In this document: positions 1-47,891 of the stretch, in pieces
How the letters are laid out: every line of letters starts with the position of its first letter
Numbering within the stretch: the first letter of the stretch is position 1
DNA from: Bacteroidales bacterium
Lineage (GTDB): Bacteria; Bacteroidota; Bacteroidia; Bacteroidales; UBA10428
Assembly: GCA_016926235.1 (NCBI GenBank)
Contig: JAFGOZ010000207.1
Location: 1 to 47,891 of the forward strand
Reading direction: 5' to 3'
Length of the DNA: 47,891 nt
Made by a program: the position numbers and the translations under genes
The notes under the pieces: model-generated
Database searches by the model: none
Seen by the model: the letters and a program-made list of their open reading frames with translations, nothing else
Told to the model about the DNA's origin: nothing

Positions 1-135
1 AACAATTTTTAACTGGATTAATATGGGTAGATCTAGCTTAAATTGTGCTACCTGAAAAAATGAGGGTTTTTCACGGTTAACTAATTAGAAATTATATCTT
101 TAAATGTTAATTTTAATTTATTTAATACAAAAAAT
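1..135. other. Left-edge intergenic region
   Basis: This AT-rich stretch precedes the NfeD-like gene. I see no ORF, RNA gene or convincing hairpin. It probably holds the promoter of the NfeD/flotillin operon, but no clear TAnnTTTG box with a matching upstream element stands out. Confidence 0.4.
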
Positions 136-732
136 ATGTTACTGAGTATTTCTGAATCCTGGCAAAATTTGGCTTTAATAAGCAAGATATACTGGTGCTT
201 TGCTATTCCATTCTCGTTAGTATTTATCTTACAGCTTATCATGACAATTTTTATCGGTGATGTTCATTCTGATGTTGCAGATGGTCATGCTGATGTAACA
301 GTTGATCATGATGCCGGTATAGGATTTCAGTTCATCAGTATGAAAAACCTGATAGCTTTCTTTACTATTTTTGGTTGGTCGGGTTTGGTTTGTATTAATG
401 CGGGTTGTCAAAACTGGGTAACAATATTGTTATCTACTCTTTGTGGAATGGCGATGATGTTGCTTATGGCAACCATTGTATATTTTATGGGAAAGTTAAC
501 AGAAAGTGGCACACTCAACATGCAAAATGCGATTGGTAAAATAGGTACCGTTTATCTGACAATTCCTCCAAAGCGATCTGCTATGGGGAAAGTTCAGGTT
601 AAAGTACAAGGATTACAAACTCTTGATGCCTATACCGATAACGATGAGAGTATAAAAACAGGTGCACTCATTGAAGTCGTAGATATTATAAATGACGAGA
701 TATTACTTGTTAAACCTAGTGGTAATCAATAA
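136..732 (+). CDS. NfeD-like membrane protein (flotillin partner, YuaF/YqiJ type)
   Basis: The 198-residue protein has three predicted membrane segments (about 19-40, 70-90 and 94-118) and a C-terminal soluble beta-rich domain (about 130-195) that fits the OB-fold of NfeD-family proteins. The loop between TM1 and TM2 (42-59) is unusually rich in Asp and His. Proteins of this kind are normally encoded beside a flotillin and thought to act with it in membrane microdomains. Here the flotillin gene starts 12 nt downstream, so the two are surely one operon. Seen: TM pattern, C-terminal domain, gene order. Inferred: functional partnership. No protease domain is present, so this is the short NfeD form rather than the ClpP-fused long form. 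Confidence 0.8.
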   Translation: MLLSISESWQNLALISKIYWCFAIPFSLVFILQLIMTIFIGDVHSDVADGHADVTVDHDAGIGFQFISMKNLIAFFTIFGWSGLVCINAGCQNWVTILLSTLCGMAMMLLMATIVYFMGKLTESGTLNMQNAIGKIGTVYLTIPPKRSAMGKVQVKVQGLQTLDAYTDNDESIKTGALIEVVDIINDEILLVKPSGNQ

Positions 733-744
733 AAAAATAATAAT

Positions 745-2268
745 ATGGGACAATTTGCACCGATTCTGGTTGCAGCAGTAATTCTGTTTGCATTTATTTT
801 AATAATTTCCTTTTTTAGACGTTATAAAAGGTGCCCATCTGACAGGATCCTTGTGGTATATGGGAAAGTTGGAAAAGGAGTAACGGCCGAAAGTCGTTCA
901 GCCAAGTGTATTCATGGTGGTGCGGCCTTCATCTGGCCAATTATTCAGGATTACTCATTCCTTGATCTAACACCGATATCCATAGAGATTAACCTTACCA
1001 ACGCTCTTAGCAAGCAAAATATCCGGGTTGATGTTCCTTCTCGATTTACTGTGGGTATTTCAACAGAACCAGGTATTATGACAAATGCTGCAGAAAGATT
1101 ACTTGGACTAACTCAGGATTCAATAAGCAACCTTGCAAAGGATATTATCTTTGGTCAATTAAGATTGGTAGTTGCTACCATGGAGATCGAGGAGATCAAC
1201 AGCAACAGGGATTTATTTCTGGCTGCAGTTTCCAGTAACGTGGAAGCTGAATTGAAAAAGATAGGTCTAAAACTTATCAACGTGAACGTGACAGACATTA
1301 ATGATGAATCTGGATATATTGAGGCTCTGGGTAAAGAAGCTGCAGCAAAAGCAATAAATGATGCGAAAAAAAGCGTAGCCGAAAGAAACAGGGAAGGATC
1401 TATTGGCGAGGCCAATGCTATGAAAGACCAAAGGATTCAAGTTTCTCAAGCTGATGCTACAGCAGTAGAAGGAGAGAACACTGCAAAAATTACCATTGCA
1501 AATTCCAATGCTCTTAGACGTGAGAAAGAAGCTGAAGCTGAACGTTTAGCCGTAGCTGCAGAGAAGGTTTCCCAGGCGAAAGCCCTGGAAGAAGCCTATG
1601 CTGCTGAAAGGGAGGCTGAAAACTCACGTGCACAGAGAGATCAGGCTACTCAAAATGCCGATATCGTGATTCCGGCAAAAATTGATAAGGAAAAAGTGGA
1701 AATCGCTGCGGAAGCCATTGCTGAACAAACGCGCCGTCATGCAAAAGGTGAAGCTGATGCAATTTATATGAAAATGCTGGCAGAAGCGAAAGGTATCCTC
1801 GAAATTTTAAGTAAACAAGCAGAAGGTTTTGAGCAACTGGTAAAATCAGCCGGAGGAGATTCTACAAATGCTGTGATGCTTATGATTGCGGATAAACTAC
1901 CTGAACTGGTTAAGATACAGGTTGAAGCAATTAAGAATTTGAAAATTGATAAGATCACGGTCTGGGATTCTATGTCTGGGGGGAAGGATGGTAAGAGTCC
2001 TACTTCAGCCAATTTTCTTTCGGGAATGCTGGGCTCAATACCTCCTTTTGAAGAGTTATTCAAGATGGCGGGTATGGAATTGCCCGATTATTTGAAAGGT
2101 GGATTAAAATATGGAGCAAAAACTTCAAATAAAAATGCAAATATAGAAGAGGCAAAGGAAATGAAGGAAGATAAGAATAAACCAGAAAGTAAAGAAAAGC
2201 CTTCAAACAAAAATATATACATAAAAGAAGATAAGAATAAACCACAAAAACCTAAAAGCGAAGAATAG
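745..2268 (+). CDS. Flotillin family protein (SPFH domain)
   Basis: The 507-residue protein starts with a membrane segment (about 5-25), followed by an SPFH/band-7 domain (about 30-210) and a long Ala/Glu-rich coiled coil (about 200-350) typical of flotillins such as YqiK and FloT. Flotillins oligomerise on the inner membrane and organise microdomains. The last 50 residues are a Lys/Glu/Asn/Pro-rich, probably disordered tail in which KEDKNKP occurs twice. At DNA level an 18-bp direct repeat (2167-2184 and 2227-2244) underlies this, suggesting growth by slippage or duplication. The gene is 12 nt downstream of the NfeD-like gene. Family assignment is firm; the cellular role is inferred. Confidence 0.9.
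   Translation: MGQFAPILVAAVILFAFILIISFFRRYKRCPSDRILVVYGKVGKGVTAESRSAKCIHGGAAFIWPIIQDYSFLDLTPISIEINLTNALSKQNIRVDVPSRFTVGISTEPGIMTNAAERLLGLTQDSISNLAKDIIFGQLRLVVATMEIEEINSNRDLFLAAVSSNVEAELKKIGLKLINVNVTDINDESGYIEALGKEAAAKAINDAKKSVAERNREGSIGEANAMKDQRIQVSQADATAVEGENTAKITIANSNALRREKEAEAERLAVAAEKVSQAKALEEAYAAEREAENSRAQRDQATQNADIVIPAKIDKEKVEIAAEAIAEQTRRHAKGEADAIYMKMLAEAKGILEILSKQAEGFEQLVKSAGGDSTNAVMLMIADKLPELVKIQVEAIKNLKIDKITVWDSMSGGKDGKSPTSANFLSGMLGSIPPFEELFKMAGMELPDYLKGGLKYGAKTSNKNANIEEAKEMKEDKNKPESKEKPSNKNIYIKEDKNKPQKPKSEE
2167..2244 (+). repeat. 18-bp direct repeat inside the flotillin tail
   Basis: The 18-mer GAAGATAAGAATAAACCA occurs at 2167-2184 and again, exactly 60 nt later, at 2227-2244. 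It encodes the repeated EDKNKP segment in frame, so copy-number change would keep the reading frame. Confidence 0.85.
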
Positions 2269-2290
2269 CCTTGGGCTGTTCTTCGAATTT
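2259..2290 (+). terminator. Hairpin spanning the flotillin stop codon, probable terminator
   Basis: Positions 2259-2270 can pair with 2274-2285 (12 bp, one G-U pair, 3-nt loop TTG). The TAG stop codon at 2266-2268 lies inside the 5' arm. Only a weak A/T-rich tail (AATTT) follows, so it could be an intrinsic terminator or a 3'-end-stabilising stem-loop. Confidence 0.5.
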
Positions 2291-2535
2291 AGCTACTAAT
2301 ACCCTTCCCAAATCCATCTTGCAGGTAAGGAGGGAATGAACCAATAACAGTTTTGAGTTTTGATGGCAATTTATCCACTTCACTGATTGCAATTAATGGC
2401 GTTAAATATTAGTAATTCTAATTATCATCGACTTATATCTTTCGTGGTTTAACAAAGAAATGAATACGTAAGCAAAAACCTTCCTTAAAACTTATATTGG
2501 CATTATTCTTGTTTTATATACAGAAAAGCCTGCAT

Positions 2536-3948
2536 ATGAAATATATTATTATCATAGTAGCAGTAATTCTGTTAGGTGATATATCTATTTCACAAACGAA
2601 AAACAATAAAAAAATTATAAAAACAGACCTCATCACAAATATGGTGGTTCGTTATGATCCAGATATATTGCGTATTCCGGGAAATACTTTGCCTATTGGA
2701 ATCACATCTGTAATGAATAATGATGAAATAATCCAGACAAAAGGATATCTTGAAGGTGAAACAAAATGGAGGAATTATAAGGTAAAGGTCGATGGAGGAT
2801 ATTTTTTGTGGGGGAAAATACATCTTTCCTGGGATGATTTGTATAAAAAGGGTGAAGGATTTAACGTAATGATATACTCGAGGAAAGGCAAAGAATTGCT
2901 TCACTCACAGAGGATTTCTTATAATTATGAAACAGATATTTTACTATATACTATAGGTGGATTTGTCAAAGCGCCCGGATTTAAGGTCGATCTTGGATAC
3001 AGGGTATTTTATGATAATGGCGTGTATCTGGATAAGTTATTTTTAGCGCCACAAGCTGATTGTTGTGGTCTTAATCATAAAACCTATGGAGGTTGTATCT
3101 GTGCAAATACACTGATTATTGATAGTGATCCTTTGAAAATAAATAACCATACTGTCAGTGTTATTGGTCATTTAAAAAAAGCACCATTTATATGCGATAC
3201 TTTACATATTATTTTGGATTATAAGGCGAGTTATAAAAAGCATGTATCTGGTTTTGGCGGTTCAGACGGTTCCTCAGGTTCAAGCGGGGTTATGGGAAGC
3301 ACCGGGTTTGATGGTCAGGATGGCGGGCATGGAAGTGACGGGTGTGACGGAAACAGGGGGCCTGATTTGGAAGTGTATGCAGATGTATATTTTGATACGA
3401 TAATCCATGAAAATCTAATGTGTGTAAATGTTAAAGAATTGGAGACAAGCAAAGATTTCAGGTATCTGCTAAATACGCAGGGAGGAAGAATGTCAATTAT
3501 AAGTAAGGGTGGTGATGGGGGAGACGGTGGCAATGGAGGTTCCGGCGGGTCAGGAGGTTCAGGTTTTAATGGAGAATTTATTACCAGGAAAGTTCAGATT
3601 AATGATACTACCTGGGTAGAGGAAACCATACAGCTTCCCGGTGGAGATGGTGGTAATGGAGGTTGTGGTGGTAATGGAGGAAATGGTGGGTATGGAGGTG
3701 ACGGAGGTAATATTTATGTGTATTATACTACTTTTGCTGCGCCTTATATGCATATGCTTGATATCCAAAGTATCTCTGGTGATGGAGGTAGCGGAGGTTC
3801 CGGGGGCAGTCGTGGAATAGGAGGTTCTGGCGGAAGTGGCAACCCCTCTGGCCGTTCTGGTAGTTCCGGTTGCTCGGGAAGTTCAGGTTCATCTGGTAAG
3901 GACGGATATCATGGTGAGGTATATTTTTATGAACTTAGTTCAGAATAG
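2536..3948 (+). CDS. Secreted collagen-like Gly-X-Y repeat protein
   Basis: I chose the ATG at 2536 because it begins a clean signal peptide (MKYIIIIVAVILLGDISISQ). An ATG 13 codons upstream would bury that signal. The 470-residue product has an N-terminal part of about 230 residues that I do not recognise. It then has four glycine-rich blocks in Gly-X-Y register (about 241-277, 325-347, 369-391 and 415-457), separated by non-repetitive beta-like segments. X/Y positions are mostly Ser, Asp, Asn or Gly, with little Pro, so a stable collagen triple helix is not assured. A flexible Gly-rich surface fibre is an alternative. Several Cys residues lie in or near the repeats. Likely exported; no T9SS sorting domain is visible. 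Function unknown. Confidence 0.75.
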   Translation: MKYIIIIVAVILLGDISISQTKNNKKIIKTDLITNMVVRYDPDILRIPGNTLPIGITSVMNNDEIIQTKGYLEGETKWRNYKVKVDGGYFLWGKIHLSWDDLYKKGEGFNVMIYSRKGKELLHSQRISYNYETDILLYTIGGFVKAPGFKVDLGYRVFYDNGVYLDKLFLAPQADCCGLNHKTYGGCICANTLIIDSDPLKINNHTVSVIGHLKKAPFICDTLHIILDYKASYKKHVSGFGGSDGSSGSSGVMGSTGFDGQDGGHGSDGCDGNRGPDLEVYADVYFDTIIHENLMCVNVKELETSKDFRYLLNTQGGRMSIISKGGDGGDGGNGGSGGSGGSGFNGEFITRKVQINDTTWVEETIQLPGGDGGNGGCGGNGGNGGYGGDGGNIYVYYTTFAAPYMHMLDIQSISGDGGSGGSGGSRGIGGSGGSGNPSGRSGSSGCSGSSGSSGKDGYHGEVYFYELSSE

Positions 3949-4040
3949 ATATTTTTAATCATCAGTAAGATAGCATGTTACGATCAATTTAGTAGTTTGG
4001 CACGCAATTTGGATTTCCATTAATAACAAACCAACAGAAA

Positions 4041-4046
4041 GGGAGG
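4041..4046 (+). promoter_or_regulatory. Strong Shine-Dalgarno site of the DUF4476 gene
   Basis: GGGAGG lies 6 nt before the ATG at 4053. Most genes in this window have A-rich leaders with no recognisable Shine-Dalgarno site, as is usual in Bacteroidota, so this site is unusual and fixes the start. Confidence 0.6.
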
Positions 4047-4052
4047 TTTATC

Positions 4053-4730
4053 ATGAAAACAATAATGAAAATCTGGACAATGATTTCTTTATTTGGCTTG
4101 ATGAATGGTCAAAAAGGAAATGCTTCTGAGTTGCAACTCAGTATGTGGAACAATAGTGGTTTCTCTGTAAAAGTTGATCATCGCTATTATAGTGTTACAT
4201 CTCATGATTTGATTATTAACAATTTACAAGCGGGTAATCATTATATTGTTGTTTATCAACCTATATTTAATCACAATGGAAGAAGGATAAGCGAAAGACT
4301 GGCATACAGCGGATATATCAACATTCCTGCAGAATCAATGGTGACTGCAACGGTTGACAGAAGGAATTTGTTAAGTATAGTAAGTATTGTGCCTCATCAT
4401 CATTATACGGTCAGAAATAATCACCATTACGATATGGCAATGAATCCTGCCGAATTCAGAAATATGAAAAAAAGGCTTATAAATACCCGTTTTGAATCAG
4501 AAAAAAGGAACATTTTAGAATATCAGATAGAATATAATTTCTTTTCATCGCAACAAGTATTTGAAATGGTAAGCTTGTTAGATTTCGAATCAGACAGGCT
4601 TGAGATAGCTAAAATGGCTTATCATAAAACAATTGATAAACATAACTTCGATATTGTTTTTGAAGCATTTCAGTTTTCGACCAGTGTGATAAAACTCGAA
4701 AGATATATTGCAAAATGCGAATATAGATAA
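4053..4730 (+). CDS. Secreted DUF4476 domain protein
   Basis: The 225-residue protein opens with a signal peptide (about 1-25). A beta-rich segment (27-112) follows that resembles the small PEGA-like domain often found in this family. A His-rich linker (PHHHY, NNHHY; 114-126) leads to a helical C-terminal region (about 131-222) matching DUF4476, with its pattern of short helices and the YNFFSSQQVFEMVSLLDFES core. DUF4476 proteins are common, uncharacterised exported proteins of Bacteroidota. It lies about 100 nt after the collagen-like gene on the same strand and is followed by a good terminator, so the two may be co-transcribed. Function unknown. Confidence 0.75.
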   Translation: MKTIMKIWTMISLFGLMNGQKGNASELQLSMWNNSGFSVKVDHRYYSVTSHDLIINNLQAGNHYIVVYQPIFNHNGRRISERLAYSGYINIPAESMVTATVDRRNLLSIVSIVPHHHYTVRNNHHYDMAMNPAEFRNMKKRLINTRFESEKRNILEYQIEYNFFSSQQVFEMVSLLDFESDRLEIAKMAYHKTIDKHNFDIVFEAFQFSTSVIKLERYIAKCEYR

Positions 4731-4754
4731 AAAGTTACAGTAACCAGGTGAAAT

Positions 4755-4785
4755 AAAAGCTGCTCAATATTGGGCAGCTTTTTTT
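4755..4785 (+). terminator. Rho-independent terminator after the DUF4476 gene
   Basis: A 9-bp stem (4755-4763 with 4774-4782, AAAAGCTGC/GCAGCTTTT) with a 10-nt loop is followed by an uninterrupted T run to 4785. It is well placed to end transcription of the DUF4476 gene and insulate the hydrogenase-like gene. Confidence 0.9.
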
Positions 4786-4932
4786 GAATCGGATAGCAAA
4801 AATAAAATTTATCAAGTATATAGGTAAGCAAAATCATTTATACACATTTTTAAATCACCTCGAATTATAGTACATTTATTATAAGGAGTGAGGTAGAGTA
4901 TAATATTTTGTTTAATAACCTAAACCGCAATC

Positions 4933-6798
4933 ATGAATATATTGTCGCCTGTTATTAATATTGACGAGCAGAAATGTGTTAATTGTCATGCATGCATAAC
5001 TGCTTGTCCGGTAAAATTCTGCAATGATGGAAGTGGAAATTTTATGAAAATTAACCATGACTTGTGTATTGGATGTGGTAGTTGCATTCAGGCCTGTACA
5101 CACGATGCACGCGGACCAATTGACGATTTTACTTACTTTATGAATGATCTTCAGAGAGGTCAGCCTATAGTAGCAATTGTTGCCCCGGCTGTGGCTTCAA
5201 ACTTTCCAGATCGCTATTACAATATTAACGGATGGCTGAAAAGTATCGGTGTTGAAGCAATATTTGATGTCAGCTTTGGAGCTGAACTAACGATTAAATC
5301 TTACCTTGAATATATTAAGAGCAATGGTCATGCTTCTGTTATTGCTCAACCGTGTCCGGCACTGGTAAGTTATATCGAAATATACCAGCCGGAGCTCTTG
5401 CCGTTTTTAGCTCCGGCAGACAGTCCTATGCTACATACTATAAAAATGGTAAAACGTTTTTATCCCAGGTATTCTCATCATAAATTTGCAGTAATATCTC
5501 CATGCCTGGCAAAAAAGAGGGAGTTTGAAGAAATTGGTATTGGTGATTTCAATGTAACCTTTAAATCAATTAATGACTATTTTGAAAATAATAGAATAGA
5601 CTTGTCATCTTTTCCGGAAATAGATTTTGACAATCCCCCGGCTGAGCGGGCAGTTTTATTCTCAACACCGGGCGGATTATTAACAACAGCACAACGTGAA
5701 GTGCCTGAAATTGGATCTATTACCCGTAAAATTGAAGGGAAAGAGCATATATACGATTATTTTAAGTATTTACCGGAAAATATTAAAACAGGTAAAGCTC
5801 CTTTGTTAATCGATTGTTTGAATTGTGCTATGGGATGCAATGGAGGCCCCGGAACATTGAACCAGAGCAAATCGCAGGATGAAATCGAATATCTGGTTGA
5901 GCAAAGAAAAAAAGAGATGATTAATAGGTATCAGGGTAGTAACAATGAGAAAAAGAATTATAAAAAACTAAGTAATATTATCGATCAATATTGGGAACCC
6001 GGGCTTTATGGGCGTAGCTACAGAGATTTATCAGACAATTTCAGGTTAACCATTCCTCCAGATGGGAAGATAAGGGAAATATACCGGCAGATGAAGAAGG
6101 AAACAGATAGTGATGTTTTAAATTGCAGTGCATGCGGTTATGGATCTTGCAGGGATATGGCCATTGCAATTTATAATGGTTTAAATCAAAAGTCCAATTG
6201 CCATTTTTATCAGGGTAAATCACTCATGGAAATGGCAGATAATATATCATCTACAGTAGAAAACCTGAATATAAAACTTGGGTCAATAAATGATATGGTG
6301 AAAATGTTTGATGATCTTCGTTCTGATTTTGGAAGCTTAAATTCAACTATTGAGGAACAAAAAGATTATGTAAAGGAATTCAATAAAATTGCCGAATCAA
6401 TTGAAAGTATATCGCGACAAACGAATCTACTGGCACTTAACGCAGCTATAGAAGCTGCCAGGGCAGGAGATGCCGGAAAAGGTTTTGCAGTAGTGGCTTC
6501 TGAAGTTAGGAGACTGGCAGAAAATTCGACGGGAGAGGCACAAAAAATCAAGCCAAGTTCGGTTCGTATACAAACTCTATTCAACGAAATTCTAATAAAA
6601 GTTAAAAAGGCTGCAGAAGAGTTTGCAAAAGGACAGGAGGTTAGTAAACGTGTTGCAAATGCAGTGAATGAAATACACGATTCAACTTATCATCTCCGCA
6701 AAAAATCGGAAGATATTTCTGAAAAGGAAAAATGTATAAGTGAAGATGGTTTTGATGATTATATTGAAAATGAGATAACTAAGGAATTGAAGTTTTAA
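4933..6798 (+). CDS. [FeFe]-hydrogenase H-cluster domain fused to a soluble chemoreceptor signalling domain (putative redox/H2 sensor)
   Basis: The 621-residue protein has four parts. (1) A 2x[4Fe-4S] ferredoxin: C15, C18, C21, C25 and C45, C48, C51, C55. (2) An [FeFe]-hydrogenase large-subunit domain (about 75-310) with all four H-cluster cysteines: C141 in QPCP, C191 in SPCLAK, and C298 and C302 in [11 protein letters not shown]. The proton-relay Cys that precedes the first ligand in catalytic enzymes (TSCCP) is Pro here. (3) A [4Fe-4S] domain with C398, C401, C406 and C423. (4) The methyl-accepting-protein hairpin tip (about 494-532, [17 protein letters not shown]), flanked by short coiled-coil arms. 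There is no membrane segment. Known: group C/D (HydS-like) hydrogenases are sensory. Inferred: it senses H2 or redox state and passes this to a chemotaxis-type kinase. No HydEFG maturase or CheA is in the window. Confidence 0.85.
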
Positions 6799-6930
6799 AA
6801 ATTCTTCCCGATTAATATTTTAATATTCGTTATAGGGTAAATTTGTTTTTTCTTAAATTTTTCCTTTGATACATCGAGATAAACTTTATTTTTGCCTTTA
6901 GGAAAGGATTTATAAGTAAACACATCTCGT

Positions 6931-8112
6931 ATGTTTCGGATAGCAAATATTTTCATATTCACCTTACTTTGTCTAATGACAAAAGAAATAACAGCTCAAC
7001 AGGAGAATAGTGAAACACAGCGTTGGCAAATGTTTTATGCTGCTCATGTGGGTACCCACATTAAGATTTATTCGGAATTGCCGGATCATAACCTTACTTA
7101 TTTAAACGAATTATGCTTTGCCATGCAAACGGATGGCAGCAAGGTTTGGCATCAGTTATATGGTTATCCGGTTGTTGGTGTGTCAATTTTTTATGGCTTT
7201 TTAGGCAATCCTGATATTTTTGGAAAAAATATTGCTATTTCCCCAAATATAACGTTCAGAACGAGGATATTGAAAAAATGGGTATTCCAACCTGCCTTTG
7301 GAATGGGTTTTTCGTATTTCAATTTGCCTAATGATCCGGTTACTAACCCGGATAATCTTTTGGTAGGATCGGATATTACAAATTCAAGTTATGCAAGCCT
7401 TTATTGGATTAGGAATATCCATGCCAATTGGACTGCTAAGCTTGGGATTAGCTATTTCCATTACTCAAATGGACATTACCAGCTACCAAATATAGGGCTA
7501 AACCTGCCTTCAGCCTCTATTGCTTTTGTTTACCATCCAACAACTGAACAAATTGCATTTTTGCCTGCAAGGGAAACTGGACGGGATAAAAAGCTAAAGT
7601 TTAACATTCAATTTGGGTTTGGTGCTCAGGAATTTGGCACATCAACCGGACCAATTAGTAAAAAAAGATATCCTGTTTATGTCACTTCTTTATATATATC
7701 GAAGATGTATGGCAAAATAAGTAATGTACACTTTGGTATTAGCGGAATACATTATGTGAAGTTTTATGAATATTATCTGGATAATGATCAGTTTGTTGGG
7801 GAAGAATTTAAAAAGTCAAGTGTGGTCACATTATTTCTGGCTCACGAATTTTTAGCTGGTCATATAGGTTTTGTCACTCAGGGGGGTATAAATGTTTTTG
7901 CGCCTCAGCATGGATTGAGCTATCAACTTAGCGACCGATGGATGACTCTGAGTTCATTTTTAGATAGTTATATTAGTACTAAAATAGGTTTTAACTTTTA
8001 TACATTGAATACAGACAAAAAGCTATCCAATAATTTATCTCTGGGTTTATTCTTAAAAGCCAATTTTGGCCAGGCTGATTTTGTTGAGTCAACTATTGGA
8101 TATAGATTTTAA
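6931..8112 (+). CDS. PagL-like acyloxyacyl hydrolase (lipid A 3-O-deacylase family), outer-membrane barrel
   Basis: The 393-residue protein starts with a signal peptide ending near TAQ (23) and ends in aromatic IGYRF, as expected of an outer-membrane barrel. The segment FHYSNGHYQLPNIGLN (176-191) matches the PagL active-site region, with H177 and S179 in the characteristic His-x-Ser-Asn arrangement. PagL enzymes remove the 3-O acyl chain from lipid A at the outer membrane. At 393 residues it is far longer than classical PagL (about 150-170), like other Bacteroidota members with extra barrel strands. I cannot confirm the catalytic acid. It lies 132 nt after the hydrogenase-like gene and probably has its own promoter. 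Confidence 0.7.
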   Translation: MFRIANIFIFTLLCLMTKEITAQQENSETQRWQMFYAAHVGTHIKIYSELPDHNLTYLNELCFAMQTDGSKVWHQLYGYPVVGVSIFYGFLGNPDIFGKNIAISPNITFRTRILKKWVFQPAFGMGFSYFNLPNDPVTNPDNLLVGSDITNSSYASLYWIRNIHANWTAKLGISYFHYSNGHYQLPNIGLNLPSASIAFVYHPTTEQIAFLPARETGRDKKLKFNIQFGFGAQEFGTSTGPISKKRYPVYVTSLYISKMYGKISNVHFGISGIHYVKFYEYYLDNDQFVGEEFKKSSVVTLFLAHEFLAGHIGFVTQGGINVFAPQHGLSYQLSDRWMTLSSFLDSYISTKIGFNFYTLNTDKKLSNNLSLGLFLKANFGQADFVESTIGYRF

Positions 8113-8123
8113 AATAATTAATT

Positions 8124-8131
8124 TATATTTG
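8124..8131 (+). promoter_or_regulatory. Possible -7 box of the rubredoxin gene
   Basis: TATATTTG matches the Bacteroidota -7 consensus TAnnTTTG and lies 23 nt before the rubredoxin ATG. I find no TTG at the expected 19-21 nt upstream, so support is partial. Confidence 0.4.
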
Positions 8132-8154
8132 TTGAAACCAAATCAAATACTATT

Positions 8155-8316
8155 ATGGAAAGATATATGTGTAAAGTATGTGGCTACATATATGATCCGG
8201 AAGAAGGTGATCCGGAAAATGGAATTGAACCAGGCACTAATTTTGATGAGTTACCTTCAAGTTGGATTTGTCCGGTATGTGGTGCTGACAAATCCGAATT
8301 TCAAACAACATACTAA
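8155..8316 (+). CDS. Rubredoxin
   Basis: A 53-residue ORF encodes a complete rubredoxin. Its two Cys pairs, CKVCGY (6-11) and CPVCGA (39-44), bind one iron. Between them lies the conserved acidic region [15 protein letters not shown] and the aromatic residues of the fold. Rubredoxins carry single electrons in the cytoplasm, typically to oxygen- or peroxide-detoxifying enzymes (rubrerythrin, superoxide reductase) in anaerobes. It starts 42 nt after the PagL-like gene with its own possible -7 box, and ends 10 nt before the convergent YdcF-like gene. Length and motifs are entirely typical. Its redox partner is not encoded nearby. Confidence 0.97.
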
Positions 8317-8326
8317 ACTGTTAATT

Positions 8327-9103
8327 CTATATCCAGCCCCGGAGTTTGTAATAGGCCATGGCTGAAAACTCCCTGATTATCAGTATTTCATATGTCATGT
8401 GTGTCCAGAATCTGTATCGCACATTAATGTTGCCCCCTATGTCAGGGGTTAATCCTTTTTTCCCACCCAGTTTATCATCTTCAAATTCAAGATTGCTTTC
8501 AATAGCATATTCAAAAGCGGGATACCCTCCAATATGCTTATAACCAGCTTTTCTAAAAGTTTTTAGTGAACGGAGCATGTGTTCAGGTGATGTGACCAGA
8601 TAAATCGTGTCTTCAGTGTTGGATGTGTTCATATTCATGCAATTAATTGCCTGCCCCCGGGTATTTCTTCCATTATATTCAAGAAATATCCTGGTAGAAT
8701 CGATACCCCTTAGCATTAATTCTTCACGCATTTTCATAATACTGCTTTCAGATGTTAGTGTATCAGCCGGAAGAGCAATAATAATATAAGCTTCGGGATA
8801 ATTTTTGGCTAACGTAGAAGTATGATAACATCTAATAAGGCCTGATTCACTGGGCATTCCGCCTCCTCCAAGAAGGATAATCCCTTTAGGAGAACTTTTA
8901 ATAGCACAACCGTGTGTACCCAACCAATAATATATCCAGAAAGGCCCCGAGGTAAATGAAAAAATTATCATTAAAAGGAATGTTATACCCAGAAATTTTG
9001 CAGTAGCAAAGAATACCTTTTTAATAATTCGTATTAATTTCTTCAGGTAATATAAAATATTGAAAAGGAACCTGATTTTATCAAAAGATTTCATATTATA
9101 CAA
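8327..9103 (-). CDS. YdcF/SanA family membrane protein (DUF218)
   Basis: The 258-residue protein has an N-terminal membrane segment (about 33-60) and a DUF218 domain (about 72-200). The domain shows the GIILLGGGG loop, a TRGQAIN-like motif and VTSPEHMLRSL, which matches the family's second conserved strand-helix. The family includes SanA and ElyC, linked to envelope integrity; the biochemical activity is unknown. Its ATG (9103) overlaps the end of the pepD-like gene by 8 bp, which indicates one operon with translational coupling. A second ATG three codons later (9094) is possible. It converges with the rubredoxin gene. Confidence 0.8.
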   Translation of the reverse strand: MYNMKSFDKIRFLFNILYYLKKLIRIIKKVFFATAKFLGITFLLMIIFSFTSGPFWIYYWLGTHGCAIKSSPKGIILLGGGGMPSESGLIRCYHTSTLAKNYPEAYIIIALPADTLTSESSIMKMREELMLRGIDSTRIFLEYNGRNTRGQAINCMNMNTSNTEDTIYLVTSPEHMLRSLKTFRKAGYKHIGGYPAFEYAIESNLEFEDDKLGGKKGLTPDIGGNINVRYRFWTHMTYEILIIREFSAMAYYKLRGWI

Positions 9104-10562
9104 TTTCGAAGGGTATGTTTACCAATATTTCCAGAAGCAGTTTCCAGAATTTCATCGTGTCTTCAATATGAAGCTTTTCATCAGGAGAATGAGCGTCCCT
9201 GATGGTTGGTCCAATTGAAACCATGTCGAGATCGGGATATTTCTTTAAAAATAAACCACATTCCAGTCCGGCATGGATAGCTTTAATTTTAGGGTTTGAT
9301 GAGAATACTTTTTTATATGATTCTTTAACTATTTGCAATATTCTGGATTCAGGGTTTGGTTTCCATCCCGGATAGCCTTCACTGTGCCAAACTTCGGCTC
9401 CAGCCAAAGTAAAAATACTTTTGACCATATTGGCAGTATCATACTTGGCAGATTCAACGGAACTGCGCTGACTGGTAGAAATCAATATTTTGTCATCTTT
9501 TGTAAATTTTACTGAAGCCAGGTTAGTAGAGGTTTCCACAAGCCCTTTTATTTCAGGGCTCATCTTCATTACTCCATTGGGACATCCATAAATGGCATTA
9601 ATAAGATGTTTTTGTGCCTTTTTATTTATAAGAAATGATGGGATATCAGTTTTTTCGCAAGTTATCTCTACATCGGGATCTGAAATATAGAGTTCTTTTT
9701 GTATGATTTGTTGAAATTTTTGACAAAATTCAGGGAAGTTATTCTTTTTATATGCAGGGATTACAATGACAGCATATGCTTCACGGGGTATTGCATTACG
9801 AAGGTTACCTCCATTGAATTCTGCCAATCTCATTTTATATTCGTCAGAAGCTAAATATAGCAGCCTGTTAAGTATTTTATTTGAGTTACCTCTTCCTTTA
9901 TTAATATCATCACCCGAATGACCTCCTTTGAGTCCTTTTACAGTTATTTTATAAGCAATACTGTTTGGTTTTGGCGCTTTCTTTGAAAAATGAAATTTAA
10001 TTAAAGTATCAATGCCTCCCGCACATCCAATGAAAATTTCCCCTTCATCTTCAGAGTCAAGGTTTATTAATAATTTCCCCTGAAAAAAATCCGGCTCAAG
10101 TTCAAATGCTCCGGTTAATCCTGTTTCTTCATCCACAGTGAATAAACATTCGATGTGTCCATGCTTTATGGTTTTATCCGAAAGAATGGCTAATTGAGCT
10201 GCCACTCCAATTCCGTTATCGGCACCCAGTGTTGTACCTTTGGCCTTTACCCATTCTCCTTTGACGACTGGAATTATTGGATCTTTTTCGAAATTATGTT
10301 TCGTATTGCTGTTTTTTTCACACACCATATCAACATGGCTTTGAAGAACTGTAATCATTAATTTTTCATAACCAGGAGAAGCAGGTTTGCTAATCAACAC
10401 ATTTCCTGCATGATCCTTTTTTGTTTTTAATCCATGCTTTTTCCCAAAGTCGATGAGATACTGAATTATTTTATCTTCTTTCTTTGACGGTCTTGGTATT
10501 GTACAAATTTCATCAAAATACTTCCAAATCAATTTTGGTTTAAGGCTCTTTATATCACTCAT
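9096..10562 (-). CDS. pepD: Aminoacyl-histidine dipeptidase (peptidase M20C, PepD)
   Basis: The 488-residue protein is the normal length for PepD. Metal-binding and catalytic motifs are in order: SHVDMV (H76, D78), GADNGIG (D115), DEETGLTG (catalytic E145, metal E146), LDSEDEG (D169), and a C-terminal RDAHSP (metal His). The lid/dimerisation domain sits between D169 and the final His, with SGD-rich GLKGGHSGDDINKG (about residues 210-223). The enzyme hydrolyses Xaa-His and other dipeptides in the cytoplasm with two metal ions. It is the first gene of a two-gene operon with the YdcF-like gene. Confidence 0.93.
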   Translation of the reverse strand: MSDIKSLKPKLIWKYFDEICTIPRPSKKEDKIIQYLIDFGKKHGLKTKKDHAGNVLISKPASPGYEKLMITVLQSHVDMVCEKNSNTKHNFEKDPIIPVVKGEWVKAKGTTLGADNGIGVAAQLAILSDKTIKHGHIECLFTVDEETGLTGAFELEPDFFQGKLLINLDSEDEGEIFIGCAGGIDTLIKFHFSKKAPKPNSIAYKITVKGLKGGHSGDDINKGRGNSNKILNRLLYLASDEYKMRLAEFNGGNLRNAIPREAYAVIVIPAYKKNNFPEFCQKFQQIIQKELYISDPDVEITCEKTDIPSFLINKKAQKHLINAIYGCPNGVMKMSPEIKGLVETSTNLASVKFTKDDKILISTSQRSSVESAKYDTANMVKSIFTLAGAEVWHSEGYPGWKPNPESRILQIVKESYKKVFSSNPKIKAIHAGLECGLFLKKYPDLDMVSIGPTIRDAHSPDEKLHIEDTMKFWKLLLEILVNIPFEIV

Positions 10563-10799
10563 ATTATTTAAATAATTCAGCTATAAATTTAGCTTTTCTG
10601 GTATTTATACCCTTATATTTTTATAATAATTTATTAAAAAACTATTAAAGAATATCAATTCTATATAAAAACAAATGTATGATGTTTATAATAGTTTGTT
10701 TCAGAGCAAAATTACTTATTCTTTTATCATGCAATTATTGTTAGATTAATATTTTATATTCATAAGACCAAATAGATGAAATAATTGCTCATAATTCAA

Positions 10800-10807
10800 T
10801 ACATTTG
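10800..10807 (+). promoter_or_regulatory. Possible -7 box of the SLC13/cysQ operon
   Basis: TACATTTG matches TAnnTTTG and lies 24 nt before the ATG at 10832. The rest of the 269-bp divergent gap (10563-10831) is AT-rich with no other recognisable element; no clear -33 TTG is visible. Confidence 0.4.
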
Positions 10808-10831
10808 TTTTTTTAACAACGTCTGGTCATC

Positions 10832-12610
10832 ATGAATTTTGACCTTATTTTAGTTTTTGCTGTTATCCTCTTTATTCTGGTATCCTTGTATTGGGAGTTG
10901 TTAGGGCCATCCTTTACTTTCATGGTAGGTATTGCCATTCTGGGTTTTTTTGGAGTTTTAACCCCATCTGAAATACTTAGTGGATTTGCCAATGAACAGA
11001 TCGCAGTAATATTGTTACTCCTGGTTTTTGGAGAAATTATTAAAAATACAGGAGTAGTAGAAGTCCTATTTGATAAAATATTTAGAGGTGCAAAAACATA
11101 CAGGGGATTCTTAAGCAGGATGACTATTTTAATATCTAGTTTCTCTGCGTTCTTAAATAATACTCCACTTGTAGCCCTTATGATGCCTTATGTACACACC
11201 TGGTGTAAAAAGAGTAAGATTTCACCCTCTAAGTTTCTTATGCCTCTCTCATATGCTGCCATATTGGGCGGATGTGCTACTCTTATAGGTACTTCTACCA
11301 ACCTTATCGTAAATGGGATGGTAGTGGACCAACAAATTATCCCTGGCTTGAAATCCCTGAATATTTTTGATTTTGCGTGGGTAGGTATACCAATGATGAT
11401 TATCGGGTTTTTCTATTTGTTATTTCTTGGTGACAGGTTACTTCCAAATATATCCAAAGACATTCAATCTGATTTTAATGCAAATACAAGAGAATATTTG
11501 ATTGAGGCCATTGTAAGAGAAGACTCACACCTAATAGGAAAAACAATTCAAGAAGCGGAATTAAGAAACCTTACAGATCTTTTTCTGGTTGAAATTATAA
11601 GGGGATATTTCAAAATTCCGGCTATTGGACCCGATGTTGTCTTGGAAGCAGGAGATATTTTAGTATTCGCAGGTGATACCGAGAAAATTGCTGATTTGCT
11701 TAATTCAAAATCCGGATTGAACCTGGCAGAAGTAGGCATGCTTAAAAAGAAGAAGAAGACGGAGATTGTTGAAGTTGTGGTGTCACAAAATTCATCAATC
11801 ATTAATAAAATGGTTAAGGATATAAACTTTAGAAGTAAATATGGTGCTGCAATAATAGCAGTGCACAGAAACGGAGAAAAAATCAGAGGGAAGATTGGTG
11901 AGGTAGTACTAAAAGCTGGCGACGTTCTTCTTGTATTTACTACTGACGAATTTGTTAGTAGAGCCGGAGATTCACAGGATTTTTACTTCATTTCGAGGGT
12001 AAAGGAGTTTGTGAAACTTGAGCCCTATAAATTGGTCGTTTTATTAGGAGGAGTGTTACTTGCCATCATACTATCATCTTTTAAAATAGTGTCTTTATTT
12101 ATGGGTTTGTTGGTAGTGTTATTAGCTTGTTTGGCACTAAAAATTACCACACCCAAAGAATTACCGAAAACAGTTGACTACAACCTCGCATTAATTATCG
12201 TTATGTCACTTGCCTTGGGAGTTGCCATGATAAAATCTGGTGCAGCAGATCTGATTGCAAATTCCTTTATTTCAGTTTTTCTTCCATTAGGGAAAGTAGG
12301 ATTACTATTTGGAATTTACTTTGTTACTTCAATTTTAGCAGCCTACATAACAACAAAAGCTGCTGTGGCCATTATTTTCCCTATTTCTCTTACTATGGCC
12401 CTAAATTTGAATTTAAATCCAATGCCATTTATCCTGATTGTGGCTTATGCTTCTGCAGCAAACTTTATGACTCCTATTGGCTTTCAGACAAACCTGATGG
12501 TTTATGGTCCGGGAGGATATTCATTTAAAGATTTTTTCCGCGTGGGTTTTCCTCTTACAATTATTTATATGGTAGTTACAGTCTTTATTTTAAATTATGT
12601 GTTTTTATAA
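10832..12610 (+). CDS. SLC13/DASS-type permease with two RCK_C domains
   Basis: The 592-residue membrane protein has hydrophobic segments in residues 4-200 and 400-592, interrupted by two cytoplasmic RCK_C (TrkA-C) domains at about 217-297 and 310-392. Each domain ends in a GDILVF or GDVLLVF strand. The two pseudo-symmetric ion/substrate loops are visible: FLNNTPL and LIGTSTNLIVNG in the first half, and TPIGFQTN followed by GPGGY in the second. This layout is that of Na+-coupled divalent anion permeases, many of which carry sulfate. cysQ follows after 2 nt, which supports sulfate as substrate, but di-carboxylates or other anions cannot be excluded from sequence alone. Confidence 0.88.
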   Translation: MNFDLILVFAVILFILVSLYWELLGPSFTFMVGIAILGFFGVLTPSEILSGFANEQIAVILLLLVFGEIIKNTGVVEVLFDKIFRGAKTYRGFLSRMTILISSFSAFLNNTPLVALMMPYVHTWCKKSKISPSKFLMPLSYAAILGGCATLIGTSTNLIVNGMVVDQQIIPGLKSLNIFDFAWVGIPMMIIGFFYLLFLGDRLLPNISKDIQSDFNANTREYLIEAIVREDSHLIGKTIQEAELRNLTDLFLVEIIRGYFKIPAIGPDVVLEAGDILVFAGDTEKIADLLNSKSGLNLAEVGMLKKKKKTEIVEVVVSQNSSIINKMVKDINFRSKYGAAIIAVHRNGEKIRGKIGEVVLKAGDVLLVFTTDEFVSRAGDSQDFYFISRVKEFVKLEPYKLVVLLGGVLLAIILSSFKIVSLFMGLLVVLLACLALKITTPKELPKTVDYNLALIIVMSLALGVAMIKSGAADLIANSFISVFLPLGKVGLLFGIYFVTSILAAYITTKAAVAIIFPISLTMALNLNLNPMPFILIVAYASAANFMTPIGFQTNLMVYGPGGYSFKDFFRVGFPLTIIYMVVTVFILNYVFL

Positions 12611-12612
12611 TC

Positions 12613-13449
12613 ATGTTAGAAGACAAGATTAACCATCTATTATTCAGGGCCATCAAATCTTCCATTATAGCTGGTGAGGAGATAATGAAAGTTTATAATT
12701 CAAACAACCCGGGTATTGAATACAAAAGTGACAATTCTCCTCTTACTAATGCTGATAAGTTAAGCCATGCATGCATAACAGAGAATCTTCATGATGAAGA
12801 AATTCCTATACTAAGTGAAGAGGGAACTCATCTTGATTACAATATCAGAAAGGAATGGAAATATTTTTGGTTAATTGATCCTCTCGATGGTACGAAAGAA
12901 TTTATTGAGAGAAATGGAGAGTTTACCGTTAATATTGCGTTAATAAAAGAAAAATATCCGATTCTTGGCGTGATTTTTGTACCAGTACAAGGAACATTAT
13001 ATTTTGGATCGGTTCATTTGGGAGCTTATAAAACCAATACTGGGAAAATTTGTATCGATGAATTAAGCAGGATTGAGCAAATAACTGAATTCGCTGAAGA
13101 ATTACCTGTTAAACAATCTTTTTCTGATGTCTTTAGGGTGATTGGCAGTCGATCTCATATGAATGTTGAAACAAAGACATATATTGAACAAATAAAAATC
13201 AGGAAGCGGAATGTTGAAATTGTTAATGCGGGTAGTGCCTTAAAGTTTTGTCTGGTTGCTGAGGGAAGGGCAGATTTGTATCCACGGTTTGGGCCGACAA
13301 TGGAATGGGATACTGCAGCAGGCCATTGTATAGCAGCCTCTGCGGGATTGGACATTGTTCAGGCAGATGGATTATCTCCCCTGGTATATAATAAAAAGGA
13401 TTTGTATAATCCCTGGTTTATTGTAAAACCTAAGGACTTTATAATTTGA
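12613..13449 (+). CDS. cysQ: 3'(2'),5'-bisphosphate nucleotidase CysQ
   Basis: The 278-residue protein belongs to the Mg2+-dependent, Li+-sensitive inositol-monophosphatase superfamily. Metal ligands are visible in LSEEGTH (68-73), IDPLDGTKEF (88-97, D89 and D92) and EWDTAAGH near residue 230. CysQ hydrolyses 3'-phosphoadenosine 5'-phosphate, a by-product of sulfate assimilation, in the cytoplasm. It starts 2 nt after the SLC13 permease stop and so is translationally linked with it. No cysDNC/PAPS-synthesis genes are in the window, so the rest of the pathway must lie elsewhere. Confidence 0.92.
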   Translation: MLEDKINHLLFRAIKSSIIAGEEIMKVYNSNNPGIEYKSDNSPLTNADKLSHACITENLHDEEIPILSEEGTHLDYNIRKEWKYFWLIDPLDGTKEFIERNGEFTVNIALIKEKYPILGVIFVPVQGTLYFGSVHLGAYKTNTGKICIDELSRIEQITEFAEELPVKQSFSDVFRVIGSRSHMNVETKTYIEQIKIRKRNVEIVNAGSALKFCLVAEGRADLYPRFGPTMEWDTAAGHCIAASAGLDIVQADGLSPLVYNKKDLYNPWFIVKPKDFII

Positions 13450-13467
13450 ATTTTGTATATTTACCCA

Positions 13468-14208
13468 ATGATGAATAAAAAAGCATATAAAAAATATCAT
13501 ATTGTTTTGATTTTTTTTGTCATTCTTTTATTCAGTTATTTCTGTACTACACAGGAAAAAGTGACGGATGAATTTTATCGTCAAAGAAGACTAATGGTTG
13601 AATACCAGCTAGTAGCAAGGGGTATAAAGGATAGCCTTGTTCTTAAAGCCATGGAAATGGTTGAGCGACATAAATTTGTACCTGATGAATATCTTTCATA
13701 TGCATATGATGATCAACCTATTCCTATTGGAGAGGGACAGACCATATCGCAGCCTTATATAGTTGCTTATATGACTGAAGTACTTCAACTTGACAGTTCA
13801 AAAAAGGTCTTGGAGATTGGAACTGGTTCAGGTTACCAGGCAGCTGTTTTGGCTGAGATATGCAAAGAAGTATACTCCGTTGAGCTGATAGAGTCATTAA
13901 GCTTGAATGCAAAATCAGTTGTTGAAAAGCTTGGATATAGAAATATATTTTTTAAAACCGGTGATGGTTATAAAGGATGGGTAGAACATAGTCCGTATGA
14001 TGCAATTATTGTTACTTGTTCACCATCAAAAATCCCGGAATCTTTAACAGAACAGTTAGCTGAGAATGGAAAGCTTATAATTCCTGTAGGTGCCGATTAT
14101 ATTCAGGAACTGGTGTTAGTAGAAAAAAAGAACGGAGAACTTACCCAACAAAAAGTGTTACCTGTAAGATTTGTACCAATGCTTAATCAGGATGGGACTA
14201 AGTATTAA
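13468..14208 (+). CDS. pcm: Protein-L-isoaspartate O-methyltransferase-like protein with N-terminal membrane anchor
   Basis: From the ATG at 13468 the protein has 246 residues. Residues 36-70 carry the PIMT start motif (RRLMVEYQLVARGIKD), then GEGQTISQPYIVAYM (88-102) and the SAM-binding loop VLEIGTGSGYQAA (114-126). This enzyme repairs isoaspartyl residues in damaged proteins using SAM. Oddly, a basic, strongly hydrophobic segment (about 9-26, ending FSYFC) precedes the domain. It looks like a signal anchor or poor lipobox and would place the enzyme outside the cytoplasm, where SAM is not expected. A cytosolic form could start at Met43 of this reading. A TTG start at 13453 is less likely. 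It lies 18 nt after cysQ. Confidence 0.85.
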   Translation: MMNKKAYKKYHIVLIFFVILLFSYFCTTQEKVTDEFYRQRRLMVEYQLVARGIKDSLVLKAMEMVERHKFVPDEYLSYAYDDQPIPIGEGQTISQPYIVAYMTEVLQLDSSKKVLEIGTGSGYQAAVLAEICKEVYSVELIESLSLNAKSVVEKLGYRNIFFKTGDGYKGWVEHSPYDAIIVTCSPSKIPESLTEQLAENGKLIIPVGADYIQELVLVEKKNGELTQQKVLPVRFVPMLNQDGTKY

Positions 14209-14312
14209 AAAGGGATGTTTGTAATGTAAAGTCTTTTTTTAATGGAGTCTAGCTGTTTCAATTATTTATTATGTTGGTGTATTTCGTGTAATTTGTGCAA
14301 TTTATGGACAAT

Positions 14313-14930
14313 CTATGCTGCCACAATTCCATTTTCTATCAGATAAACATTCATTGCTTGTATCAGTTCATCAAAGGCTTCTTCTTTTAAAAGTAATACG
14401 ATGCTTCCGCTAATATCTAATTCATTGATTGTAAAGATGGTTTGAGCAAGCAGATATCTTGATTTGGCGTCCCTTTCCCTCTTTAACAGTAAGTTAGTAA
14501 GGCTTCCTTCATAAAAAATGGGGACGGAATAGTCCAAATGGAAATATATATTATTACTTATTGTTCCCAGAATGGAATTAATAATAATATTACCTACTTC
14601 TTTTATGGAATCAATAATTACATATTGTGTAAGGGTGGTGTTAGGTGCAGATATTTTTGAAACAAGTGTTTTTGTGCTTTCATGAGGTATAATTATTTGG
14701 GCGCTTCCGGCAATATGCCCGTGAAATGGCAGATATATAACATCAAGTTTTTTATTGCCAAAAGACTGAATGTGCTTCTCCATATCTTTATACTGGAGTA
14801 TTTCAACTTCAGGTACCTCCAATTTAATATGGGAACTAAGCATAGCATTCAGTATGTAACTGCCGTTTCCAACTCCCAGGTTAACAAGCTCCTTTAGCAA
14901 ATCAATATATTTATCTTCTATCTGATACAT
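14313..14930 (-). CDS. cheC: CheC-type CheY-P phosphatase
   Basis: The 205-residue protein carries two perfect copies of the CheC/CheX active-site motif (D/S)-x3-E-x2-N-x22-P: D10-E14-N17-P40 and D107-E111-N114-P137. Both are embedded in the expected helix sequence (KELVNLGVGN and IKEVGNIIIN). CheC dephosphorylates CheY-P and, in some bacteria, binds CheD. A cheY-like gene ends 6 nt upstream, so its likely substrate is encoded next door. No CheD, CheA or CheW is visible here. In a probably non-flagellate bacterium it may serve a non-chemotactic phospho-relay. Confidence 0.85.
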   Translation of the reverse strand: MYQIEDKYIDLLKELVNLGVGNGSYILNAMLSSHIKLEVPEVEILQYKDMEKHIQSFGNKKLDVIYLPFHGHIAGSAQIIIPHESTKTLVSKISAPNTTLTQYVIIDSIKEVGNIIINSILGTISNNIYFHLDYSVPIFYEGSLTNLLLKRERDAKSRYLLAQTIFTINELDISGSIVLLLKEEAFDELIQAMNVYLIENGIVAA

Positions 14931-14936
14931 TTTATA

Positions 14937-15323
14937 TTATTGGTGTATTGCTAATACTTTTTCTAGTTCAGTAATAATTTGATCTTCTCTTGCAGGTTTG
15001 TTGATAAATGCTTTTGCTCCAAGTTCCATACAAGAACTTTTAGTGGTTTGTTGAATATCGGCAGATATAATTATAACCGGTATTCGTTTTCCTTCCTGTT
15101 TGAGAGCATTTAAAAATTCAAAACCATTCATTACAGGCATTAGAATATCCAGAATTATGCAATCCGGTTCAATATCATTAAGTTTTTTTAGTGCTTCGGC
15201 ACCATCATTTGCTTCTTCAATTGAAAAATCATTTAATTCCAGAATATTTCTTAAATATTGTCGAGTGTTCCATGAATCATCAACAATTAGAATACTCTTT
15301 TTTGTATCGTTAAGATGGCTCAT
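14937..15323 (-). CDS. Single-domain response regulator (CheY-like)
   Basis: The 128-residue protein is one receiver domain. The acidic pocket is D15/D16, the phospho-acceptor D59 (in CIILDILMP), the switch Ser S87 and the conserved Lys K109 (in NKP). It has no output domain, so it works by protein-protein contact. It lies between the SpoIIE-type phosphatase gene (71 nt upstream) and cheC (6 nt downstream) on the same strand, and is the obvious CheC substrate. The kinase that phosphorylates it is not in this operon. Confidence 0.93.
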   Translation of the reverse strand: MSHLNDTKKSILIVDDSWNTRQYLRNILELNDFSIEEANDGAEALKKLNDIEPDCIILDILMPVMNGFEFLNALKQEGKRIPVIIISADIQQTTKSSCMELGAKAFINKPAREDQIITELEKVLAIHQ

Positions 15324-15394
15324 TTTATGGGTTATTTATTAAACTTCAAAGAAAGCAGTTTGTTCTGATTAATAAAAAATATTTGACGAAACGC

Positions 15395-17539
15395 CTAAAT
15401 TCTTACACCAATTATAAGCATATCGTCAATTTGTTCATAGTTTTTCATCCAATTATTCATTACTACGGATAAAATTTGTTTTTGTTCCTCCATCGGCTTA
15501 TTATAATTTTCCAAAAATAACTTCTGAAGGTTTTTGGGATAGAATTTTCTTGGTTCGGAACCACCAAACTGATCCTGATACCCGTCAGAGAATATATAAA
15601 ATGTAGTTACCTTATTCAGGCTTATAGTATGTTTTACAAAGCGAAAATCTTCTTCAAGCTTAAGTACTCCAACTGAATAGGGATCACCTGCAATCCGGTA
15701 TAATTCATTATCCTGAATATAAATAAGAGGATTTTTAGCACCAGCATACTCTAATGTTTTATTTACTTCATCAATGCAACATATAGCAGCATCCATTCCG
15801 TCGTAAATATCTTCATCAACGAGCCGCATACTTTCTCGAAAACTATGGTGCAGTTTGAGTAATATTTCATCCGGTGAGGTAATTCCCTGTAAGTTTATAA
15901 CAGAGTTAAGAAGATCATTGCCGATCATACTCATATATCCTCCTGGCACCCCATGTCCGGTACAATCTACTGCTGCAATTATCTTTTTCTCATGTCTGTC
16001 CGAATACCAGTAGAAGTCCCCTGAAACCAGGTCCAAAGGCTTAAAATAGATGAATATGTTAGGCAAGCTTTTCTTTATAGAGTTTATATCTGTGAGAATG
16101 GCCTTTTGAATATTTTGCGCATACCTGATACTGTCTGTGATATGCATATTCTTTTCTTCAATGATATCTTTCTGTTTTTTAATTTCAGCATTTGCTAGTC
16201 GTAGTTTTTCAGTTTGTTTTGCCAAAATATCATGTTGCTGTCGTATTGCATGGAACTGCTGGTTTATTTTTCTTTCAGCTTTTTTTCTTTCAGTTATGTC
16301 ATTTATAATGGTTGCAACTTGTCCATATTGGGGTTGGTAAAGCAACATTTCGTAGTACATATCAAGCTCTTTGGAATAATCCTCAATCCTAAACAAATCG
16401 CCTTGCAACGCCACTTTTATATACTTTTCATACCACTTAACACTGAAATTGATGGGAGCTTCCTTAAGCGTTTTTCCAAGGTACTTAAATGGACTATAGT
16501 CTTCGCCTATAATCTTCTGCAGTGCGCGGTTCATTTGTAAGTAATAAAAATCTATAATCTCATTATCTTTATCCAATATCATTTCCATTAGCATAAAGCC
16601 GTTTGTCATGTTGTCAAAAAGAAGTCGGTATTGTTTTTCTCTGAGTATCAATTCCTGTTCAGCATGTTTTCGCTCTGTTATATCTTGTATAAGACTGGCA
16701 ACGCCAATCACTTCCCCTTCATTATTGGTCAGGGGGGTATTGTACCATATACAAAAAATAGAATTATTTGATTTAGTAATACATGTAGTAATGTTACGTT
16801 TTCCGCCACGCTGAAATATTAGATTGTTCCATACTTCCGTAAACTGGGCAATTTCATCTTCAGGGAAAAGGAAGTCAACTGCAACCTTCATAAAGGCCTC
16901 ATTTTCATGATAACCAAAAATCTTAGTCGCGGCAGGATTCCAGTCTATTATTTGCATGTCTATGTTAAATTCAACATATGCTAATGGTGTATCATGGATA
17001 TGAAATAATAATTTTCTGTTCAGTTTTCTTAGCTCTTTTTCGGCTTTCCGCCTGTCTTTTATCTCATTTTTTAGTATTTCATTCAGTTTCTCAAGTTCCG
17101 AAGTCCTTTCAACCACAAGGTTTTCAAACTCCATACGCATTGACTCTTTAGAGTTTTTAATATCCAGATGAGTCCTTATTCTGGATAGCAATTCGGTCCT
17201 GTAGTAAGGTTTTGTTATGTAATCGACAGCTCCCATTTCAAATCCTTGTACTATACTTTCTTTATCGCCTTTGCCTGAAGTAAAAATAATGGGAATATCT
17301 TTTGTTTTACTATCATGTTTAATAGCCCTGCAAACATCAAAACCATCCATTTCGGGCATCATGATATCGAGCAGGATAAGGTCAAAATTCTCTTTCTTAA
17401 TGATTTTTAAGGCTTCATTTCCATTACTTATATGCAATGGACTATACCCAGCTCTCTCAAGAATGTTGGTAAGTAGTTTGGCATCTGTCACACTATCTTC
17501 AACCACCAATATTTTATATATGCCAATATTTCTTTCCAT
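15395..17539 (-). CDS. Response regulator with two PAS domains and SpoIIE/PP2C phosphatase output
   Basis: The 714-residue protein has a receiver domain (about 8-122; acceptor D58 in ILLDIMMP, K110), a coiled coil (about 125-170), a PAS domain (about 172-290) and a second PAS domain (about 300-425). A second long coiled coil (about 425-480) leads to a SpoIIE-type PP2C domain (about 490-714) with SGDFYWY and DCTGHGVPGG, whose Asp residues bind the metals. Such proteins dephosphorylate anti-sigma-antagonist (STAS) or similar phosphoproteins in response to phosphorylation and ligand sensing. No STAS or HPK partner is adjacent. It is the first gene of the cheY/cheC operon. Confidence 0.92.
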   Translation of the reverse strand: MERNIGIYKILVVEDSVTDAKLLTNILERAGYSPLHISNGNEALKIIKKENFDLILLDIMMPEMDGFDVCRAIKHDSKTKDIPIIFTSGKGDKESIVQGFEMGAVDYITKPYYRTELLSRIRTHLDIKNSKESMRMEFENLVVERTSELEKLNEILKNEIKDRRKAEKELRKLNRKLLFHIHDTPLAYVEFNIDMQIIDWNPAATKIFGYHENEAFMKVAVDFLFPEDEIAQFTEVWNNLIFQRGGKRNITTCITKSNNSIFCIWYNTPLTNNEGEVIGVASLIQDITERKHAEQELILREKQYRLLFDNMTNGFMLMEMILDKDNEIIDFYYLQMNRALQKIIGEDYSPFKYLGKTLKEAPINFSVKWYEKYIKVALQGDLFRIEDYSKELDMYYEMLLYQPQYGQVATIINDITERKKAERKINQQFHAIRQQHDILAKQTEKLRLANAEIKKQKDIIEEKNMHITDSIRYAQNIQKAILTDINSIKKSLPNIFIYFKPLDLVSGDFYWYSDRHEKKIIAAVDCTGHGVPGGYMSMIGNDLLNSVINLQGITSPDEILLKLHHSFRESMRLVDEDIYDGMDAAICCIDEVNKTLEYAGAKNPLIYIQDNELYRIAGDPYSVGVLKLEEDFRFVKHTISLNKVTTFYIFSDGYQDQFGGSEPRKFYPKNLQKLFLENYNKPMEEQKQILSVVMNNWMKNYEQIDDMLIIGVRI

Positions 17540-17674
17540 TCAAGGATTAAGTACTCTGAATTGCCCTAACAATTTACTAATTTTTTTTAGGAAATTATTG
17601 AAACACCTAAAACATTTAGCCCTTTGTTTGAGGATTAATATGTAATTATTTAACAATGAGTTGTTTTCCCCGTG

Positions 17675-19543
17675 TTAAATAATCCTTTTAATAATATTTT
17701 TATCCTTTTCGTACACGTCGTCTCTGAAATGGAGATTTCCATCCTCGTCAACCCAGGAGGTAAAATAATTTATATAAAGAGGTAGTTCGTTTTTAAGAAA
17801 TACAGTTTTTGATGTATTGGTTTTAACATCGCGATCAATGATTTTAGAACCGGAGAGGGTTTCATCTATTTCTTCACCTGTCATGCCTTCGATATCATTA
17901 GTTAGAAGTTTTGCCATTTCAATTGGTTTTTCCAGTCTTATGCAACCGTGAGATACGGCTCTGTTGGTATAACTAAATGCTTGTTTACTGGGTGTGTCGT
18001 GAAGATAGATATTATAATTGTTTTCGAAAATAAATTTTACTTTTCCTAAAGCGTTTCCATCAGAGGCGTCTTGTTGAAATTTAAAAGGTAACCTGTCCGC
18101 ATTGTAGTTGGACCAGTCAATAGAATCTGCAGATACCTCTGAACCATTAAAGAATACTTTGAAATTTCTTTTTGAAAGGTATTCGGGATCATTGAGCACT
18201 TTACTATATATCTCATTTTTACCTATATTATCAGGTACATTCCATTTAGGATTTAATACAAAGTATTCGATATATCCATGCAAAAGAGGAGTTTCATTGT
18301 TATTGGGGAAGCAATTTCGATTACGTGTCTTCTTAAAGATTTCCAATTTCTCTGCGTAATTCCAATCGCGTTTTTTTCCAACACATACTTTCATTTCTAG
18401 TTCTTTATTTCCTTTTTCGAAGATGTATAGCTTGAAATCAGGAATATTTACTAATATATATTTTGTATTTTCCGGATAATCAAACCAGCGTAGTCTCTCA
18501 AGATTTGCGTTTATTTGTGCGATTCTTTCCTGAACAGGAATATCCATCCGGTTAATTGTTTGATTACCAACCACTCCATCAACAAATAAACCATTAAGCT
18601 TTTGAAACTCTTGGACAGCCTTCACTAAATCATTATCATAAATGTAATATGAAACTTCAAATTGGTAGTTAATACTATCAGGAAAATCTCTTTGCAAAAA
18701 TGCAGAGTATGTAGTACTATCTAATTCTATTGATTGAACGGTATAGTTGTTTGATAATTCTCCTGTAATTTTCAGCCTTTCAGCTAATTTGTCAAGAAAA
18801 TACGCTGTGTCGCCAAGTTCTAGTTTTTGATCTTTTGAAAACAATACATCAATAGACCTCCATCCCCCCTGGACCTGAATTCCTTTGTATTTAGCAAGTG
18901 CTTTTTGCAGAGAAACATAGGCTGCATCTTTTGGTTGTATACTCTCTAGGTATTCAACAATATCCCTTGTTTTTAAAGGATCAAAAAATGTAGCTGAATC
19001 TGGTCGGTCCAGAGGAAGATGGTAGGCTTCAGGATCCGTTTCGGTTGGATCAATAGCGCCATATACTAAATGATTTCTATAAGTTATAATTGCATCAGAC
19101 AGCAATAATTCTAAATTAGCCAAAGCCAGGTAATTGATCGAAGTATCATTTTTTATTGAGTTTACATAACTTTTAAGGCAATTATCAATTAGTGAAGTAT
19201 TATAAAACTTAGGTTGTAAACCATGTGTGCTTGCATTATTAAAATAAGCCTTAATGGTGTCAATGATTGAATGATTCAACATGTTTCGTGTCCAGATGGG
19301 CTCATAATTTCTTTGTGCGTAGAAATTAGCAAGGGAATCCAGGTTATGAATGCTGGCAAGAATAGTATCCGGGTTACTACCAGGATTGAACCTGAATTTT
19401 ATAAACAGGCGATACAGATCATAGTCAAACCTGTTATGTGCAATGTGCTGAACATTTACTTCTGCATTTTTTATCATAGTCTGGCAGGAAAAAGTGCCTA
19501 AGATAAAGATGCATCCGATTCCAATTTTTATTATCCGTTTCAT
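17675..19543 (-). CDS. L,D-transpeptidase, YcbB/LdtD type, probable lipoprotein
   Basis: The 622-residue protein starts with a lipoprotein-like signal (Cys20 after TFS, a weak lipobox). It then has a helical scaffold domain (about 55-290), a peptidoglycan-binding domain (about 300-335, VQEFQKLNGLFVDGVVG) and a YkuD catalytic domain (about 360-560). H515 and the active-site motif SHGCIRLEKP (C534) are intact. YcbB-type enzymes form 3-3 peptidoglycan crosslinks or attach proteins to peptidoglycan. The length matches the family (about 530-620). It diverges from a second, unrelated L,D-transpeptidase-type gene across a 289-bp gap. Confidence 0.9.
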   Translation of the reverse strand: MKRIIKIGIGCIFILGTFSCQTMIKNAEVNVQHIAHNRFDYDLYRLFIKFRFNPGSNPDTILASIHNLDSLANFYAQRNYEPIWTRNMLNHSIIDTIKAYFNNASTHGLQPKFYNTSLIDNCLKSYVNSIKNDTSINYLALANLELLLSDAIITYRNHLVYGAIDPTETDPEAYHLPLDRPDSATFFDPLKTRDIVEYLESIQPKDAAYVSLQKALAKYKGIQVQGGWRSIDVLFSKDQKLELGDTAYFLDKLAERLKITGELSNNYTVQSIELDSTTYSAFLQRDFPDSINYQFEVSYYIYDNDLVKAVQEFQKLNGLFVDGVVGNQTINRMDIPVQERIAQINANLERLRWFDYPENTKYILVNIPDFKLYIFEKGNKELEMKVCVGKKRDWNYAEKLEIFKKTRNRNCFPNNNETPLLHGYIEYFVLNPKWNVPDNIGKNEIYSKVLNDPEYLSKRNFKVFFNGSEVSADSIDWSNYNADRLPFKFQQDASDGNALGKVKFIFENNYNIYLHDTPSKQAFSYTNRAVSHGCIRLEKPIEMAKLLTNDIEGMTGEEIDETLSGSKIIDRDVKTNTSKTVFLKNELPLYINYFTSWVDEDGNLHFRDDVYEKDKNIIKRII

Positions 19544-19832
19544 AGCCCCCGTTATTTAAAGTTCTCTTACTTAAGCTTACGCATCAGAATACAGGCTGTT
19601 TCAGACTATTTGCCGCTTTTGATAAAGGGGTATATTAATACCATAAATGGTCTTTTTTCCTCCATGAGAATAGCATTTTTTTAAACGAATAGATATGATT
19701 GTAACTATCAGAAAATCAAGCATATATCTTGCATGCTACTGTTTTTGGGCACTTTAATACTGTTAATATTTTGATATAACATAAAAAATTGCTTTATTTG
19801 CTGTGCGCATAATGGTTTATAAGCCTTATTGA
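19544..19832. other. Divergent promoter region between two L,D-transpeptidase genes
   Basis: 289 bp separate the two divergent genes. The region is AT-rich with no ORF longer than about 20 codons and no strong hairpin. Both promoters must lie here, but no full TTG/TAnnTTTG pair is obvious. Confidence 0.45.
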
Positions 19833-20663
19833 ATGAAAATTAAAACCCTCTTAATCGTTTTATTAACAATAATTCATTCATTAGCTATTTTTAATTCGGC
19901 TAATTCTTCTGTTTTCGATCCAAATACAGGTGTCCTTCCTGGTGCAATTTCAAAAACTGAGTTATTTGAAAATTATTTACATAGTATGTTTCAGGAAATT
20001 GGTTTGGAGGGCGTCATGAAAGAGGATGTATTTGAGAAGGCTATTGTGGGCTATTATAACTTAATGCGTAGTAATTTACTTGGGAATGACAGTATGATTA
20101 CTATCATTGATTACGAAAGACCATCGAACGAAAAACGGTTATATGTAATTAATCTTCATACCAGGAGCCTTGCATTCCATTCGTTGGTAGCTCATGGAAC
20201 GAATTCAGGCAATATTTATGCAACACATTTTTCAAATAAAAGTGGTTCTAAACAAAGTAGTATCGGCTTTTTTATTACAGGAAACCCATACTCGGGCAAA
20301 CATGACTATTCGCTTAAGCTAATTGGCCTTGATACATTATATAACTCGAATGCGATGCCAAGGGGAGTAGTATTTCATGGAGCTAATTATGTAAGTGAAG
20401 AGTATATAGTCCGAAATGGCCGACTGGGGAGGAGTTTTGGATGTCCTGCACTTCCAGATTTTATAAATAAGGAGGTAATAAACGTAATTAAAGGAGGTAG
20501 CTGTGTTTATATATATTATCCTGACGAGGAATATATGAGCTACACGTCATATCTGGACAAGACCATTGCGGCAAATTATTACTATGGTGACCGGGATTTT
20601 TCAGTTTATGAAAAGGCGCAACCTATTTCTCCCAGAATAAATGCAAGTGCCCATTTAAGATAG
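19833..20663 (+). CDS. YkuD_2 family murein L,D-transpeptidase-like protein
   Basis: The 276-residue protein has a signal peptide (about 1-25) and a catalytic domain typical of the Bacteroidota YkuD_2 group. H182 (VVFHGANYV) and C204 (GRSFGCPALP) form the catalytic His/Cys pair; the motif is SFGCPALP instead of the classical SHGC. A basic-hydrophilic segment (about 126-160) carries the substrate loop. It probably acts on peptidoglycan tetrapeptide stems in the periplasm. Its last 9 bp overlap the 3' end of the convergent two-TM gene. Confidence 0.88.
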   Translation: MKIKTLLIVLLTIIHSLAIFNSANSSVFDPNTGVLPGAISKTELFENYLHSMFQEIGLEGVMKEDVFEKAIVGYYNLMRSNLLGNDSMITIIDYERPSNEKRLYVINLHTRSLAFHSLVAHGTNSGNIYATHFSNKSGSKQSSIGFFITGNPYSGKHDYSLKLIGLDTLYNSNAMPRGVVFHGANYVSEEYIVRNGRLGRSFGCPALPDFINKEVINVIKGGSCVYIYYPDEEYMSYTSYLDKTIAANYYYGDRDFSVYEKAQPISPRINASAHLR

Positions 20664-21023
20664 TTTTTCTTTATTTTTGTCATCATTTACAGCACCTTCC
20701 TGCATCTTTTTTAATTCCTGCACCGATTCGTATATTTCCATTATCACTGGATTTGCTGTTGAGAGATTACGCATCTCTTCTTTTCTAATACCTAATCTTG
20801 AGTCCATATAACCCAAGAAAAGTGAGCCTCCAACGAAAATAATGATAAGTAATGGAATTGCAATGGCAGAATAATCAACAAGATATCTTCCAAACCGGTT
20901 ATCTTTGATAGAGTTTATAAAGATAACGATCATCATAAAAAAGTTGGCATAACCTATATACATACGGGCACGGTCAAAGTATACTTTCCAACGTATGAAT
21001 GTTTTTTTATTTAATTTCATCAT
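20655..21023 (-). CDS. Small two-TM membrane protein of unknown function
   Basis: This 122-residue protein has a basic N-terminus, two membrane segments (about 20-39 and 50-70) and a charged C-terminal tail (about 75-122) with helical, Glu/Lys-rich sequence. Both termini are predicted in the cytoplasm. I do not recognise the family. It ends inside the last codons of the convergent YkuD_2 gene (9-bp overlap). Start could be the first or second ATG (21023 or 21020). Confidence 0.65.
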   Translation of the reverse strand: MMKLNKKTFIRWKVYFDRARMYIGYANFFMMIVIFINSIKDNRFGRYLVDYSAIAIPLLIIIFVGGSLFLGYMDSRLGIRKEEMRNLSTANPVIMEIYESVQELKKMQEGAVNDDKNKEKLS

Positions 21024-21363
21024 AGTAAGTTTTTTTATTATTTATTGAAAATTGATAGTAAAATTAGTAAATTGAGTTAGCAATTTGTTTAAATCCTAAA
21101 CGGGTTATAACCAAAATAAGTATTATCCGTAATGATATTATACAATTAATTAGTATACTGTTTAACTTATAAAAATTTTGAAAAGTGATTCCATGTGTTG
21201 ATTTTTCGAATGATTAAGGATACCTATTACACATATTTTTACGGGCATTTAATATACTATATGATGTAATGGGTATGAATTGTTGAAAAGTAATAAAAAG
21301 TGAGATTTAATGGCATGTTTCAATTTCCTATTTTTGTTATATACGTGGTAAAATAGAAAAGAT
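21024..21363. other. 340-bp intergenic region before the GH3 fusion gene
   Basis: The region is very AT-rich and has no ORF, repeat or strong hairpin. TATTTTTG at 21329-21336 matches the -7 consensus TAnnTTTG, 27 nt before the ATG at 21364. A TTT (21306-21308) sits 20 nt upstream of it in place of the usual TTG. Otherwise I see nothing. Confidence 0.45.
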
Positions 21364-24300
21364 ATGTGGGTAAAAGTAGTTCGTGTTTTGATATACACCC
21401 TCCTGGTGTTTTTAGCAAGTGGTTTTTTTAGTGCTGGCAGTGCCTGGGTTGATCCTCTTGAAAATAAGCCTGATAGTGTGATACTCGATCCTCCCTTTTT
21501 ATCAGAAAAAAATGCATGGATAGATTCAGCATTGAAGTCGTTAACTCTTGAACAAAAAATTGCTCAACTAATGGTTGTTGCTATTTATCCAAGACAAAAC
21601 GAAACACACTTTAAAGAAATAGAAGAATTAGTAAAAAAATACCAAATAGGTGGCTTGATCTTTTTTCAGGGAGACCCAATACAGCAAGCTGCGTTGACAA
21701 ACAGGATGCAAAAGGCATCTAAGATACCACTATTAATTAGTATTGATGGGGAATGGGGACTTTCGATGCGATTGAGTAAAACAATAAAGTATCCCCGACA
21801 GATGATGCTTGGAGCAGTGCAGGACAATAAACTTATTTACCAGATGGGTGAGGATATTGGAGAACAATGCCAGCGAATGGGAATAAATATTAACTATGCT
21901 CCTGTTGTGGATATTAATAACAATCCGTTAAATCCGGTGATTGGGAGCCGGTCATTTGGAGAAAACCGTGATAATGTTACAGCCAAAAGTATGGCTTATA
22001 TGCTCGGGATGCAAAGCAAAAGAGTACTTGCTACGGCCAAGCATTTTCCGGGGCACGGAGATACTGATAAAGATTCCCATCAAACATTACCACTAATAGC
22101 ACATGATATGCAAAGGCTGGATAGTGTTGAACTGTATCCCTTTAAAGAGCTGATTAATATGGGTCTTGGAGGAGTTATGGTTGCCCATTTGCAAGTTCCG
22201 GCGATTGATACTGCAACAAACAGGGCAACTACATTATCAAAAGCTTGTATTTCAGGTTTATTAAAAGATTCCCTGGAGTTTAAGGGCCTGGTCATCACAG
22301 ATGCACTTGAGATGAAAGGGGTTAGTGATTATTATACCCAGGCAGAGGTTGCGGCTGAAGCACTTGTAGCTGGCAATGATCTTTTGCTTATGCCGGAGAA
22401 CGTTCCAGAAGCAATAGAGGCTATTAAAGCTGAGATTGAGAAGGGGAATCTCACGGAACAGGAAATAACAAGCAGATGTAAGAAGGTTCTGCAATTCAAG
22501 TCATGGGCCCATTTGGATGATCATAGGGTTGTTGGCACAGAGTCTTTACTAAGTGACTTAAAAAAGCCGGAATACGAAGTAATCAGGAGAAAGATTATTG
22601 CAGCTTCATTAACATTACTTGAAAATAAGGAGGATATAATACCATTTATAAGGCTCGATACGCTTAAGATTGCTACAGTATGTATTGATAATGGAAAAAT
22701 AAATACATTTCAGAAATCAATTGATCTGTATGCTGATGTTATGCATTATACAATAGCTAAGGATGCCCCGGCTTCCGAGTATAATGCACTGATGAATAAG
22801 CTGGCTCCCTATAATATAGTTATAGTTGGCCTACACAACACAAATATGCATGCCGGTAAAAATTTTGGTATACTAAACCCATCTATAAAATTCATTGATA
22901 CCTTATGCAATTCCAAACAGGTTATAGTAGACATTTTTGCAAGTCCTTACAGTCTGAGTTACTTTAAAAATATAAGCAGGGCAAGAGCATTACTGATTTC
23001 CTACGAAGATGATACTACTACACAGGATCTATCAGCACAATTGTTATTTGGAGGAGTTGTGGCTCAGGGGAAATTACCTGTTACAGCCTCTCCAAAATAT
23101 GTTTTGGGTAACGGTTTGGAGACAAAAAAAAAAATTAGATTAGCCTACGGTTTGCCCGAAGAGGTGGGAATAGAATCATCCGTATTACTTCCTATCGATT
23201 CACTGGTGTATGATGCTATAAACAACAGGGCTACACCAGGTTGCCAGGTGTTAGCGATAAAAGATGGTGTGGTATTCTTTCAAAAGGCTTATGGTTATCA
23301 AACGTACTCGAAAAAACGACCTGTCGAGAATACAGATATTTATGACATTGCATCTGTTACTAAAATTGCTGCAACCACACCATCTGTAATGAGATTGTAT
23401 GAGCAGGGGAAGATCGACATAAATGATAAAATTTCGAAATATTTGCCATATCTTGATTCAACGAATAAAAGCGAGATTATTATTAAAGATATATTAACAC
23501 ATAATGCAAGCTTAATTTCGTGGATCCCCTTTTATATGTTTACCCTGGAAGGATTTTACCTGGACGAAGGAGCTTTTAGTAAAAGCTTTTCGGATACCTT
23601 TCCAATTCGTCTGGCAAAGGATTTCTACATGAACAAACATACCAAATATAAAGATGGATATTACAGCTTTAAATATTCAGAGGAGTTTCCTGTACAGATA
23701 ACTGAAAAACTATTTTTGAAAAAATCATTCCGTGATACTATTTTTACCAGGATTGCCCAGTCAGGCTTACGAAGCAGGAATGGTTATAAATATAGTGATA
23801 TAGGGTTTTATTTGCTTTACCAGATGGTACAAAGTATTACAGATACTATGTTTGATACATATGTGTATGATCAGTTTTATAAACCATTAGGTGCCTATAC
23901 TTTAGGTTATAAGCCTTTACTAAGATTTGATCTCGACAGGATACCTCCAACGGAGGATGATATTGTGTTTAGAAAACAACTTGTTCATGGTTATGTACAT
24001 GATCCGGGAGCTGCAATGCTTGGAGGGGTTTGCGGGCATGCAGGGTTGTTCTCTGATGCTAATGACCTGGCCAAATTGATGCAAATGTACTTACAAGGGG
24101 GGGAGTATGGAGGAATACGATATTTCAGGCAATCTACGCTTGACTTGTTTACGTCGTGTCCCTATTGTGATAAAGACAATCGTCGTGGCCTGGGCTTTGA
24201 CAAACCGCAAATGAATGAAAGAATACCCGGTCCGACTTGCAGATGCATATCCGAAAAAAGTTTCGGGCACACCGGATTTACAGGCGCTTATGCATGGGCT

Positions 24301-24450
24301 GATCCGGAGACCAATACGGTGTACATATTCCTGTCAAACCGTCTTTATCCCGATGCTGAAAACAATTTGCTACTGGATATGGATGTGAGGACAAATATAC
24401 AGAAAGTGATTATTGAAGCGGCAAAGCAGGCAAAGAAAGAGTATAATTAA
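21364..24450 (+). CDS. Fusion of GH3 beta-N-acetylglucosaminidase and class C beta-lactamase-fold serine hydrolase
   Basis: The 1028-residue secreted protein (signal peptide about 1-27) has an N-terminal GH3 domain of NagZ type (about 55-400). KHFPGHGDT (226-234), the Asp-His dyad D237/H239 and nucleophile D313 in VITDALEMKG are all present. A GH3 C-terminal-like region (about 400-590) follows, then a beta-lactamase/transpeptidase-like domain (about 605-1020) with S664-V-T-K667, a YSD motif and HTGFTG near the end. NagZ removes GlcNAc from muropeptides; the C-terminal domain probably hydrolyses a peptide or ester bond of the wall. The fusion is known in Bacteroidota. It sits next to L,D-transpeptidase genes. 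Confidence 0.92.
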   Translation: MWVKVVRVLIYTLLVFLASGFFSAGSAWVDPLENKPDSVILDPPFLSEKNAWIDSALKSLTLEQKIAQLMVVAIYPRQNETHFKEIEELVKKYQIGGLIFFQGDPIQQAALTNRMQKASKIPLLISIDGEWGLSMRLSKTIKYPRQMMLGAVQDNKLIYQMGEDIGEQCQRMGININYAPVVDINNNPLNPVIGSRSFGENRDNVTAKSMAYMLGMQSKRVLATAKHFPGHGDTDKDSHQTLPLIAHDMQRLDSVELYPFKELINMGLGGVMVAHLQVPAIDTATNRATTLSKACISGLLKDSLEFKGLVITDALEMKGVSDYYTQAEVAAEALVAGNDLLLMPENVPEAIEAIKAEIEKGNLTEQEITSRCKKVLQFKSWAHLDDHRVVGTESLLSDLKKPEYEVIRRKIIAASLTLLENKEDIIPFIRLDTLKIATVCIDNGKINTFQKSIDLYADVMHYTIAKDAPASEYNALMNKLAPYNIVIVGLHNTNMHAGKNFGILNPSIKFIDTLCNSKQVIVDIFASPYSLSYFKNISRARALLISYEDDTTTQDLSAQLLFGGVVAQGKLPVTASPKYVLGNGLETKKKIRLAYGLPEEVGIESSVLLPIDSLVYDAINNRATPGCQVLAIKDGVVFFQKAYGYQTYSKKRPVENTDIYDIASVTKIAATTPSVMRLYEQGKIDINDKISKYLPYLDSTNKSEIIIKDILTHNASLISWIPFYMFTLEGFYLDEGAFSKSFSDTFPIRLAKDFYMNKHTKYKDGYYSFKYSEEFPVQITEKLFLKKSFRDTIFTRIAQSGLRSRNGYKYSDIGFYLLYQMVQSITDTMFDTYVYDQFYKPLGAYTLGYKPLLRFDLDRIPPTEDDIVFRKQLVHGYVHDPGAAMLGGVCGHAGLFSDANDLAKLMQMYLQGGEYGGIRYFRQSTLDLFTSCPYCDKDNRRGLGFDKPQMNERIPGPTCRCISEKSFGHTGFTGAYAWADPETNTVYIFLSNRLYPDAENNLLLDMDVRTNIQKVIIEAAKQAKKEYN

Positions 24451-24456
24451 TATTTG

Positions 24457-24485
24457 TCACTAATATTATTAATTTTTTTTAGTGA
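24457..24485 (+). terminator. Weak hairpin after the GH3 fusion gene
   Basis: TCACTAA (24457-24463) pairs with TTAGTGA (24479-24485) around a 15-nt T-rich loop, followed by TTTTATT. It may end the GH3 transcript, but the stem is short. Confidence 0.35.
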
Positions 24486-24606
24486 TTTTATTAGTAACAA
24501 GATTTTCAGCTATTAATTTATCAGTCTAAGTCTCTCCGAAAAATTTATCATAAAGTTAGAATTTGATTTTTTTGGAATAAAACTTAGTTCAAATACTAAT
24601 AATTAC

Positions 24607-24614
24607 TAATTTTG
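24607..24614 (+). promoter_or_regulatory. Candidate -7 box of the tetR gene overlapping its operator
   Basis: TAATTTTG matches TAnnTTTG. Its last three bases are inside the 25-bp operator at 24612-24636, so a bound repressor would block it. The upstream element is poor (TTA at 24584-24586, 20 nt before). Confidence 0.5.
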
Positions 24615-24636
24615 ACTAATAAACAATAATAGTCAA
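24612..24636 (+). promoter_or_regulatory. TetR operator, copy 1 (before tetR)
   Basis: TTGACT-N13-AGTCAA, an exact inverted repeat with 6-bp core arms extending to 8 bp (24611-24618 and 24630-24637). It ends 4 nt before the tetR ATG. A second site before the exporter gene has the same 25-bp length and agrees at 22 of 25 positions, including the central AAACAA. Confidence 0.75.
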
Positions 24637-24640
24637 ATTT

Positions 24641-25228
24641 ATGTCAAAGACTGACGTAAAAACATTAATCATTGATTCTGCGACCAAGTTTTTCTCAAAA
24701 TACGGTTTTCATAAAACCACAATGGATGAGATTGCTAAGAACATTCATAAAGCGAAAGGTGTACTTTACTATTATTTCAAAAACAAAGAAGAACTATTTA
24801 ATGAAGTATTGAAATGCGAACTAGGTAATGTTAAATCGGAATTACTCAAAATTACTAGTAATGGTAAATCAGACTATTTAACCATTATTAAGGAATACTT
24901 TTTGACGCGATTGAAATTACTAAGTACTGCGGTTAATTATCATGAAACATTAAAAGCTGATTTATTTGAGAAATACGATTTTATAAAGGATGTTAGAGAG
25001 GATTTCGCAAAATTCGAGTACGAACAGCTTAACCTGATGTTTACTAAGGGAAATAAAGACGGGTTGTTAGATGTAAAGAATATTAAATCTACAGCGGATA
25101 TGGTAATGATGGTTTTAAATAGTATAGAATATCCTTTATATCTTCAGAATAAATACCAGGAATATGAAAGTGCTATTGATGAGCTAATTACATTATTGAC
25201 AAATAGTTTAAGATCATATAAGAAATAA
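24641..25228 (+). CDS. TetR/AcrR family repressor of the RND exporter operon
   Basis: The 195-residue protein has a TetR helix-turn-helix at its N-terminus (about 8-55), with the typical FSKYGFHKTTMDEIAKN and GVLYYYFKNKEELF segments. A helical ligand/dimerisation domain follows. TetR proteins are dimers that bind palindromic operators and release them on ligand binding. A 25-bp inverted repeat ends 4 nt before its start and a near-identical one lies before the downstream exporter gene, which points to control of both itself and the exporter operon. The ligand is unknown; a lipid or hydrophobic compound would fit the operon. Confidence 0.92.
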   Translation: MSKTDVKTLIIDSATKFFSKYGFHKTTMDEIAKNIHKAKGVLYYYFKNKEELFNEVLKCELGNVKSELLKITSNGKSDYLTIIKEYFLTRLKLLSTAVNYHETLKADLFEKYDFIKDVREDFAKFEYEQLNLMFTKGNKDGLLDVKNIKSTADMVMMVLNSIEYPLYLQNKYQEYESAIDELITLLTNSLRSYKK

Positions 25229-25251
25229 TTTAACTTTTTTTATAATTTAAA

Positions 25252-25276
25252 TTGACTAAAAAACAAAAAAAGTCAA
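25252..25276 (+). promoter_or_regulatory. TetR operator, copy 2 (before the RND exporter)
   Basis: TTGACT-N13-AGTCAA with the same spacing as the site at 24612-24636 and 22 of 25 identical positions. It lies 10 nt upstream of a candidate -7 box (25287-25294), so it covers the -33 region and would block RNA polymerase. Confidence 0.75.
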
Positions 25277-25286
25277 AAGTTATTTT

Positions 25287-25294
25287 TATTTTTG
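25287..25294 (+). promoter_or_regulatory. Candidate -7 box of the RND exporter operon
   Basis: TATTTTTG matches TAnnTTTG, 40 nt before the ATG at 25335 and just downstream of operator copy 2. The region around -33 is occupied by the operator and has no TTG at canonical spacing. Confidence 0.45.
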
Positions 25295-25334
25295 TTCAGA
25301 TAATAAGATCGTATTTTATAAAAAATCTAGAAAT

Positions 25335-27587
25335 ATGGAAAAATTTGCACAGGCAATTATTAAACTAAGATGGATAATTATAGCATTAGTAGCAGGTATA
25401 ACAGTATATTTTGGTTTCCAGTTAAAGGACTTGTCAATAAATTCAGATATTTTGAGTTCATTACCTGATGATGATACAACAGCGGTTTTATATAAAAACA
25501 TTGGGAAGCAATTTGGAGGCAATGACATAGGTATGATTGTTCTGGAAACAGATGATATTTTTAAGACCGATGTACTCCAACATATAAAACAAATTACGGA
25601 TAGCCTTAAGATTACACAAGGAGTATCAACGGTAGCAAGTTTAACAGATATTATTGATATTAAAAGTTCGGAATGGGGCATTGAAATAGGGAAACTGGTG
25701 GATGAGTATAACTTGCCTGAAACTCAATCGGAATTAGATAGTCTTAAAGAGTATGTGTTTTCTAAGGATATGTACTTGGGTTCTATAGTATCTGAGGATA
25801 GTACTGCCTCTGTTATATTATTTACCTTACTTTCTGATGCAGATATGCAATCCACTGCAAATAATATTAAAAGCCTGGTAAAAGGACTGGACTTACCGGA
25901 GAAAATTTACTTCGGCGGGTTACCATTTATGTTAAATGATATTACAGACTTGATAATGGCAGATATGATCTGGCTGATACCCATTGTTTTTATAATTATT
26001 GCGGTTATATTGCTAATTAGTTTCAAATCCCTTCGCGGCATGTTATTGCCTTTAATTACGGCAGGTATAACAGTTATTTGGACACTTGGATTAATGGCTG
26101 TTTTTAAGATTGAAATTTCAATTATTACAAATACCATGCCTGTTGTGCTACTTGCTGTAGGGAGTGCTTACGCAATTCACGTTTTAAACAGTGTTAACCT
26201 AAATTTCCTGGAAGACAGAAAACAGGCATTAATTAAGGCATTGGCATATACATTAGTTCCTGTATTATTGGCAGCTTTGACCACAGCTATTGGTTTTGTT
26301 TCATTTATCTTTGGAGCATATCTGACCATGATTAAGGACTTTGGTATATGCACAGCAATAGGCATTCTTATTGCATTGTTATTATCCATATTTTTTGTTC
26401 CGGCACTTATTTCAGCATTGTCAATGTATAGAAAAAAGATGGTAACTGATAAGCCTGAAAAGAAAAATATTTTAACACATTCAATACTCGAGCCATTAAC
26501 AAAAATGCTATTCAGGCATCCTAAACGTACACTGGCTGTTTGGTGTGTTGTTATTGTTATGAGTATTATCGGTGTTTTTCATATAAAGACGAGTGTAAAT
26601 ATTACCGAGTATTTTAAGAAGGATAATCCTACCAGGATATCGGAAGATATAATGCAGCAAAAATTCGGAGGTTCATTACCTGTATTCGTGGAATTTGTTG
26701 GGGATATGCAGGATCCTGAGGTTTTAAAAATGATGATTAAAACAGAAGATTTCATGGAGTCAGACCCTAATATTTCCATGGCGCAATCAGTAGCTGACCT
26801 TGTTGAACAAATGAATGATGCTATGCAGGAAGGTGAAAAAATTCCGGATGAGAAAGCCAAGATTGAACAACTTTGGTTTTTGCTAGACGGGCAGGATATT
26901 ATGGCTCAACTGGTTTCAGTAGATCTTGATACAGGCATTATTCAGTCAAAATTTGCTTCTATTGAGACAGAAGCTATTGATAACTTCACGAAGAATATGA
27001 ACCAGTTCATTAAGGATAATACAAGTAAGAATTGTTCAATTAAGTTTACAGGTATACCCCCCTTATATGTCAAGCTTAATGATAGTCTTGTTAAAAGCCA
27101 ATATAGCAGCTTGATAATAGCAATTATATTGGTATTATTAATAGTAGGAATTATTTTGCGATCTTTCTTAAAAGGAATATTCGCAGCCATTCCTATTGTT
27201 GCTACAATACTATTTTTACTTGGCTTTATGGGCTTTGCTGGCATCTCTCTTGATATAGCAACTGTTCTTGTTGGAAGTATTGCTTTGGGAATCGGTATTG
27301 ATTACTCAATTCATGTTATAACCGGATTTAATTCCCATTTAAAGGAACATGGAGATGCTGAAAGAGCCATTGAAGAAACAATAATGGCTAAGGGGAAGGC
27401 GATTGTGATAAATGTGATTTCAGTTGCAGCAGGATTTCTTGTACTGTTGCTTGCACAAATGCTGCCAATAAAAAACTTCGGTTTATTAATAGCCATAAGT
27501 ATGATAGGATCGGGCCTTGGCTCATTAACATTGTTACCTGCAATATTAATATTGGTAAATAGAAAACGTAAAATAACAGCGAAATAA
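25335..27587 (+). CDS. RND superfamily exporter (MMPL/HAE3 type)
   Basis: The 750-residue protein has the repeated RND architecture: one TM (about 10-30), a periplasmic loop (about 35-200) and a bundle of membrane helices (about 205-360), then the same pattern again (TM about 395-415, loop about 420-595, TM bundle about 600-745). The TM10 proton-relay motif GIGIDYSIH (D656) is intact, while the equivalent place in the first half reads GSAYAIH and lacks the Asp. The protein is shorter than drug-type RND pumps (about 1000) and matches the family that moves lipids or hydrophobic molecules. It is followed by a LolA-like protein, a DUF2141 protein and an OM barrel, which suggests lipid transfer to the outer membrane. 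Confidence 0.9.
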   Translation: MEKFAQAIIKLRWIIIALVAGITVYFGFQLKDLSINSDILSSLPDDDTTAVLYKNIGKQFGGNDIGMIVLETDDIFKTDVLQHIKQITDSLKITQGVSTVASLTDIIDIKSSEWGIEIGKLVDEYNLPETQSELDSLKEYVFSKDMYLGSIVSEDSTASVILFTLLSDADMQSTANNIKSLVKGLDLPEKIYFGGLPFMLNDITDLIMADMIWLIPIVFIIIAVILLISFKSLRGMLLPLITAGITVIWTLGLMAVFKIEISIITNTMPVVLLAVGSAYAIHVLNSVNLNFLEDRKQALIKALAYTLVPVLLAALTTAIGFVSFIFGAYLTMIKDFGICTAIGILIALLLSIFFVPALISALSMYRKKMVTDKPEKKNILTHSILEPLTKMLFRHPKRTLAVWCVVIVMSIIGVFHIKTSVNITEYFKKDNPTRISEDIMQQKFGGSLPVFVEFVGDMQDPEVLKMMIKTEDFMESDPNISMAQSVADLVEQMNDAMQEGEKIPDEKAKIEQLWFLLDGQDIMAQLVSVDLDTGIIQSKFASIETEAIDNFTKNMNQFIKDNTSKNCSIKFTGIPPLYVKLNDSLVKSQYSSLIIAIILVLLIVGIILRSFLKGIFAAIPIVATILFLLGFMGFAGISLDIATVLVGSIALGIGIDYSIHVITGFNSHLKEHGDAERAIEETIMAKGKAIVINVISVAAGFLVLLLAQMLPIKNFGLLIAISMIGSGLGSLTLLPAILILVNRKRKITAK

Positions 27588-27611
27588 TTTTTAACGATTA
27601 AATATATTTAT

Positions 27612-27678
27612 ATGAAACACCCATGTTTTACCATACGCAAACAAAGCAGTTTTACAATTGCTAACATGGGTGTTCCAT
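27612..27678 (+). repeat. Long-range inverted repeat between the exporter and LolA-like genes
   Basis: AACACCCATGTT (27616-27627) and its exact complement AACATGGGTGTT (27663-27674) are separated by 35 nt. Arms extend to 16 bp with one mismatch (27612-27627 and 27663-27678). No T run follows. It would form a stable mRNA stem-loop inside the operon, possibly a processing or stability element that sets different expression for the two parts. Confidence 0.7.
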
Positions 27679-27703
27679 CATACCTTTAAAAAATAATTTT
27701 ATT

Positions 27704-28441
27704 ATGATGAAAACAAAAATTCAATCAACCGTAATTTCAGTGCTTATTATAGCAGGAAGTGTCTTTTCTGCCAGCGCTCAGGATGCAAATACTATATTAA
27801 AAAAGATGGATGATGTTATGTACGCTCCTAAGGACATGACAGCTGTAAACAAGATCGTTTTAATTGACAAAAACGGAAAACAGGAAAGTCGTGAATCATA
27901 TGTGAAGCAGAAAGGTACAGATAAACGTATTATGCGTTTTACATCCCCAGCATCGCAAGCTGGTATTTCCGTTTTAGCTCTTCCGGATGATGTGATGTAC
28001 TTGTATTTACCAGCATTTGGTAAGGAACGCCGCATATCTTCGAGTGTGAAAAACCAGAATTTCGCCGGCACAGATTTCTCTTATGATGACATGGAACCGA
28101 AACCCTATTGTGATAAATATACTCCTAAACTTATTAAAACAGAAGGAACTTCATATGTTTTGGAGTTAACACCGAAAGGGCCTTCAGACTATTCCAAAGT
28201 AGTTGTAAATGTCAATAAAACAGATTATTATCCTGAAAAGATGGAGTATTATGATAAGGGTAATACTAAAATTAAAGAGGCCACTTATGCATTTATAAAA
28301 GTAGGTACATACTGGAATGCAACCGAAATTGTAATGAAAGACCTGAAGAAAAACCATACAACAAAAATGCAAATGTCGGATGTAAAATACGATCTGGGTT
28401 TATCGGATGATGAATTTACTGTGAGAAAACTGAAAGAGTAA
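27704..28441 (+). CDS. LolA-like outer-membrane lipoprotein-sorting protein
   Basis: The 245-residue protein has a signal peptide ending SASAQ (about residue 25) and a LolA-like beta-fold of the kind annotated as 'outer membrane lipoprotein-sorting protein'. Typical segments are MRFTSPASQAGISVLAL, MYLYLPAFGKERRI and FAGTDFSYDDME, the last being a hallmark of this group. The fold carries lipids or acyl chains across the periplasm. Its place directly after an RND exporter and before an OM barrel suggests it is the periplasmic carrier of that export path. It starts 26 nt after the inverted repeat at 27612-27678. Confidence 0.85.
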   Translation: MMKTKIQSTVISVLIIAGSVFSASAQDANTILKKMDDVMYAPKDMTAVNKIVLIDKNGKQESRESYVKQKGTDKRIMRFTSPASQAGISVLALPDDVMYLYLPAFGKERRISSSVKNQNFAGTDFSYDDMEPKPYCDKYTPKLIKTEGTSYVLELTPKGPSDYSKVVVNVNKTDYYPEKMEYYDKGNTKIKEATYAFIKVGTYWNATEIVMKDLKKNHTTKMQMSDVKYDLGLSDDEFTVRKLKE

Positions 28442-28442
28442 C

Positions 28443-28889
28443 ATGTTATCGGGTAAAATTCATATGAACTATGTCTTGTTTTTCGCACTGTTTTGCAGTT
28501 TTATTACTGTAAAAGCTCAAAATATTCACGTTGTAATTTCTAATATTCGGTCAAGCCAGGGACGAATGGTTATAGGTGTTTTTAAAGATGAGCAAGGTTT
28601 TAAGGAGGATAAACCTGTTGAAAGAAAGAAGTTTGAAAAGGCCAGTGTGATAAATGGAAAAATGATCGTGAAATTCAGTTTAGAACCAGGCACGTATGGT
28701 TTTGCTCTTTTGGATGATGAAAATGATGATGATAAGATGAATTTTAATTTCATAGGAATTCCTCAAGAAGGATTTGGCTTTTCGAACTATTACCATTCAA
28801 GTCTTACTAGACCAAAATTTGATACATTCAAGTTTGTATTGAACGGGGGCGAAACGCAAAAAATACTAATAAAAGTAAAATATATATAG
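28443..28889 (+). CDS. DUF2141 secreted protein
   Basis: The 148-residue protein has a signal peptide (either from 28443 or from the ATG at 28464) and a DUF2141 domain. Landmarks are IRSSQGRMVIGVFKD, LEPGTYGFALLDDEN, and a C-terminal GIPQEGFGFSN segment. DUF2141 is an uncharacterised beta-sandwich family of exported proteins. The ATG at 28443 follows the LolA-like stop by 1 nt, so translational coupling favours that start. It sits in the RND/LolA-like/OM-barrel operon; its job there is unknown. Confidence 0.8.
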   Translation: MLSGKIHMNYVLFFALFCSFITVKAQNIHVVISNIRSSQGRMVIGVFKDEQGFKEDKPVERKKFEKASVINGKMIVKFSLEPGTYGFALLDDENDDDKMNFNFIGIPQEGFGFSNYYHSSLTRPKFDTFKFVLNGGETQKILIKVKYI

Positions 28890-28925
28890 ATATTGAGACT
28901 ATATGATCTTTTAAATAATAATTCT

Positions 28926-30305
28926 ATGAAACGAGTATGTATTTTTATAATGCTGATTTCTCTTTTTGTATTGTCAATTAAAATCAATGCGCAGGATCCT
29001 GACGATGAAAGATTAAAGCTGTCGGGGGAATTCCTTTCAGACGAACGATTTTTACTTACAGATCCTTATGACTGGGCATGGAATGAAACCCGGCTTACGT
29101 TGGGCCTGGATAAAAAGATTACAGATAACTCAAAATTTCATAGTGAAATATGGTTGAGGAATATTGGATTACCAGGTATTTCATCAGCGGCTGATTTGTA
29201 TAATAAAGGAATAGTTGATCCGTATAACCTGGAAATACGGGAAGCTTATGTACAGATTTATGGATTTCTTACCAAAAATCTGGATTTATCAATCGGGCGT
29301 CAGCATATTGCCTGGGGTACCGCAGATAAACTCAATCCTACAGCAAATCTCAATCCTTACGACATGGAAGATATCCTGGATTTTGGCCGTCAGCGTGGGT
29401 CTGATGCTATTAATTTGAATTATTATATAAACAATGATTTTTCGTTGCAAGGTGTTTTTATTCCGTTTTTCCAACCCGCAAATATGCCTGTTGGTATTTT
29501 TTCAGATGCTTTAAATCCGGAAACGGAATTGCCTGATGGAATGGTTCTTCATGAATATTCAGATAAAATAATCATGCCTCGTTATAATCTAAGAGAGAGT
29601 TCCATTGCGGGATTTAAGTTTAAGGGTTTTGCCAGCGGGGTAGATTTTTCAGTAAGTTATGTTTGGGGATTAGATGGATTGCCATTTAATACAAGAAACA
29701 CAATTATTCCGGTGGATACAATTGGTGGAATAAACATAAATTCAGAACTTACATTTGCACGGAATCATATAATAGGGGCTGATATGGCTGCAGGTTTGGG
29801 GGGTGTTGGTTTATGGGCAGAAGCGGCACTGATAATTCCTGAACATGAGGTTATAACGGCTAATGATTATTCTGCTTTCTTTCCGGATAGGGAGACAATG
29901 ATCAGAAATAATATAGTTCTTTACAAGGAACCCTACCTTAAATATATTGTAGGAGGTGATTACTTTTTTGCCGATGGTTCCTACTTTAATTTGCAGTACA
30001 TGCATGGCTTTATGCTCGAAAGAGGAACTGACAACCTGAATGATTACTTCTTCTTTCAATTTGAGAAGAAGTTTCTTAATGACAAATTAACTGTTGCACC
30101 CATAGGTGGAGCTTTTATTATTGCTTACTGGAATGAAATAAAGAAAAATTATGCCCTTATTTATATGCCATCAGTAAAATACCAGGCAACACCCAATACT
30201 GAAATATCATTATCGACAGCTCTTTTTGAGGGTGCAGGAGATAATGTATTTGCCAATCTGAAGGAATATAATATGTTTATGTTTAAAATGAAGTATAGTT
30301 TTTAG
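28926..30305 (+). CDS. Outer-membrane beta-barrel protein (DUF1302/alginate-export-like)
   Basis: From the ATG at 28926 the product has 459 residues, with a signal peptide ending INAQ (about 23). The rest is a beta-barrel with alternating hydrophobic and polar strands, ending in FKMKYSF with a C-terminal Phe, the outer-membrane insertion signal. Sequence such as DLSIGRQHIAWGTADKLNPTANLNP and FGRQRGSDAINLNYY is characteristic of DUF1302-type barrels found beside RND/LolA-like lipid exporters. A TTG start 11 codons earlier would put a polar tail on the signal and is unlikely. It would form the outer-membrane end of the export path. Confidence 0.82.
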   Translation: MKRVCIFIMLISLFVLSIKINAQDPDDERLKLSGEFLSDERFLLTDPYDWAWNETRLTLGLDKKITDNSKFHSEIWLRNIGLPGISSAADLYNKGIVDPYNLEIREAYVQIYGFLTKNLDLSIGRQHIAWGTADKLNPTANLNPYDMEDILDFGRQRGSDAINLNYYINNDFSLQGVFIPFFQPANMPVGIFSDALNPETELPDGMVLHEYSDKIIMPRYNLRESSIAGFKFKGFASGVDFSVSYVWGLDGLPFNTRNTIIPVDTIGGININSELTFARNHIIGADMAAGLGGVGLWAEAALIIPEHEVITANDYSAFFPDRETMIRNNIVLYKEPYLKYIVGGDYFFADGSYFNLQYMHGFMLERGTDNLNDYFFFQFEKKFLNDKLTVAPIGGAFIIAYWNEIKKNYALIYMPSVKYQATPNTEISLSTALFEGAGDNVFANLKEYNMFMFKMKYSF

Positions 30306-30332
30306 AATTGTATTAAAAATTTAAGAAAACAA

Positions 30333-30364
30333 GTATCGGCATAACTTAAGCTACTTTCCGATAC
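30333..30364 (-). terminator. Hairpin at the end of the ABC export operon
   Basis: GTATCGG (30333-30339) pairs with CCGATAC (30358-30364). On the minus strand it overlaps the last codons of the ABC permease gene and is followed by T-rich sequence, so it could terminate the minus-strand operon and separate it from the convergent barrel gene. The stem is only 7 bp. Confidence 0.4.
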
Positions 30365-31464
30365 CTCCAAACAGCCAGACTTAATGAAGCAATTCCATAT
30401 ATAACCATTATAGATAAATCCTTCCATATGTGTTTAAATTCAGAACCTTTGAGCAGTATCATTCGCACAAGCTTCATAAAATAGGCAATAGGATTTACTG
30501 TATTCAATATTTTTGCCCATTCAGGCATGCTTTGCACGGAGGTAAATACTCCACTCATCATAACAAATACGATAAGAAAGAAAAAGGCCACAAACATAGC
30601 CTGTTGCTGTGTGTTCACAAGGGTTGAAAGGTATAATCCCAGACCCAGTACCATAATAAGATATATACCACAGACCAGGAAAAGTAAGCCGATACTACCA
30701 ACAATGGGTATATTAAACAATAGCTTGCCTATTAACAATCCAAAGCTCATATCAAAAAGTGCTATAATCCAGAATGGAACCAGCTTGCCTATTATGAATT
30801 GATATTTCATAATGGGAGTAACATTTATCTGCTCTATTGTTCCCAATTCCTTTTCTCTTACCAGGTTAAGAGCAGTTAGAAACATACCAATAATAGTGAC
30901 GATTAATACCAGTACAGCCGGGACCATAAATATTTTATAATTTAATTGGGGATTATACCAGAATTTAGGAATGATCTTAAATGACCCACTCAGGGAATTA
31001 TCAGCAATTCCATACCATTCAGCTCGTACTTCGTTGTTATACCCTGCTGCTATGTTTATAATGTATGCCTGTGATACACCTGCAACCATACCATCTATTG
31101 CATTGATAAGTATTTGTATATCTGATTTGTTTTCTCTGATTAAGGTCTTTTCAAAACCTGCAGGTATGTGTAAAATAAGTTGTGCCTCATCGCTTTGCAC
31201 CATGGATTTCGCCTCCTCCATGGATTGCGTAAATGCTTTCACTTTGAAGAAAGGGGAGGAGGTAAATTTGCTGCAGAGTTTTCTTGACATGGAACTTAAA
31301 TCTTTATCTACAATGGCCACTTCAATATTCTTAATTTCCATCGTTGCCGCGTTTACCAGTATAATAAGCTGAACAACCGGGACGATAAATATAACAGGCA
31401 ACATGGTCCGGTTACGGAATATCTGGGTAAACTCCTTTTGTATGATAAACAATATGGTTCGCAT
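30346..31464 (-). CDS. ABC-2 type permease (YbhR/YbhS-like), second subunit
   Basis: The 372-residue protein has one N-terminal TM (about 20-40), a large extracytoplasmic domain (about 45-180) and five C-terminal TM segments (about 185-370). It contains VREKELGTIEQINVTP, the coupling helix motif of ABC-2 exporters. It resembles YbhR/YbhS, which work as a heterodimeric channel with YbhF ATPases. Its partner permease gene is 11 nt upstream. It is the last gene of the operon that begins with tetR at 37.9 kb. Confidence 0.88.
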   Translation of the reverse strand: MRTILFIIQKEFTQIFRNRTMLPVIFIVPVVQLIILVNAATMEIKNIEVAIVDKDLSSMSRKLCSKFTSSPFFKVKAFTQSMEEAKSMVQSDEAQLILHIPAGFEKTLIRENKSDIQILINAIDGMVAGVSQAYIINIAAGYNNEVRAEWYGIADNSLSGSFKIIPKFWYNPQLNYKIFMVPAVLVLIVTIIGMFLTALNLVREKELGTIEQINVTPIMKYQFIIGKLVPFWIIALFDMSFGLLIGKLLFNIPIVGSIGLLFLVCGIYLIMVLGLGLYLSTLVNTQQQAMFVAFFFLIVFVMMSGVFTSVQSMPEWAKILNTVNPIAYFMKLVRMILLKGSEFKHIWKDLSIMVIYGIASLSLAVWRYRKVA

Positions 31465-31475
31465 CGTTATATCGT

Positions 31476-32582
31476 TTAATCCAATCGTATTTTAAATTTC
31501 TTTACACTCAGGGCAATGAATAATCCTGTCATACCCAGCAAAACCAGGGTTTCTTTCCAAACATATTGTAAACCGGTACCTTTAATCATTATATTTTTTA
31601 TGATTGTTATAAAGTATTTAGGAGGAATTATATGACACAGCCATTGTAATATCCCTGGCATATTATTTACAGGAAATATAAACCCCGAAAGCAGAATTGT
31701 GGGTAACATTAATGCAAACATGGAAATAAACATGGCTGTTTGTTGACTTTGGGTAAGAGTAGAAATGAGAATACCTAATGATAATGCCAGTGTAATGAAA
31801 AGGATGCTTTCGGCCAGAAGCAGTACTAAGCTTCCCTTTACGGGCATATTAAAAACGAAGAATCCCAATAAAATGATGATTATCGCATTAATAAAGGATA
31901 GTAAAATATATGGGGTTACTTTTCCAATGATTATTTGTATAGGTTTAAGTGGTGAAACCAGCAATACTTCCATGGACCCATGCTCTTTTTCGCGAACAAT
32001 GGAAATGGATGTCATTAATGCAGATATAAGCATAAGGATCATAGCCATGATTCCCGGCACAAACATATAAACCCCCTTTAATTCTTCATTGTATAAAAGC
32101 CTTGTTTTCATGTCTATTTGCAGAGGCATTGTTGCCATTGCGTTTTGATTGGCTATATAATCAAGAAAGATGGAGGATGTGTAATTGGATATTACCTGGG
32201 CAAGATTTGCATCCGTAGCGTCTAAAACAAGCTGGATATTTGCTGAACCCTCACGTTTTAATTGTCGTTCAAAGCCCTTTTCGAATACAATAACATCATT
32301 TACCTTTCCTTTTTTAAAGAGTTCTTCAATCTGGTTATCATTGTCAAGATAGGCATAAAGCTGGAAATACCCTGAAGATAGTATTTTGCTCGTGAGTTCC
32401 ATAGTCGTATTATCCCTTGATTTATCCAGGATGCCAATTTTTACATTCTTGATCTCATTGGTTATAACAAAACCAAAAAGGAGCATCTGGGCTATAGGCA
32501 TGCCAAAAAGGATGAGCATGGTACGCTTGTCCCTCAGGATGTGGTAAAACTCCTTTCTAAGTAAACCAATAAAACTTCTCAT
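31476..32582 (-). CDS. ABC-2 type permease (YbhR/YbhS-like), first subunit
   Basis: The 368-residue protein has the same topology as the next gene: an N-terminal TM (about 22-40), a large soluble loop (about 45-175) and a C-terminal group of five TM helices. The motif VREKEHGSMEVLLVSPLKP marks the ABC-2 coupling helix. The two permeases are distant paralogues and would form a heterodimer. A 173-nt gap with short inverted repeats (32583-32755) separates it from the second ATPase gene upstream. Confidence 0.88.
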   Translation of the reverse strand: MRSFIGLLRKEFYHILRDKRTMLILFGMPIAQMLLFGFVITNEIKNVKIGILDKSRDNTTMELTSKILSSGYFQLYAYLDNDNQIEELFKKGKVNDVIVFEKGFERQLKREGSANIQLVLDATDANLAQVISNYTSSIFLDYIANQNAMATMPLQIDMKTRLLYNEELKGVYMFVPGIMAMILMLISALMTSISIVREKEHGSMEVLLVSPLKPIQIIIGKVTPYILLSFINAIIIILLGFFVFNMPVKGSLVLLLAESILFITLALSLGILISTLTQSQQTAMFISMFALMLPTILLSGFIFPVNNMPGILQWLCHIIPPKYFITIIKNIMIKGTGLQYVWKETLVLLGMTGLFIALSVKKFKIRLD

Positions 32583-32755
32583 CTTTTCAGTTAAAGATCC
32601 ATTATACTATTTTAATGATGCATCGTTCATAATACAACATTCAAATTATCAACTGGATAAATGGAATGTTGGATTAATGGATTAAATGTTGAACTCATAT
32701 GTTAAGTATACTGGCAATCCAACAATCCAATATTTCATTATTCCATTTTTCCATT
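32583..32755. repeat. 173-nt operon gap of short degenerate inverted repeats
   Basis: This gap between the ATPase and permease genes holds repeated TGGA(A/T)T-like words on one side (about 32658-32692) and their complements (ATCCAA, TTCCATT) on the other (about 32713-32757), so the RNA could fold on itself. No ORF is seen. It may be a dispersed intergenic repeat inserted in the operon. Confidence 0.45.
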
Positions 32756-33496
32756 TCAAGCATAAATATTCTTTGCTGTTTTCACAAATACTTCTCCCAT
32801 ATTTTCTGCATTATATTCCTTCTTCAGTTCATTAGGAGTGCCCAGGGCTACTATATTTCCTTCAGAAAGTATGCACACCCGGTGACAGTTTTCTGCTTCG
32901 TCCATATAATGGGTTGTAACAAATACTGTCGTTCCTTTTTGTGTCTCTTCGTATATCATATCCCAGAACTGGCGTCGGGTGATGGGATCCACACCACTGG
33001 TTGGTTCATCCAGGAATACGATTTGAGGTTCATGAAATACAGCCAGTGTAAAAGCCAATTTTTGTTTCCATCCAAGAGGGATATCTTTAATAAGTATATC
33101 ACTAATTTCCTCAATTTCCATTGCTTTTACCACCTCTTCAGTTTTCTCTTTAATTTTCGTTCGGCTCATTCCATAAATACCGGCATAAAACCTTATATTC
33201 TCCCTGATTGTGAGGTCATTGTATAAGCTGAATTTTTGGCTCATATAACCAATGGTCTTCTTAATTTCTTCCCGGTTTTTATATATATCATATCCTGCTA
33301 CCTTCACTTCGCCTGATGTAGGTGTAGACAGGCCACAGAGTATTTTTATGGCAGTGGTTTTTCCTGCACCATTAGCCCCTAAAAAACCAAAAATCTCTCC
33401 CCGTTTAACAGAAAATGTCAAATGATCATTTGCCACAAAGCTCCCGAATTTCTTTACGAGGCCATTTACTTCAATTATGTTGTTCCCATTATTCAT
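32756..33496 (-). CDS. ABC transporter ATPase, catalytic subunit of an asymmetric pair
   Basis: I chose the ATG at 33496, which overlaps the upstream ATPase by 8 bp; a longer start 13 codons earlier is less likely. The 246-residue protein has Walker A GANGAGKTT (40-48), Q-loop Q87 and Walker B FLDEP (161-165; catalytic Glu E164). H-loop H196 (TTHYMDEAE) is intact. Its signature is degenerate (IPLGWKQK at 139-146 instead of LSGGQ). The preceding ATPase has the opposite pattern, so this subunit should supply the working ATP site. It resembles the second half of the fused ATPase YbhF. Confidence 0.88.
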   Translation of the reverse strand: MNNGNNIIEVNGLVKKFGSFVANDHLTFSVKRGEIFGFLGANGAGKTTAIKILCGLSTPTSGEVKVAGYDIYKNREEIKKTIGYMSQKFSLYNDLTIRENIRFYAGIYGMSRTKIKEKTEEVVKAMEIEEISDILIKDIPLGWKQKLAFTLAVFHEPQIVFLDEPTSGVDPITRRQFWDMIYEETQKGTTVFVTTHYMDEAENCHRVCILSEGNIVALGTPNELKKEYNAENMGEVFVKTAKNIYA

Positions 33497-34424
33497 GTTT
33501 AAGTGTCTGTATTGCTTCAATAAAATAATCTTCAATTGTTGGATCCTTTCTTGAAACGGAAGCCTGTATGTTATTTTTTTTCATAAATGAAGTAAGCTCA
33601 TAAATATCAGGATCATTTGATTTATCGACGTAATGAATATCATGTCCAAATATATATGCGCTAAAAGTATTATCGTAATGCATCAACAGTTTCGATAGTT
33701 TATAATTATTCTCAGATTGTATTACAAATAATGGTTTTGCAAATTTCTTCACCATTTTCTTGGGGGTATCGATAGAAAAAATGTTCCCCTGGTGAATAAG
33801 AGCAATCCTGTCGCACATTTCAGCTTCGTCCATGTAAGGCGTAGATACGATAATGGTTATACCATCTTTTTTAAGTTCCTGAAGCAGGGTCCAGAATTCC
33901 CTGCGCGATATAGCATCCACTCCCGTAGTAGGTTCGTCTAATACAAGTACTTTAGGTTTGTGTATGAGCGCACACGACAGTGCCAGTTTTTGCTTCATAC
34001 CGCCCGAAAGAGCACCTGCTTTTCGCTTTTTAAATGGCTCAATATGTGAATAGATCTTTTTCACCAGATCATAGTTTTCTTCAATGCTAGTGCCAAAGAT
34101 GGAAGCAAAAAAAGCAAGGTTTTCTTCAACAGACAAATCGTAATAAAGGGAGAAATTGCCAGGCATATAACCAATGCATTTACGCAGATTTTTATAATCA
34201 CTTACAACATCCATTCCTTCTACGATTACTGAACCTTCGTCAGGAAGGAGGAGGGTAACTATGGTACGAAAGAGTGTTGTTTTACCTGCTCCATCAGGAC
34301 CTATTAAACCAAAAAGTTCATTCTGTTTTACCTGAAAATTAACATTTGACAGCGCAATTGTATCACCATATTTCTTTGTAAGGTTATTTACTTCTATGGA
34401 ATATGTACTATCCAAAATGTTCAA
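33489..34424 (-). CDS. ABC transporter ATPase, non-catalytic site subunit with C-terminal extension
   Basis: The 311-residue protein has Walker A GPDGAGKTT (42-50), signature LSGGMKQK (139-146) and Walker B VLDEP (161-165). The Q-loop Gln is lost (MPGNFSLY, G89/N90) and the H-loop His is Pro (STPYMDE, P196). A C-terminal extension (about 230-311) follows, as in related ATPases. It starts with TTG, 1 nt after the amidotransferase stop; no ATG is available in frame between the stop and the first conserved strand. It resembles the first half of YbhF, here split from its partner with an 8-bp overlap. Confidence 0.87.
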   Translation of the reverse strand: MNILDSTYSIEVNNLTKKYGDTIALSNVNFQVKQNELFGLIGPDGAGKTTLFRTIVTLLLPDEGSVIVEGMDVVSDYKNLRKCIGYMPGNFSLYYDLSVEENLAFFASIFGTSIEENYDLVKKIYSHIEPFKKRKAGALSGGMKQKLALSCALIHKPKVLVLDEPTTGVDAISRREFWTLLQELKKDGITIIVSTPYMDEAEMCDRIALIHQGNIFSIDTPKKMVKKFAKPLFVIQSENNYKLSKLLMHYDNTFSAYIFGHDIHYVDKSNDPDIYELTSFMKKNNIQASVSRKDPTIEDYFIEAIQTLKHE

Positions 34425-34425
34425 T

Positions 34426-35118
34426 TTATGATTTAAAGAAATCCTCCAGTATAGTATTCAGGTATTTCCTGTTGTCTTCTATCCTGTGAAGGTTATTTAT
34501 TATAAATTCAGAATCCTGAACATATTTGCTGCCATCAAAATCTTCGGGCCAGGCTTGTATCATTTCTTTAATGGTTTTTGCATCAAATTCCATGTGGAAC
34601 TGCAGCGCAAGTGCAATATCTTTATACATAAAAGCCTGGTTAGGTGTGACTTCAGAACTGGCATACCGGGTACAACCTGCCGGAAGATCAAATGTGTCTC
34701 CATGCCAGTGGAAGGTACAGAAACGGCCGGGAAGGTTGGCAAAAGGCGATTTTTCATTATTGACTTTCAATAACCAAACATTAAACCAGCCAATTTCGGA
34801 ATATGTATTTTTGTAAATCTTCGATCCTAATGCGGCCGCAATAAGCTGGGAGCCAAGACATACCCCCAACACTTTTTTATTACTATCTATACACTTCTTT
34901 ATAAATTGTTTCTCTGCTTTCAGCCATGGATATCTTTCTTCATCATTTACACTCATTGCACCTCCCATAATGATCAGCGCATCAAAATCATTTATATCTG
35001 GAAGGGAAGGGTCTTTATAAAATCTGGTAAAAGATTTTGAATGCCCACTATCATTTACCCAATCAAGTATTAATGCAGGTTCTTCGACAGGAACATGAAT
35101 AAAAAAATGAATTCTCAT
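34426..35118 (-). CDS. Class I glutamine amidotransferase-like protein
   Basis: The 230-residue protein has an intact class I (triad) amidotransferase site: nucleophile C87 in GVCLGSQ, and H175/E177 in FHMEF. Oxyanion-hole region MGGAMSV (51-57) is also present. It resembles stand-alone GMP-synthase-like glutaminase domains, which often act on small molecules or as gamma-glutamyl hydrolases. It is co-transcribed inside an efflux operon, 1 nt before the first ATPase and 8 nt after HlyD. Substrate unknown; modifying or degrading the exported compound, or its glutamyl conjugate, is only an inference. Confidence 0.85.
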   Translation of the reverse strand: MRIHFFIHVPVEEPALILDWVNDSGHSKSFTRFYKDPSLPDINDFDALIIMGGAMSVNDEERYPWLKAEKQFIKKCIDSNKKVLGVCLGSQLIAAALGSKIYKNTYSEIGWFNVWLLKVNNEKSPFANLPGRFCTFHWHGDTFDLPAGCTRYASSEVTPNQAFMYKDIALALQFHMEFDAKTIKEMIQAWPEDFDGSKYVQDSEFIINNLHRIEDNRKYLNTILEDFFKS

Positions 35119-35126
35119 AATTAGTA

Positions 35127-36020
35127 TTATTTAAACTTTACTTCACCAGGCATACCGATCTTAAGTGCCCCGTCATTCTTAACGCGAACAAGAACTGCAT
35201 ATACCATATTTACTCTTTCTTCTTTTGTTTGAATGATCTTTGGGGTAAATTCTGCGTGATCAGAAATCCAGCGAATAATACCGGATGTATTATGGTTACT
35301 TTTTTCATCCTTATCATACATAACAATCACGCTATCACCTATTGCAATATTATCAAGCTGTGATCCACTTATGTATACCCTTAAATCCAGTTCATCAAGG
35401 TTAGCTATTTTATAGAGAGCTTTTCCGGGAACTGCAAGTTCATGGGCCTCTATATATTTTTCCAGCACAATACCTTCCAATGGATTTTTTATCGTGCATC
35501 TGGAAAGTTGATCTTTTGCCAGCTCAATTTGACTGTCCAGGGCATCTACTTCATTAAATAGTGTATTATTTTGTGTCTTTACGGACTGAATTTTTGAATC
35601 AATGATACGCAATTGTCCGTCTATATCGTCCATTTGCTTTTGTGTTGCCGCTCCATCCTGTAAAAGTTTTTGTAATCTGTTTTGTTCAATTTTTAAATTT
35701 GATTTCATTTCTTCCTGGACATTTATTTCTGAAAGAATATTCCCGGATTTTGATTCCAGAGCTTTTCGTTGAGCCAGAAGTTGCTTGTATTTTAGGTAGT
35801 ATGTAACGGTATCAACCACTCCAACTATTTGGTTTGAAGTTAGTTGCATTCCCTTTTCAAGGGTTAAGTGTAATATTTCACCTTGAACTTGTGATGAAAC
35901 TATGGTTTCGATGGCTTCAAAGTTTCCATATGCGTCAGCATGATTATTTCTTTTCTGGCAGGATATGGTTGCCAAGAAAATTATGGCCAACATAATTATG
36001 TTCATTTTACTAGCTTTCAT
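35127..36020 (-). CDS. HlyD-family periplasmic adaptor, probable lipoprotein
   Basis: The 297-residue protein starts with a hydrophobic signal ending ATISC (Cys21; weak lipobox). It has a biotinyl-lipoyl-like half domain (about 32-70), a long alpha-helical hairpin (about 75-175) and a beta-barrel domain (about 180-297). This is the HlyD/YbhG/YhiI adaptor layout, linking an inner-membrane ABC exporter to TolC. It overlaps the TolC-like gene by ATGA (4 bp) and precedes the amidotransferase gene by 8 nt. Confidence 0.9.
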   Translation of the reverse strand: MKASKMNIIMLAIIFLATISCQKRNNHADAYGNFEAIETIVSSQVQGEILHLTLEKGMQLTSNQIVGVVDTVTYYLKYKQLLAQRKALESKSGNILSEINVQEEMKSNLKIEQNRLQKLLQDGAATQKQMDDIDGQLRIIDSKIQSVKTQNNTLFNEVDALDSQIELAKDQLSRCTIKNPLEGIVLEKYIEAHELAVPGKALYKIANLDELDLRVYISGSQLDNIAIGDSVIVMYDKDEKSNHNTSGIIRWISDHAEFTPKIIQTKEERVNMVYAVLVRVKNDGALKIGMPGEVKFK

Positions 36021-37303
36021 AGCTCTCCTTTTAATAGTAAATAGTTCGCTTTTGTTTGTTCCAGTTGTATTATATGTCGTGCATATTCAATGCGTGCAGA
36101 TAATTCTGTATTTAATTTATGCAGATAGTCCGTAGTTGTGATGGTACCGTTATCCATCTGAGATTTTGCCACATTACTAATGTTTTCACGAAGCCGGATT
36201 ATTTCTTTATCCTGTTTGGCAGCTTCAACCAAAGATTCCATAAATGCTGCCTGCTGTTCCAGCGTAATATTTAATTGTGTGTTAAATGCGTCTTCATTAC
36301 TTTGCAGTCGTAATTGGTTCAGTTCTATAATTTGTTTTTCCCTGTTCGTTGAGCCCCAATCCCAGATATTCCATTTCATTCCTACACCAACAATATAAAA
36401 TGGACTGAATTCATCGCTAAGCATATTAAATCCGGGTCTTCCATATCCAGTTTGGCCAAAGGCATACACTCTGGGTCGTCTTTTTGATCCTAACATGTCT
36501 TTGGAAACATCAAGTTGCTGTACCTGAAGTTGAAAAAGAAGGTTTTCAGGTCTGTTAGGAGGTTCAATAGAGGGCAGGGGCATATTGGTTAACTCAAATT
36601 TAGCTGAATCGTCGATAGAAGTTTTCAAGAGCTTTGCCAAAGAGGCTTTTATTGCTGTATTTTGTGTTTGCAGATCAAAAATGCTTTGTTCAATTTTTAG
36701 CATTTCTGCTTTTAATTCATCATGGTCTGCTTGCAGTAATACTCCATTTTCAACTCCGGATATAACAGTTTTTTCCCTTTGCAGGAGTTCGTTCAAATGG
36801 TTTTGAATTAGGTTTAAGCTCTCTTGCAGAAGCAATGCGTTAAAGTAAAGAGTATTAACCTGGCCTTTTAATTTATTCAATTCTACTGCTAATTGTTGCA
36901 AGTATACATTCTCATTTGCCTGTTCAAGTGAGACTTGTTTTTTTGACAATCCTCCATCATAAATATTCTGTTGAATGTCAATTGCAAGCTTATATTGGTC
37001 GAGTGGGGCGGTAGGCATATCAATAGGATATGGCAAATTATCAAGTAAAATATCAGGTAATTGTACTTCTGTTACCTCATTTTGATATGTTGCCTGGCCA
37101 CTTAGGTTTAATTGCGGGTTCCATGCCGATTTGTAATTATGCTGTTGCAATGAGGAAGACTGTATAATGATATCTTTTTGTGAAAACAAAGGATAATTTT
37201 TTTCCAGCAGATCATAGCATGATTGCAAATCAATTGTATCAGCAGGTTGAGAAAGCAACAATGTTAGAGGTATTTGAAACAGAATGATAAAAAATGTTCT
37301 CAT
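36017..37303 (-). CDS. TolC family outer-membrane efflux protein
   Basis: The 428-residue protein has a signal peptide (about 1-19) and the repeated TolC architecture: two long coiled-coil helical hairpins (about 110-215 and 320-425) and beta-strand pairs between them. It forms trimeric channels that span the outer membrane and the periplasm. It lies 4 nt after tetR and overlaps hlyD by 4 bp, so it is co-translated with the adaptor. Length is typical (about 420-480). Confidence 0.9.
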   Translation of the reverse strand: MRTFFIILFQIPLTLLLSQPADTIDLQSCYDLLEKNYPLFSQKDIIIQSSSLQQHNYKSAWNPQLNLSGQATYQNEVTEVQLPDILLDNLPYPIDMPTAPLDQYKLAIDIQQNIYDGGLSKKQVSLEQANENVYLQQLAVELNKLKGQVNTLYFNALLLQESLNLIQNHLNELLQREKTVISGVENGVLLQADHDELKAEMLKIEQSIFDLQTQNTAIKASLAKLLKTSIDDSAKFELTNMPLPSIEPPNRPENLLFQLQVQQLDVSKDMLGSKRRPRVYAFGQTGYGRPGFNMLSDEFSPFYIVGVGMKWNIWDWGSTNREKQIIELNQLRLQSNEDAFNTQLNITLEQQAAFMESLVEAAKQDKEIIRLRENISNVAKSQMDNGTITTTDYLHKLNTELSARIEYARHIIQLEQTKANYLLLKGEL

Positions 37304-37307
37304 TTCT

Positions 37308-37931
37308 TTATTTCTTTAATGCTCTGATTATAAACTCAGCTACATGTTCTTTTCGCTCTTCCAGGAACTGGTTATAAAGTTTGGTATTATCTTCAAAGAA
37401 TAATCCTTTCATAATGGGTTTGGCAACATAGGGAAAAATACATAATCCAATCAGGTTTATAATTAAATGCTCGATCTTTATAGGTTTGATAGTCCCTTTT
37501 TTCACTTCTTCATCAATTTGATGTTCTAATGCACCAAAGAATTTATACCGGTTTTCCCCAATTGCATCACGCATAGTATTTACGAGTCTGGCCGGATGAC
37601 GATTTAGTTCGTGCAATACAAATGATGGAATAAACGGCTTTTTTTTGAAAATATCTGTATATTTAGCTACAAACATTTCAATTTTCTCAAAAAGAGGCAT
37701 ATCTGATTCCCATATGGCTGACATTTTAGGGACAAAACTTGAAATAGCCTTTTTGAAAATCATTTCAAATAGTTTATCCTTGCTTCTGTAATAGTAATGT
37801 AATAGTGATTTGTTAATACCGGCTTCATCGGCTATCTCTTGCATACGTGCACCATCCATTCCCTTTTTATAGAATACAATTTCTGCAGCATCCAATATTT
37901 TTTTTTCAGTATCCTCTTTTTTATCGACCAT
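37308..37931 (-). CDS. TetR/AcrR family repressor of the ABC export operon
   Basis: The 207-residue protein has the TetR helix-turn-helix at its N-terminus (about 10-55; MQEIADEAGINKSLLHYYYRSKDKLF region) and a helical ligand domain. It is the first gene of the export operon, 4 nt before tolC. A near-perfect 18-bp palindrome around ACCAATTGGT lies on its promoter, overlapping the -7 box, so it very likely represses the whole operon, including itself. The ligand is presumably a compound exported by the system. Confidence 0.92.
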   Translation of the reverse strand: MVDKKEDTEKKILDAAEIVFYKKGMDGARMQEIADEAGINKSLLHYYYRSKDKLFEMIFKKAISSFVPKMSAIWESDMPLFEKIEMFVAKYTDIFKKKPFIPSFVLHELNRHPARLVNTMRDAIGENRYKFFGALEHQIDEEVKKGTIKPIKIEHLIINLIGLCIFPYVAKPIMKGLFFEDNTKLYNQFLEERKEHVAEFIIRALKK

Positions 37932-37948
37932 ATAGTTTAAATAAATAG

Positions 37949-37966
37949 TTTAACCAATTGGTCAAA
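37949..37966 (-). promoter_or_regulatory. Operator palindrome of the ABC export operon TetR
   Basis: TTTAACCAATTGGTCAAA has a perfect 10-bp core palindrome (37953-37962) and symmetric TTT/AAA flanks with one mismatched pair. It overlaps the 3' end of the -7 box (37963-37970) of the minus-strand promoter, which would let bound repressor block transcription. Confidence 0.75.
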
Positions 37967-37994
37967 TTTATACAAAAAAAAATTGCCATGCAAA
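37963..37994 (-). promoter_or_regulatory. Promoter of the TetR/ABC export operon
   Basis: On the minus strand TTTG (37994-37991) is followed, after exactly 20 nt, by TAAATTTG (37970-37963). This is a textbook Bacteroidota primary-sigma promoter (TTG, 19-21 nt, TAnnTTTG). It lies 31 nt before the tetR ATG and overlaps the operator palindrome. Confidence 0.75.
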
Positions 37995-38003
37995 TATTAT
38001 GGC

Positions 38004-38035
38004 AAAAAAAAAGCAGGTCAAAAAATGATCCTGCT
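38004..38035 (-). terminator. Terminator of the small lipoprotein gene
   Basis: On the minus strand a stem of about 9 bp with one bulge (38035-38026 with 38020-38012; AGCAGG/CCTGCT core) is followed by a run of eight or nine T. It ends transcription of the small lipoprotein gene before it can read into the tetR promoter. A second hairpin, GCCAT/ATGGC (37985-38003), adjoins it. Confidence 0.85.
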
Positions 38036-38055
38036 CCTTTTTGTTTTTTCATGGA

Positions 38056-38283
38056 TTACTGAGCTGGTGCTTCTTCAACAGCTTCTTCTATTTCAGCTGC
38101 TGCAGAATCAACTGCTGTATCCATTTCGTCAAGAGCATCTTCCATTTCTTGAGCCGCTTCTTCCATTGCTTGTTCTAACTGACTGGCAACGTCTTCCAAT
38201 TGAGAAGTTTTACTTTTGCAAGCGCCTAAAGCAATGAAACTTACTAATGCGAATGCTACAAATAATAAGTTTAATTTTTTCAT
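38056..38283 (-). CDS. Small acidic lipoprotein with coiled-coil tail
   Basis: The 75-residue protein has a perfect lipobox (LGAC, Cys22) after a short signal peptide. The mature part is 53 residues, very rich in Glu and Ala (for example EEAAQEMEDALDEMDTAVDS), and should form a single amphipathic helix or coiled coil. It has its own promoter-like element and a strong terminator, so it is an independent gene. It recalls small helical lipoproteins such as Lpp in size and layout, but I see no sequence relationship. Function unknown. Confidence 0.8.
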   Translation of the reverse strand: MKKLNLLFVAFALVSFIALGACKSKTSQLEDVASQLEQAMEEAAQEMEDALDEMDTAVDSAAAEIEEAVEEAPAQ

Positions 38284-38325
38284 GCTATCAAATTTTTATG
38301 GTTTATTATAATTTAGGATTTGAAA

Positions 38326-38355
38326 CAAAAATAATAAATAATTTTACAAAACAAA
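38326..38355 (-). promoter_or_regulatory. Possible promoter of the small lipoprotein gene
   Basis: On the minus strand TTTG (38355-38352) is followed after 18 nt by TATTTTTG (38333-38326), which lies 42 nt before the ATG at 38283. Spacing is 1 nt shorter than the usual 19-21. Confidence 0.5.
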
Positions 38356-38497
38356 TTAATTTCAGAGAAAAAAATAATTTAATTTATTTGCCAGTCAATA
38401 TTTTTATGAGATTAATCTATTTTTTTTTCGAAATTTTCAAGCTTGTAATGCAGCATTTTAAATTATACATAGTCTTTTTAAATGTAAGGATTATCAA

Positions 38498-39082
38498 TTG
38501 ATGACAGAACAAAAATATAGAGACATTCATTCCGGACTCATTGAAAAATGCCGGAATGGAGATCGACGATCACAATTTGAGATTTATAAATTATATTTTA
38601 AAGCGATGTATAACACGTGCTTAAGAATTGTGAAAAACAGGAATGATGCAGAAGATATTGTCCAGGAAGGATTTATATCGGCTTATACAAATCTGGAATC
38701 ATTTACGGGTAAAGTTTCATTTGGAGCCTGGCTAAAAAAAATTGTCATCAATAGGTCCATTGATTATCTAAAAAAGAACAGGTTGAATTTTATTCCGATT
38801 GATGATATTTCTCTTTCCAATAATGAAGATGTGGAAACGGACTACTTTGTTTATGATATAAAAGAAATAAAAGATGCCGTTGGTCAATTGGCTGAAGGAT
38901 ACAGGCTGGTTACTACTTTATATTTATTTGAAGGATATGATCATGATGAAATAGGTGAAATACTTGGTATTAGCAGTTCAGCCTCCAGAAGTCAATTGAC
39001 ACGGGCAAAAAAGAAAGTGATTGAAATTTTAGAAAACTTAAAAGATTATGGAAAACCTGCAAAAATACATCAGAGAGAATAA
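38498..39082 (+). CDS. ECF-type RNA polymerase sigma factor
   Basis: The 194-residue protein has sigma region 2 (about 25-95; the NRNDAEDIVQEGFISAY and GAWLKKIVINRSIDYL segments) and region 4 (about 128-180; GYDHDEIGEILGISSSASRS helix-turn-helix). The start is one of two adjacent ATGs (38498 or 38501). The next gene overlaps by 35 bp and encodes a small one-TM protein, the usual position of an anti-sigma factor. Downstream lies a likely surface protein, a probable target or cofactor. Confidence 0.93.
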   Translation: MMTEQKYRDIHSGLIEKCRNGDRRSQFEIYKLYFKAMYNTCLRIVKNRNDAEDIVQEGFISAYTNLESFTGKVSFGAWLKKIVINRSIDYLKKNRLNFIPIDDISLSNNEDVETDYFVYDIKEIKDAVGQLAEGYRLVTTLYLFEGYDHDEIGEILGISSSASRSQLTRAKKKVIEILENLKDYGKPAKIHQRE

Positions 39083-39572
39083 GAACCTTGTTGATACAGA
39101 AATGCCGGGTTTTGGCCATTTCAACAGGTTCAGTAAAAAACTGGATGCACTTCATGCAAAGCGGAAGGTATTTTACCTGTCCCATATCCTGCGGGCTGCT
39201 GTTGCCATAATTTTTATTATATCGGTTTCTGTTCTCCTGTATAATAAAGTATATGCGAATTCATACACCCTTGGAGATTTATCCCAGGAGATGAATGAGA
39301 CACAGATTTATTTTGAAACACAACTCTCACACAGGTATAAAAAAATTGACAAATTGATTGATAATGAGGTGATATCACCAAATGAAATATTTACAGATTT
39401 AGATGAAATGGATGATTATTACAAAGGTCTGCAAAAAGACATGGCTGAGAATCCTAATGATGAACGGATTGTGAATGCAATGATTGTCTATTATCAACAA
39501 AAAATTGAATTACTGGACAGGATATTGAATATGACAATGCAATATGATGAAAATTTGAATAATACTATTTAA
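39048..39572 (+). CDS. Probable anti-sigma factor-like one-TM protein
   Basis: This 174-residue protein starts inside the sigma gene (35-bp overlap), the classic arrangement of a sigma/anti-sigma pair. About 45 N-terminal residues precede a TM segment (about 46-66); the 105-residue extracytoplasmic part is charged and helical. It lacks the Cys-rich ZAS motif of many anti-sigma factors and shows no known domain, so the role rests on gene order and topology. Confidence 0.7.
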   Translation: MENLQKYIRENKNLVDTEMPGFGHFNRFSKKLDALHAKRKVFYLSHILRAAVAIIFIISVSVLLYNKVYANSYTLGDLSQEMNETQIYFETQLSHRYKKIDKLIDNEVISPNEIFTDLDEMDDYYKGLQKDMAENPNDERIVNAMIVYYQQKIELLDRILNMTMQYDENLNNTI

Positions 39573-39583
39573 AAAATAAACAG

Positions 39584-40657
39584 ATGAAAACAATAAGGAT
39601 ATTTACAATGGCGGTTTGTGTTTTACTTTATAATGTAAACCTTTTGTATGCCGGTGGAGACGAAGTAAAGAAGACAATTAATAAAGAATATGCATACAAC
39701 GATAATACCCACCTTATAATTAAAAACAAATTTGGTAAAGTGGATGTGAAAGATTGGGATCAAAATTTAGTTACAATTGAAGTGATTATTACTGTTGATC
39801 ACCCAAACAGGGAAAAAGCGGAACAAATACTTAAATGTATAAATGTTGAATTTGAAGAGAGAGGTAATATCATTCAGGCAACAACTAAATTTGATGATAA
39901 AGTAGATAACATTTTTCATAAAAATGAAGAACGCAATATGACAATTGATTATAATGTATATGTGCCAAGAAATATTCAACTGGATGTATCGAATAAATAC
40001 GGAGACATTTATTTAAGTCAATTGAGTGGCCTTTTAAGTATTGATATTGCTTACGGTAATCTTAAGGCAGATAAACTTTTAAGGGAAGATAATGATCCTA
40101 TGAGTAATATTGGAGTAGCATATGGTTCTGCCAATATTGGTGAAAGCAAATGGCTAAAACTAAATATTAAGTATTCAAAACTGCAAATGGATGAAACAGA
40201 AGCGGTGGTTTTATTAACCAGATATTCCGGTATCAAAATGGGTAAAGCCAGTTCGGTTGTCACTGATAGTAAGTATGATAGTTACGAGCTAGGAGATATT
40301 TCAAATATTGCTTGTGATGCATCGTATTCCAATTTTAAGATATCATCGGTCAAGAAAAAAATGATATTGGAAAGCCAGTATTCAGATATTAAAATTGGTT
40401 ATATGCCAAAAGATTTTAAAGTAGTAAATATTGACAGCAGATATGGAAAAGTAAATATTGGAATTGATAATGCCGCGAGTTATAAAATAAGTGGTGAAGC
40501 CCACTATGGAAAAATAAGTTATCCTGAGAACGGTAAAGTAAGTTGTGTTGACCAATCGAATACTTTTACAGTATTAGGTTATGTTGGTAATAACCAGGAT
40601 GCTGAAGCAGTTGTTAAAATAAATACAAGCTACTGTTCGGTTAAATTAACAGAATAG
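39584..40657 (+). CDS. Exported beta-helix-like surface protein of the ECF operon
   Basis: The 357-residue protein has a signal peptide (about 1-23). The rest consists of repeated beta-strand turns with recurring Tyr-Gly/Ser-aspartate patterns (for example KYGDIYLSQLSG, AYGNLKADKLL, AYGSANIGE, RYGKVNIG), as in DUF4097/adhesin-like proteins of Bacteroidota. It starts 11 nt after the putative anti-sigma gene, so it is the third gene of the sigma operon. An immediate strong terminator follows 75 nt downstream. Role: perhaps envelope-stress output or sensor; not proven. Confidence 0.75.
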   Translation: MKTIRIFTMAVCVLLYNVNLLYAGGDEVKKTINKEYAYNDNTHLIIKNKFGKVDVKDWDQNLVTIEVIITVDHPNREKAEQILKCINVEFEERGNIIQATTKFDDKVDNIFHKNEERNMTIDYNVYVPRNIQLDVSNKYGDIYLSQLSGLLSIDIAYGNLKADKLLREDNDPMSNIGVAYGSANIGESKWLKLNIKYSKLQMDETEAVVLLTRYSGIKMGKASSVVTDSKYDSYELGDISNIACDASYSNFKISSVKKKMILESQYSDIKIGYMPKDFKVVNIDSRYGKVNIGIDNAASYKISGEAHYGKISYPENGKVSCVDQSNTFTVLGYVGNNQDAEAVVKINTSYCSVKLTE

Positions 40658-40732
40658 AATTTTACAGGTCGCGATTTTTGTTTTGAGGGTTACAAATTTG
40701 CTTTTTAATACATATCAGAATATCAAAATATT

Positions 40733-40764
40733 AGACATATCTACACTAATAGATATGTCTTTTT
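40733..40764 (+). terminator. Rho-independent terminator of the ECF sigma operon
   Basis: A perfect 10-bp stem (AGACATATCT at 40733-40742, AGATATGTCT at 40751-40760) with an 8-nt loop is followed by TTTT. It separates the sigma operon from the histidine kinase gene. Confidence 0.85.
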
Positions 40765-40886
40765 AACAATTATTTCCTTTCGTCAATAGAAATGTTATTT
40801 TGTAACTTCAAATAGAAAGTTGGTCAAAAACTTTCTTTTTTCTCCATTATTTTATTTTTATTTGTACCCGAATCATCACTATCACC

Positions 40887-42944
40887 ATGAAGGCAGATAT
40901 CATAGCGCGTTATATTGAGGATTACAGGGTTAAGAAGCTCAATGATCCATGGATTGCAAACAGGATTTCAAATATTCCTGAATCTCAACAAGAAAAGCAA
41001 TACAGTGAAATTTTAAACTCATTCAAAGATGCTGTTCTCATTCTAAATGATTTTTTCCTGGTTGACTGTAACGAGGAAGCACTTAAAATTTTTGGATGCG
41101 AAAAGAGAGAAGATTTCCTAAATACAAATATCTTTGATTATACACATTTCCTAAAATCGCAGTACTTCATTACAAATATAAAAGCCTTACGCAAAATTAA
41201 TTCTGCCATAAAAGGTAATCCGCAATATTTTGAATGGAAACTTGCTAAAGCAAACGGGCAAATAATTAATGCTGAAATAAGCATTACCCCGCTCAAATTC
41301 TCCAGGGATAAGTTATTGCTCTGTGTGGTGAGAGACATTAGTGAATTAAAACGTTCCAGGCTGGTGCAATCACTGATATATGACATATCAAATGCGGCAA
41401 ATACAACAAAAGATTTACCTTCACTTACTGAATATATACAGAAAAGATTAAATCAGATCATAGACACAAAGAATTTTTATGTTGCATTATTTGATAAACA
41501 GCATAACGAGATAGCACTTCCTTATTTTTCAGATGAAAATGACTCATTTACTACCATACCAACTAAGAAATCATTGACTTCATATGTTCTTAGCACAGGC
41601 CAGCCACTTTTAGCCAATGAGGAAAAGATTGAGCAAATGGTAAAAGCAGGTGAGATTGAGTATTTTGGTTCAAAAGCAAAAATATGGTTGGGTGTTCCCT
41701 TAAAAATCAATGAAGAGGTAGTTGGCATGCTTGGTGTGCAGAGTTATACCAGTAAGAATGCATATACCTGCCGGGATAAGGATGTTCTGGAATTTGTATC
41801 CAATCAAATATCACATTATATTGAACGTAAGCGTCATGAAGATGCTATACGAATAGAAAAAGCATACTTTGAACAATTGTTCAAATCATCTCCCGAAGCG
41901 GTTGTACTCACTGATATTGAGGGTAAAATTCTCAGGATCAATGAGGAATTTACTAAGCTTTTTGGTTATTCAACAGATGATTCTATTGGCAAAAACCTAG
42001 ATAATCTTGTGGTACCGGAAGAGTTCGCGGCAGAAGGAAAAGCATATACAGCAAGAACACACAAGGGAGAAAGAATTTTTTCAGAAACAATCCGGCTAAA
42101 GAAAGATGGCTCCAGGGTAAATGTTTCCATACTTACCACACCTGTATATACTGAAAATGGCCAGGTAGCCGTATATGGTATATACAGGGACATCACTTTG
42201 CAGAAGGAGACAGAGTCCAAACTTAGAGAAGCGAAAGAAAATGCCGAGGAGGCAGATAAACTAAAAACAACATTTCTGAAAAATCTTTCGCATGAAATAC
42301 GTACCCCAATGAATGCGATCATTGGATTCTCGAACCTGCTAACTGATCCTGACTTGTCAGTAGTTGAGAAGGATTCGTTCATTGATCATATCAATAGTAG
42401 TTGCAACAATCTTCTTTCGCTGATAAATGATATTATTGATATTTCAAAGATCGAATCGAGCCAGATAGAGATATATGAATCTTCATTTTATATCAACAAG
42501 TTCCTGTCCGAGATGTATATGCTTACAAATGATAAGCTGTCTCATAATAAAAAGTCCAATATTAATATCAATATGTCGCTTGATTCTTCAGATGACTTTG
42601 AGATTGTCAGCGATCAGGGGAAAATTCAGCGCATTTTGTTATTCCTTATTGATAATGCCATCAAATTCACGGAAAAAGGAAGCATTGAATTTGGCTACCG
42701 GAAAGTTGATAATGATCAGATGCTTTTCTTTGTAAAAGACACGGGTGTTGGAATTAAGCCGGAAAAACAAAGCCTTATATTTGACAGTTTCCGTAAACTG
42801 GGTTCTGAAGATAAAATATACAGGGGTACGGGCATAGGTCTTTATCTTTCTAAGTGTCTTGTAAGTACACTGGGTGGAGATATATGGGTCGAATCTACAC
42901 CGGGCAAGGGTTCTACTTTCTTTTTTACTGTGGCCTGCTGTTAA
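40887..42944 (+). CDS. Soluble PAS-GAF-PAS histidine kinase
   Basis: The 685-residue protein has no membrane segment. Domains: PAS (about 38-155), GAF (about 165-315), a second PAS (about 325-440), a dimerisation/phospho-acceptor domain with H469 in FLKNLSHEIRTPMN, and a C-terminal HATPase domain with N-box DNAIKF, G1 box DTGVGI and G2 box GTGIGLYLS. It senses a cytoplasmic signal. No receiver domain or adjacent response regulator gene is present, so it is an orphan kinase. The orphan CheY 25 kb away, or a regulator outside the window, could be its partner. Confidence 0.93.
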   Translation: MKADIIARYIEDYRVKKLNDPWIANRISNIPESQQEKQYSEILNSFKDAVLILNDFFLVDCNEEALKIFGCEKREDFLNTNIFDYTHFLKSQYFITNIKALRKINSAIKGNPQYFEWKLAKANGQIINAEISITPLKFSRDKLLLCVVRDISELKRSRLVQSLIYDISNAANTTKDLPSLTEYIQKRLNQIIDTKNFYVALFDKQHNEIALPYFSDENDSFTTIPTKKSLTSYVLSTGQPLLANEEKIEQMVKAGEIEYFGSKAKIWLGVPLKINEEVVGMLGVQSYTSKNAYTCRDKDVLEFVSNQISHYIERKRHEDAIRIEKAYFEQLFKSSPEAVVLTDIEGKILRINEEFTKLFGYSTDDSIGKNLDNLVVPEEFAAEGKAYTARTHKGERIFSETIRLKKDGSRVNVSILTTPVYTENGQVAVYGIYRDITLQKETESKLREAKENAEEADKLKTTFLKNLSHEIRTPMNAIIGFSNLLTDPDLSVVEKDSFIDHINSSCNNLLSLINDIIDISKIESSQIEIYESSFYINKFLSEMYMLTNDKLSHNKKSNININMSLDSSDDFEIVSDQGKIQRILLFLIDNAIKFTEKGSIEFGYRKVDNDQMLFFVKDTGVGIKPEKQSLIFDSFRKLGSEDKIYRGTGIGLYLSKCLVSTLGGDIWVESTPGKGSTFFFTVACC

Positions 42945-42976
42945 TCATTTTTTTTGTTAATCTATTTTAGGACATA

Positions 42977-43020
42977 CCCCCTCCGTCCGCCGCGGCGGAC
43001 ACCTCTCCACCAGTTGGCGG
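42977..43020 (+). repeat. G/C-rich intergenic repeat A, copy 1
   Basis: It begins CCCCCTCCG and holds a perfect 16-bp palindrome GTCCGCCGCGGCGGAC (42985-43000). Copy 2 shares the CCCCCTCCG start 206 bp away. Confidence 0.65.
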
Positions 43021-43083
43021 AAGGATACAATTTTTTACCTTTCTGCAAAATTTCATTTAGCAGTGTCCTGGATTCTTTGCTTG

Positions 43084-43111
43084 TATCCCCCTATGGGGGA
43101 TTATAGGGGGG
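43084..43111 (+). repeat. G/C-rich intergenic repeat B, copy 1
   Basis: TATCCCCC then GGGGGATTAT and GGGGGG: the C run (43087-43091) can pair with either of two G runs (43095-43099 or 43106-43111). Copy 2 starts 197 bp downstream. Confidence 0.65.
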
Positions 43112-43182
43112 AGAATACCGGACTTGGATTATATTGTAAGCCGTATTTTTAAGCAGAGGCGTACAAATTCAGTGTCAAGTTT

Positions 43183-43222
43183 CCCCCTCCGCCTACAGCA
43201 CTTCCCCAAAGGAGAGGACATG
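43183..43222 (+). repeat. G/C-rich intergenic repeat A, copy 2
   Basis: CCCCCTCCG start followed by CTTCCCC-AAA-GGAGAGG, an imperfect inverted repeat. It matches A1 in the first 9 bp and general layout but is otherwise diverged. Confidence 0.55.
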
Positions 43223-43280
43223 TACTAAGAAAAGTCTGGCAAACATTGAAGAGTTTGGGCTATACTTTAATTAGAACATA

Positions 43281-43306
43281 TATCCCTCTCGGGGGATTAT
43301 CGGGGG
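43281..43306 (+). repeat. G/C-rich intergenic repeat B, copy 2
   Basis: TATCCCTC then GGGGGATTAT and GGGGGG, matching B1 in order and spacing with a 2-nt shortening and a few substitutions. Confidence 0.6.
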
Positions 43307-43329
43307 GCATGCACAATACACAAACATTT

Positions 43330-44073
43330 CTACCATTCCGGCCTGTTTGCAGGGTATTTTAAAAGTTCTTCCAACGAGACAATCCTGTATCCGGCAGTCC
43401 TCAATTCCTTTATTACTGATACAATATCCCAAGGTGGTGTTTTTTCATGAAATAGTATAATGCTGCCGGGAGTTACATTCCCAACAACACGGTTCACCAG
43501 TGAATCGCCTGTATATCCATTCCAGTCATATGAGTCAATATTCCATAAAATACCCTTTAACTGGTATTTATCCATCTGCTCAACAATCTCATCATTAAAA
43601 CCTCCAAAAGTCGGGCGATAGTAAACAGGTGGAATATACAATGATTTGAACCGTTTTACTGCCTTTTCAAATTCTATGTTTATGGTATCCAATGAAGTCT
43701 CATTGATCCGAACATGCGTGTAGCCATGAATACCAAGTGTAAAAAGCGTGTCATAATACCAGGCTGCCTGCTTCTTGGTAAGTTTTTCGGCAAGCAGGAA
43801 AAAAGTAGCAGGGCATTTTTGTTCCCGGAGAACTTTAAGCAGGGCAGGAGTAAGGTGTGACGGGCCGTCATCAAAGGTGAGGGCTGCTATTTTGCCTGGG
43901 GCATTTACGCAAAATACGAAGGCATTTCTGTTTTGAGTGTCAGAACCGGCGATGAAATGGAAGTATTTTTCGGAGTAAAGGTAGCGGCCATATTTTAAGG
44001 TATCCCCGGCCCATGATACATTAGCTATGATAATACTAAAGAATAAAAGAATGAAACCCTTCTTCAAGATCAT
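43330..44073 (-). CDS. Polysaccharide deacetylase family protein (NodB fold)
   Basis: I chose the ATG at 44073, giving 247 residues and a clean signal peptide (about 1-22). The NodB motifs are in order: TFDDGPS (D68/D69), HGYTH (H116 and H120, metal ligands), RPTFGGFND and a late LFHE-type motif near the C-terminus. Such enzymes deacetylate GlcNAc or MurNAc residues of peptidoglycan, chitin or exopolysaccharides outside the cytoplasm using a metal ion. The N-terminal 55-residue segment before the NodB domain is unrecognised. It stands alone on the minus strand. Confidence 0.9.
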   Translation of the reverse strand: MILKKGFILLFFSIIIANVSWAGDTLKYGRYLYSEKYFHFIAGSDTQNRNAFVFCVNAPGKIAALTFDDGPSHLTPALLKVLREQKCPATFFLLAEKLTKKQAAWYYDTLFTLGIHGYTHVRINETSLDTINIEFEKAVKRFKSLYIPPVYYRPTFGGFNDEIVEQMDKYQLKGILWNIDSYDWNGYTGDSLVNRVVGNVTPGSIILFHEKTPPWDIVSVIKELRTAGYRIVSLEELLKYPANRPEW

Positions 44074-44393
44074 TAAATTTTGAATTCGAAAATACGAAAA
44101 ATGTCGTTCTGGTGGGAACGACTTTATGAACAAATACATAGTTCTTGAAGCCGGATAATATGAATTGTTGAAAAAATGTTAATAAAGTAAAGGTAAAAAC
44201 AAGGTCACTTTTAAGAGAGTTAAGAGATAATATATAAAAGGGAAATATTATCATTTGGATACAGGTGAAAAAAGTGAAAGTTGATGTGTAATTGATAATA
44301 GCTCTTAAAAAATAATATATGCACAATTATTTATTTACGCGGATGCCGAAAAGCTTTAACAGAGTAGGCGAATATTTTTATCAATTTATAATT

Positions 44394-45404
44394 ATGAAAA
44401 CAAAAGTTTATTTATTTAACAGGTATTTATTTGTTTTAACCTTATTCCTCTTTATTTATTGCTATTTAAATGCACAAGATTACAAGGAAGTGAAAGATAC
44501 TATGTTTAGTAAAGCTGCTACTAATGATTACTTTCAAACCAAAGCAGCTTATAACACCTTTTATACAGATTGCGGATATATTTCTCTTGGACCGGGACTG
44601 CCAACATGGGCGCATATTAATACCGATGTTGAAAAGTTTTACTTCAATAAGTCTTTGGTTTCAGGGACAGGTGAATTTTGTTCATACCTCTATAAGGATT
44701 TGAAATTTAATACAAGTGCTCCAACCAATGGTACCGGCACCACACGTATGACGATTAAATATTCTAATGGGAATGTTGGAATTGGGACTACAAATCCAGG
44801 TAAAAGATTAGATATACAGAACTCGGATTTAGAACCCGCAGCTATTAGACTACAAAATACAGGTTTTACCTATAACTGGGATATATATAACGATTTAACT
44901 ACATGTGACTTAATCTTTTCAATGTCTGGTTATGATAGATTTATGCTTTCAAGAGATGGACTTGCCTATTTTGGAGATATTAGTTCGTTTTGGATAAAAG
45001 GCTATGATGATGATTTTCAAAGATTTGAATTTCAAACAGAAACTTTTCTTACCTTTAAAATGTATGACAACTCAAATACTAAGATAATAGAATTCAATCA
45101 TTTAGGTGACGCCACCTTTGAAGGCAAAATAACCGCCGAAGAAATAGAAGTAAAAGCCGACGTGTGGGCTGATGATGTATTTAATAAGGATTATAATCTG
45201 AATTCGATCCGGGAAGTGGAAGAATACATTAAGCAAAACAACCACTTGCCTGATGTGCCCTCTGAAAAAGAAGTAATGGAGAATGGGATTAACCTCGGGG
45301 ATATGGATGCGGTGTTGCTGAGGAAGGTTGAGGAACTTACTTTGTATATCATTGAATTAAAGAAGGAGAATGAAGAGTTGAGAGAACTTATTATAAATAA
45401 GTAA
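44394..45404 (+). CDS. Secreted tail-fibre-like protein with coiled-coil C-terminus
   Basis: I chose the ATG at 44394 because it starts a clean signal peptide (about 1-28, ending NAQ). The 336-residue product has a repeat-like middle with NGNVGIGTTNP (about 125-135), a motif of trimeric phage-tail-like fibres. The C-terminus has a region common to Bacteroidota fibre proteins (NLNSIREVEEYIKQNNHLPD and GINLGDMDAVLLRKVEELT) and a coiled coil (about 308-336) that probably trimerises it. No T9SS sorting domain. It lies 12 nt before a T9SS protein gene, so they may be one operon. Confidence 0.75.
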   Translation: MKTKVYLFNRYLFVLTLFLFIYCYLNAQDYKEVKDTMFSKAATNDYFQTKAAYNTFYTDCGYISLGPGLPTWAHINTDVEKFYFNKSLVSGTGEFCSYLYKDLKFNTSAPTNGTGTTRMTIKYSNGNVGIGTTNPGKRLDIQNSDLEPAAIRLQNTGFTYNWDIYNDLTTCDLIFSMSGYDRFMLSRDGLAYFGDISSFWIKGYDDDFQRFEFQTETFLTFKMYDNSNTKIIEFNHLGDATFEGKITAEEIEVKADVWADDVFNKDYNLNSIREVEEYIKQNNHLPDVPSEKEVMENGINLGDMDAVLLRKVEELTLYIIELKKENEELRELIINK

Positions 45405-45416
45405 TATTAGGAGTTT

Positions 45417-46556
45417 ATGAAAAAGTTATTTATTTTTTTATTATTCCTGATTTTCTTTCAAGGTATTGAAAATTATGGGCAAAATGCATTTGTATACACA
45501 ACACCTGGTGGATATGAAAAATATGTATGTGAAGATCATTTAGAGATAGCAGTTACATTTGGTATATCAAATTGGAATACTGGATGTTCATCTCCAAGTA
45601 TCAGGTTAAAAATATGGAGAAATGACAATCTTCAATACAATCAAGTATTTAGTGCTAGTCAAAAAACATTAAGTTTTACCTTTTATAATTCAGGTGCCTA
45701 TGATTTTAAATGTGAGGCAAACTGGACTTGTGATGAATATCCATATTACGATATTGATGAGGACTATTTAGGTATACACCTAAATTCAGACTGTACACCA
45801 CCATCTGCACCCACAAACCTTCATGTTACAAATGTTGATAAAACCAGTATAGCATTAGAATGGAATGAATCAACTGATAATGAGGGAGTAACAGGGTATA
45901 AAATATACAGAACAGGTGATATCCTGGTAAAAGACTCTCCTGGTACAGGTACAACTACAACTGTGACAGGTCTTACTCCATGCACTGCATATTCTTTTTA
46001 CGTAAAAGCATATGATGCACGAGATAATATTTCCAACTCCAGTAATATTGTTAATATTACAACTGAAGCACAAGATGATGAATTGACGTACGATTATACT
46101 ATTACGGATAATGTATTTGTAAAGAACGCTAATGATGCTATACATTTATTAGCAGGCTTTCATTACACAGCCATAAATAGTAGTTCATTATGTAATTTGA
46201 TTATTGGTTGTGTTTCACAATCAAAATCTTCAATAATAGAATATGTTGGGAATGATGATCCAATAATTGAACCATACGAGGAAAAACAGTTGACAAATAA
46301 TCCGGATATGTCAATTACTGATGCTAATCTTGTGATTTATCCTAATCCGAATAATGGATCATTCACAATATCAGGCTTGAGTGGTAACAGATTTGCGAGA
46401 ATTGAAATTACGAATCTCGTCGGTAAACTCATCTACAGCAAGGAGTTTTGTTCTGAGATCGAGATAATTGACATCTCAAACCAACCCAATGGCATTTACC
46501 TGGTAAAGATCGTATCAGGTAACCAGGTTGATACCAAACAGATAATTAAACAATAA
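45417..46556 (+). CDS. Secreted protein with fibronectin type III and T9SS type A sorting domain
   Basis: The 379-residue protein has a signal peptide (about 1-21), an unrecognised N-terminal domain with Cys residues (about 22-125), a fibronectin type III domain (about 127-217) and a linker-like domain (about 220-285). It ends in a type A T9SS C-terminal sorting domain (about 303-379), with the usual YPNPNNGSFTI start and NGIYLVKIVSG / TKQIIKQ end. It will be exported by type IX secretion and attached to the cell surface. It lies 12 nt after the fibre-like gene. Confidence 0.88.
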   Translation: MKKLFIFLLFLIFFQGIENYGQNAFVYTTPGGYEKYVCEDHLEIAVTFGISNWNTGCSSPSIRLKIWRNDNLQYNQVFSASQKTLSFTFYNSGAYDFKCEANWTCDEYPYYDIDEDYLGIHLNSDCTPPSAPTNLHVTNVDKTSIALEWNESTDNEGVTGYKIYRTGDILVKDSPGTGTTTTVTGLTPCTAYSFYVKAYDARDNISNSSNIVNITTEAQDDELTYDYTITDNVFVKNANDAIHLLAGFHYTAINSSSLCNLIIGCVSQSKSSIIEYVGNDDPIIEPYEEKQLTNNPDMSITDANLVIYPNPNNGSFTISGLSGNRFARIEITNLVGKLIYSKEFCSEIEIIDISNQPNGIYLVKIVSGNQVDTKQIIKQ

Positions 46557-46563
46557 CAGGAGA

Positions 46564-46596
46564 ACACCTGACAGGTTTTCAAAACCTGTCAGGTGT
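46564..46596 (+). repeat. Perfect 33-bp inverted repeat with 1-nt centre
   Basis: 16-bp arms (46564-46579 and 46581-46596) are exact complements around a single central C. No T run follows it, so it is not a standard terminator. Core words CCTGACAGG and CCTGTCAGG recall a repeat I have seen in Bacteroidota intergenic regions, unverified here. Confidence 0.8.
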
Positions 46597-46630
46597 ATAT
46601 CGTATTAAAAGAGCGCTATATAAATAGCAA

Positions 46631-46662
46631 AAAGCCGTTCCAATCCTTGTTGAAACGGCTTT
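46631..46662 (-). terminator. Terminator-like hairpin between convergent genes
   Basis: AAAGCCGTT (46631-46639) pairs with AACGGCTTT (46654-46662) around 14 nt. On the minus strand it ends in TTTTTGC after the stem, so it best serves the secreted MORN-like gene, which ends at 46685. It may act in both directions. Confidence 0.7.
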
Positions 46663-46684
46663 CTGCACTATTTATAGTTTTATT

Positions 46685-47707
46685 TTATAGTTTTTCTTTC
46701 TGTGTATCTAATAGTTTGCCAGATTTATAAGTTTCCACTACTTTTTCACGTGATTGAAAATCGTAAGTAGTTACATTATCAAGAGAAAATGGTTTTTCTT
46801 GTAGATAGTTATAGATTTTCAATTCATCTATTTTGTCATTCTTATACTTTTTAATATATTTTAATTCTGCTTTACTATTAACAGTTATATATTCTGACCA
46901 TTCTCCTACTTTTTTACCGTCTTTATAATACCTTATTTCTTTCGGCAGTATTTCTTTTTTACCTGATACTTGTAATACCTGATTTACAATCCACTCGCCT
47001 TCAATTTTTCCGTTAATTACTGTAAATTTTTCCAACAGCTTACCTTCCATGGAGGATTTATGATTAATTTCCGGTTCAAGTATGAGATCCTTATCCAAAA
47101 GTTGTGCATAATTTATAAGGGTATTTAATTTGATTCCGTCTTTCACCCTTCTATGTATAAATGCTTCGAGAGTTCTGTATTCATTACATATTTCAATGGG
47201 GTAAGGTTTTTGTTTGGCATCATCCCAGAACTCATGGGATGCATATTTTGTGAAGTCCATTTTATTTGTTGCAAGATATTTATCTTCTGCCTCCTCTGAG
47301 TATGAATCCATGTATGAAGTAATGCTACTTAGAAAGTCTTTAATATAGATTTTTTCCTTTAGGGTTAATGTATTCCATTTATTTACAATGGATGGTTCAA
47401 GCCAGTTATAGAAAGATTTTAAGAGATCTTCTGATTTAAAAATCTGTACAACAGTACTCTTAATATCTTTATTATTCATATAAGTAGCACAAAGGCTAAA
47501 ATCATTGAGAAAATAGTAAGATCCATTAATTGTGCTGAAGGCTACCTTTTCCCAGTTTCCATCTATAGGGGGCAGGTTAGATGGGGCAACACCAATATAT
47601 ATAGTATCGCCAGATGGTTCAGTAATCAAAGTACTATTGTGCAGTTTTGTACTTGATAGTACTGCCAGTATTAAAACTAGTGATGAAACAAATGCCAACT
47701 TTTTCAT
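46685..47707 (-). CDS. Secreted protein with MORN/YwqK-like repeats
   Basis: The 340-residue protein has a signal peptide (about 1-20). The C-terminal third contains YwqK/MORN-type repeats, for example KEIRYYKDGKKVGEWSEY and INGKIEGEW, with the pattern Tyr-x-x-Gly-x-x-x-Gly-x-Trp. The N-terminal two thirds are helical and unrecognised. YwqK-like repeats often mark surface or toxin-immunity proteins, but no toxin is adjacent. Function unknown. Confidence 0.7.
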   Translation of the reverse strand: MKKLAFVSSLVLILAVLSSTKLHNSTLITEPSGDTIYIGVAPSNLPPIDGNWEKVAFSTINGSYYFLNDFSLCATYMNNKDIKSTVVQIFKSEDLLKSFYNWLEPSIVNKWNTLTLKEKIYIKDFLSSITSYMDSYSEEAEDKYLATNKMDFTKYASHEFWDDAKQKPYPIEICNEYRTLEAFIHRRVKDGIKLNTLINYAQLLDKDLILEPEINHKSSMEGKLLEKFTVINGKIEGEWIVNQVLQVSGKKEILPKEIRYYKDGKKVGEWSEYITVNSKAELKYIKKYKNDKIDELKIYNYLQEKPFSLDNVTTYDFQSREKVVETYKSGKLLDTQKEKL

Positions 47708-47812
47708 AATATCATGATTTAATTATTATATCATTAAGTTATATAAAAAAAATGAAAATGACAACGATTTATGTTCCGGGGAAAATGAAAAAATAAAAAG
47801 CAAAAAAAAAGG

Positions 47813-47845
47813 GGCTGTCTAAAAAGTATTAGGCAGCCTTTTTTT
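47813..47845 (+). terminator. Strong hairpin with T run at the right edge
   Basis: A 10-bp stem (47813-47822 with 47829-47838, one G-U pair) and T7 tail form a textbook intrinsic terminator on the plus strand. No plus-strand gene precedes it closely; the start GGGGCTGTCTAAAAAGT also resembles the end of some insertion sequences. Confidence 0.7.
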
Positions 47846-47851
47846 GTTGAA

Positions 47852-47884
47852 AAAAGGTTACAAATCAAGGATATGTAACCTTTT
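47852..47884. repeat. Second inverted repeat at the right edge
   Basis: AAAAGGTTACA (47852-47862) and TGTAACCTTTT (47874-47884) are exact complements, 11 bp, with an 11-nt loop. It could be a bidirectional terminator or part of an insertion-sequence end that continues beyond the window. Confidence 0.6.
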
Positions 47885-47891
47885 ATGTCAC

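What the first reader, a model, noticed from the sequence alone, without database searches (positions are those of the whole stretch)
4933..6798. Soluble [FeFe]-hydrogenase/chemoreceptor fusion: a candidate H2 or redox chemosensor
Seen: ferredoxin cluster ligands, all four H-cluster Cys (C141, C191, C298, C302), an extra 4-Cys Fe-S domain and a chemoreceptor hairpin tip ([17 protein letters not shown]) in one protein with no membrane segment. The proton-relay Cys next to the first ligand is Pro. Known: HydS-like group C/D hydrogenases are thought to be sensors and lose the proton-relay Cys. Inference: the protein senses H2 or redox state and signals through a chemotaxis-type array. The hairpin arms look short (about 70 and 85 residues), near the smallest known class.
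Basis: partly seen in the sequence, partly recalled or inferred. Interest (0 to 1): 0.78.

Follow-up and report, generated by a model that had tools for sequence, protein, structure and literature searches.

The report
Hydrogenase-type iron-sulfur module on a chemoreceptor
A bacterial chemotaxis receptor carries an iron-sulfur sensing head of the hydrogenase type; hundreds of relatives exist, and some keep the head's metal-binding site in genomes where the enzyme's special cofactor apparently cannot be built, so whether such receptors sense hydrogen or general redox state is an open, testable question.

The parts
4933..6798 (+). whole gene: 621-aa ferredoxin / H-domain / Fe-S / chemoreceptor fusion
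4954..5109 (+). N-terminal two-cluster ferredoxin domain, ligands C15 C18 C21 C55 and C45 C48 C51 C25 (pairing assumed from ferredoxins, recalled), plus clade-A C30
   Evidence: Fer4-type hits; conservation
5164..5850 (+). [FeFe]-hydrogenase H-domain, residues 78-306
5350..5358 (+). L1 motif P140-C141-P142: first H-site ligand, Pro where CpI has the proton-relay Cys299
   Evidence: CpI/TamHydS comparison in PMC11803613 passages
5497..5523 (+). L2 motif S189-P-C191-L-A-K194-K-R-E197: second H-site ligand with the conserved Lys and Glu of this loop
   Evidence: role of the Lys at the [2Fe] cyanide recalled
5812..5847 (+). L3 motif D294-C295-L296-N297-C298-A-M-G-C302-N-G-G305: third and fourth H-site ligands, with clade-A extra C295
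6118..6204 (+). C-terminal 4-Cys Fe-S domain (C398 C401 C406 C423)
   Evidence: PF04060; all four Cys in 120 of 120 listed proteins of each of two searches
6202..6744 (+). chemoreceptor signalling hairpin, helices 424-510 and 512-604, starting directly at the last Fe-S ligand
   Evidence: MCPsignal E 2.9e-29; AlphaFold2 model, mean pLDDT 84
6418..6468 (+). CheA/CheW-binding type hairpin tip [17 protein letters not shown]
   Evidence: sequence; largely conserved, L500 N503 A504 E507 G512 invariant in 36 sequences

Best explanation
A cytoplasmic chemoreceptor whose input is a HydS-type (sensory [FeFe]-hydrogenase) iron-sulfur module. The ferredoxin clusters, the H-site cluster and the C-terminal cluster report the reduction state of the cell, or H2 where the full H-cluster is present. 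A change at the H-site or its clusters alters the C-terminal Fe-S domain, which sits directly at the root of a short (about 24-heptad) hairpin, and so switches CheA activity through the tip. Shown: domain order, fold match, ligand conservation, che genes in relatives' genomes and beside some copies. Inferred: the signal, the conformational step, membership of a CheA array. In the window's lineage (Bacteroidales) the H-cluster can probably be made; across the family it is apparently not required for keeping the protein. Rivals 1 and 2 below are the two finer versions of this statement.
For: Domains; fold; both domains in 120 of 120 listed hits; 16 cluster cysteines kept; CheA in 49 of 50 genomes; nine loci with a CheW-like or CheB-like gene within five genes by sequence clustering, Pfam-checked for ten neighbours of L003, L015, L024 and L049; the same module on PAS-SpoIIE and PAS-histidine-kinase outputs, which marks it as a sensor input; group-D-like pocket S189/L296.
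Against: No direct evidence of any signal. CheW co-occurrence in Bacteroidales is confounded: 10 of 10 Hyd-MCP genomes but also 12 of 14 genomes with non-MCP copies, against 106 of 393. No neighbour is shared by more than ten of the loci examined. In TamHydS the C-terminal cluster did not respond to H2 (PMC13104023 abstract). Group C2 hits in acetogens were discarded as not validated in PMC9431212 (passage).
Confidence: 0.7

Rival explanations
1. True H2 chemoreceptor: a full H-cluster binds H2, and the H2-induced state is signalled to CheA, as proposed for HydDB group C2. Maturase-less treponemes are secondary exceptions.
For: HydF and HydG in 9 of 9 Bacteroidota relatives; HydG in 23 of 24 Bacteroidales genomes with the module (G180, a partial hit without HydG or CheW, left out) against 252 of 393, p 2.4e-4 before any phylogenetic correction; group-D-like pocket, and TamHydS turns over H2 (passages).
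Against: 22 of 35 carriers in the Treponema family set lack HydE, F and G over cut-off; at least 8 changes of the maturase-less label are forced on the tree; H-module dN/dS is 0.04-0.10 in the measurable maturase-less pairs; for the MCP form alone HydG is 9 of 10, p 0.07.
Confidence: 0.42
2. Clade A senses redox through four [4Fe-4S] clusters and does not use the [2Fe] subcluster; the H-site holds only a cubane, perhaps retuned by C295.
For: Persistence and purifying selection without maturases; clade-specific C30, C295, R239, T252, R255, K266 against A, I/V/A, mostly L, mostly N, variable, mostly Q in clade B; the carrier T. succinifaciens makes formate rather than H2 from pyruvate (PMC3156407 passage).
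Against: K194 and the L2/L3 loops are conserved in both clades; canonical group A and group-B-like hydrogenase genes also persist in maturase-less treponemes, so absence of HydEFG may mean an unknown maturation route.
Confidence: 0.33
3. The protein is a catalytic hydrogenase that merely carries a relic MCP domain.
For: H-domain ligands intact.
Against: No Cys299-type proton relay, and group A pocket methionines replaced; hairpin tip largely conserved across phyla; MCP part dN/dS 0.02-0.10 in five of six measurable pairs, 0.73 in the tandem G114 pair.
Confidence: 0.05

Closest known systems
HydDB [FeFe] group C2, 'Chemotactic (putative)'
   Same: Hydrogenase-type sensor linked to a methyl-accepting chemotaxis protein; proposed H2 sensing (PMC5037454 passages)
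   Different: HydDB's classifier was not available. The window belongs to a clade with C30 and C295 found with and without HydEFG; a sister clade lacking both cysteines may be nearer to what HydDB named
Group D sensory [FeFe]-hydrogenase TamHydS
   Same: No PAS domain, C-terminal Fe-S domain, Ser and Leu in place of the two pocket methionines (passages of PMC11803613; abstract and introduction of PMC13104023)
   Different: Pro instead of Ala at the Cys299 position, Asp at the position taken as E289, and an MCP hairpin; TamHydS sequence itself not in hand
Group C sensory [FeFe]-hydrogenase TmHydS
   Same: Putative sensor with a C-terminal Fe-S domain
   Different: Has a PAS domain (PMC13104023 introduction); the window has an MCP instead
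Cytoplasmic 24H-class chemoreceptors
   Same: Short hairpin, conserved tip, no membrane segment
   Different: Hydrogenase-fold input; class assignment from modelled helix length only, class name recalled

Membership tests
HydDB [FeFe] group C2 | [FeFe] H-domain linked to a methyl-accepting chemotaxis domain | tested here: met
   Pfam PF02906 and PF00015 in one protein
HydDB [FeFe] group C2 | assignment by HydDB's own classifier | not testable with these tools
   HydDB not held
Group D [FeFe]-hydrogenase (TamHydS-like) | Ser and Leu replacing CpI M353 and M497, and no Cys at the 299 position | tested here: met
   S189, L296, P140; positions as given in PMC11803613 passages
Group D [FeFe]-hydrogenase (TamHydS-like) | proton path residues E252 and E289 | tested here: inconclusive
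   the position taken as E289 is Asp in 240 of 240; the E252 position could not be aligned with certainty
Holo [FeFe]-hydrogenase | four H-cluster cysteines | tested here: met
   81 of 81 for C141 and C191, 80 of 81 for C298 and C302
Holo [FeFe]-hydrogenase | HydE, HydF, HydG in the genome | tested here: inconclusive
   own genome not held; Bacteroidota relatives 9 of 9 with HydF and HydG; Treponema family carriers 13 of 35 with HydG and/or HydF
CheA-coupled chemoreceptor | conserved hairpin tip and helical hairpin | tested here: met
CheA-coupled chemoreceptor | CheA and CheW in the same cell | tested here: inconclusive
   own genome not held; CheA in 49 of 50 relatives, CheW in 10 of 10 Bacteroidales carriers of the MCP form
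CheA-coupled chemoreceptor | control of CheA kinase activity | not testable with these tools
   needs biochemistry

The most novel reading that the evidence does not exclude
Clade A (the window's clade, with C30 and C295) is a maturase-independent redox chemoreceptor that re-uses the whole [FeFe]-hydrogenase fold without its [2Fe] subcluster, so the 'H2 sensor' label on many such genes would be wrong; alternatively, treponemes without HydEFG build H-clusters by an unknown route.
Probability: 0.35. Interest if true: 0.75.

Novelty: new member of a known kind. Interest (0 to 1): 0.5.

Why it matters
The papers seen here still call sensory [FeFe]-hydrogenases putative H2 sensors. A large family kept with its H-site ligands in bacteria that appear to lack all three maturases would give natural apo-versions. 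One comparison, maturase-bearing against maturase-less hosts, can tell whether H2 or plain redox state is the signal. T. succinifaciens, a finished and apathogenic type strain (PMC3156407, abstract passage), is a ready test host.

Tried and rejected
Own-genome checks failed because no whole genome is held for this window. Conserved operon: none found. I expected the stand-alone modules (L124, L125, L133, L138) to sit beside chemoreceptor genes; Pfam showed GAF proteins there, three of four with HAMP, and no MCP domain. CheW co-occurrence as proof of coupling: rejected, because copies without an MCP domain show the same enrichment. Absence of HydEFG as proof of an apo protein: rejected after canonical L1/L2/L3 motifs were found in hydrogenase genes of maturase-less treponemes. 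Paper searches on this fusion found HydDB and papers citing its group C2; searches on hydrogenases without maturases or on treponemes listed nothing on maturase-less treponemes, but mostly only listings were seen, and most subscription papers are missing. Ballor 2012 on treponeme hydrogen sensors was seen only as a reference entry.

Full report

2. How common. A protein search found 4732 proteins at E <= 0.001 among 7997 scored candidates; the 120 listed (the window's own first) all carry PF02906 and PF00015. The few named ones are Bacteroidales, Prolixibacteraceae, Labilibacter, Geobacteraceae and Phycisphaerae. A second search from a treponeme copy at 36% identity (L109) listed 120 proteins (the query first), also with both domains, among them Firmicutes, Sporomusa and Desulfotomaculum-type bacteria. 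HydDB already names such a class, group C2; a survey of acetogens discarded its C2 hits as not validated (PMC9431212 passage).

3. The active site. Over the window and 80 loci, C141, C191, P140 and K194 are in 81 of 81, and C298, C302 and C295 in 80 of 81, the missing row being a piece of the broken L061; two rows (L013, L023) lack N-terminal columns. Ser189 and Leu296 stand where TamHydS has S191 and L291, replacing two methionines of CpI (passages of PMC11803613). Comparing the two lists of 120, both keep the 16 cluster ligands, P140, S189, K194, D294 and L296, apart from gaps in a few clade-B rows and one A189 in clade A. They differ at C30 (118 of 120 against 0), C295 (120 of 120 against Ile 106, Val 11, Ala 3), R239 (mostly L), T252 (mostly N), R255 (variable) and K266 (mostly Q). 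TamHydS itself could not be aligned.

4. Chemotaxis link. Of the 80 loci, 50 (in 50 genomes, the limit per call) were given to the genome searches. CheA (PF02895) was found in 49 of 50. The exception, G003, has a CheA-like protein (Hpt, HATPase, CheW, response regulator) near the gene, with CheW, CheR and CheW. Neighbours within five genes were clustered for up to 117 loci (121 held, L081-L084 dropped as duplicates; a few others repeat a place). Nine have a CheW-like or CheB-like gene: L003, L015, L024, L026, L040, L043, L047, L049 and L052; Pfam was run on ten neighbours, from L003, L015, L024 and L049 only. In 393 Bacteroidales-order genomes CheW is in 106 and in 10 of 10 carriers of the MCP form, hypergeometric p 1.5e-6; but it is also in 12 of 14 carriers of non-MCP forms only (p 5e-6). 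The co-occurrence therefore partly reflects lifestyle.

5. Modular input. Twenty-five of 393 Bacteroidales genomes hold the module: 10 the MCP form (judged by match coverage), 14 only other forms, and G180 a partial hit. Among the fetched loci are 14 long non-MCP proteins from 12 genomes (one of the genomes, G010, also has the MCP form). Twelve of the 14 were scanned: 10 end in PAS domains plus SpoIIE phosphatase, 1 in PAS plus a histidine-kinase ATPase, and 1 (L123, cut by its contig end) shows PAS only. Four copies of 463-481 aa stand alone; two were scanned and show only ferredoxin and H-domain hits. These outputs mirror HydDB's C1 (histidine kinase) and C3 (phosphatase) labels. All 20 aligned copies keep the H-site cysteines and C295.

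6. Maturases. In the 50 genomes HydF is over cut-off in 38 and HydG in 39; HydE was searched in 18 of the 50. Seven lack all three over cut-off: G023, G027, G036, G039 (a HydE-like hit at 165 bits, below cut-off), G042, G046 and G049; these are MAGs and may be incomplete. In G039 the copy follows CheB, CheR, a CheA-like kinase and a receiver protein on one strand. All nine Bacteroidota genomes (G001-G005, G008, G010, G013, G022) have HydF and HydG. In the family set of 80 genomes around G049 (completeness filter 95 asked for, values not shown) 35 hold the protein at E <= 1e-60. Thirteen have HydG and/or HydF over cut-off; 22 have neither and no HydE. Two of the 22 have HydG-model hits below cut-off (G087, G107; 172-180 bits). 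Maturases are in 10 of the other 45 (Fisher p 0.21). Two of the 22 sit on near-complete contigs: G078 (3,431,497 bp) and G117, whose 2,731,853-bp contig equals in length the T. succinifaciens 6091T chromosome (PMC3156407 passage). That paper says this strain makes formate from pyruvate, in contrast to spirochetes that make H2.

7. Selection without maturases. Of the 22 genomes, 21 keep all four H-site cysteines; in G099 (L093) residues 301-305 fall in an alignment gap. The G110 and G111 copies are broken by a frame change or a stop, and G117 has Ser at P140. The most altered clade-A pocket (T140, T189, A194) is L115, in maturase-bearing G119. On a tree of 105 modules the maturase-less label changes 13 times, at least 8 forced by well-supported branches. 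Rows left out: duplicates L081-L084, broken or truncated L013, L023 and L061, L076 (same genome as L085), loci whose genomes were not searched, and rows with 300 or fewer module residues; genomes with any one maturase counted as bearing. H-module dN/dS is 0.04-0.10 in four maturase-less pairs and 0.075-0.099 in two maturase-bearing pairs; one near-identical maturase-less pair gave 0, and three pairs were saturated.

8. The caveat that limits this. Maturase-less treponemes also keep other PF02906 proteins, with canonical motifs such as FTSCCP, MPC-x-x-K and EVMACRGGC or EIMACPGGC (L144, L145, L157, and L153 from the carrier G123) or TTSCC and EVMSC (L142 and L143 from the carriers G078 and G117, L146, L147). 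Either these too work without an H-cluster or the cluster is made by an unknown route. Giardia lacks the maturases (PMC11437800, one passage); that it keeps a hydrogenase is recalled.

9. Verdict. A known kind; chemoreceptor role well supported; signal undecided. For the window's Bacteroidales lineage the H-cluster is plausible: HydG in 9 of 10 carriers of the MCP form (p 0.07) and in 23 of 24 carriers of the module (p 2.4e-4, no phylogenetic correction).

Noticed in passing
window 14313-17539 (-): A CheX/CheC-like protein, a CheY-like receiver and a receiver-PAS-SpoIIE protein lie in a row: chemotaxis-type parts in the same window, 7.5 kb from the receptor.
   Followed up: partly
L144 (G064), L145 (G067), L157 (G070): Treponeme contigs of 2.8-3.0 Mb carry canonical group-A-like [FeFe]-hydrogenase genes while HydE, HydF and HydG searches find nothing at the thresholds used.
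   Followed up: partly
L142, L143, L146, L147: A group-B-like [FeFe] protein of about 500 aa with TTSCC and EVMSC motifs occurs in treponemes without maturases.
   Followed up: partly
L100 (G114) 3955-8100: Two Hyd-MCP genes in tandem; the H-modules are alike (dN/dS 0.10) but the MCP parts differ strongly (0.73), as if one input had been put on two outputs.
   Followed up: no
L115 (G119) 3972-6044: A copy with Thr at P140, Thr at S189 and Ala at K194 in a maturase-bearing genome: a natural H-site variant.
   Followed up: no
L124, L125, L133, L138: Stand-alone sensor modules lie directly beside GAF-domain proteins, three of four with a HAMP domain: a possible two-protein version.
   Followed up: partly
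window 4755-4785 (+): By eye, a stem AAGCTGC/GCAGCTT with a 10-base loop and a T run between the upstream gene and the receptor gene, a possible terminator; the scan did not list it, as it stops at 8-base loops.
   Followed up: no
window 2497-3948 (+): A 483-aa protein with long Gly-Ser-rich stretches; the only Pfam hit is Collagen at 19.4 bits, below its cut-off.
   Followed up: no
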